48,588 nt of DNA from assembly GCA_025201365.1 (NCBI GenBank), contig JAIXMF010000064.1, positions 1 to 48,588 of the forward strand, read 5' to 3'. The position numbers and the translations under genes are program-made. Each line of letters opens with the position of its first letter. Within the stretch, counting starts at the first letter, position 1. The DNA comes from Syncephalis plumigaleata (lineage: Eukaryota; Zoopagomycota; Zoopagomycetes; Zoopagales; Piptocephalidaceae). The notes under the pieces are model-generated. The model worked only from the letters and a program-made list of their open reading frames with translations, was not told the DNA's origin and did not search any database. Positions 1 to 48,588 of this stretch are shown one piece after another.

Positions 1-1090
1 CCTCATACTATTATTACTACTACCATTGTTATTGTTTTTTGTTTGGCAGCTATTACTGCTATGTTCAAATACTGCATATTCGTTTACTTTTCGTTTATTA
101 ATCTTTCTCTTTTCCTTTCGTTCTGTTTCTTTCCTTTGTCTTCATCGTCTTCATCGCCGTTATCCTCCTCCTCCTCTTTCCTTCTCCTCTTCTCCTTCTT
201 ATTGACAGGTGTAGTGTTGCAACTGTATTATTATTATTACTAGTAGTAGTGGTAATAATATGGTTGCCTCACTTACCAAATATTTTGTTGTTATTTTATC
301 GGTTCATTTCATTTCCTGCTCACATACACTTTATCTTCAATCTCCATAATAGGACTATTACCATTGATTACGTTTATCTCGATTGATTTTCTTATATTTT
401 TACTATATTATTATATCATCATCATCATATTACTATTAACTAGATGGCACCTGCTATCTATTAACACCCTTTTGGTGTATTTCTTCTATTCTAACGATCC
501 TTGTCCCTCATTTATATGGTAATAAGCGCCTATTAGGATATCATCTATGATGGATAGATCATGTTACCTACATGCTTGGATGATACTTTATTATTTCATC
601 TAATCCTGTTAACTTCGCTCTACTCTTCAATCTAGTCAGATAGATGTTGATATCGTTTGTATAGGTGCATGTGTGCGCGTATGTTCCTTTAAAAATAGTA
701 TACCTGTGTATTTTGTAGCTATTGCGTTTCTTTCTCTTTTCTTTTTATGATACTTTCTCGTATGTGTGCGCACGTCTCTACTTCTTACTCTTCTCTACTC
801 TACTTTTATATCTATTCAACGTAGCATGGTCCTTTTTGACCGCAATATTTATCCTTTTTAACGACGCTTTCTACATACTCATTATTCTCGCACACACTTC
901 GACCAAGTTCCTTTTTACTACTATCATTATCACTACTATTTATCGGCTTTGTTTAAAAATGACACCTGTCACTGAACATTGAATAGTCCAAAATGTTGTA
1001 TTATTTACTTGTGTAATCCTCGCCTTTATTTATTTATTTATTGAATCATCGTGTGTTATCCACATCATAGAAAACCATACTCTTTCCTTT
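1..1090. other. Pyrimidine-rich region without a recognisable gene
   Basis: The plus strand is strongly T/C-rich, with runs of TTC, CTT and TAT triplets. Open frames here encode only low-complexity Ser/Phe/Leu strings and some begin at TTG rather than ATG. I see no family signature, no convincing exon chain and no RNA gene. The last part presumably holds the promoter and 5' leader of the following TELO2 gene. Confidence 0.5.
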
Positions 1091-4000
1091 ATGCATTCTT
1101 CTTCGTCACTACGCCAGTGGCTTAGAGAGCTACGTGCTCAACTAGCCAATACGCATACTGATATCAATACAGTTCATGCACTGTTAGCTCCTCTAATCTG
1201 GTTGGGTATCGATTGTCCTAGTGATAACAGTATCAGTACAGTGGCAACCCCACCCGTTGAAGCTACACTTATCACGCGTATACAACTGGTGGAATCAGCA
1301 TTCCCTGAACATACTCGCTTTCTACTACGACATGTATGCGTTAATTGGACACTAGCCTTTACGAATGAACAACGAAAACAATACTTTGACCCTTACTTCC
1401 TATGGATATCTAACAAGGATACTACTACTAGTACTACTACTAGTACTGAAATGCGATTACTCTTAGGTGCTATTCATGCCAATAGCTTACGCACGCTAAC
1501 AAACGCACTGTCAGAGGACTGGGCCAATCAGGATCGATTTATTATGTCAACTGTATGGCGACTACTCACTAGTTTGATACAGCAATTGGATATTGCTACA
1601 CTTTATAAAAGCCAAATGGATACTACTACGAAAACAACACCAACCTGGCATGATATAGCCAATATTCTATGCTCACTACCTACTCGAGTAAGCAATGCAA
1701 TGGCAGGAGGATCACCAGTAACACCTCTACTAGAAACAACGTATCCTTTATAGTAGATGTTATCGTATTAGTTATATGATTTAACCATCTGAACAGCATG
1801 TATTTTCGTCATATAACTCGATTGATTCATGATGCATTAGAAGTGGAATACATAGAAGTATAGCAATTATGATATGCAATATATTAGATGACTAATAGTA
1901 GTTTTAGATAGTGATACGAATTACGAACTATTCCTTAAGCATATGTCACAGTTTATCGAACGATGTATACGATTAGGCTATGGAGGTAGAATGCAATCGA
2001 CTAGTATTGATGTGTATTCACTAATATTGATTAAATGCTTAGAGACTATGACACCTACTCTATTAGCAACTCATCGAAGATCAGTACATAATGTATGGCC
2101 ACATCTATTGACACGAATAGCATTACCGCAAAAGCATCAGCTGTTGAAGTTGATATTACAAGAGTTGATGCATTCCACTCGAGGTAATACTAGTGCATAT
2201 ATATATATCTAGTATCTAGTATCTAGCATCTAATTACACTATGATCCCAAGTAGATATTGATTCAGCAGAACAGACACTCATCAATGCACTAATACAACC
2301 TGATTATTTATGTCAACTAATGAATGGACACAAGAACAAAAGAATATGTATATACATACAATTCAGCAGTGCTTAATTAATACTCAATGGACAAGCTGGA
2401 TGGTATATGCATTTATTAAGCATATCATGTCAATATTAGATCAACAAATGGATAAAGGTAAGTGAATACTAGATGTCATTGATGTAACTGAAATAACCGC
2501 GTATGTCACTAGATGATATTCAATCACAAATACTAAATCAATTGATTGGTCATTGGGGTGAACGTGTATTTATTCAGTCAGTGGATAGAGCAGGACAACA
2601 AAGTAAGTTGTTACCATAGAGTTATAGTCTACTTACATGTATAATGAATAGGAATAACGCAGATCATTCTATTCATGTTGAAGCACGTAACACGTAAAGC
2701 AGTGAAGGATGTTGCACATACATCTATATTTCTGGATGCCATTAATAGACGACTAGATAGCATGAATCATTTCAATAGAAAGATAGGCATGGTAATTACA
2801 AGAGGAAGAGAAATTAGTAATATTAATAAAATTGACTTACTTGTTACATGACAGATTACTGCAGAAGCATTCTCAGATATTGCTAGTTCAACAGAGGATA
2901 AACTTGATTTTGATTTAGATGCAAAAGATGCTGATGTCATTTTATTACGCAGTCTTGCCTCTACACCAAAGTTACCGGAACAATCTACTACTATTGATGA
3001 TACTCAATTAGTATCGACATTGACACCGAATGATAATGAAGTAGAACAAGAACAAGAACATGGATATGAAGGCAATGATGATGATGATGATGATCCTGAT
3101 GCACTTGTTCGACCAATAGATGAATTATCGGATCAAGAGGAGGAAGAGGAACAATATAAAGAACTGAATAAAATGAAAGGCAAGTACATGACACGTCATC
3201 AAATAGACATAATGAATAATGAATGAGAACAGATGAGAGTACAGAATGGAAAACTCGGAAACCAAGGTAAATAGTCGAGTGAGATGATGGTGTCATCTAT
3301 TACTTACTAACCATTCAATTAGATATTTACGTGATCTTGTTCAGTATTTGAAATCAGATGATGATATTGACAAATGGATGGTTGGCATTACAAGTGCAGC
3401 AGAGCTTATTGATCTTGTAACTGAAGAAACTTTAGGTATGTATATAGATATATATATATATAGATTACACTATTAATACTATGGTTGTGGTTATTAGCTG
3501 TATGGGCAGTATCATTAGCACGACAATTAGTGCACTTACAAGATACATTTGAACAACCGGAATTCATTCCTGCATTACGTGCTGCATTAATTAGTTTAAT
3601 GAAGAAGAGTGATGAAGCTACCAGGTAAGTAGCTGTCTATTGATTGTAGATTAGTAAGAGTGGAATGTGATTAACCATTCAAAGATATATTATTCAATTT
3701 ATGAGCGATCGAGATTGTTCATTATCACGACGTGTATTACTACTAGATTGTATACGGCAGTTGACGCATTACTTGAATGAATTACCCGCTCCAATTGATA
3801 AGGAGGTATGCCATGAATGACTGCATCAATTAATTAATTGTGAATGGCACTGACTTGCTAATCAACTAGGAGGCAAAAGTACTACAACCAACTGGCACTG
3901 TTGTATGGACATCGTCACGACTTCAATTGGCAACTAGTCAAGGTACAACGAAATGGATGCAACGACATAGTGCGATTATTCAACAACTACTTGATGCTAG

Positions 4001-4589
4001 TCTTGATAATGATCCCAGGTAATTGCGTAACATACTCGTGATACTACGTGGAATGATTAACCATTGAAATAGAAGTATTATATTACAAGATGTATTAACA
4101 CTACGTGCCTATATTACAACACTTGCTGATATGCTTGCATTATCGAGTAAGTTACGTGATGATACCTTACTATTTGTGCTAACTAGACATTAATGACTAT
4201 CGACTAGAAAACTCACCAGATCTATGGCGATTATGTCACCCGTTCATTGAACTATTAATGCCATTACGATATCATCCTAATCCTGAAATAGTTGAGATAG
4301 TACTTGTTGGCTTTATTGCCATTGTATCCACATTGAATGCTAATGTGCACACGGAATTCCTAAGTTACATACGACCTATTCATGACTGGCTTACAGGTAA
4401 GTATAGATATACTTATGAATGACGTGTCTATCTATAATAATAATGCTATCAATACTAGGATTATTTACCGAGTCAGCAGCCGTTCAACTTCAACCGCAAA
4501 TAGTTACACTTGGTTCAGCATTGAGTGCATTTAGTGAAAAGGCTGAAGTAAATATACATCAAATGCTAGATCATTTGGACATTGAATAA
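1091..4589 (+). CDS. TEL2: TELO2/Tel2-like protein, TTT complex subunit (15 exons, one apparent frame break)
   Basis: HEAT-repeat protein of the TELO2/Tel2 family, which with TTI1 and TTI2 helps mature PIKK kinases (TOR, ATM/ATR, Tra1). The exon chain matches TELO2 along its length: an N-terminal S-L-P-T-R-V-S-N block, a region ending in K-I-G-M-V-I, an acidic linker with D-D-D-D-P-D followed by P-R-Y-L-R-D-L, and a C-terminal L-R-Y-H-P-N-P-E block ending D-I-E-stop. Introns inferred (first to last base): 1741-1796, 1858-1939, 2184 to about 2250, 2458-2512, 2603-2651, 2792-2854, 3180-3232 (GC-AG), 3267-3322, 3436-3497, 3625-3684, 3806-3869, 4019-4072, 4147-4207 and 4397-4458. Between about 2300 and 2335 two well-matching segments lie in different frames, so either one base is missing or intron 3 extends to 2334 and skips family-like sequence. 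EAF7 follows 103 bp downstream on the same strand. Confidence 0.82.
3180..3232 (+). other. GC-AG intron in TELO2
   Basis: The donor is G|GCAAGT and the acceptor AACAG. Reading through gives a stop within 16 codons, whereas removing 53 nt joins the acidic linker to D-E-S-T-E-W and then, across the next intron, to P-R-Y-L-R-D-L, as TELO2 expects. An acceptor 12 nt further on keeps the same frame. Confidence 0.65.
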
Positions 4590-4692
4590 CAATGATAGTA
4601 ATAAAAATATATATTGGATCATTTATTGTGTTTCTCATCCAATTTCATCACTCACATTTCCTATTCGCATTTCTCTTTGCCATATACACATT

Positions 4693-5278
4693 ATGGATTC
4701 AGAAGCACTTACTTCACCTACATTGCACTCGCCTGCACTGACTGGTCCTTCTGTGTCAACGCCATCTGACGGACCAGATACGATCTGGACTACAGCTATG
4801 GAGATTGCGCTGTTCCGAGCTATTGCACGACATAAACCGGTTGGTAAGTAATATTGCTGCGCCATAACAATTAGTACATATGATCTTACATAGCGACGCC
4901 TATTACTACTATTGCTACTACTATTATACTATTTAGGCTTGCATAAACATTTCCGTATGATGGGTGTTGTCGAGGAGTATAACCGTCAATCACCCATTAA
5001 ACTTAACGCCGACGATATTTGGACGCACTTGTCCACAATGTACGATTTGAATTCACTTGACGAAATGGCAAGTAGTCGCGCTATTCAATATGCATGTATT
5101 GATTACATTACATTATACGCTAACTATATATATATATATATACATGTTGCCTATTGCTATCTTATAGGAAGAGGAGAATGATCATAGTGAATTGAAATGG
5201 CCAGTACCCGGTACGGATTCATCAGAAGTACTCGACTTTTCATTGCCATCGCGTGATTTTGACGAGCTATTCAAGTAG
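4693..5278 (+). CDS. EAF7: EAF7/MRGBP-like subunit of the NuA4 histone acetyltransferase
   Basis: Three exons, 4693-4843, 4937-5067 and 5168-5278, give 130 residues. The core is the CT20/EAF7 domain: I-W-T-T-A-M-E-I-A-L-F-R-A near residue 35, then H-K-P-V-G-L-H-K-H-F-R-M, then D-D-I-W-T-H-L-S-T-M-Y-D-L. This order and spacing is what MRGBP/EAF7 shows. In yeast and humans the protein partners EAF3/MRG15 in NuA4/TIP60. The N-terminus is Ser/Thr/Pro-rich and the C-terminus acidic, ending D-F-D-E-L-F-K. The second intron starts with GCAAGT, not GT. The ATG at 4693 precedes the domain in frame; an earlier in-frame ATG near 4582 would overlap the TELO2 stop region and add residues unlike the family. 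It lies in tandem with TELO2, and a mobile element begins 167 bp after its stop. Confidence 0.88.
5068..5167 (+). other. GC-AG intron in EAF7
   Basis: Donor ATG|GCAAGT, branch-like GCTAAC near 5120, a TA repeat, and acceptor CTTATAG. Splicing joins D-E-M to E-E-E-N-D in phase 0 and restores the acidic tail. Reading through brings in a low-complexity, unrelated tail. Confidence 0.65.
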
Positions 5279-5445
5279 CAATAGTAGTAGTAATCATCAG
5301 TATTCACCTTTTATTATTCAATGGATATTGTATAGACTGTAAACTCTAGCATTAATAAACATGATAATCACTTTTTGATATTAACTCGTCGTCTATGTCA
5401 AGTCAATTAATACGCGTTTTATTAAGAGTGGTAATGCTGACATTA

Positions 5446-6062
5446 CAAGCTTTTTCCATCCAATTTGCGCAGTTAGCCTTCTGTTTTTACGAATAAATAA
5501 TTGTTATAATAACACTTACAAGTATTTCTACCCCCGTATTTTGGGTGCCTTGTCGCTTGGGCGACAGTGCGGCGGTTGACGATACAACCTGGTTAATTTG
5601 TTTTTTGATGTTTGTGTTCCTCTTGATCTTGCTCATCTTGATCTTGATCTTCATTTAGTGAATGCTTTGCGGACGTGCTAGGATCAGGAGGAGAAACGGC
5701 ACCTCGATGGAATTGTGTTGGAATACCCTTTTCCTTACGAACACTACGAATAATCTGAATAAAATTCAGACATGCTGCCATATCCCAATTCCATACATGA
5801 TAATCAATAGCTACTTGTAAGTACATGACATGGCAATATCCAACTATACTAGTACACTTGTATCGTCTATCTTATAGAATTGATGATGATAGTTATCGCT
5901 ATCAATCAATGATCCATTACTGAATACTGAATTATTATTATTATCATGCTGTATCAACTGGCATTTCTACGGTGATAATGGTGTTAACAATTGTGTAGAG
6001 TTATTTATTCATAAAGAGCAAATGTTAAAGGATAAATGCGCAAATTGGATGGAAAAACACTG
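5446..6062. mobile_element. Fanzor-tail MITE-like element, copy 1 (617 bp)
   Basis: A dispersed element also present at 23432-23979 and 24901-25448. TA dinucleotides flank it (5444-5445 and 6063-6064). Left end CAAGCTTTTTCCATCC, right end (reverse complement) CAGTGTTTTTCCATCC; both continue into CAATTTGCGCA, and a second shared block ATTGTTAACAC-like lies further in. Ends plus TA duplication point to a Tc1/mariner-type transposase, none of which is encoded here, so the copy is non-autonomous. The minus strand keeps a reading frame resembling the C-terminus of a Fanzor/TnpB-type protein. Copy 1 differs from the other two in its left interior (around 5535-5590), where TGTCGC-TTGG-GCGACA forms a perfect 6-bp hairpin. 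Confidence 0.7.
5593..5871 (-). pseudogene. Fanzor/TnpB-type C-terminal fragment, copy 1
   Basis: The frame is open from about 5871, upstream of the ATG at 5826, to the stop at 5593. It reads Y-K-C-T-S-I-V-G-Y-C-H, then V-A-I-D-Y-H-V-W-N-W-D-M-A-A-C-L-N, then I-P-T-Q-F-H-R and a Glu/Asp/Gln-rich tail. T-S followed by a Cys/His knuckle and then N-R-D-x3-A-x2-N is the C-terminal arrangement described for TnpB and eukaryotic Fanzor proteins, where the Asp is the third RuvC residue. Here Arg is Trp, the first Cys of the knuckle is absent, and everything upstream, including the other RuvC acids, is missing. It cannot be an active nuclease. Family assignment is from motif memory, not a search. Confidence 0.55.
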
Positions 6063-6185
6063 TATTGCTGTAAAGTAGGAATTTAAAAAATATTTTTTCT
6101 ATTTATCGCTTTTTGACGATTCTTGCTATTATTTTACGGATTCTCGTTTTGATTGTTGTCCTCATTAACTTGATCTAAAGTAATA

Positions 6186-7599
6186 ATGTACACGCGTATT
6201 GCTAGTAATGCTATGGGTAGAATTACCTTGAGAAGGTAAGTTATACGCTATATAATATAGTTGAACATGTTTACTTATTTGATATCAACTCTATCAATAA
6301 TAGCACGGGTCTATCAGCTTTGTCTACACCAATAATTGCTCATAGACAGTCAGTAAGTAGTATTCTAGTTGTAGTAACATGTATATTTATGTATGTGTAT
6401 GTATGTATGTATGTATGTACTATAGGCAACACGTATCAATCAGCATGCTCGTCAGCTTTCGTCGTTCAGTAATACGTGGTCTAAACGACCTGCCACCGGT
6501 TTAGCAAGTATCCGCAGTGCTAGTTCTAACTTTGCCGCCATCCACAAGCTAAGCAGTGTTCGTTTCTCGTCGACGTTTAGCAATCAAACGGAAGCAGTGG
6601 GTGTTGCTCCATTGACTGCACCAGTAACACCAGAGATCAGCATTGACACTACTAGTCAAGTGGTAGATCCAGTGGCGGCGGATACAGTAGCCAATGCCGC
6701 TAACACAGCCCTGCATATCGGTGATTTCAAAGCGATGGGTCTTGCCAATTATACGCCAGTTGGTGCGGTAGAAGCTCTACTGGAGGCCGTTCAAGTATGG
6801 ACAGGTATGCCATGGTGGTTGACCATTCCGGCCGCTACGGTTATGGTACGCGCTGCAATGGTGCCAATTATGGCGGCACAACAGCGCAACACTGTCGCCC
6901 TACACAATGTTAGTCCGGAAATGGAGAAGATCAAGAAGAAGTTGGTTCGCGCGCAACAGGATAAGGACACGGCCTCTGTTGCTATTCATTCGCAAGAGAT
7001 ACGCGTGCTATTCGAGAAGAATAATGTCAGCCCGATTAGAACGCTATTCCTGTCACTCTCACAATTCCCGGTGTTTATCTCGTTCTTCCTCGCTCTGCGT
7101 AATATGTCGGCCATTCCCGTGCCACAAATGACGGTGGGTGGTCTCGCTTGGTTTGAGAATTTAGCGGCAGCTGATCCCACCTACATATTTCCCGTTCTGT
7201 CGAGTTTAAGTTTCTTGGCCACGTCAGAGGTAGGTTTACTATTCGATACTTGTACCAATACCATCGATTGATGACTGAAATACTACCATGTAGTTGAACA
7301 TGCACTTCAATCCTAACACCGCCATGTCATCTCACATGAAATTGGCCATTCGTGTGCTACCCGCAGCAATGATCGTTTTCACCGCATCACTTCCAGTGGT
7401 AAGTTATTATAGAATAATCGTGTAGATATAAACATATTCATATATTCATCGATGATATTGGTAGTCTCTTCATATCTACTGGCTCGCATCAAGTCTCTTT
7501 TCTATACTCCAGATCATTGCATTCCGTATGCCATTGATACGTAAACTGCTACGAATTCCCGCCTCTATCGAGCATCCAAAGGCGTTTATACGTAAATAA
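6186..7599 (+). CDS. OXA1: Mitochondrial inner-membrane insertase Oxa1
   Basis: Five exons (6186-6235, 6304-6352, 6426-7229, 7294-7398, 7465-7599) encode 380 residues. The first ~80 residues are Arg/Ser-rich and free of acids, as in a mitochondrial presequence. The YidC/Oxa1 core follows: G-M-P-W-W-L-T-I-P, M-V-R-A-A-M-V-P-I, a coiled matrix loop with M-E-K-I-K-K-K, then S-Q-F-P-V-F-I-S-F-F and the last helix I-Y-W-L-A-S-S-L-F-S-I-L-Q before L-R-I-P. About five membrane segments fit the family. Oxa1 inserts mitochondrially and nuclear-encoded proteins from the matrix side. The C-terminus stops soon after the last helix, so the long basic ribosome-binding tail of yeast Oxa1 is short or absent. 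A GTAT repeat sits in intron 2. All introns are GT-AG. Confidence 0.92.
6391..6420. repeat. GTAT microsatellite in OXA1 intron 2
   Basis: Near-perfect GTAT tandem repeat lying wholly inside the second OXA1 intron, ending a few bases before the acceptor. Confidence 0.8.
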
Positions 7600-7865
7600 C
7601 TTAATAGCAAATGAAGCATTAGTACAAGATTTACTATTGACGAATTATGCACGCATACACATATATCTATGCTAATATCAAACAAACTAGCTATAATAAA
7701 AAGAAAAGAGAATAAATCTTGCACTAATGAATACAAATGAAATGAAATTAGTTTATTGGCAGGCTAACATAATGTAATCCTCAATAAGAATCAGGATTGA
7801 ATATTTGCCTATACGGTATATACTAATGAATAGAACAAGGAAGAGCTCTACTGTATAATTGCCAG

Positions 7866-8186
7866 TTACATCAGATTACTATTGCCTGGCCTGGCACACG
7901 TAGGCTTGCCACACTTTTCTCCTCTTGAGCCTGACTTGACGTAGATGCAGTCATATCCTTTACCGCATTTAGATTTGCACACTGGGTTGGCGCATTGAAG
8001 ACTGGGCGCAGTTGGGACACACTCGGTATCCGGGCATGGATTAGAGACAAAATAACATTTAGTATCGCCACGACAGTTACACTGAGGCATCACCATAGGA
8101 CACATAAGCTGGTTCGTTGGAGGGATTCGATAAGCAGTTGTCGTATATGCCAGCATACCGACAACGATTAGACTGATGGAACGCAT
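7866..8186 (-). CDS. Small secreted cysteine-rich protein
   Basis: An intronless 106-residue protein. It opens with a clear signal peptide (M-R-S-I-S-L-I-V-V-G-M-L-A-Y, likely cleaved near T-T-A-Y). The mature part has twelve cysteines in about 80 residues, several as C-x-C or C-x3-C, with a basic, Gly-rich C-terminus. I recognise no named family. Size, secretion signal and cysteine density are those of fungal small secreted cysteine-rich proteins, some of which act as effectors or wall-associated proteins, but nothing here shows a function. It ends 267 bp from the OXA1 stop, convergently. Confidence 0.7.
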   Translation of the reverse strand: MRSISLIVVGMLAYTTTAYRIPPTNQLMCPMVMPQCNCRGDTKCYFVSNPCPDTECVPTAPSLQCANPVCKSKCGKGYDCIYVKSGSRGEKCGKPTCARPGNSNLM

Positions 8187-9583
8187 GCTGAGATGATGTT
8201 ACTTGGTAGGTGTTGATTTGATGAATATACTAATTAATAGTTGAAGCAGGCACAATTAGGAATAAGAAGCGATGAATGTATGGGATGACCATTCAGCAAG
8301 CATGATAACATACGTATATTTATACCTGTGATACCTGTAAAATACCTGTCATAATCCGGTTCATGCTCACCGGAATCCATTGACGTGCTATACATCATGG
8401 TATGGATGTAAACCGGTGGCAAGCGTAGTTATGGTAGTACAATTGCCCCAAAAAAGGTTCATATTGCGGAATGTAAAATTAGCAATGTTTTGGTATTGTT
8501 CTCCGTAGGACACTCCGCATAAGTAGAAGTGGTCAAGTAACCGGTAATACCACTTGGATGTATCAGCATGTTAGAAATGCGAATCAAACTGGCCTTATTC
8601 CAGTATCACAATTAGCATGAACAAGTAATGGCACTGGATCGACATTACAAGTCAAGTCAAGTCAATCAACCAAGTGATTGCTTGATTGATGTACTTCTCT
8701 CGCATTAGTAAAATTAAAAAAATATCACGGCCTTGTATGGATGATTGTTTTGGCGTCATCATATATCCATTCATCTCCTGCATACAGCATTCTCTTCCGT
8801 AATGGAAGTAGCAGCAGTACTGGTAGTAACAGCAACAGCAATGCTACTAGTAGTGTAGAATTAGCTCACGCTTTGCCCCGATCCACCTCCTGAACACTGT
8901 TATGGCCTTTCTTTAATCATGTATTTATTCGATAGTTTGTAGAAGGCATCACATACTAGCAATACAACTAAATGATGTGTCAATTTTGATGAATGTTGAT
9001 TTGTTTCTATGCACTTCAATGAAGCTCAACACAGTCTATCACACTAACGTCTGAATGACACTCACAGCATGTTCATCCTCATCTTGGTGAACTATCCCAA
9101 GCGACACTCGTAGTCAATTCACGACTAGAGCGATTAAACTCCCCCTCTGTATGCCACCCCTTTATGGTAAACCTTCTATGTGGGGTGTACTACTGCTAGC
9201 ACTACGGGTAGTAGCAGTATTCTAGCAAGTAAGTAAGCAGGCAAGTAAGCAAGCAAACTACACTGTCATGCGTACCAGTTCTTTCTATACTTCAGGGGTG
9301 GTGTCAACAATAAGGGATGGTGTTGCTGACTTGCTGGCCAAGTAGTCCGCTACTTCATCAATGTCATCATCGTCAACATTAATAAATAAATATAGCACGT
9401 AATGGTATTTAAGCTTAATCATATTCGTTCTCGCTGCTTCTACCTGTTTACTTGTTGCATTGTACTCCTATCTTAGACTAGGTGCATTCTTATCGATATT
9501 CTATGGCCATTCATTGTCATTGGTCATACCCACATCTATATCTACACATTTAGTGCATATCATTGAGTGTATTTCTAATTATC
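8187..9583. other. Intergenic region, no gene seen
   Basis: About 1.4 kb between two divergently transcribed genes. It has short direct repeats such as AGTAAGCAAGCA near 9230-9260 and serine-codon-like AGC/AGT tracts near 8805-8860, but no open frame I trust and no tRNA-like structure. It probably contains the promoters of both flanking genes. Confidence 0.5.
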
Positions 9584-10753
9584 ATGACCGACAATAGTAA
9601 TCGTGCTGGTGATATCACTACTACTGCTGCTGCTGTTGCTGCTACTTGTCAGCTAGTCAACTGTGAAACTAGCAATGTATCATGTAGAGCACACGCTAAT
9701 GCCGATATCGCCTTAACTATTGGACATTCTAGTTTGAAACAAGTCGACACAAGTTGCAATAATAATGGCAGTGTCAATAACCCGTTGCTAGGGACAACAC
9801 GGGTTCAGCGTGTCAAGCGAGCATGTCTGCCACTAGGCTTGTTTGCAAATCGCTGCACATCACTTGTCGGTCCATTGATTGGCATGATTTTATTCATAAT
9901 AGGCATACGCATGTTTATCACAATAACACCGTCTAATAGCGGTGTCGACAAAGATGCACTAGTATCACTGAGAGCACAAATGAATACAGGCAATTACAAC
10001 TTGCAACTGCTGAACACACTGATCGAAAAGCAAAGACCAACCGGATTGTTTGACACTTACTTGTACGCTAGACCCATCGATACAACTGATGGAACACGCA
10101 ACAATAACAACGATAACAACAATAATGATTACACCAAAGAACAAGAATCATCGTCGGATAAGCGTGCCACATTCAACTACTTAATGGCGATATATGAGAC
10201 ACGGTTACGTGCGGATAGATTTGCTTACCAGGTCAAATGCACGATAGGTTGGATCATGATTGTAATCGGTGTTATGGCTATGTTCGCGCAAGCATGGTTC
10301 GATTGGATGTGTTCATCTTCAGACGACAACGACAACTATCACGAACGATTGTGTATGACATGCGACCATACTGGTCCATTCAGATTATTATCATCATCTG
10401 ATGTTAACATTCGTGATAAACCAGCGGTAATATTAAATGAAGAAAGCGGTAATTCATCAAACAACACTGGTAAATGTGTAGACTCATCTTCTATAACTAC
10501 TAGTGGCCATATCACTGACACGATAGTAACCATGCCGATATCTGTCGAGCATGATGATGCACAAACACAAGATACGTGTACACGTACGAATCAGCCATCA
10601 GCTAACGAAGCAACACGCTTGATTGTGGAATCCAGCAGTAGGCAGCATCGTAGTCTACCAGAGCCACGTCCTATTTGTGCCACATTAGGCACTGGAATTA
10701 CGTGGACGCCTGCCTGTCTGCATAATCTAAACCACACTACCGATCCTATGTAA
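9584..10753 (+). CDS. Orphan membrane protein with two predicted transmembrane segments
   Basis: An uninterrupted frame of 389 residues from ATG 9584. Two hydrophobic helices stand out: P-L-I-G-M-I-L-F-I-I-G-I-R near residue 105 and I-G-W-I-M-I-V-I-G-V-M-A-M-F near 220. The roughly 90 residues between them contain Asn-rich sequence and N-N-D type glycosylation-like sites. The C-terminal half is long, polar and Thr/Ser-rich, with a possible C-x2-C after the second helix. A hairpin topology with both tails on one side is the simplest reading. I do not recognise the family. The length without stops and codon use like its neighbours support a real gene. It is convergent with HIS5, 122 bp apart. 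Confidence 0.65.
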   Translation: MTDNSNRAGDITTTAAAVAATCQLVNCETSNVSCRAHANADIALTIGHSSLKQVDTSCNNNGSVNNPLLGTTRVQRVKRACLPLGLFANRCTSLVGPLIGMILFIIGIRMFITITPSNSGVDKDALVSLRAQMNTGNYNLQLLNTLIEKQRPTGLFDTYLYARPIDTTDGTRNNNNDNNNNDYTKEQESSSDKRATFNYLMAIYETRLRADRFAYQVKCTIGWIMIVIGVMAMFAQAWFDWMCSSSDDNDNYHERLCMTCDHTGPFRLLSSSDVNIRDKPAVILNEESGNSSNNTGKCVDSSSITTSGHITDTIVTMPISVEHDDAQTQDTCTRTNQPSANEATRLIVESSSRQHRSLPEPRPICATLGTGITWTPACLHNLNHTTDPM

Positions 10754-10874
10754 TTTATTTATTGTTTATCTACTATGTATTTGTCGAAATAGCTGCAATA
10801 AATTAAATAGGCCATTGGCCACATTTAAGCAAAAGGATAGTCCAATGATCTTTTAATGACACGACATGCAACAT

Positions 10875-12249
10875 CTAACCGAGTGATGGATTGGCCAGTG
10901 CTTCAGACAGCTTAGTCAATGTCGCATCAGTCTCGGTGGGTGTGCCAACGGTAATGCGTAGACAACCCGCGCATCCCAGTTCATTGCCGCGATAGCGTAC
11001 GACGACACCTTCATTTGCCATCCATCGGTAGATACGCTCGGCCCGCTGACTATCAGGCTCGTTTGTATCGCGTCCACCAATAACGCATAATACGAAGTTA
11101 GCATCTTCATGTCCCATCACCCGTATTACACCGGGTAGCGTCACAAGTGTCTCGGATAGTCGTTTGCGTTCATTTAGCAGTTGTTGCACGATATTTCGCA
11201 TCTTGTCAATGCCTTCTGATGATACTGCCTGCTCGGCAAGAGCAATGGTGGGTGCCGGGATGTTATACGGTGCCTTGATCACATTAAGCCAATGGATGAT
11301 GCGAGGCGATGCCAATGCAATACCAAGTCTATACGCATCCCATGCTTAGCATGCTTTCCTTTTGATCAATTCAACATGATCATGTAGACTGCTTACCGAA
11401 TAGCTGCTAAACCAAAGCTTTTACTCAGTGTTTGCATCACAATAAGGTTCGGATAACGCGTAATCCATCGGGCTACACTTCCCTTTGCGTTGTCGTCGTC
11501 ATCCTCGCCATTCGTATCGGCAGACGATGCATCAACGAAGTCAATATAAGCCTCGTCGACCACCACTAAGCCACGATAGTCTGACTCGAGAATACGTCGT
11601 ATATCCCGTTTGTTCAGACACACACCGGTGGGATTGCCGGGTGAGCACAAGAACATGATGCGAATATTCGTGTCTTTCGTCGTTTCCGCTAGAATCTATA
11701 AGCGATGTAGAGAGATAGTATGTGTTAACTCCTCCCCTTTTGCATTCATCTATGATGGTAACGCCATACCTTATTTACTTGCAACTGGAATCGACCATTT
11801 TCAACGTCAAGCGGCACTTTGACAACACCTAGATCATTGGTGGTCGCGGACACACTGTACATGCCATAGGTCGGTGGACATATTAGGATCTTGTGCTGAC
11901 CGGGCACGCCAAATACTCGCATAATAATATCGATAGCCTCGTCGGAACCAACGCCGAAAAACGCCCATTCCGGTCCTGGTACACGACGCCACTGCGTGTA
12001 TTTCTCCTTGACGCGTAGATTCAACGGGTCCGGATAGCGGTGATAGCTGGCACGTGTATCCGCTTTATCAACACTAGTGTCTACGCCACGACTAGACGGC
12101 TGTCCCGATAACATAGCGGGACCATGCGCGTTTTCGTTGGCATCCAGCAGTATACCCGTGCTGTAGTCATCACGAGCACAACGGTAAGGAGTAAGTGCAC
12201 GGATATTGGGACGAACTAGTTCGTCTATTGAGAAATCACCGCTAGTCAT
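10875..12249 (-). CDS. HIS5: Histidinol-phosphate aminotransferase
   Basis: Three exons (12249-11770, 11695-11397, 11328-10875) encode 410 residues. It is a class I/II PLP aminotransferase that converts imidazole acetol phosphate to histidinol phosphate. Visible hallmarks: L-D-A-N-E-N-A-H-G-P near the N-terminus, H-R-Y-P-D-P, G-V-G-S-D-E-A-I-D, C-P-P-T-Y-G-M-Y, L-C-S-P-G-N-P-T-G, V-V-D-E-A-Y-I-D-F, and T-L-S-K-S-F-G-L-A-A-I-R-L-G with the PLP lysine. The C-terminus has R-I-T-V-G-T. The second exon contains a short Asp-rich insertion (around 11495-11515) not usual for the family. Length is otherwise typical. Intron 1 has a TTAAC branch-like site. Confidence 0.95.
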
Positions 12250-12463
12250 ACTACGAGTAATTGATTACTATTACTGAGAAAGGAGTGAAAAGAAAAGCAA
12301 TATGCGAAAGGAAACACCTGTGACTGTGCAGTCAGAAAGATCTTTGATTGTTTTGAATATACACTTGATTAATGATTGGTTTATTTGCTACAAAATTAAA
12401 GGAGTGCGCGATAAACAGAATAACATGTATCATTCATGCGATTATACATCATTGTAGTCGCAA

Positions 12464-14111
12464 TTATCGCTTGGAATTGAACAGTTGATTACGCTGACCA
12501 CCGAATAGTAGTGTCGTATGCGAATTTGCTCGGCCTAATGGTGATGAAGTCAGCTTACGAGTACTGCCACCCATACCATCAAATGTATAATGACCGGGTG
12601 GACGTGTTTTCTAATAAATATAGTATAAGCAACAAATACATGTCTATTATAAATAGCTAGGTACTTGTACACCTACCATAATCTGTTTCATGCCTATAAT
12701 TCTCTTGCTATGAAGATTGTTGGTAATAAGTCTTGAAGTAGGTATGTTAACCTTCTTACTGCTGCTGCTGCTACTTATTGAATCATTCTGTAGTTCATCT
12801 AGTATCTGTATATCTGTATAGGCTTTATCACGCATGTCTACAGTAGAAGAACGCTCAGTTGTACTACTACAACTACTACTAGTATTATTATTACTAGTAG
12901 TTCGCATTAGTGCAGACGATGAGTTTATCAGGTCCCGTTTCAATTCGTCGAGCATTGTACTAATCTTCCGAGTCTACGTCATGTTATTAGTCTATTATTC
13001 CCTATGATATTCCTTGCACTATTTCATCTTACCTTTGCTTGTTCCTCGCATAATTGAGCCATTGCCACTCGTGCTCGTACCTTAGTGGCATCGTGACTTT
13101 TCTTTTCATCTTCAAGTTGCTTCATTGTACTATTCAATTGTCTATTGCACAGTATAGTTAGCTCGATTGCAATTACAATTTATATCATCCCTCTTACTGG
13201 CGTGATCCAGATAACTCGAGTAGTAATGCTTTCATCATCGTGTCTTGATTAGCTACATTCGTCTTTATATAGGTATTCAATAGCGTTTCATCATGCCGAT
13301 CCAACTTCTGCTCCAGTATGTTCTGCACACTAAACATTGATTATCAAAATAGTTATAGACGATCATCCATTGTAACTTACCATGCTACACGTTGTAGCTC
13401 TTCCACTTGTTTATTTTTCTCTTCCAAGGCGGATTTCAAGGCGATTGATTGCGTTTTTAACGATCTATTTGTTACTTCGTAATGATGTACTTGATCACGT
13501 AGCTCAACAAGGGCATTCTTATCTTCCGCCATATTCCGATGCATTAGACGTAATTGTAACTCGTGTGATGATTTTACTTCAGCTATTTCCTCTATCAGTC
13601 CACGTATACGATTATTCATGGCAGCTATCTTTTCCTATAGGTAATACCGTTTAACATTCGATATATATGTATGTATATATCACTGTTATATCAGCCAATT
13701 ACCTCGTTTTCCCCGTTTGCTTGTCCTATCATTTGAGTATTTGGCGCTTTACTCGTGCTAGCAGCCATAGTATCATTACTAGTAGGCCAATTACCGTATA
13801 ATTGAAGCATCTTGAACACTTTACGTTCCACTCGACATATCGGACAGCGCGGTGATTGTTCTAACCAGCGTAGTATACTATAATAATTCATAAACTAATT
13901 AGAACTGCTGTCTGCATATATGTATACGTATATATATTACCATAGACTATGAAAAAAGTGTCCACCTTATAGTAAAAGAGAGAGAGATTAGCAAATATTT
14001 GGTTAAAACACGTCATTTCCACTCCAACTTCTTACAAGGTAGTGCGGCCACAGACGATTCCCTACTACCGCTGTTACCAGTAAATGCGTCATAGCATATA
14101 ATACACTCCAT
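12464..14111 (-). CDS. TRAIP-like RING E3 ubiquitin ligase
   Basis: The RING is spliced from three exons: 14111-14036 gives M-E-C-I-I-C-Y-D, a 25-nt exon at 13965-13941 gives C-G-H-F-F-H-S-L-C, and the exon starting at 13877 gives I-L-R-W-L-E-Q-S-P-R-C-P-I-C-R-V. Together they form a complete C3HC4-type ring. Several coiled-coil exons follow (13377-13619 is rich in L/E/K/Q heptads), then a Ser-rich stretch and a C-terminal F-D-G-M-G-G-S-T-R-K motif, which matches the F-D-G-L-G-G segment of TRAIP. TRAIP acts at replisomes and DNA-protein crosslinks. The middle exon boundaries were not all traced. The short C-terminus lacks an obvious PIP box. Confidence 0.72.
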
Positions 14112-14385
14112 ACTGGCGTACTAAGTAATAAACGCGAATAAGAAGTAGTCAAGAAAAGTGATAACAAAGAAATGATAAAATGATTAACAAAGTGACAACA
14201 AAAAAAACAATAACGCGAACATGATTCCATTTTATAGTGATCCTTGATGTCATCTGATGATATCAGTCAATAATTACATGTTCTATTATAAATGATTCGA
14301 TACTACATCGACGAGTATTCAATTGTATCCATTGCAATCGATTAATCATTATATGATGTAGAATATCTTTTTTATTTCAGCCTAT

Positions 14386-15815
14386 CTACGATGGTCGACG
14401 ACTAGCATCATCGCTACGTAGAGAATGTTCGGCTTTACCGAGTTTTTCTCGGCCTTGTTCAACTACTTGTTGAGCTTTCTCGCGCCCTTGTTCCACTTTG
14501 ACTTGGACCCAGTTTGCCGCATCATTACCCTGCTCGTGTATCTGCTTTACAGCATCATCCAGGGCATGTTGAGCATCTTCAAGCGTGGCTTCAACGCGTT
14601 CTCGTAAGGCTTCCGTCTTGGCTCGCACCTGATCGTTTGCCTCGCTCGCTGCTTTCTCTGCTGCTTTCTCTGCTGCTGGTAGCTTCTCCTTCACTTCTTC
14701 GCCGCGTGCTCGTAGCCAACCCGAGACATGATCGCCTTGTTGACGCGCCTCATCCGCTTTCTTCTTTAGTTCCTCTGTTAACTCGCCAGCTCGCTGACTA
14801 GCATCCTCGCTGACACCGCCTAGCGAACTACGTACACGATGCTCCATGCCGTCCATTTCTTGACGGGCACGTGCCACACCAGTGCTCACCGTTCGTTCGA
14901 GATTTTGACGTAGCTGACCAACTTGGTTTACACTCTGAGCGACAGTTTCACGAGCCTTATCGCTGCCATCCAACACGGCGGGTGCATGTCGACGCACGGT
15001 ATCACGTATTTCGGGCGAGTCGGCTGTCTCGCGTAGCAAACCAAAGGTGGATTGCGTGGTTTTTGGCATAAAGTACCAGGCTGCACCAACTGCGGCAGCT
15101 GTAGGGTAGAGGAGACGCGCTAGGAATGTGCGACGACTTGCCAAGATACTACCCGCTAGACCCGCCAATCCAATATACAGTAGATTTGGCATCATTGGCT
15201 CATCGGATGCATGCACCTTACGTACCGTACCTGTAGTAGTTACATGTTATTCGGTTAATTATCAGGATACATACTAAATGTAACGATAACCTACGTTCCA
15301 CTTGTTTTTCAGCGTCAATAACCTTATCAACAAAATGTTTGCCCTGGGTCTATTATGATATAATTAATACGTCATAGTCCGCATATTTTTAGCTTGCCAT
15401 GGCATTTCTTACCGTAGCGTCATGGGTTACGTTCGTTGCCGTTTCACGGGCATCACTAAGTAGTATTTGCAATCGACTAGGTGCGGCTGACTGATCGACA
15501 TTGGTCTCCACTGGTTCGTCATAAATGCCCAACTATAATAGAAAGCAAAACAAAAAGAATAAAGTTGTTTAGCGTTGCTATTACGAATAGTGAATCAACC
15601 CGCTTCGCTTACCTTTTCCTTACGTCCTTGTGCGTGCATAGGTGGATTGATCGCGTAGGATAGACCTGACACGGCCGATACACCTCCCACGGCCAGTCCT
15701 ATGACACGGGAAGTAGAATATCGCTACAAAGAAGGGTAAATACAAGCAAGTATTAAGTAATTGCTAACTAGCCTACCTGAGTTGCATTTTGCACGGCGCG
15801 CGCGAATACCGACAT
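14386..15815 (-). CDS. MICOS subunit of the MIC26/MIC27 (apolipoprotein O-like) family
   Basis: Five exons (15815-15777, 15723-15613, 15532-15413, 15349-15295, 15230-14386) encode 389 residues. The N-terminus is a short presequence with one helix (V-I-G-L-A-V-G-G-V-S-A-V). The family core includes L-G-I-Y-D-E-P, a charged coiled segment, then M-P-N-L-L-Y-I-G-L-A-G-L-A-G-S-I-L-A and A-A-W-Y-F-M-P. MIC26/27 proteins sit in the mitochondrial inner membrane and shape crista junctions. The C-terminal half, about 180 residues, is a long Ala/Glu/Lys/Gln-rich helix resembling apolipoprotein or LEA-type repeats, longer than I would expect for fungal Mic27. This tail may bind lipid, which is inference. 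Confidence 0.82.
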
Positions 15816-16290
15816 GGTTTACTTTTGCGTGATTTACCGAATAGTCAGTCAATGGTAACGGCTGTAGAACGGATACAATTCTAGTGCTTACCGAATATAT
15901 GAAGGATAGTAATGCAAAGAACGAAAAAGAAAAAAAGAGATAGATAGTTACTAGGCGAGTAAACCATTCCACTATGAGACAAGTAAATCCGGATTTTTTA
16001 TACTGATTCACCTAAAATGATGTAATACATTGTCGTTTCTCGTCATGCTAATCGTAGTCCATTCTACGTCATGCTCTAGTGTTCCATCTCGATTAATTTA
16101 ACCAAAACAGAAATAATTTATTAAACCAGTTGACTCGGATGGTCAATCATTTGTATATAGATACGATAAAGAAAGGGAAATATAGTTGTGTATATAAATA
16201 TTAGATGTATAGGTTCACCATTGAGAAAAGAAAATAGCCCTACTATTACTATTACTACTAATAGTTAGTGAATCAGTTAATGATTGCAAA

Positions 16291-19200
16291 TCATCGAGAT
16301 CGACCTGAAGACGCGGTTGATGTTGGTATTGTCGTCGTTAAATAGTCGCGCTCCCATTCTTCCTTGAGCGTTTCCAATGTCTCCGGTGTGACTACTTTAC
16401 CCCAGCTAACTGCTTCTACGATGACTTCATTGACTTGTCGCAATAAAGCTGCCTCCTCTTCCGCTTCATCTTTGGCGGTATCAGCCGTACCAGCGGCATT
16501 TTCCTCCTTTACAGCACTATTTGTAGCACTAGTTGTAGCACTAGTAGGTGTTGTAGTCGGTGTTGGTTCCATGTGCCATAGTCCACGTGTCAACATGCGA
16601 ACTAGACTTTCAAAGTCGTTACAACGCATTAGACGACGATGATTACGCTCGAGAAGAGCGAGTCCCACGCGTAGCACGGTCTCGGCAACTCCTTCTGCCA
16701 TAGCAACATCCCATACGCGCAACACAAAAGGCAGCGGGTAATTATACGCAAAAATGGTAAGGAACCATTGCGAGGCAAAGAGCGGGGTAGGAATGGCGTG
16801 TTCCATAAAATGAGCATGAATAACGGGGAGATGCATCTCGATCAGTCGCGTAAGTTGATGCAAACGTAGATGTAACCCACTCATGGTAGGAGTGAACATC
16901 GTACGAAGATTGAACGAGTCAAGTAGACGTACAAAAGTGCAGAATGCATCGACTTCCGGCATATTCATTAGGAGGGGACCGGCCAAAAAGCCCAATCCTT
17001 GACAATAGCCCACTTCCGCGTCGTAGATGGCATAGGCACGTAGTAGTCGACCGAGTGCGCGTTGTCCCTTGCCACCCGCCTCACGGAACATCGCCACACC
17101 GGGGAAGGTACGTGCTAAATCTCGAACGATAATCTTGTCAAAAGGTGATCGTTCCGCTAATAGTTTCGGATACACCGGTGCCAAATGCGTAGCAGCCGAT
17201 CGGGTTAACGCTCGCCAAACACGTCCACGTAGCAATGACGGCACACCTTGTCGTAATCGACTAGCCAGAAGATGAGGCGTACGTCTAGCTACTAAGGGAT
17301 AGGAGCGTGTAACGGCACGCCAGAATGCCGCATCAGGTAGACCAGGCGTGGAGAAGAGAGCAGATTCTGCATCCGATGTATTATCATCGATCGAGTGAAA
17401 GTTCAACTCGGATGGATCAGCGCAGAATGGATCGATCATACGCTTAACAGATACCTTTCGTTGCATGCTTGCGTTCAAACTATTCGGTGAAGCAAGCGGT
17501 GAAGACGGTAGTTTTATGGCAGACGTGGGTGTAGTTACCGTGCTAGCACTTTTCGATATCGTTTGCTGATTGATATTCGTGTTGATAGGTGCCAATGGCA
17601 GCGCCGAACTAGTACGACGAATGACGGCACCTACCATCGCTAATGGTGCACTTATCATGGATGATTTACGCTTAGGTACACGTAGATCGGTGCCACTCGC
17701 TAATCGACGTAGTGTCAGTGAGGTAGCTCCACTATTATTAGTTGTTAACGTGGCTGTCTTTAGCTTTACAGCTGCCTTGGGATCACTAGTCAGTTGATTA
17801 TTTTGTCGTTCCAATTGTTCCAATAGTAGTTGATTCGCCTTTTCCTCCGATGTTTGTGATTGATCTGCTTGATCAGATTCATCTAATGATTCAGTGCTAA
17901 TGATTGCCGCATTGTTATTGCTACCATCTAGATTAACAGTTGTCTCGCTTGATCGAAGTGCCGATGGTTTATGTGGAGCGTGTGGCACTACAAATGCATG
18001 TTGCTTCAAGCCATCCGGACTATGAATGATCGTGTCGATCTCTCCTGAGGTACGATTTCCTGGCAAGTTCATCGGTGTCCTACTATTCAATTCTACAGGT
18101 TCGGGCGATTCTATTTCACTAGTTGAACTAGGATCACCTCCCGAATGATCAATATCAGTGTCAGTATCCGATAATTGATCAGAAGATGAGGTTATCGATG
18201 ATATCGACGGATGGCGTGGATGCAAGCGTGTTACCGTAGGCATAGATGATGATGGCATAGGTAGCGGTGTAACTGGTGGACGCGCTCTTCGTAGATTACT
18301 CTTTCGTCTTGGTCGCATTGATCTAATTGATTTTATTGATCGCGCATCATCGTCGTCATCGTCGTCGTCATCGTCATTAACATCGTCATTGCCACATTCA
18401 ACTCCACTGTAACTCGGACCATCTACACCGTGTAAATGATGTTGTCGTCTTCGTCGACGTCGACGTCGTGTAGTATGACGACCACTCAGCACGGCCAATC
18501 GATCCACTTCATTGTCATCTCGGTCAGGTGTCCATTCGAATAATGAAACGGTACGTGGTTTAGTTGCACTTCGATAATAGCCATCATCCTCATCGAGACT
18601 GTCACTCTCCGATAGAACCATTATAGAATCATCATCTGGACTATAGACGTTGTCGTCATTGATCTTTTCATCTGTCATGCTTGTAGTAGTTGTAGTACTA
18701 GTTGTCATATCTGTCGAAGGTGCCACCGCCCCTGTATTCATGCTAAACGAACGAAATCGTCCAAATCCACGACTCATTAAATCGCCAACGTAACTGACCA
18801 CATTCATGGTGGCAGCTGTCTCTGTTGCAGCAGTTGTTTCCGATGCTTGTTTAACCTCTTCCACGTTAATTGTAACATCCTCGACTGTCGATGCTAGTAT
18901 CATACTATCTGATACACTCTTCTTCTCTTCCATGTCATTCATTGCCGTTGTAGTTGTTGTTGTAGTCCCATCGTCCATCATTTCATTTTCTATTACTATT
19001 TCCACTTGTTCACTCTCTACGATAATGGTCGAGTTTGCTTTCGTCGCTGACTCTTGTGAAACTATCTCTTGATGAGCAACGAGCGATGAGCTACGCGTTA
19101 ATCCATACTGCCTTGAAAATGGTAGTGGTCCGTCATTTTGTCGTGAAACGGTACGAGGTGGTATGCGACGTGGCTCATAACCGGCAGTTGTACTTCGTCG

Positions 19201-19986
19201 CATTAGTCGTGCCTGGTTCTTACCGATATCGCGTACTAGTGCGGCCTCACCCTTGCCCGCCAATTCTAAACTAAGTTTAATTGGTGCCGCGGATAGTCGT
19301 CTCGTCATTTCCGCTGATTTCGCATTTGGCAAGGGAGGTTGCGGCAATGGTTTACGCTCACGATGTCGACGCTGTTCCAGTCGATTGGTCAATAGATTCG
19401 AGTCCACCTTATCGCTTAGTTCGTCATTGAGTTGCTCCATATCCTGCATAATCGCTTCAGTGTTCATCGAGAATGTCGAAGCCATCGAGGCAATCGAGGT
19501 AACCGAGGCGATAGAAGAAATGGAACTAGGCCGATGATATCGATCACGCGTGAAACGACCTGTCCCGCCAACGGTACTCGATCGTCGAAGTGGATTTGCC
19601 GAAGATGGGCTAAGACAATCTGGATCCTCGTTAAGCGTATCATTGCTATGATCTACATAGTTGAATGTTATTTATGGCTATCATTATATAACTCGCTAAT
19701 GCATACCTGATATTTGATCGTCTATCTTTTCTTCTCCCTCACTTTGCTCCTCCTCGTCTTCGTCGTCGTCTTCTTCCTCTGAACAAGATGATGCACGTTT
19801 ATACATGTCCTGCTCATCAGGATCACTAAAGCCAGTCATACAGGCATCCTCTACCGCGTGTATCTGATTGGCGTAGGCATACTCCGTGTCGGACACATCG
19901 CTTGTCCCACCACCTAGTGCAAGTTCCTCGGTGGATGGTAGTTGTAGATTTGAAATGGACGTTGTTGCCATGACTATGTCTACCAT
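16291..19986 (-). CDS. TBC-domain Rab GTPase-activating protein, GYP5/EVI5-like
   Basis: Two exons (19986-19707 and 19652-16291) encode 1213 residues. The N-terminal ~750 residues are disordered: acidic runs, Ser/Thr tracts, a poly-Asp run near 18340-18380 and a poly-Arg run near 18440-18470. The TBC domain follows: L-R-Q-G-V-P-S-L-L-R-G-R-V-W, D-L-A-R-T-F-P-G with the arginine finger, D-A-E-V-G-Y-C-Q-G-L-G-F-L-A-G with the glutamine finger, F-A-S-Q-W-F-L-T-I-F and V-L-R-V-W-D. Both catalytic fingers are present, so it should be an active GAP. Spacing after Y-C-Q-G (G-P-L-L-M-N-M-P-E) is that of the Gyp5/EVI5 branch, which act on Sec4/Ypt1-type Rabs. Two early ATGs (residues 1 and 6) could serve as start. 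Confidence 0.88.
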
Positions 19987-22071
19987 TTTATGCTAATAAA
20001 AATGCCAATAGGAAATACTCGGCACTACTGACTAATTATATCGTGGTGGATCTTCTATCAATATGATGATATCCTATATTATTCGAGTAACACTACTGCT
20101 TACCATGTAATGAAAAAGTTTAAAAATATCGCACAAACAATGAATATCCTCTTAAGAGAATAATCAATTCACCGGGCAACGGTCACGACAATAAGCTGTG
20201 ACCGCCGAATATCCTATAGTATATTTGATAAACAATGGAATAGTCAAGTTAGCTAACCTTTATATTGATAATAATACGAGTAATAATACGAGTAATAGAA
20301 TAGCCATTGAACTATCCTAGCAATATTTCACTTGTCTATAAAGAAATAGAGATATAGTTGACTACAAGCGTATGCCTTCTGTAGACACACTATCTATCAC
20401 CTATAAGGTATGTCCTTATAGTAACAAGACGCATAACTAGCTGACATGTTCCGTCATAGTCGTGTCCCTTTTCCCTCCCAACTTCATCTTACGCTTACCC
20501 GTGACTATTACTTATAAACCGAATGAATGCTACTGCTACTTAATGCGTAGAAAGACGTATTGAAAATGATATAAACCAACTGAATATAGGAAAGAAAAGG
20601 GAATTCCGTTGTAAAAGACAACTAGATGAGAGATGCTCATCAATGAGACAATAACGGTAACAGCAACTACCGTAAGCCACAATAGAAAGGATAACAACGA
20701 GGAACCGTGCTAAATAGAACAAAGTGATACCAAATAATGATGAACTACTATGTAACAACCAGTATGGATACGTTTCAGGTGTATAGCTTTTCCCTTTACT
20801 CCATCAAACACTCCTCTGCACAAATAAGTGTAGCCTAGACCCATCTTCATTCCTACTTGTATACATACTAGTAAGCAGTAAGAATAGACAAAAGCATTAT
20901 TCTTGCAGTATTGTTACTATCATACATACATACATACAAGCAGCAATATTAATAGTATGCGTGTAACAACAAGCATAATATCATAAATTAACGGAGATGA
21001 TATGTGGCACCATTTCCTGTTACCCGATTCATTCATTCAATCTACGGAGATATAAATTTGTATTGCCAAAATAAAATATGTAAAAGTCCGGAAATATCAT
21101 CATCATTATTATCATTATCACCATCCTGTTGAAACACATCGACTGGTTTTCTCCCTCTCTTTCAGGAGAAGAATAAATAAATACAAGTAAGCGAGAGAAG
21201 GGGAAATAGTACGATGTGACGATGTATTGCTAGTACAATTCAATATCATTTTATTACTTACTAGAATAATAATATACCACAAGAGTAAAAGGATGAATCT
21301 ACAAAGGATAAATACACACTATAAGAGGAATAAAGCAAAATAGAGTAGAGTGGGAAGAGAAAAGAGTTAAAGTAAACAAGTCAGCAAAACAAGAAGAAAC
21401 AAGTAAATAGGAGAGAAAGAGGAGAAGGAAGAGGAGGATAGAAAAAAAACACGGAGCGGTAGCCAATAAACCGGATGAACGAAATGTCAACAAGCTAGAA
21501 CGTGCACACTTGTACATTCATGCATCTACTAACGTAGCTTGCCTAGCAAAGTGTAGAGAGCGAATATTGCACCGTTAATGTAGTATAAAGGTGTATGTAG
21601 GTGGATATGTGTGTGTCTGTATACGAGTAGTGTGGCACATTCTATTCTACTAATGATTTGACTGTATATTTCCGCAAAGAGACGCCTTGTCCAGTCACCA
21701 CGTGGTATATCGAAATAACATCATGGATTGGTTCAGTCATGTCACCAATGATAGTGCGATGAATAGCATGATGGAGAACAGACCTAGAGAACTTATAGTA
21801 CTAGATTATTATACAAATATCTAGTTACTGCCAAGCATCATTTGATATTGATAGTGATTGTTGTCAAGTGTTACGATTGATACATCAAGTGCCACTTGTA
21901 TTTATCCACTTTAATCAATACAGCAATAACAAATACAACTACTCATTAAGGAGTATTTAGATTATTATTACAAAGTAAATATTTACTGTATCAACCCTTA
22001 GATCGTTTTATTACTATTGTTATCAGTTACAAATGGTAAATGGACGATAATGAATAATGTTATACGTGTTA
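19987..22071. other. Intergenic region, no gene seen
   Basis: Two kilobases with AT-rich sequence, short CATA repeats near 20920-20940 and purine-rich tracts near 21160-21460. Open frames are short and hydrophobic or low-complexity. No family signature, RNA gene or element end was recognised. Confidence 0.5.
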
Positions 22072-22643
22072 CTAGCAGCACCATTCACAACAACAGCATA
22101 GACATGCACCTAGCGCACTATTATATGGTAAATGCAATACAATAGTAGAGTTAATAATGATCATGAATGAGTACTTTTGCTAGTCTTTCCCCCTTTAAAC
22201 TTACCAGCCTAAGCAAAGGCCATCGTTATTCTTTTGAGGTGGTGCCTGTTGTACGATAACTGGTGGTGGTGGTGGTTGTCCGTAACCTATAAACACGCGA
22301 TAGATGTTGCATAACAACAATAGAATAGAAGCAATGACAAGTAGACATTAGTTTATATAAAGATAGATATAGATAGATATATCACTTACCATAGGCTGGT
22401 TGACCATAACCTATCAATATCAATTGATACAAATACGTCAACACTTGTCAATACAAACACTTTTTATACAAGTAGTATTTCAAACTTACCTGGTTGTGGT
22501 GGAGGAGGAGACTGATTGTAATAACCGGCTGCTTGTCCATAAGCCATAGCAGGCTGTTGAGGATAGCCACCATACGGAGCTGGTTGACCATAGCCTGGGT
22601 AGCCACGGTCGGTGCTTTCGGCGTTATGTTTGGAATCTGCCAT
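22072..22643 (-). CDS. CYSTM-type cysteine-rich membrane protein 1
   Basis: Four exons (22643-22490, 22410-22390, 22286-22205, 22117-22072) encode 100 residues. The body is Gly/Pro/Tyr/Gln-rich with repeated Y-G-Q-P units. Exon 2 is a 21-nt microexon encoding one such unit, and all three upstream introns keep the unit phase. The last exon, 46 nt, encodes A-L-G-A-C-L-C-C-C-C-E-W-C-C. This is the CYSTM module, a palmitoylatable Cys-rich membrane anchor found in stress-related eukaryotic proteins such as yeast YDL012C/YBR016W. A close relative lies divergently at 24244-24833. Confidence 0.85.
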
Positions 22644-23045
22644 TATGAATAATTATCTGCAAAGATGACTTTTATTACAGAAGTTAAAAGCGAACGATAT
22701 CTCGTGGAGGTGTACGTGTACGTGTATGTATTCACCAACGTGTAGACTGAATAGAGATAGTTGGAATAAAGAGAGTGAGAGTGAGAGCAAGGAAAGGAAA
22801 GGGAAGGAAAGGAAAGGAAAAAGGGCCGCCCTAATAAAATGTAAAAAAAGGAACAAGGCAGTGAAAATCAATTGCAAATCGCCGCACTTACTGCCAAGAA
22901 AAGAGTACGAACGAGTGGAAGATATGGTGATGATATCGATAGAAAGCTGAGTGTCATTCGATCGGATTTATACGTGAACCGTATGTGAGAGAGTGTGTGT
23001 TTATAAAAGACCATACACATGGTCACTACAAAGTTCACTATAGAT

Positions 23046-23079
<34 letters not shown>

Positions 23080-23431
23080 AATAGTGAGTACTTGACATAC
23101 ATATACGATAGGCAAATCTCGTATCGTTTAATGATTTATCCGATATTGATGAACAGCCTCGCACAAGTCTGCTGCTGCTGCTGCCGCTGACATGTTGCAT
23201 CGTACTATATCATAACCTGTACATGAGCATTGCCGATGAAACAGACCATTGCATGCAATGAAATGACATCAACCACGGTGACACACATACATCTATTTTT
23301 AAGTGTATAATCAACTTGAACTTTTGACATGCAAATCGTATAATTGCAATAGGGAAGCGCGTATTATCTCGTTGCATCAAATAGTCATTACATGATACCT
23401 TTGATATACATAATAAACATATAGTATTCTA
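22644..23431. other. Spacer between CYSTM1 and mobile element copy 2
   Basis: Contains a purine-rich GAAAGG tract (about 22785-22830) next to the CYSTM1 leader and a perfect ATC microsatellite at 23049-23079. The frames across these repeats encode poly-Asp or Ser/Phe strings and are not credible genes. Confidence 0.5.
23049..23079. repeat. ATC trinucleotide microsatellite
   Basis: About ten consecutive ATC units in noncoding sequence. Confidence 0.9.
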
Positions 23432-23979
23432 CAGGCTTTTTCCATCCAATTTGCGCAGTTAGCCTTCTGCTTTTACGAATAAATAAAGATGATGTTAACA
23501 CTTACAATTACCCTGTATTTTGGGGTGTAGATAGCGATAACTATCACGGATGAATTGTTATTTGTTGTTTGGTTCCCTCTTGATCTTGCTCATCATTGCT
23601 TGAACGTTTAGAAGGAACGGTACTTCGTTCAAATTGTTCTGGAACACGGTCTTTCTTACGAAGACTGCGGATAATCTGAATGAAATTCAGACATGCCGTC
23701 ATATCACGATTCCATACACGATAATCAATAGCTACTTGTAAGTACATGACATGGCAATATCCAATTATACTAGTACACTTGTATCATCTACCTTATAAAA
23801 TTGATGATGATAGTTATCGCTATCAATAAATGATCCATTACTAATACTGAATTGTTATTATCATGCTGTATCAATTGTCATTTCTATGGTAATAATGGTG
23901 TTAACAATTGTGTTAATCTATTTATTAATAAACTGCAAATGTTAAAGGACAAATGCGCAAATCGGTTAGAAAAACACTG
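23432..23979. mobile_element. Fanzor-tail MITE-like element, copy 2 (548 bp)
   Basis: Flanked by TA at 23430-23431 and 23980-23981. Left end CAGGCTTTTTCCATCC; right end in reverse complement begins CAGTGTTTTTCTAACC, slightly decayed compared with the other copies. Inside each end a 16-bp sequence GATAGCGATAACTATC appears (about 23531 on the plus strand; its reverse complement near 23809), giving a second inverted-repeat level. Same orientation and exact same length as copy 3. It lies 264 bp upstream of the second CYSTM start. Confidence 0.72.
23544..23783 (-). pseudogene. Fanzor/TnpB-type C-terminal fragment, copy 2
   Basis: Open frame with Y-K-C-T-S-I-I-G-Y-C-H-V, then I-D-Y-R-V-W-N-R-D-M-T-A-C-L-N-F, then V-P-E-Q-F-E-R. 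The intact W-N-R-D here is the best match to the Fanzor/TnpB terminal motif among the three copies. The second zinc knuckle expected between Y-C-H and W-N-R-D is missing, which suggests an internal deletion. A stop lies directly upstream of Y-K-C. Confidence 0.58.
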
Positions 23980-24243
23980 TATCTTCTCTACACGTGAGTA
24001 TCAGTGTGAGTGTGAGTGTGGCACAGGTAATTCCATTGTATTTGAAAGAAATACAGTCAGAGAAATTCCATAATAGAATTCGCCAAGAATGGGTTATTTC
24101 TAATGGAATGAGAAATGGCGTTCTTTTTTACGCACAGAATGTGCATGTGTGTGTGCTGTGACTCTTCACTCTTTCTTTCCACTCTTCCCCTTACTTATTT
24201 GTTAGTTTTCAAATTCAATTCCTTATTATCTCATAATATAACC

Positions 24244-24833
24244 ATGTCTATGCCAGATCCAACCACGTACGGTGGACGTACAGAAAAGAACCACGGCTAT
24301 TATACGACAGAGGGAGCACAGCCACCACCACCACCTGCTTATACTCAGAGTTCCTCGTCAGGGCATCAACCCTATGGCGTTCCTCCTCCTAGCCAACAGG
24401 GTAGTGTTGGTTATAGCGGACAACCACCCATGACATATGGTCAGCAAGCAACAACATCCAATACACAGCCTGCCGCAGGAGAGAACGCCTCTTTCTACAA
24501 CAGTAGTGGCAGTAATGATCCAGCCAAACAACATTACGGATATGCTGCACCCGCGGCTTATCCTGCTAATGGTGGACCGGCCTATGGTATGCCACCACCA
24601 CCAGGTCAAGCCTATCAGTCAGGCTATCAGGCATCACCTCAACCAGGCTATGGCTATGGTGCACCGCCTCCACCTCCACCACAGCAACAGCAACAAGGAA
24701 AAGATCATGGTCTATTGTATGGAGTGTAAGTTGATAAGCATTTACCACGTATGACAATTTATAACTAATACTTAATGATACGTATAGTGCATTGGGCGCA
24801 TGTCTATGCTGTTGTTTGAATAAGATTTGCTAG
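24244..24833 (+). CDS. CYSTM-type cysteine-rich membrane protein 2
   Basis: Two exons (24244-24725 and 24788-24833) encode 175 residues. The body is Pro/Gly/Tyr/Gln-rich with P-P-P-P-P-A-Y and Y-G-A-P-P-P-P-P-P runs. The 46-nt last exon encodes A-L-G-A-C-L-C-C-C-L-N-K-I-C, nearly the same as in CYSTM1 and the same length. The ATG at 24244 gives a polar start; the upstream in-frame extension to 24115 is Cys/Phe/Leu-rich, unlike the family, and probably leader. The gene is bracketed by same-orientation element copies 2 and 3, the latter starting 67 bp after its stop. Confidence 0.82.
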
Positions 24834-24900
24834 AATCTCGTCGTAAGCTGTCGTATTATTGCGCGTATAACATATCATTTTATATACTGTGTGCTATCCT

Positions 24901-25448
24901 ACAGGCCTTTTCCATCCAATTTGCGCAGTTAGCCTTATATCTTTACGAATAAACAATTGTTAACACTTACAATTACCCTGTATTTTGGGATGTAAGATAG
25001 CGATAACTATCACGGATGAATTGTTATTTATTGTTTGGTTCCCTCTTGGTCTTGCTCATCATTGCTTGAACGCTTAGAAGGAACGGTACTTCGTTCAAAT
25101 TGTTCTGGAATAAGGTTGTCCTTACAAACACTGTGGATAATCTGAATGAAATTCAGACATGCCGTCATATCACGATTCCATAAACGATAATCAATAGCTA
25201 CTTGTAAGTACATGACATGGCAATATTCAACTATACTAGTACACTTGTATCGTTTACCTTATAGAATTGATGATGATAGTTATCGCTATCAATAAATGAT
25301 CCATTACTAATACTGAATTGTTATTATTATCATGCTATAGCAATTGGCATTTCTATGGTGATAATGGTGTTAACAATTGTGTTAATCTATTTATTAATAA
25401 TCTGCAAATGTTAAAGGATAAATGCGCAAATTGGATGGAAAAACACTG
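24901..25448. mobile_element. Fanzor-tail MITE-like element, copy 3 (548 bp)
   Basis: TA at 24899-24900 and 25449-25450. Left end CAGGCCTTTTCCATCC, right end in reverse complement CAGTGTTTTTCCATCC, both running into CAATTTGCGCA. It has the 16-bp internal inverted repeat GATAGCGATAACTATC like copy 2 and matches copy 2 with scattered substitutions over its whole length. Confidence 0.75.
25028..25258 (-). pseudogene. Fanzor/TnpB-type C-terminal fragment, copy 3
   Basis: Same motif order as copy 2: Y-K-C-T-S-I-V-E-Y-C-H, I-D-Y-R-L-W-N-R-D-M-T-A-C-L-N-F and I-P-E-Q-F-E-R. It stops five codons earlier than copy 2 because a Leu/Gln-type codon has become TAA. The N-terminal nuclease domains are absent. 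Confidence 0.58.
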
Positions 25449-25661
25449 TATAATTAAAGAAGTCCTTACCCGTCTATTACCACCACCACCTGTCATTATT
25501 TATCATTTACGTGACAACAATAGTAACAATAGCAATAAACAACACATAATAGATTCGCTTTATTGATATGTTGCCATTGGGCCATGTTCTAACTAGCTAA
25601 CTAATGAGATATCCGTTCATTCTTGATTAGAATAGTATAGCTTCTTAGTTGTTTGTTTAGC

Positions 25662-25937
25662 TTAGGATAAATCAACTTTGTCACGTAGATCGGCTTTCGC
25701 TTCGGCAATCTCCCCCATAAGTTCCTCATAGGCACCGAAACACTCAGGGAATGTCATTAGACTCCAACCGACTGATCCCAACGAATAGGCACCGAACCAC
25801 ACGAGTGCCACTAACGGCAGACAAGGCACTATTTGAGCCTGAATCTTCTGGTCAATAGGAAGTTGAACGTAGAATAACGAGGTCCAAATACTCGCAAAGA
25901 GTACGAGACCGGTCAAGGCTTCAGTTGCTTTAGTCAT
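25662..25937 (-). CDS. DPM3: Dolichol-phosphate mannosyltransferase subunit 3
   Basis: An intronless 91-residue protein starting M-T-K-A-T-E-A. Two hydrophobic segments (L-T-G-L-V-L-F-A-S-I-W and I-V-P-C-L-P-L-V-A-L-V-W-F-G-A-Y-S-L-G) precede F-P-E-C-F-G-A-Y-E-E-L-M-G-E-I-A-E-A-K-A-D-L-R. Human DPM3 has the same size, M-T-K start, Y-A-L-G-T-V-G block and E-L-x2-Q-I-x-E-A-R-A-D-L ending. DPM3 anchors the catalytic DPM1 in the ER membrane for dolichol-phosphate mannose synthesis. A frame open further upstream to 26015 is low-complexity; I use the family-consistent ATG. Confidence 0.93.
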   Translation of the reverse strand: MTKATEALTGLVLFASIWTSLFYVQLPIDQKIQAQIVPCLPLVALVWFGAYSLGSVGWSLMTFPECFGAYEELMGEIAEAKADLRDKVDLS

Positions 25938-26185
25938 TGATAAATAGATGGACAAACAAATAGATGGACAAATAGATAGATAGATAGGTAGGTAGAGATT
26001 GGTAAACAATAACAACTAGGAAACTTGAGGTATGAGTGAGTAAAATAACAACAAGTTAGAAAGCGTCCTCCATTGTACTTTTTACTTGTTCACTCACTTT
26101 GGTAGAACACCAACTATTTCACTAATCATTTTTCTTTTCTCTCTCTCTCTCGCTTACTTTACTTTTATCAAATAGTTAATACAAG

Positions 26186-27670
26186 ATGCGACCACGTATT
26201 AATCGTGATGTATTTACCGCTGACAGTGATAATGATGCAGTGGACACACCAGCCACTGACGATCACGTAGATATTGACGACGACGACGACGACGACGAAC
26301 TAGACGACGAAGAACTAGACGAAGATACTCAGATATCGATGCTGTCCACTGAGACTAATACACCATTTGATATTGATGAGGGTGACGATTCAATGGCTAT
26401 CGATACTATGGATGATGACGACGATGATGACGATGATGAATTCGACGAGGATATCGATGTACAATTGACTAGTACACCGCCAGCATCAACTAGTCGTAAT
26501 AGTGCAAGGAATATCAGTTCACCGTCAAGGAATAAGACACGAGGGAGCAATGGACGATATGGACAGGCATCATCGTCATCATCGATGACATCAGCATCAC
26601 TTAAACGATCTGTAGTAGAACGTGCAGCTAACACGCGAAAAGCAGCTAATGGTTAGATGATAAATGATAGAATAGCAGATGATCCCATTTACTAATAATA
26701 ATACATGACGTATATCTAGAGAAGAAGACACGAGAATCCGGTACAGGCAATGATAGTGATTTCTCTTTGTTTACAGCTGAAGAGATTGCAGAATTAAGGC
26801 AAGCCATTCATTAGGAATAGTAATAATATCATTATTGACTATGATCATTAGTGGCAGTGAAGAAGAGTATGCGCCTCAGCGTAATGATCTTTCCTCCATG
26901 ACGAAACGACAACGTGCGAAATATCTAGAGGAAGAACAGAATGATTTGATGGAATTGCCAGTTGGTAAGCTATAGAATGAATGGATGATATCAAGACATG
27001 ATAACTGATGATATAATGTGGTAGAAACAAAGAAGAGAAAGCTGACTCAAGAGGAAGTGGCACTTCGTCGTACGGAAGTATTGAGAAAGCGTGAGCAACA
27101 ACGTAAAAAGAAAATGGAGGATATTCACGTAAGTGTTTACTAATACACATAAGAATAGCAGTGACGCTTATTATCTCAATGATTGATTAGCGTGAGACCA
27201 TCGATAAATTATTGAAAAAACCATCAGCGCGTAAGAATAAGAAACCTGATGAAGATGAGGTAAGTAGATTAATAATAATAATAATAATAATATACACGAT
27301 AAGGAATAGTCTATTAATGATTATTTGCAATGATAATGCATTAGTTGGTAGTCGATGAAGAAGCGGCAGACATACCATTAGCCACACATGTGCACTATGT
27401 AGCGAATGATAAAGGTGCAACACTATCATTACCAGTAGGTGCTGATTTCCCTGGTGCCGGTCAACATACAAGGTAATTATGAGATGCTATTTCGTATAAT
27501 ATTGTTATCGTTATTAACTCATTATGTTGTATTATATCCTGACTAGTTATCCACCATCTACACCGAATTGTACTGCACCTGGATGTGGTCAACCACGAAA
27601 GTACAAGCATCCTCAGCAGCAATGGCTTGCGTGTAGCTTGGAGCATTATCGTATGCAATTGAAGGCGTAA
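26186..27670 (+). CDS. IES2: INO80 chromatin-remodelling complex subunit B (IES2/PAPA-1)
   Basis: About seven exons. The first (26186-26651) encodes an acidic, disordered N-terminus with long Asp runs. Later exons give M-T-K-R-Q-R-A-K-Y-L-E-E-E and K-R-K-L-T-Q-E-E-V-A-L-R-R-T-E-V-L-R-K-R-E-Q-Q-R-K-K-K, the PAPA-1-like region, and the last exons give a zf-HIT-like C-terminus with Y-P-P-S-T-P-N-C-T-A-P-G-C-G-Q-P-R-K-Y and A-C-S-L-E-H-Y-R. This domain order is that of INO80B/Ies2, which stimulates the INO80 ATPase in the nucleus. Stop at 27668-27670. Introns are short, GT-AG, one with an AAT/ATA repeat. Confidence 0.88.
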
Positions 27671-27836
27671 TTATTGTTTGTATAAAATACTAGGTTTTCT
27701 TCCAATATGATTAGTAAAGATAAAGAAGGAATGTAATGAATGAAGAATCGTTCATTTATTATAGTAATAGTAATAGTAATTAGCATAATTAGTTAATGAT
27801 AAGTAATAGAAGAAAAAGAAGAAACAATTTGATCAA

Positions 27837-30484
27837 TTAAATGGACGACGTGTGATTTACGCGTTGTACGGCGTGAACAGCATCCGCCACACTATAGTGC
27901 ACGAAACGATTACGTCCATTGACCAGTGGAGACATTGACATTCTATGCATGATGCCAGATGTGTTGGCATGTGCACCATACGTGAACGCAGATTGACCTT
28001 CCATTTGACGTAGATCACCGCCGATATTAGCGTTATACCCACTAGTGCCATTATTATGGTCGAGTTTATTAAATGTGCTCGATTCCTCATAAGCATCTAG
28101 ACCGGGTACCGTCGTGCCAGCAATACCCGAGTGTTCTAGTACACCAAGTACTTGTCGTTTCACATTAACGAAATGCATCTCGAATGGATGATCAGAACCA
28201 CCGACAAAATCGATTAGTTCCGCTTTGACATCGAGTAGCATCTGTAGGCCACTTGCATCAATATGGCTCATTGCACCACAATCGATGATAAGTGCACGGA
28301 TGGCGGGTAATTCGGAACTCGACGCTTGTTGCTTATCATCCGGTGATGATTTCTTCGTTGTATCGGTATTAGTTATGATATTAGTGGATGTAGATGAACC
28401 AGTCGTATGGTAATGTGATGATACCTCCGACTTGCTATAATTATTACCAGTTGATTCCGAGGTAATAATGTCATTATTAAATGGGTTGATCTCGCGAATT
28501 TCCGTATGCGAGTTGGAATTAGGATTAATGGGAGAGTGGCGACGACCACGACGGAATAATCGTTGAAAGAATGATGTAGTTGTAGAGGATGTTGTCGTCG
28601 TTGTCGATATATGATGACGATTGCTGTTTTTACCAGCATTACACCATAAATCATCGCGTGGATCGATGGGTGGACGTCCCGAGGCACATCGCTTATTAAT
28701 GGCGTGTAGGATCGTTTGTCGAATGTAATGTGCATTAGGGAAGATGAGCGCCTCTTCCGGGCGAAATACAATAATACCACGTGGTGCAGGAGTAGTTTTT
28801 ACATCGGGTAGGGTTGGATCCACGTAGATATGAGGATTGTCAGCCCGTGGTTCAAGGAATATACAATCTGGACGAGCAATTTTGTACAGTATAATAATGA
28901 GGGTTAAAGCAACGGCAACACCGATACCAACCTAGAGATGATACATGATCAGTTAGCGGATAGTTCATATGTATTTAGCGATTACTTACTGCAATATTAA
29001 ATAGAACAGTGAATATTAAAGCGGCGAAACAGCTCACGGAATCCAGTGCTATTTACGAGGTTAGCCTTGATTGAAGCGGGATACGATCAATAGTGTATTA
29101 TTGTTACTCACGATTGATACGCCATAGTTTGATGAATGTCTTGGGACCACGCATTAAACGGAACACACTGGTAACAATGACGGCAGCCAAGCAAGCATCG
29201 GGTATGTAGTAGAATGCGGGCGGCAAGAAGATAAGAGCGCAGCACACGACTAACGAGGCGAACAGTCCGCTTAACGGGGAACGAACGCCACTTTGCGACA
29301 ATACCATGCCACGAGTCATGGCACCGGTACCGCAGAATCCGGAGAAGAATGACGTGGCAATGTTAGATGCACCGAGTGCAAGTAGCTCTTGACTATTATT
29401 AGTGTGATAGTGTCCGATACGACCTAATCATCATCATCATCACCATGATCATCATCATCATCATCGTCGTTGTCGTCGATGGGTTAATCAGTGATAAATG
29501 ATGTTACATTTGTATAAGCTTACCGAGTGCTTTGGATATAGTTACATGTTCGACTACCGTTTGCAATAAAGGCAATAATGAAGCGAGAAACAGTTTCTGT
29601 AGAATAGATGTGGTAAGTGGAGGTAATTGCGGCTGTGGTATACCGCGAGGTACATTGCGTAGAATATTAAGTGGATGCTTGCGACCAGTATCGGGGTCAT
29701 CGCCCTGACCGCCTACTGCGACTAGGAATGACACGAGCGTGTAGAATACCACAACGATAGGTACACGTGCGGTAGCCAGTGTGTTTGCAAACTTCCAGCG
29801 TTGACCGAATTTAGTCTTCGCCATTTGTAGCAGTATCAACATGATAACCGCACTGATACCGACAGCCAAGTTGGGCAGGGATACACGACCGAACTTGCGT
29901 AGCATGTCCCAGAACGTGGCGTAGGCAGCATGAGTACTATCGACCTTTGGCACACCGAATAGTTTCGGTAGTTGTGCCACCATAATATCAACGGCAGCAC
30001 CGAACGTGAAACCAACCACCACGGGCGTGGAGATGAAATCAATAATAATCCCGAGACGTAGTATGCCCATCACCGCTACCATACAACCGATAAGCAATGC
30101 CATGGCACTGGCGAGAGCGGCAAGATGCGAGTTATCCTGCTCGATACCGTGGTGTTTCGCCACCTCACGTATACCCTGACCGATGTACATGGCCAGTACC
30201 GAGGTGGGACCCACGCTAATATCCTTGCTAGTGCCGAAGATTGCGTAGATGGACACGCCCACCAAGGCGCTGTATAGACCGTATTCCGCCGGTAGACCAG
30301 CGAGTCTAGCATAGGCGATACCTTGTGGCACGAGCATGACACCGATGGTTAAACCGGCGCTAAGATCATTGACCAGCCATCGACGATTATAATGGGGTAG
30401 CCAGCCGATAATGGGGAACAATTCCCGTAGATATTCCTTGATTATGGTGCCGGTATTGGCCAACTTTGCTTTTGGGATATGCAT
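27837..30484 (-). CDS. SulP-family anion (sulfate) permease with C-terminal STAS domain
   Basis: Four exons (30484-29524, 29423-29112, 29048-28990, 28931-27837) encode 808 residues. The N-terminal part carries L-P-H-Y and N-D-L-S-A-G-L-T-I-G-V-M-L-V-P-Q-G-I-A-Y-A-x-L-A-G-L-P, the SulP signature, then G-T-S-K-D-I-S-V-G-P-T, about a dozen membrane helices and A-M-T-R-G-M-V-L-S-Q-S-G-V-R-S-P. The STAS domain starts at P-R-G-I-I-V-F-R-P-E-E-A-L and continues at I-D-C-G-A-M-S-H-I-D-A-S-G-L-Q-M-L. A roughly 100-residue Ser/Thr/Asn-rich insertion splits the STAS domain at its usual variable loop. Sulfate is the likely substrate by fungal precedent. Intron 1 contains an ATC repeat. Confidence 0.9.
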
Positions 30485-32087
30485 TTTTTAAATGAAAATA
30501 ATAAATACTGCGTGACTAAGGATTGCAACAGCAGCTAGAATGAGGTAACGAAGTAATTATCAATGGTTATTTGGTGAATAAATGAATTGGATGGCTCGAT
30601 GCTGCTTCAATCCTTGGCTGTATTCTATGACTGTTTATATACTAGCGAGATTAATGGCCATTTACACAGTGAATATAGTATAATGGTTTTAGGGTGAGTG
30701 AGGGGAACTGACGTGTTCCTGATATTTGGTCTACAATACTATTGCTGTTACTAATATTGGTATTATTATTATTATTAAGAGAAGAAGGAGTAGCGGGAGA
30801 GGTAGTAATAGGAGTAATAGGAGAAGTAGTATGAAAATGAAGAATGAAAAATAGTACAAGGTTAACGTAGCGTGAGTTTCTTTGATCTCTCGTACATTCA
30901 TATAGTGTCGTCCTACCTGATGTAAACCTGTTTCTTCAGCATTACTGATAGAGCATGGTCAAAAAACTTGATCCACTGAAATAGTCATATGTATTCACGC
31001 GTGCACCATTCAACGCGGGTTTCTCCCATTGACAACCAGTTGTATGCAGCATTTATGGTAAAATGGTGTACGCACTTGTGATATTAACGTGTACTACTAG
31101 CAGAATCATAGTGCATCGCTAGTAGCAATTACGCTCGATTTAATTAGTAAGATCATGCTAATGGGTAGTTGTACCTGTTTGCGTCACCAAACGTTGTGGC
31201 AATTAATTTAGACAGAGTAAGGTCCAGTTTCAATACTCTGTTAGACATCAAAGCACAGACCTCTCCGTTTATTTCATGTTATTATATACACGTAAACAGC
31301 GCTAATGTTTCACTGGTATCAGGAGCTACATTATTATTGATAGTATTATTATTGATCATGTTGGATGTGGATGTGGATGTGGATGTGGATGCTGCTGCTG
31401 ATGCTGATGATGATGATGGTAACACGAAAATACATATGATAGTCAGGTCTATCCACCTGTCACTTTGTTTGAAGGGTTGCCTTCTCAGTTATGCTTCAAA
31501 CCAATAATATAGAAAAGTAACAGGCTATTTTTATAAACAAGAACGCTTTACATGATATACTAATAATAGCTAATACCAATTGGCATGATGCTTATAGATG
31601 CTATTGCTTTGATGCTGGAACTGGTATGTTTTAGCATTTCATATTCTATCCTTGACATTTCACGCGCTACATTAGCCACATCTCTTTGTCATCATGTTTT
31701 ACTTGTTCCAATGAATTGTTACATTTCCGTATATCACATTTATTTGTATTGTGTTATTTCCAACTCGCTGACATCTTGGATTACTGCTCATTCCACGTGA
31801 TTAGTGATAGAAATCATCATTCATTCAATAACTATTGGAATCGTACATGTCAATAGTTTGCACTAATCGGAATGACATACTATATTGATTAGTTATTACA
31901 TAGTGCGTGCTTGTAGACATTGTTTATACTATTTTATTCGCATAGTTATGCAATCTATTATCTCGATGAACTCGTCTGCCTGAATAACAGCGGTTTAACA
32001 AGTAGCAAGCATAAGAAAAGAAGATAGAATCAATCGCATTCCAGTTCACGTTAAATGACTCTCCTTTTCCTCTCTCCCATGGATAGT
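30485..32087. other. Intergenic region, no gene seen
   Basis: AT-rich spacer between SulP (promoter side) and the 3' end of kinase-like gene A. It contains a GGATGT hexamer repeat (about 31361-31390) followed by GCTGCTGATGATG. The frame across it begins hydrophobic and ends in poly-Asp; it starts at TTG and looks spurious. Confidence 0.5.
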
Positions 32088-33041
32088 CTATAGAGTAGGA
32101 GATTGAGGAGGCATAGGAGGCAAAAGCGCAAGCGAACCCTGCTTTAGCACCATGAGATTGTCTTCAGGAAGCTTATGGATAGAGAAGAACGCATCAAAGA
32201 ACTGGTCCGCATAATACATATGGCCTCCAATCTTCTGAGCTTTGGTAGGAGTTGTTGTACCTTCCTTGTTGGGAGGATTAAGGTTAAAGCCACGGTCCAT
32301 ACGGTAAAATTCACTATTAATGAAAAGATGCAAGTCTTCGGCATTCACATCATCCACAAAGTATTCTAAATGGCAAAAAGTGCAATGAGTAAGCTAGGCG
32401 TGATTGTACATAAGCATTAATGCGACTTACTGTTATAGTTCCAGGTCAAATACCATCCCATATCGAATGCAAGCTTATGAGCTGTAGAGATACAACAAAT
32501 GTTAGCCGTGTATTTTTATTACATAGTTAGATGTCATACCTCTAATAATCTTAGATAGGATGTCAGCTCGTAAACCTTGGGTCTTTGGGATTTTCTCGTG
32601 CACGCTGACAGCCGTAATAGAAGACTTGCCTATAGATGTTTCCGTGACGAAGCAAGTGTTCTTCTGCTCATTTGGATAGCTAGCAAGAGGACATCCAATA
32701 GTGGACATTAGAGGTGCCTCGGCCAGAGTTGGCTTGTGTCTGGCGCAGGACAAGTAGAATTGAGTATTTGTAAACTCGGTGCTCATGGCTTGCTTATAGG
32801 CCTTCTGTTCCCTTTCAAGATTGAAGCACTTGACTTTGACGTTCTTTACACCAGCAGGCGTGGTATAAGTGCCATATTGTGTATCCCCTGGCTTAGACCT
32901 GGTGACAGTTAATACGAGGCCAGGTACAGCGGGAACTTGGACTTCATTGGCTGGAATGGCCTCGACAGGATCAAAGATGCCAGACGCTAGCATCAATGTG
33001 GCGATAACGGCAACGGTGGTAGTCTTGATTCCGAATGTCAT
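32088..33041 (-). CDS. Secreted kinase-like protein A (degenerate, C-lobe truncated)
   Basis: Three exons (33041-32540, 32481-32431, 32365-32088) encode 276 residues. A signal peptide ends near P-V-E-A. A kinase-like order can be read: a Gly-containing turn (Q-Y-G-T-Y-T-T), V-K-N-V-K-V-K-C-F-N-L-E-R-E-Q-K-A like a beta-3 Lys and helix C, T-C-F-V-T-E-T at the hinge, L-R-A-D-I-L-S-K-I-I-R-A-H-K-L-A-F-D-M-G like helix E, and W-Y-L-T-W-N-Y-N-K-Y-F-V-D at the catalytic loop. There the H-R-D Asp is Trp and the Asn is Tyr; a D-R-G may stand for D-F-G. The protein ends soon after a putative helix F. Function unknown; the fold is inferred from pattern only. Confidence 0.6.
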
Positions 33042-33853
33042 TTTGCTATAGTTGTCCAACCGGTTATTCTAGGTAGTATAAAAGCAATGAATGTAGAAAG
33101 TGTATTCGTTAAGTGGTAGGAGAGTAAGAGCTAGGTGGAAAAGTAAAGAACAATGGATTATATCGAGCAAATTGTGCTCATTTTTATAGCTTCTTAACGC
33201 GTACTCTACTTGTTGTCATCGATTACCCAGTTGAGAAAGCAATCATAGTCGTGTTCGAGCATGGCATGTATACAAACTAACTTGGCAATACATAGCCAAA
33301 ATGAGTCAATAGAATGACAACCGAACTACACGTGCATTACTCCAATATTCGCTTTATTTATCCATGATATATCCATTAAGTAGTGCTGGTGTTAAAAGGA
33401 CTACTAAAATGGAGTGATCATACAAAAAATAGTACATAAAACATGTCACGATATTTCAATGCTTATTATAGTGATGCCAACGTGATGTTCTCCGTACAAT
33501 GCTTTTCTTTCAGAGATGCTATCCTATTACGCATTTTGTATAATGATTATTCAATTAGTTTCAAAATATGTTGCACGTATTGCATTGTCATCATTCACTA
33601 CGTATCCTCAATACAAGAGCAGCATGCTTTAACAGCTCAGTATTTAGATGGCAATTTGCACTAATCCAACGTAATAGACGCGAATACATCTGTTAACAAG
33701 TTGCTAGTTTACTAGAAATGGAAGAAATGGAAAGAAATGAGCACATGTACGAGCACGCGTTAAATCGTTCTATTTCCGAGATGTTTGCATGCTATTCTTA
33801 ACCGAACAATAATAGTAAGCTTTACTTTAATTCGTGTTATTATTCCAATAAGA
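33042..33853. other. Intergenic region, no gene seen
   Basis: Upstream of gene A and downstream of the SCCPDH-like gene. An open frame at about 33443-33664 has no homology I recognise, unusual Cys/Tyr/Ile content and no splice partners. Confidence 0.45.
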
Positions 33854-35629
33854 TTACGTGCTAAATTCGATGCCATTCTCATGCAATCGATCCAATAGAT
33901 TCGTCTTCCAGAATGCCGCTCCCGGTGTTAGTACACCGGATGGCACCAGTTTCTTTTCCTTACGATCAAGTAGCACGTAGGCCGATTGAACGAGACAAAT
34001 GGCCGTTGCCGGATAGCCAGGATTCGGTCCACTTACGGTGACCGCGGCTTCTAGCGTGTCCGACGAGGTTTCCGCGGATAAACGACGACCATGCCCGATC
34101 ATTCGTTGCTGGAAACCAGATGTGGCAATCGATTCTAGTGAGGGACCATTGGACGACACGAAGCCAGCGGTGAATAAGCGAGGATATCGAACGAGAAGAC
34201 GACGTGTTAACGGGATTTGCGCCAATAACGTGATCCAGACAGCCCATCCCAGTGTAATCATGGCGAGTGGTAACGCGTAGAATGGCAGTAATAGACGAGG
34301 CGTGTAGTGTACAGCGGGTGGTGGTGTCTTACGACGATGCGAGATTGCTTTCTTTTTTTGTTGTTTCTTCTTTAACAACGAGGTAATGCTGTCTTCTCCT
34401 TCTCCTTCTCCTTCTTCTGACTCATCCTCGCTACTACTGGAAAACACGGAAGTAAGTGTGGCCCATACACCAGTTCCACTCGATGTCGACGACGACGATG
34501 CTTCCATGTCGAGTATCAGTTTCTGCTGTGCAATAATTCGACGTGATATCGCCGTGATACTTCCATCTGTCAATGGATATGGTGCCGTCCAATGGAAGGG
34601 GAATAGTCGAGAGAAAAAGCCACGATTGTTTTCATTACCAATAAATCGTCGTTCAAGTCGTATCGGTAGCAGTGGTGATGGATTAGGTGTGGCATAGGCT
34701 ACCGGATACTTTTTATCTGCCGCTTGTTCCAACTCGATAATCTCACGTAGATTACTCATTTCATTCACTGTGTATACACATAATAACAATGTAATCATTA
34801 GTCTAATGACTCGCTATACTACTAATGATATACTTGCCTAATGATTCGTAGGTTCCCTTGTTAACAGCAGCACCTGTGCCTTTACTATGGAACGTATAGA
34901 ATGACTCGATCCAAGTGGGCTCGGCATTTTGTTTCTCTAGCATTTGAATTAGCTTAAGAATGCCCATTTCCGCTGGAATCTACATTAGTTGAACGTTATT
35001 ATTATTATTAGTAGTGTATACATCATATAAAATGGTCACTACAATCGGTGGAGTACACTTACGCTGTCATAACCACAAGCGTGTACAATGGAAACGTCCT
35101 TCGCCATTGCCTGTTCGTTATACGTCTCGAGTGAGCGTAAAATAAACGCTGGCTCACCCGTGATATCGAGATAATGCGCTTGTTGCTCGACACACGCCTT
35201 AAGTACCGGTATACCGTATAATCGATAGGGACCAACACAAGTGGCCACCACTCGGGCTCGTTTCGCCATACTGGTCAACGAGGCAGTTGATGCTACATCC
35301 GCCACTAAAAGGTGAGGCCATTTATAGTCTGCATCTTGCTTCTCACTTGTAGCAGTAGTAGTAGATGAGGACGACGACGACGACGCGAACACTTGCTGCT
35401 TCAAACACGTCAACACTTGACGTAATTTCTCCTCGGAACGTCCCGCTATCGCCCAGCGTAGTGGTCGCTTTAGCGTTTTTTCAATTTGTGCCCTAGTACG
35501 CCACACTTCCTTGGCAACAAATTCACCGGTGAAGCCAGTGGCGCCAAATATCACTAAATCCAAGTCTTTCTTCTCATTCCGACTATTGTCGCGTTCTCCA
35601 TGTAAACGTGCACTTAAATCTTCAAACAT
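33854..35629 (-). CDS. Saccharopine dehydrogenase-like oxidoreductase (SCCPDH family)
   Basis: Three exons (35629-35063, 34979-34838, 34767-33854) encode 540 residues. The Rossmann start V-I-F-G-A-T-G-F-T-G-E-F-V-A is followed by W-A-I-A-G-R-S-E-E-K-L, V-V-A-T-C-V-G-P-Y-R-L-Y-G, D-I-T-G-E-P and A-C-G-Y-D-S-I-P-A-E-M-G, all typical of SCCPDH and trans-acting enoyl reductase relatives. The C-terminus G-V-L-T-P-G-A-A-F-W-K-T-N-L-L-D-R-L also fits. A membrane-like segment lies near L-L-P-F-Y-A-L-P-L-A-M-I-T-L-G-W-A-V. The middle carries an inserted Ser/Glu/Lys-rich loop. These proteins associate with lipid droplets in animals; the reaction is unknown. The second intron is GC-AG. Confidence 0.86.
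34768..34837 (-). other. GC-AG intron in the SCCPDH-like gene
   Basis: On the minus strand the donor reads TTAG|GCAAGT and the acceptor ACACAG. Splicing gives G-T-Y-E-S-L-V-N-E-M, as the family expects. No GT donor nearby keeps the frame. Confidence 0.68.
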
Positions 35630-35806
35630 AATGAATAAATTGCTAATAAACTTTGAGGAAACGTAAAAGTGGAAGCAATGATACTCGTAGCAAGTCAGTG
35701 CAAAACACCAACATCTTTATTATGGTCAATTACCATTCAGATGGTGGTACAACGGCATTCGCTAGATCCGAGATACTAGCACTATTACGAAAATGCAGCA
35801 GATCAT

Positions 35807-37216
35807 TTATAATTCATCGTGTTCTTGCTCGCCTTGCTTCTTCTGTTCCTCTTGCTTGCCTTGCTTCTCCTGTTCCTTTTGCTCTTCCTCTTCCTCTTGC
35901 TTGTTGAGCTTAGTAAGCACCTCCTCTACCTCCTCCCAAGCGCGTTTTAAATTAGCTTCACGCATTTTCTCGAAATCGATTTCCTCATCATCCGCCTTTT
36001 CACCACTATCGTCAGCGGTCTCTTTGCTCTCCTTCTTTGCCTTCTTCTTCTTTGCCTTCTCACTCTTCTTCGCTTTCTTCACCTTCTTCACCTTCTTTTC
36101 CTTCTTTTCCTTCTTTGATTCCTTGGTGGTTTGTGTTTTTGTATCACTCTTGGCTTCATTTTCCTCCTCCTTTCCCTCCTATTGATTCAATAATTAATTA
36201 AGCATTGCATGCTGTTTTGGTATATGTCTCTTTCTTTCTTCGTCAACGTTACCTTTTCATCCATAATCGATTCAATATGTTCGATGGCCTTATCGATTAT
36301 TTCTTCACTAACTACTCCGCCTCGAACACCATTGATCTCCAATAGTTCCACATCAAATTTTAATGCCGCATTGGCTAATAATCATTAAGCATTTCCATTT
36401 ACTAGACTGTCGAGCTAATTGATAATCATTTCTACTTACCTGGAATAGTTGGTGGACTGCCTAAGCTGCCATAACCTAATAAACAAACAAATAAATAAAT
36501 GTCATTGATTACGTGTATACAATTATTATTACTATTACTAACCATACTCGGCAGGGAAAACTAGCTTACGCTTTTCTCCTATGCACATGCTAATGCAAGG
36601 TTAGTTAATATCATTATTAGATCAGCATATGTATATGTATTACCCAACAATGCCTTGATCCCAGCCTAGGTAACAGTTGTACGTTAATTTACTGGTTTAA
36701 TTATTACATTTTAAATAACTTACCTTTAATTACTTGGCCCATGCCTAATCATCATTAATAATATTAGTATCAGTATTATGTACATCATCCAAGTGTATCA
36801 ACAAACCTAGAGTAAACTCAAAGGGAACACCGCGTGTAATCGATGAATCAAATACGGTGTCATCATCAAATAGTTTGCCCGTATAATGCATCTTAAGCAC
36901 ATCTCTAATCATTGACAAAGAGATCGAACGAGCGAGTAAGTCATTAATTTACAGTGTTATCTTGATGTACCATGCGAAAAGCAACAACATACCCTTTCTT
37001 GGCCTTTTGTAAGCAATCCTCATCTGAAATCTTCTTCATGATACCTATTGTATATTCATATATATTGTAATATTAGCGAAGAAGATAAACAATAAATATA
37101 TCATAATTACCAATACGTAGTTCAGTGGGTGCTTCCTTCTTCTTTTTTGCCATTGCTACCGCGGGTATCATAGCCCCGGCCACGGCCAAGAGAGTAACTA
37201 GCTTAGTAAGTTGCAT
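35807..37216 (-). CDS. ER-resident FKBP-type peptidyl-prolyl isomerase with C-terminal HDEL
   Basis: A chain of about eight short exons starts at ATG 37216. A signal peptide ([16 protein letters not shown]) leads to one FKBP domain: [56 protein letters not shown] and [14 protein letters not shown]. The last ~130 residues are a Lys/Glu-rich helical tail ending E-H-D-E-L. Signal peptide plus HDEL place it in the ER lumen, like FKBP2/FKBP7-14 relatives. The charged tail replaces the EF-hands of animal FKBP7/14 and has no motif I know. MPC1 starts divergently 342 bp away. Confidence 0.88.
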
Positions 37217-37557
37217 AGTAATTCGACGCGTTTACTAATAAATCAGAATAAAGTAAAGTTAACGAGATAAGGAAGAAGAAATAGAAGAAGAGGATAGACC
37301 AGTGTGTGCGTGTGTGTGCAGCTTCTTCCTCGGTAGTATTCTTCGTCAATGGAGTGGTATTAAAGATGTTTACGATACAAGAAAGCACGAGTGATGAAAA
37401 CACATTAACGAATGCCACGTCAACCCTTCATATTGACAATTACTACACGAGTGCATTATCCAATAAGATCAAACCATTCTAGTCTTTCTTTTTTCATACT
37501 GATTCGTTGTTGTTATTCGTGTTTGATTCCCCTTGCTTATAACTTTCTCTTTACAAT

Positions 37558-38328
37558 ATGTCGAGTAACATTATGTCGCGTGCAGTACAAAAGCTGCAAA
37601 GCAAGGAATTCCGCGAGTATCTTTGCAGGTAAGAAGAATACTGGACCATAACGACAACAATAGAATATTAATAACTGGTGCACTCGTCTGTTAATCGATT
37701 ACCGTCCCGTACACTTGTCAAATAGCACGGTAGGTCATTTACGCTTATGAACAATCTACGTAGCTAACTATTGATTATTAGCATTTCTGGGGTCCAGGCA
37801 AGTATATTGATATGCGTCTATGAATCAACGTTAAACGATAACTAACCTATTACCACCTCTTGTTTACCTATTTGTTTGTTTATCTATTTATTTAGTGGCT
37901 AATTGGGGTTTGCCTTTAGCAGCTATCACTGATATGAAAAAGGATCCCGAGATCATTAGTGGACCCATGACAGCTGGTAATAGAGACATCGATGATGCAC
38001 CAATCTATTGGATTATTAAACGGCATCACTAACATGAGTATCACATTAGCATTGTCGCTTTACTCGCTGTTATTTATGCGATTTGCCTGGGTAGTCATAC
38101 CGCGTAATCATCTTTTATTGGCTTGTCATGCCACTAACGAGACATGCCAGTTGATTCAAGGTTATCGATTTATCAAGTATAACTAGTACGTGGCAATCAT
38201 TGTGACATGAACCAATTACATCTAATAGCTTATACGATGATGATTATGTTTATTATTATAGTATGGGTGGTAAAGAAGAGCATATGAAAGCAAACGCTGA
38301 ATCAACAGAGGTCGTGAAGAATGAATAG
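37558..38328 (+). CDS. MPC1: Mitochondrial pyruvate carrier subunit 1, with a 4-nt microexon
   Basis: Six exons (37558-37628, 37726-37729, 37782-37797, 37896-37976, 38050-38185, 38262-38328) total 375 nt, 124 residues. The product reads [24 protein letters not shown], then [25 protein letters not shown] and L-L-A-C-H-A-T-N-E, a close fit to fungal MPC1, which with MPC2/3 imports pyruvate into the matrix. The frame and the S-T-H-F-W-G-P-V block require exon 2, just CACG, and exon 3, just 16 nt. The third intron begins GCAAGT. The divergent FKBP gene probably shares the promoter region. Confidence 0.92.
37726..37729 (+). other. 4-nt microexon (CACG) of MPC1
   Basis: Flanked by CAAATAG on the left and GTAGGT on the right. 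It completes Ser and supplies Thr of S-T-H-F-W-G; skipping it shifts the frame and destroys the conserved block. Confidence 0.75.
37798..37895 (+). other. GC-AG intron in MPC1
   Basis: Donor CCAG|GCAAGT, acceptor TATTTAG. It joins W-G-P to V-A-N-W-G in phase 1. Confidence 0.75.
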
Positions 38329-38383
38329 GAACAATAGTAGCACTAATAAAAATGCACACAGTTGTTTTGTTCTACAAAAATGA

Positions 38384-40951
38384 TTACATGTTCTTCTCGT
38401 CATTAATGGCACGCTGTGTGTAATCCAGGCGTGCTTGCGTGTAGAAGCACATGTAGCTAGATTTAAGAATACGTAATAATCAGTCATATATTCTTATATA
38501 TTCTTATATATCATTCATACTTACGCCTTACTGCCCAATACTTGCACTCGATCTGCAAGTGTAATCATTGTATCATCGAAATAGAACCACTAATCATTAT
38601 ATTAATTGTTTGCAATTATATATATGTATATTACCGCTAGTGATTATTATTTACCTGATCACGGCATCGTGCATAGGATGTATAATGGCCATTGTCAAGC
38701 TTACCCTGATGGCATACTACAGCGTACAATCGATACTGACAAGCTGGTGATGATCTAGCAGTAAAATAGATGAATATATACGCATCTATATACATACGCA
38801 TATACACCTGTAAACGTAGTAGAAATTCCACTTACACTGGTGGCACCTTACTCGCGTTATTTCCCCGAGCACGAGATGTGAATTGCGTCATATCCAATAA
38901 TTCCGGGAATCGAATGTGCGACTCTATTTTACTAGCATTTTGACTATGTTCAAATCGCTAATAATAATAAAATATGTATCAACATTGTTAATAACTATGT
39001 CATCACTTTTCCTTATAAATGACGCGTGTCTAATTCAATCACCTTAAACTGAAAGCTTAACACTGGCGGTAAACGACGAATTGACATTTGTTTAGTGGCA
39101 GCCTATAGTCATGTTCATTAGTATTCACATCGAATGACATGAATACAAGGCTTAATCTACGCTACCTGCGAGTTATTACCGCATTTGCCGCAGGTGTATT
39201 CAGCGGGATCTAGTTTCTCGGCTTGTGTAAATCTACACATTACAATCGTAATATTAGCTATTGTTATGCTGACTATCGCTTATTATTATTATTATCATGC
39301 ATGTATCATTTGTTATTTACCGTTCTAGACAGCCTAGCAATGAATTGGCCTGATCGTCACTCGATAGTTTATCCGTTGTGCCATTAGTATTTTGCGAGTT
39401 GCCCGCTTTAGACGAACGACCCTGTGCGCGTGGTGTCGTGTTGAGGTCAAGCGATATATCGAGCATTGGATCAACGACGGTCGTGACATTATCGCATGCC
39501 AAACAAGTAACGTCCGATTGTAGTTCACCGGCAAATGTTGTATGGACGACACATCGACAAGAATCCATGGCACTACCTAGACAGTAGAATTACATAGAAG
39601 CACACACACACACACATATATATATATAGATATATGCTAGTTATTAAGCAAGTTTCTAATGGTAATGGACCTATAGTTGCTCATACCTTCTAGACTACCA
39701 TGTAATTGATTGAGTGCAGAGATGAAGAATTCATGAGCATCTTGTTGCGCATAGCCAGCCAACTCTGCTGAAGATCGCCAGATCACTTGTAGGAAATTGC
39801 CCGGATTATATGGTTCTTTACGTCCAGAGTAAAACTAGTATATACATACATATTAATAATCATTCTGATGCTGTGTTTATACATACATACCTCGGAGAAT
39901 AAACGATCCAACTCGCATGACAAACAGTTCTCTCGTCGACACTCGTGACGTGGATGACGATCACTTAGAAAGTAGGTGCGCAACAATGGATTGTGGATAA
40001 ACGACTGAAGAATAACGCTCATGAAGCAGGTGTTGCCCATGTTACGTAGCCCGCGTAGACCTACATAATAATACGATTGTCAATATGGCATGATGCTATA
40101 TAATAATGCTTAATATCTTTTGTCATTATTACCGCCACAAGCTTGAATACGCGTACGAGCACGAATCAATCCGGCTTCTTCCTCGCTAGGACGCCAGTCA
40201 ACGTAGCGTGCCCGTTTCAATCCAGGTTCTATTGAGCATGTATCAGCTTAGAAGGAAAAAAGACAAAAGCTCATTTGCTCAATCAAATTTACTTGCCATA
40301 AACTTGCATAAGCATATCGTGAATGCGACGTGATTCGACAGCATAAGCTTTATCTAGTTCATGACTATAAATGAAATCGTTGCAAAGTCGACAGTGAACG
40401 AGACAGCGTTCAAAGTCAACCGCTATCATCGCAAAGAAACGTATTAGTCTCGCTATATAGATGCGCATATATATGCGCGTGATTCGTCAGTGCTAGCATA
40501 CCGAAAATATGATCACGTTGCGTGAGATGCGATTGGATATGTCCACCGCGCCAGCATCCAATATAGACGCAGTGGATGCATGCGTAAAGACGACCAAGCG
40601 GATTAAGACATGCTAGACAGAATGCACGCGGCAGTTTCTACACAGCAATCAGGTAAACTATCCTGTCAGCACCATGACGCCATCGTTCATAGGGATAATG
40701 CCTATTTCCATGGCACTACAGGTGGAATAACTGACCTTGCCTCGTTTACGCTTACCGGCCTCCGGTGCAACAGGGGCGCCCAACTCCAACGCGAATTCAA
40801 TACGGTGCCGATAGAGTAGAGCATAGCGAACAATCATACGAAATGAATCTAGAAGATCCCGTTTTCGAGAACGCATATGCTCGCAACCCTCGCTGGGTGC
40901 CGAGGTGGCGTTGGTGGTGGGAACAGTGGACGACGTCGTAGATGCGCTCAT
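38384..40951 (-). CDS. UBP8: SAGA deubiquitinase UBP8/USP22-like ubiquitin carboxyl-terminal hydrolase
   Basis: Roughly ten exons. Exons 1-3 hold a ZnF-UBP-type domain (C-L-A-C, C-I-H-C, G-G-H-I-Q-S-H). The USP domain follows: L-R-G-L-R-N-M-G-N-T-C-F-M with the catalytic Cys, S-D-R-H-P-R-H, F-Y-S-G-R, G-Y-A-Q-Q-D-A-H-E-F-F, the Zn-binding D-V-T-C-L-A-C and C-G-K-C-G, F-Q-F-K-R-F-E-H, the His box L-D-N-G-H-Y-T-S-Y-A-R and W-F-Y-F-D-D. All catalytic residues are present. UBP8/USP22 removes ubiquitin from histone H2B within SAGA. An intron starting at 40296 on the minus strand has a GC donor. Some middle exon ends were not fixed. Confidence 0.92.
40240..40296 (-). other. Probable GC-AG intron in UBP8
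   Basis: Minus-strand donor TATG|GCAAGT after M-Q-V-Y. The acceptor may be CTAAG (given here) or the ATAG 18 nt further on; both preserve the frame into E-P-G-L-K-R. The low-coordinate end is therefore approximate. Confidence 0.5.
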
Positions 40952-41307
40952 AATAGCTCAACGGTGAATTACAATAGTTAACAGGTAGCAGACGTAGTTG
41001 TCGTTGTAGTGGTAACGTAGACTAGACCACACTAGTGGTATACAACGCTAATCAAGTCACACAGAGGAGTAAAAAGAATCAAAGGAATGAATGAACGAAC
41101 GAATGAATTGAGAGCAACTTGTTTAAAAATGATAGAAGTAAAATATCACAGATTCAAATGAATGTCCACTATCGGAAATCAATTTAATTTACACAAGTCA
41201 TACCATATATAATAGTAACATATTACTAATATTCATTGATGAATGATAACTAGATCGAATGCATAACTCGTTATAGATTTATTCAACGATAACTGACTGA
41301 TGACAGC
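40952..41307. other. Intergenic spacer
   Basis: About 350 bp between the UBP8 start and the 3' end of kinase-like gene B. AT-rich with an ATGAATGAACGAACG tract near 41090; nothing else seen. Confidence 0.5.
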
Positions 41308-42666
41308 TTATTTCGAAATGCCTAGCTTAGCACCATAGGTGACGATAACATCATATAGCAGAGGACGCGCTCGTATGTTAGGCAGCATCAACTCGTCCAT
41401 TAGTTGAACGAGATCTTCAAGCTTCCCTTGCGCATCCTTAAAAGCGGCGCTAAGAGTGGATTGCGCCTTAGCATGAACATCAGCACGATTAGTGAGTCCA
41501 TTGTTCAAGTTAGTTTCAGCCAAAAGCGAGCCAATCTCTGGTGACTGGTAAAGGTATTCAGGCGCCAATGCCTTGGAATTCGTGTACTCTTTCTTTGCAT
41601 CCCTTCCTGAAAGCATCTTGTAGAGTACGGCACCGACAGCCCAGGTTAGCTTCTTTCGTCGCTCCTCCGCTGTGTCTGCCATAGCTGGTTGACCTGGTTC
41701 GGCAACATTGTAATCACTCTGATCAGGAGGAAGAACGAAAAGGGTTGGCACTAATCCATTAGGACCTTTGTTTAAGCAAATATCTAGATGATAATGATCA
41801 ACGGATATTAATACAAATGTATTTAATTAGTTTGTGTTTCTACGAGATAACTTACAATTAGGTCCAAAGTTCTTGTAGATAATACTGGCACGAGCCATGA
41901 AAGCAACACCTGATATCATAATATATACACGAATATTACGGTATACTCGTTAATATGTAATCATCACATAGAAATGTACACCGATAATGACTTACCTTGT
42001 ATTATCTTACCAATATACAATGGAAGCATGACTTTCTTTTGGTCGATGGACATTAAATTCGTCGCATCAATGAGTTTTTGAGCACAACTATTACGCATGA
42101 TATAACATTCATGCGATTTATCTGGCGTGTCAAACACATTGATCAACCCGGTAATAAACTCTTGTCCCTTGTACGGAGCTAGGTCTGCATTAAGATTCTT
42201 CGCAAGAAGCTGTTTGCGTGCTTCTTGATGCCTATGGACGCGCTAAATGACTATACGTTAGATAAGATGGAAAGGAAATGCCACACAGGCCAGGTCAACT
42301 TACCTGGAGTATAACGTAGATGGGAGGCAAAGGAGTTAACGCTCTGGGGATGCATCGCATTTCACCCTGGATGCCCTTATGCTTCACAATAGCTCGTGGC
42401 ACCTTAAAAGAATCGGGTGGTAGATGCTTGATAATTTGTAGATTAAATTGACCAAGCGTAAATGGATCGTGCAAAGGAAGCGAGCCAAGTAGATCGTTGC
42501 CTGGTTGCGTGGCACTTTGTTGAGCGGGAGACAGTTTAGGCGAGACGGGAGGAGTAAACGGAGGGATAGGCGCGGTGGTAGCGGCAGAGCCATGTTGCGC
42601 ATTGATGGATACACCAGCGAGGCATACCATCAGAGTAAGAAGGTTGCTGCGTTTATTCAAAATCAT
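41308..42666 (-). CDS. Secreted kinase-like protein B (predicted pseudokinase)
   Basis: Four exons (42666-42304, 42242-41996, 41909-41856, 41783-41308) encode 379 residues. A signal peptide (L-L-T-L-M-V-C-L-A-G-V-S-I-N-A) is followed by a Pro-rich linker. The kinase C-lobe is readable: V-M-L-P-L-Y-I-G-K-I-I-Q-G-V-A-F like helix E, I-I-Y-K-N-F-G-P-N-Y-I-C-L at the catalytic loop, L-T-W-A-V-G-A-V-L-Y-K-M-L-S-G like helix F, and L-V-Q-L-M-D-E-L-M-L-P-N-I-R-A-R-P at the end. Against H-R-D-L-K-P-E-N-I-L-L the Asp is Asn and the Asn is Tyr, and no D-F-G is seen. It should not transfer phosphate by the usual mechanism. Genes A and C are related in layout. Role unknown; a secreted host- or prey-directed protein is speculation. 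Confidence 0.68.
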
Positions 42667-43406
42667 AATGATAATCTATTGGGTTAGCGTTAAAGAGAAC
42701 GATGCGTTTCAAGCTGGTTACTAGCACCAATGGAGAGAGAGAGAGGGAAAGAGAGAGAGAGAAATAGAAAATGATGATATAAGGATATAATAAGTGGAAT
42801 GATACTCATGGATACTCGTGTCTATTTAAATATTAAAATGTAACAACGATATACGGGTCATACCAAATAAATCTATTCGAAGCACGATGAGCGGTGTATA
42901 AGAAAAGCACTTCCAAATGGAACACACATCCATTGACAATGCTTAATTATGGAATAACCAAATGGGTAAGCATATCCAGTTTACTCCTAAATGCCTAAAA
43001 GATGATGGCGGATTATCAACCTGAATCAAATGCCACCAGATTGAGGCATTCATTAATTCGCGATTGGAATGGAGAAAACATGAAGCATAAACACGTTTAC
43101 TCGTTAAGGATACGCGTGTTGGCCCATTATACACATACGAAACTGGATGCTACTTGATTTAGACACTAATTAGTGGATAGCTTAATGGAGACAAGCAAAC
43201 TTACAAGTTACCTATTGATTAGTAGAGATGATCACCATTATCTACGGATATCTGTCAACTATCCTTCAATGGCAATGATTTGCTATGGAATATGAATTAT
43301 ACGCTGTTTATTGCTCGTAAACTCATACAAAAAAGGCGATGTGTATGATTTGCCATCATCATCACCATCATCATTCTCCATTCCCATATCCATTTTTTCG
43401 TAAACT
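42667..43406. other. Divergent intergenic region
   Basis: Lies between kinase-like gene B and the ABHD13-like gene. It has a GA microsatellite (about 42731-42762) near the gene B leader and ATC triplets near 43360. No gene recognised. Confidence 0.5.
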
Positions 43407-44758
43407 ATGCCTGATTTCAACTCTGCAATACAAGGTTTCTTTGCGCTATTCGCAGTTGTGGCCGGATCTGGTATTGCGCTGGCCTACTGGTTCCAGTGTA
43501 GTCTAATCTATTTGGCACGATTTCCCGAGGGATCACGTACTGCAGTAAGTAGGAGTATAGGTTAACAGGGCAAGCAAGATGTAAACAAAAAGCAAACGCC
43601 GTTTTTCTTCCTTTATGCTTTGCCATCCTCTAGGTGGATAAACCGTCCGACTACGACCTACCTTATGAGGAGGTGTGGCTTCGCTCAGCAGATGGCGTAC
43701 GACTGCAGGCTTACCTGATTACACGGGCAACACCGAGTGAGACGGCACGAGCACCAACCGTGTTCTACTGTCAGGTATATTTGCTATATAACTAATGGTA
43801 TTTCATACGAAATTTACTAAAGCAGCAGTATTCAATAGGCCAACGCAGGAAATATCGGTCATCGATTGCCTATTGCCGAAAAGATATATCGACGCTGCGG
43901 CTGCAATGTATTTATGCTATCATATCGAGGGTAACTACATTGATAGATGTACAGATAGATGGCATTATTTCATTCATACTAATCTACTACATAACTGTTT
44001 GTATCAATCATCATATTAGCTATGGATTGAGCGAGGGTGTTGCCAATGAGAAGGGCATCAAATTGGATACGGAAGCAAGTATCATCATTTATACTGCTAA
44101 TTGTTAGTATTATTATTATTGTTAACCATATGTGTAATAGGCTGCTTTGTCTTTTATTAAAAATCATGATCTACTCAAGGATACACGTATCGTTCTATTC
44201 GGGCAGTCAATCGGAGGAGCGATAGCCATTGATCTAGCTGCTCGTAATGAGGACAAGGTATGCAGTTGTAGTGAATTATTAGATATTTACACGATCTAAT
44301 CTTCATTTGCATTCATTAGATTCAAGCAATTATTCTTGAGAACACATTCCTTAGTGTGGTAAGTCATTATGGAATGATGTCATTGCAATTCAACTATTTA
44401 CGCTAAACGATACGATTGATTCTCTACATTGCAGCCAAAACTTATTCCGCATGTTATGCCATTTCTCTCATCCGTGACTTTCCTATGCCATCAGCAGTGG
44501 TCATCAGAGGAATCGATTAAACGATTGCGCCGAGTACCCGTCCTATTTCTGGCGTCTGAACGTGACGAGCTAGTACCGCCCTCTCATATGACCATGCTCT
44601 ACGACCTGTGTAATACTAGCGGTGGATCCATGTGGCAATCATTTCCCGACGGCACACACAACGATGCTTGTGTACAACCGGGCTATTTCGAAACTATTGA
44701 AAGTTTCTGGCATCAGCATATCTCCATGCCAAGTACAACAGTTTCATCATCATCGTAA
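43407..44758 (+). CDS. ABHD13/Bem46-type alpha/beta hydrolase
   Basis: Seven exons (43407-43544, 43634-43774, 43839-43930, 44020-44074, 44141-44257, 44320-44358, 44435-44758) encode 301 residues. An N-terminal membrane anchor (F-F-A-L-F-A-V-V-A-G-S-G-I-A-L-A-Y) precedes the hydrolase: A-N-A-G-N-I-G-H-R as oxyanion region, S-Y-R-G-Y-G-L-S-E-G, the nucleophile elbow F-G-Q-S-I-G-G-A, E-N-T-F, the acid in E-R-D-E-L-V-P and the His in G-T-H-N-D. The triad is intact. Bem46/ABHD13 proteins are membrane-attached serine hydrolases of unsettled substrate, linked to polarity in fungi. The fourth intron is GC-AG. Confidence 0.92.
44075..44140 (+). other. GC-AG intron in the ABHD13-like gene
   Basis: Donor GAA|GCAAGT, branch-like GTTAACC, acceptor GTAATAG. 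It joins L-D-T-E to A-A-L-S-F-I-K in phase 0 as in the family. The alternative GT two codons on gives a frameshift. Confidence 0.68.
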
Positions 44759-45982
44759 TAATAATAATAAAGAGGAGTGATATTATTATTGTGTGTCGTC
44801 ATTAGTCAATCTACATTTGTGCTGATTCAAGTTTAATAGAACCGGTATTGTTTTGTTAGCCGTTCTTTCACGCATTCCTCTTCGCCTCCTTCTTCTTTCC
44901 CCCGCTATTCTTATTACTGTTGTCTGCAACACGATTATCACATGTACTTCAATTACAAGTAAACTTGTTTTTTATTAACCTTTCCGTTCACCTCCAACAT
45001 CATGCTTTATTCCGCGCTATTTGCCAATACAATTGCCTTGTACACATTGATCTTGCATCTCGGTGTAATCAACATTATAGTGATCTAATTACGGTTTGTT
45101 AATGCAAAAGAAAGAAAGAAAGAAAGAAAGAAGTGTAAACAATGGTTTTTGGTTTTGTCTTTGTAAACAATCAATGTTCATCTAACATACATGATGGAAC
45201 CTTACCTCTTTATGGAATAATATCCCCGTAGCACACTCGGATTCATACTGTTAACATTCAACAGACGTGAAAGCGTCACACCATTTCATATAAATATAGA
45301 TACAGATATCAAAACCGTTAGTACTACCGCCACTACTACTACATCACATGCTCACATGTACGATGGGACCATTTCCATTTCCCCGTACTCCTTAATACAA
45401 TATTACCGACTCATACCTACATCAGTATAGGCATTATCCGTTTCAGGTCGCCTTATCATGGCTAGTATACTCGAACGCTAGTCCGCATGATCAGTTTCAA
45501 GTAACAATGCGAAGGAAACAGTCCATAAACCGTTCACCTTAGTTGTTGTTATTGTTGTTGTTGACGCTCTTCCCTTGAAGCTGGTTTGTTGTTCAAGTGA
45601 CCGCGTGTTCATGCCAATTCCTAGTATAAACCACCTGTATATTTTACTTTGTTTTAACTTCATCCTACTTTCTTATTCGTATTCGTATTCGTTAATATCA
45701 TTTTCTTTTGTTTGTCGTCCTTATCATTTGTTCGATTAATTCTTACTGCATTAGCATTTCCCTATCTTGTTTCTTTTCTTGTTATCTAGTCAACAATCGT
45801 CTCTACTCATTTCCTTTACTTTCTTCTCTTTCCTTCCTTCCTTCTTTTCCATAGCCTCGGATTAGTCAATCATGCTAGATACAGCTGTTTGACCTAACCT
45901 ACTTAGATATTATTGGAACCATTTTTGTCACTGCACTACTGGCTAGTGTTATCACTATTAGCGTATACTATTTATCTACGTG
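44759..45982. other. Intergenic region, no gene seen
   Basis: Contains an AAGA tetramer repeat (about 45107-45132), a pyrimidine-rich stretch (45700-45860) just upstream of the next gene, and no credible open frame. Confidence 0.5.
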
Positions 45983-47363
45983 ATGGCTTCACTTTACTCT
46001 GCGAACATTGAAGCAATACTGCTCAATTCCGGCATCATCCTGGGAATTATTACGTATGCTGGCCTTGGCGTATTGCATTATTTGCGATATTACGAAAAGT
46101 TAACCAAAGGTCATGGTGCCTTATTTATGGTTGCATTGTGTAGGTATTCTCATTAGTAATTGTTACACTACAGTGGAAACTAATATGTGTATTGTTGTGC
46201 TACGTAATATCGATTTCTACGATCAACAGTCCAATGTTTTCAATGGGTTACCCTAATTGTAGGACGATTGTCGCCGCACTACTCGAACCCCGTCAATTTC
46301 TGTATTATGGCCATCATACCCACCTATTATTCGATCAAATGGTAAATAAATGAAAATAGTAATAATGAAGCTCATTACTAACTAATGGGAACAGGATTGG
46401 ATCAGTGAAGCAGCATATAAGCTCACGTATATCCAAACTACTTATTATTGTCATATATTTTTGGTTGGCCATCTTCTTGCTAATGGGACTAGTTCAAGTC
46501 ATACTGATTGGATTAATCGATTTTGCCCTAGGATCGATCTCGATCTATATCACGCTAATCGCGAGTAATGCCATCACTGGCACGGGATTAGTGATGCTTG
46601 TCTTGCTCATTATATGGTTTCATACATTGCTACCAAAGAACATGGTCAAAGATAGCAAGACGAGTCGTATGGTGAGTATTTCAATGAATGTAACAGCATT
46701 TGTATACCAATGAACTAACATGCTTTCATCCTTACTTTCACGTAGCTGTATCGTCTTATGCTTTTTCTAATATTGACACTATTATGCATTATATCTACTA
46801 TGTATCTCAAATATTTTATACACCCATTTATCATGATGTTCTACCATCTTATCGCATTGATACCTTCCGATTCACTTGATGAGTTTGAAGAACTGTCGAA
46901 AATCTACATTCCACAAAAGCATGACAAAACGCTAGCCTATCCGTTTGCTCATCATGGCATCCTTCCCTCGACCGTGCATCTTCCGACAATTGGTCGTGTC
47001 TCGACACTACGTATTCCCGTACCAAATGCCAATAAATCCATGAATAATACCAGTGCCAAGATCGACACAAGCCTTGCTGGTGATCATGTCAACTCTATGT
47101 CGATTGCCAACAACAACAACAACAGCAACAGCAATGATCAGTTTGAATCCGATAATAGCACATTGGTTTTGAGTATCGAGGATCTACACGAGAATTACAC
47201 GGTTATCACTGGATACGAGGCAATGGAGAGTGACGAGGACGAGATTGCTCAGATTAGCCCGGTTGAATCGATCGAGATTACCATTGCTCGACCAATTGTC
47301 ACCATTAATACGAACCCTTCCGATACCTCAATTAATTGCAACGTTGAATCATTGCATTCGTAA
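45983..47363 (+). CDS. Orphan multi-spanning membrane protein, seven-TM-like
   Basis: Four exons (45983-46139, 46230-46341, 46395-46671, 46746-47363) encode 387 residues. About seven hydrophobic segments occur in the first 260 residues: near I-I-L-G-I-I-T-Y-A-G-L, F-Q-C-F-Q-W-V-T-L-I-V, F-C-I-M-A-I-I-P-T-Y-Y, L-L-I-I-V-I-Y-F-W-L-A-I-F, I-Y-I-T-L-I-A-S-N, L-V-L-L-I-I-W-F and M-L-F-L-I-L-T-L-L-C-I-I. The final ~130 residues are polar, Asn/Ser/Asp-rich and probably cytoplasmic. The layout (short N-terminus, seven helices, long tail) recalls a GPCR-like receptor, but I see no family motif, so this is topology only. Confidence 0.65.
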
Positions 47364-47623
47364 ATGGTATAACTAGGATTAGCCTTGAAGAATTACGATA
47401 ATGATACGCTGTCCCATTTCTATCCAGTTACTAACGAATACCATTACTAACTATAATACATGCCATCAATGCATCTATCAATATACACATATACATACAC
47501 ACACATATATATACGACATATTTTTCTAATCAAACAAGCAAACATAACATAAAATAAAGGTATCAGGAAGTTCAAATATAAATGCAGGGAAATCTAGTTT
47601 ATTCCACAAAAAGAACAATGCTG

Positions 47624-48588
47624 CTACATTGAAATTAAAGCATTCGCTTTCTTCTCGCGACTATGATTCTCCATAGTCAGTAGTGCATCCATCATATTGA
47701 CTAGTTTCTTGAATTCTTGATTCGATTTATACCGGGCATATCTCTTACTTAGGAAGCCTTCTTCATGCCTAATATTTACCATAATCACGCGTAATCTAGG
47801 AGTAATACGCTGAGTGTATTGCGTGTCTATAAGGTTCTGCAAGGGAGCCTCGTTAAATAGAAGCTGATGAATGGTAACACCAGTCGCCCATACATCCTGC
47901 GAGAACCCGGTAACTCGTTTCGAGAATGCTTCCGGTGAACGATAATAGGTCGCACTCTTTGGATAGTCATCCTCTAGCACATTCATAACACCTTTGTACA
48001 ACGGCTTCATCCGACTAAAATCGGCCAGATATACCCATGGCTTCTTGGATTCGCTATGATGATCGATAAAGATGCCTATTATCATTATTATTAGTATTAA
48101 ATCATACTGCCATCTACTCTATTTACCTGTGGGATAAATTCCATTAATAAAAATATTGTTTCTTCTGGCGAAATCAGCCGCTAAAAAGCAACGATTAGTA
48201 TACGTGTCATCTCTAATATAACGTACAACATACCAATAAGAATCTTTCTGAGGAGTAGGACAGTCATATCGCCCCTATGCTTTGGTGATAGGCCTCTGAA
48301 ATATTCCAAGAGAGTCGGCGAGCTTAGGATCGGTTTATTGTAACATTCGATCATGCCATCCATATAAATAATTATACTCTGGGCGAAATAGTCTAAACCG
48401 CGATTTTGAAGAGTACTCGATGCATCTTTATGCTTGTAGTGCAACTATAATATCATTGTAGCATAACAATCAAGTCAGTAAATGAGATGAGATGAGATGA
48501 TAATGATGATACACAGTTTACATACTTCTTGCATTAGTCTTTCTCCGCCATGAGTTTCCGTCTGACTACTACACACTATTCTTATATG
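47624..48588 (-). CDS. Kinase-like protein C (predicted pseudokinase; 5' end outside window)
   Basis: Exons 48588 (edge)-48526, 48444-48234, 48180-48127 and 48075-47624. The visible part starts in an N-lobe: G-G-E-R-L-M-Q-E-L-H-Y-K-H like helix C, and S-I-I-I-Y-M-D-G-M-I-E-C-Y at the hinge. Then I-F-I-N-G-I-Y-P-T-G-I-F-I-D at the catalytic loop, V-Y-L-A-D-F-S-R, T-Y-Y-R-S-P-E-A-F like the APE segment, and D-V-W-A-T-G-V-T-I-H-Q-L-L like helix F. Compared with H-R-D-L-K-P-E-N the H, R, D and N are I, N, G and G, while the D-F-x Asp remains with Ser for Gly. Its likeness to a kinase is the clearest of the three. Whether it is secreted cannot be seen. Confidence 0.72.

Follow-up and report, generated by a model that had tools for sequence, protein, structure and literature searches.

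Why should three short, TA-flanked DNA elements carry reading frames that resemble the end of a Fanzor protein but no gene that could move them? The window analyzed here is the entire contig C345 (JAIXMF010000064.1; 48,588 nucleotides) of Syncephalis plumigaleata, taken from an assembly of 32.6 Mb in 383 contigs (GCA_025201365.1). An earlier reading of the window, made from its sequence alone (the sequence-only reading), proposed that the three are internally deleted derivatives of a larger Fanzor-bearing element. We located the copies, identified larger elements with the same ends in the same genome, and used these to interpret what the short copies retain.

The short elements and their ends

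Without their flanking TA dinucleotides, copy 1 occupies positions 5446–6062 (617 bp), copy 2 positions 23432–23979 (548 bp), and copy 3 positions 24902–25448 (547 bp), all in minus orientation; the TAs are located at 5444–5445 and 6063–6064, 23430–23431 and 23980–23981, and 24900–24901 and 25449–25450, respectively. The bounds first given for copies 1 and 2 hold, and the start given for copy 3 (24901) was off by one. As originally described, all three copies have inverted ends, built around TTTTTCCATCCAATTTGCGCA, with TA on both sides; the right end of copy 2 is degenerate (three mismatches in the 21-mer), and copy 3 has a single mismatch, at its left end.

The 21-bp end occurs with at most two mismatches at 949 sites in the assembly (476 + 473), and its reversed control occurs at none. 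A 548-bp query (copy 3) has at least 40 full-length matches with 84–100% identity, scored among 926 first-look candidates; this list includes two of the three copies in the window, copy 1 being absent. Copies with shared ends are thus present far beyond chance. The window copies are short, noncoding, bounded by inverted ends, numerous, and related to a larger element, that is, they have the properties of MITEs; TA target duplications with inverted ends, the hallmark of Tc1/mariner elements, are found in both the MITEs and the larger element. The earlier observation that the copies lack a DDE transposase also stands: none of the 31 genome matches to PF13358 (DDE_3) is located in the window, or in the 20 parent regions described below.

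Copies 2 and 3 are in like orientation, 0.9 kb apart, and flank a gene (approximately 24244–24829) whose product is rich in proline and has a short C-rich end (GLLYGV...LGACLCCCLNKIC, by eye).

Parent elements with a Fanzor1 gene

Parents were sought with the Pfam TNB-domain profile (PF07282), a model that also needs the second exon of the Fanzor gene; it gave 25 weak matches in the genome, none over the cut-off (best 21.3 vs 26.3 bits), and 20 regions around such matches were taken. Both ends were assigned in 14 of the 20, one end in four, and no end in two; 13 of the 14 elements are 3,988–4,236 bp long and one is 5,874 bp. The same assembly therefore contains what the sequence-only reading had anticipated, a parent of 2–5 kb with the same ends: elements of ~4.0–4.2 kb that have the 21-bp inverted ends of the MITEs, TA flanks, and a Fanzor1-type gene.

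A stop-free main exon, extending from MA to HGL[LI]R, was extracted from nine of the 14 elements. The main-exon frame of one parent (L031) matches PpFz1 with an e-value of 2.7e-105, SpuFz1 with 1.9e-34, and GtFz1 with 0.001, so the protein encoded across the region deleted in the MITEs is a Fanzor1 by homology to characterized members, not an unrelated protein. The last exon (WNRD...F-x-R), which starts with CTHQTC and ends with LWNRDMAACLNFIQIIRSVR...PTQFHR after an intron placed by eye, matches PpFz1 with an e-value of 0.0041. The pattern given for Fanzor proteins in PMC3627910, D-X(125,275)-[TS]-[TS]-X-X-[C4 zinc finger]-X(5,50)-RD, can be followed by eye in the parents as DPGRRNLL, then KTSKCCPAC, CTHQTC, and RD, with a zinc finger that spans the intron placed by eye; the spacer preceding RD exceeds 50 residues in copies with acidic repeats (not in E24). 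NCBIfam gave no relevant match. We assign the parent protein to Fanzor1 and predict that it is an RNA-guided nuclease.

Genome-wide, there are at least 41 Fanzor loci (85 matches grouped; 68 of 73 candidates scored), and at least 29 of the 41 have an open frame of at least 600 aa. The count of 29 leaves out two loci whose matches contain several stops; 10 of the 29 have one or two stops flagged in the aligned stretch, and these may precede the start codon because the query begins upstream of it. Among nine copies picked for open frames, dN/dS has a median of 0.44 (range 0.20–0.59; 36 pairs), suggesting that the Fanzor protein has been under purifying selection. Many Fanzor genes in this genome are apparently intact, and the expectation that the genome has, or had, a full-length nuclease gene is borne out by these predicted Fanzor1 frames.

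The parents also share a 5′ leader of ~1.6 kb upstream of the Fanzor frame (e.g., L031 and L024), with 84–97% identity in most 100-bp bins and 0.70 in one. Four frames in this leader contain no credible domain and no recognized gene, so we rejected the idea that it hides a transposase.

In some parents, the last exon contains tandem acidic repeats (EEEQEDLMDVDD-like) in varying number (L031:1405–1896, minus strand; also L029, L032, and L034); these follow the second zinc knuckle, precede the RD motif, and are absent in others, e.g., E24. In one region (G000:C1:569795–574000, L064), a different DDE_3 element with perfect inverted repeats of 213 bp is apparently nested inside a Fanzor gene.

A probable single internal deletion

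MITEs are, in general, internal-deletion derivatives of DNA transposons; they are short, occur in many copies, and have kept the ends and lost the coding middle of the parent. In the orientation of the element, nucleotides 1–254 of copy 1 correspond to 1–253 of parent E31 and, after a few bases, nucleotides 260–621 correspond to 3894–4236 of E31. On the minus strand of the window, these are a 5′-derived part at 5811–6064 (92% identical to E31) and a 3′-derived part at 5444–5805 that contains the tail of the last exon, the 3′ region, and the 3′ inverted end. Copies 2 and 3 are built alike, with breakpoints that match those of copy 1 relative to the parent; their 5′-derived parts are at 23732–23981 and 25198–25450, and their 3′-derived parts at 23430–23726 and 24900–25192 (all minus strand). 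The MITEs therefore align to both ends of the parent with the middle missing, as proposed for internally deleted derivatives of a Fanzor-bearing element; the accompanying statement that they retain its 3′ end is correct for the last ~345 bp and incomplete, in that the first ~253 bp of the 5′ end are kept as well.

The 3′-derived part of copy 1 is 83% identical to E31 and about 80–88% identical to parents among the BLASTN matches listed. For copies 2 and 3, the 5′-derived parts are 93–95% identical to E31 whereas the 3′-derived parts are only ~70% identical, so their direct parent may belong to another subfamily or be a chimera.

Genome-wide, there are 191 occurrences of the deletion junction (90 + 101, at most three mismatches; control 0), and five MITE copies that were examined have the same junction; this implies one founder. 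A deletion would have fused the first ~253 bp and the last ~345 bp of the parent, and the shared junction suggests that the founder MITE then multiplied to about 190 copies. We consider it very probable that the MITEs are derivatives of a ~4.2 kb TA-inserting Tc1/mariner-type transposon in which Fanzor1 is the only recognized gene, and that they arose by one deletion and multiplied from the founder; they would have been moved in trans.

Two further classes share these ends. A ~230 bp class (three copies examined) consists of 178 bp from the 5′ end and 63 bp from the 3′ end; a ~1.1 kb class (two copies examined, L077 and L078) consists of 91 bp from the 5′ end, a piece of the parent (3581–3672), and the 3′ end. 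The ~1.1 kb class has other sequence in its middle, and 40 paired copies are located on contigs C1–C223.

A candidate transposase and the choice of insertion site

Movement in trans would call for a DDE transposase that recognizes the shared ends. The best helper candidate that we found among the DDE_3 family is an element with five copies that are 100% identical over 2.22 kb, and both of its ends were located at a spacing of 4.53 kb (L045, L079, and L080; contig C90:380462–384987). It contains a 383-aa frame with DDE_3 and HTH domains and, by eye, DD34E spacing. Its end is identical to the 5′ end of the Fanzor elements at 37 of 49 positions and to the 3′ end at 34 of 49 (69–76%); for each Fanzor end, none of 20000 shuffles reached this similarity. 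This recently active element, with ends related to those of the Fanzor elements, is a plausible source of the transposase. A second, divergent frame in the element (at most 180 aa) is HTH-like by eye, and degenerate minisatellite arrays are located between the two genes.

The insertion sites have a one-sided preference. At 154 of 237 exact 5′ ends the TA is preceded by A, vs 61 of 248 exact 3′ ends (Fisher, 2e-19), and A precedes TA in 33% of cases in the window as background; among the extracted Fanzor elements whose 5′ end is readable, A is found in 12 of 15, counting one with a mutated end (L036). Separated by size class, the ends listed for contigs C1–C223 (143 5′ and 146 3′) have A at the 5′ and 3′ flanks, respectively, of 4/9 and 2/9 in the ~230 bp class, 20/28 and 13/28 in the ~550–620 bp class, 29/40 and 10/40 in the ~1.1 kb class, and 5/8 and 4/8 in the ~4.2 kb class; A precedes 31 of 55 unpaired 5′ ends and none of three others.

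The A-TA bias at 5′ ends fits the ATN target-adjacent motif (TAM) described for PpFz1 (PMC11423790) but may instead reflect a preference of the transposase. We rejected the bias as proof of a TAM: in the 4.53 kb DDE element, which is free of Fanzor, A is found at 7 of 12 ends on the transposase side vs none of nine other ends (one more A end is of unspecified side), and the 3′ flanks of the ~550–620 bp class have A at 13 of 28. A transposase that by itself prefers insertion sites asymmetrically, with the MITEs as plain passengers and no role for RNA, is a reasonably probable explanation. It is favored by the one-sided A of the Fanzor-free element and by the differing ends of the Fanzor elements (CAGTG and CAGGC), which can yield asymmetry. 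By inspection, the DDE element has identical ends over about 59 bp, so the ends cannot account for its asymmetry, which may reflect the small sample and some shared history, two of the loci (L056 and L057) sharing a flank.

The conserved 3′ end

The MITEs and parents are most alike at the extreme 3′ end. Counting back from the end (14 parents and eight MITEs), parent–MITE identity is 0.36–0.50 at −149 to −76, 0.85 at −75 to −64, 0.86 at −63 to −38, and 0.98 at −37 to −1; no comparable drop is found at the 5′ end of the same elements. In copy 1, these terminal ~75–80 nt, located at 5444–5523 (minus strand), are a candidate remnant of an ωRNA scaffold. RNAalifold predicts two main stems, of 7 bp and then 5 bp, in the last ~75 nt, common to parents and MITEs, and the ωRNA of PpFz1 is described as 75 nt with a 7-bp SL1 and a 4-bp SL2 (PMC11423790). 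Though they are no proof, these features would fit retention by the MITEs of the likely guide-RNA scaffold of the parents.

If so, the Fanzor encoded by the parent and an RNA from its 3′ end would, by homology, most likely cut the empty site next to the A-TA motif, and such cutting would help to retain the element. An extension is that the MITEs are guide-RNA-only satellites in which the scaffold, guided by the sequence that adjoins the TA outside the element, directs Fanzor supplied in trans to cut the empty site and restore the MITE. The rise in identity over the last 75 nt, the resemblance of the predicted stems to SL1 and SL2, and the A before TA at 5′ ends, as expected for ATN, all point this way, as does the ~230 bp class, in which the 5′ arm of the first stem differs by eye and A is found in only 4/9 vs 49/68 for the two larger MITE classes (~550–620 bp and ~1.1 kb); that difference, however, is not significant (p=0.13). 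In the predicted stems, 98% of the cells are paired, but compensatory changes are absent from every pair and 500 of 500 shuffles reach the observed values; single-sequence folds of the 3′ end are inconsistent between copies and lengths, and Rfam gave no family match in four sources. The terminal conservation may instead serve transposase binding, the A bias need not reflect a TAM given the one-sided A of the Fanzor-free element, and in the ~550–620 bp class A is common at the 3′ flank as well as the 5′ flank. We regard guide-RNA-only satellites as rather unlikely. The full scenario, in which MITE copies are restored at empty alleles cut by Fanzor from intact parents so that the nuclease is parasitized by about 190 RNA-only elements, we regard as more doubtful still.

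The reading frame kept in the MITEs

The internal deletion also explains the coding remnant. The three motifs originally reported, T-S-I-[IV]-x-Y-C-H, W-N-[RW]-D-M-x-A-C-L-N, and P-x-Q-F-x-R, are present in the minus-strand frames of all three copies; their assignment to a Fanzor tail holds for the second and third and fails for the first. In copy 1, WNWDMAACLN (5764–5793) is in the 3′-derived part and is a remnant of the Fanzor RD motif (WNRDMAACLN in the parent), and the stretch from this motif to P-x-Q-F-x-R is genuine last-exon sequence. TSIVGYCH is encoded at 5830–5853 (codon positions by hand), in the 5′-derived part; we rejected its interpretation as the Fanzor T-S and zinc finger because it is encoded by 5′-terminal DNA of the parent that was accidentally joined in frame. 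The zinc finger of the parent consists of EHKTSKCCPAC, encoded in the main exon, and CTHQTC, with which the last exon opens; both are lost in the MITEs.

The profile search that had been suggested for these frames does not place them: Pfam TNB does not match the MITE frames, the frame of copy 1 matches no solved structure, and that of copy 2 matches the Fanzor1 chains of solved structures with e-values of 0.043 and 0.063, so the parent carries the Fanzor identification. These weak or absent matches are what a chance resemblance in elements unrelated to Fanzor would give, a reading refuted by the DNA-level identity of the MITEs to both ends of Fanzor-carrying elements and to which we give virtually no credence. 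The frame lacks the RuvC D and E and a complete zinc finger, with only the RD tail left; it is not a Fanzor protein but a fossil of a Fanzor last exon.

Comparison with known systems

The sequence-only reading was right in substance; the parts are of known kinds, and their combination and the satellite question are of interest. At stake is why transposons carry Fanzor. This genome combines at least 29 open Fanzor frames with about 190 one-deletion MITEs, in which defined stretches of the Fanzor 3′ end are either present or missing, and with a transposase element that was recently active and has related ends; it offers a way to ask whether retention is better for short copies that carry the putative guide-RNA end than for those that lack it.

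A literature search on Fanzor with MITE and transposon gave no matching report. PUl-4 and others are Fanzor1-only Tc1/mariner elements (Bao and Jurka, 2013; PMC3627910); as described there, PUl-4, like the parents, has a Fanzor1 gene, mariner-type inverted ends, TA duplications, and no transposase of its own. Unlike PUl-4, the parent is present in multiple copies here, and the genome also contains about 190 one-junction MITEs and further deletion classes.

Among solved structures, the parent protein is closest to PpFz1 from Parasitella parasitica (PDB 9cf0–9cf3; e-value, 2.7e-105), whose reported ATN TAM (PMC11423790) fits the A-TA at Fanzor-element insertions. Between aligned stretches, residues 984–1095 of PpFz1 (about 112 residues) face about 14 residues in the query (530–543); this gap is where the RuvC insertion of PpFz1 would fall. 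Unlike PpFz1, some copies have acidic repeats in the last exon. SpuFz1 from Spizellomyces punctatus (8gkh), with a homologous RuvC and TNB region (e-value, 1.9e-34), is more distant; its reported TAM is CATA (PMC10432273).

The MITEs themselves are of the usual kind. Unlike the usual parents of MITEs, however, the parent has no recognized transposase and carries instead a gene for a predicted RNA-guided nuclease.
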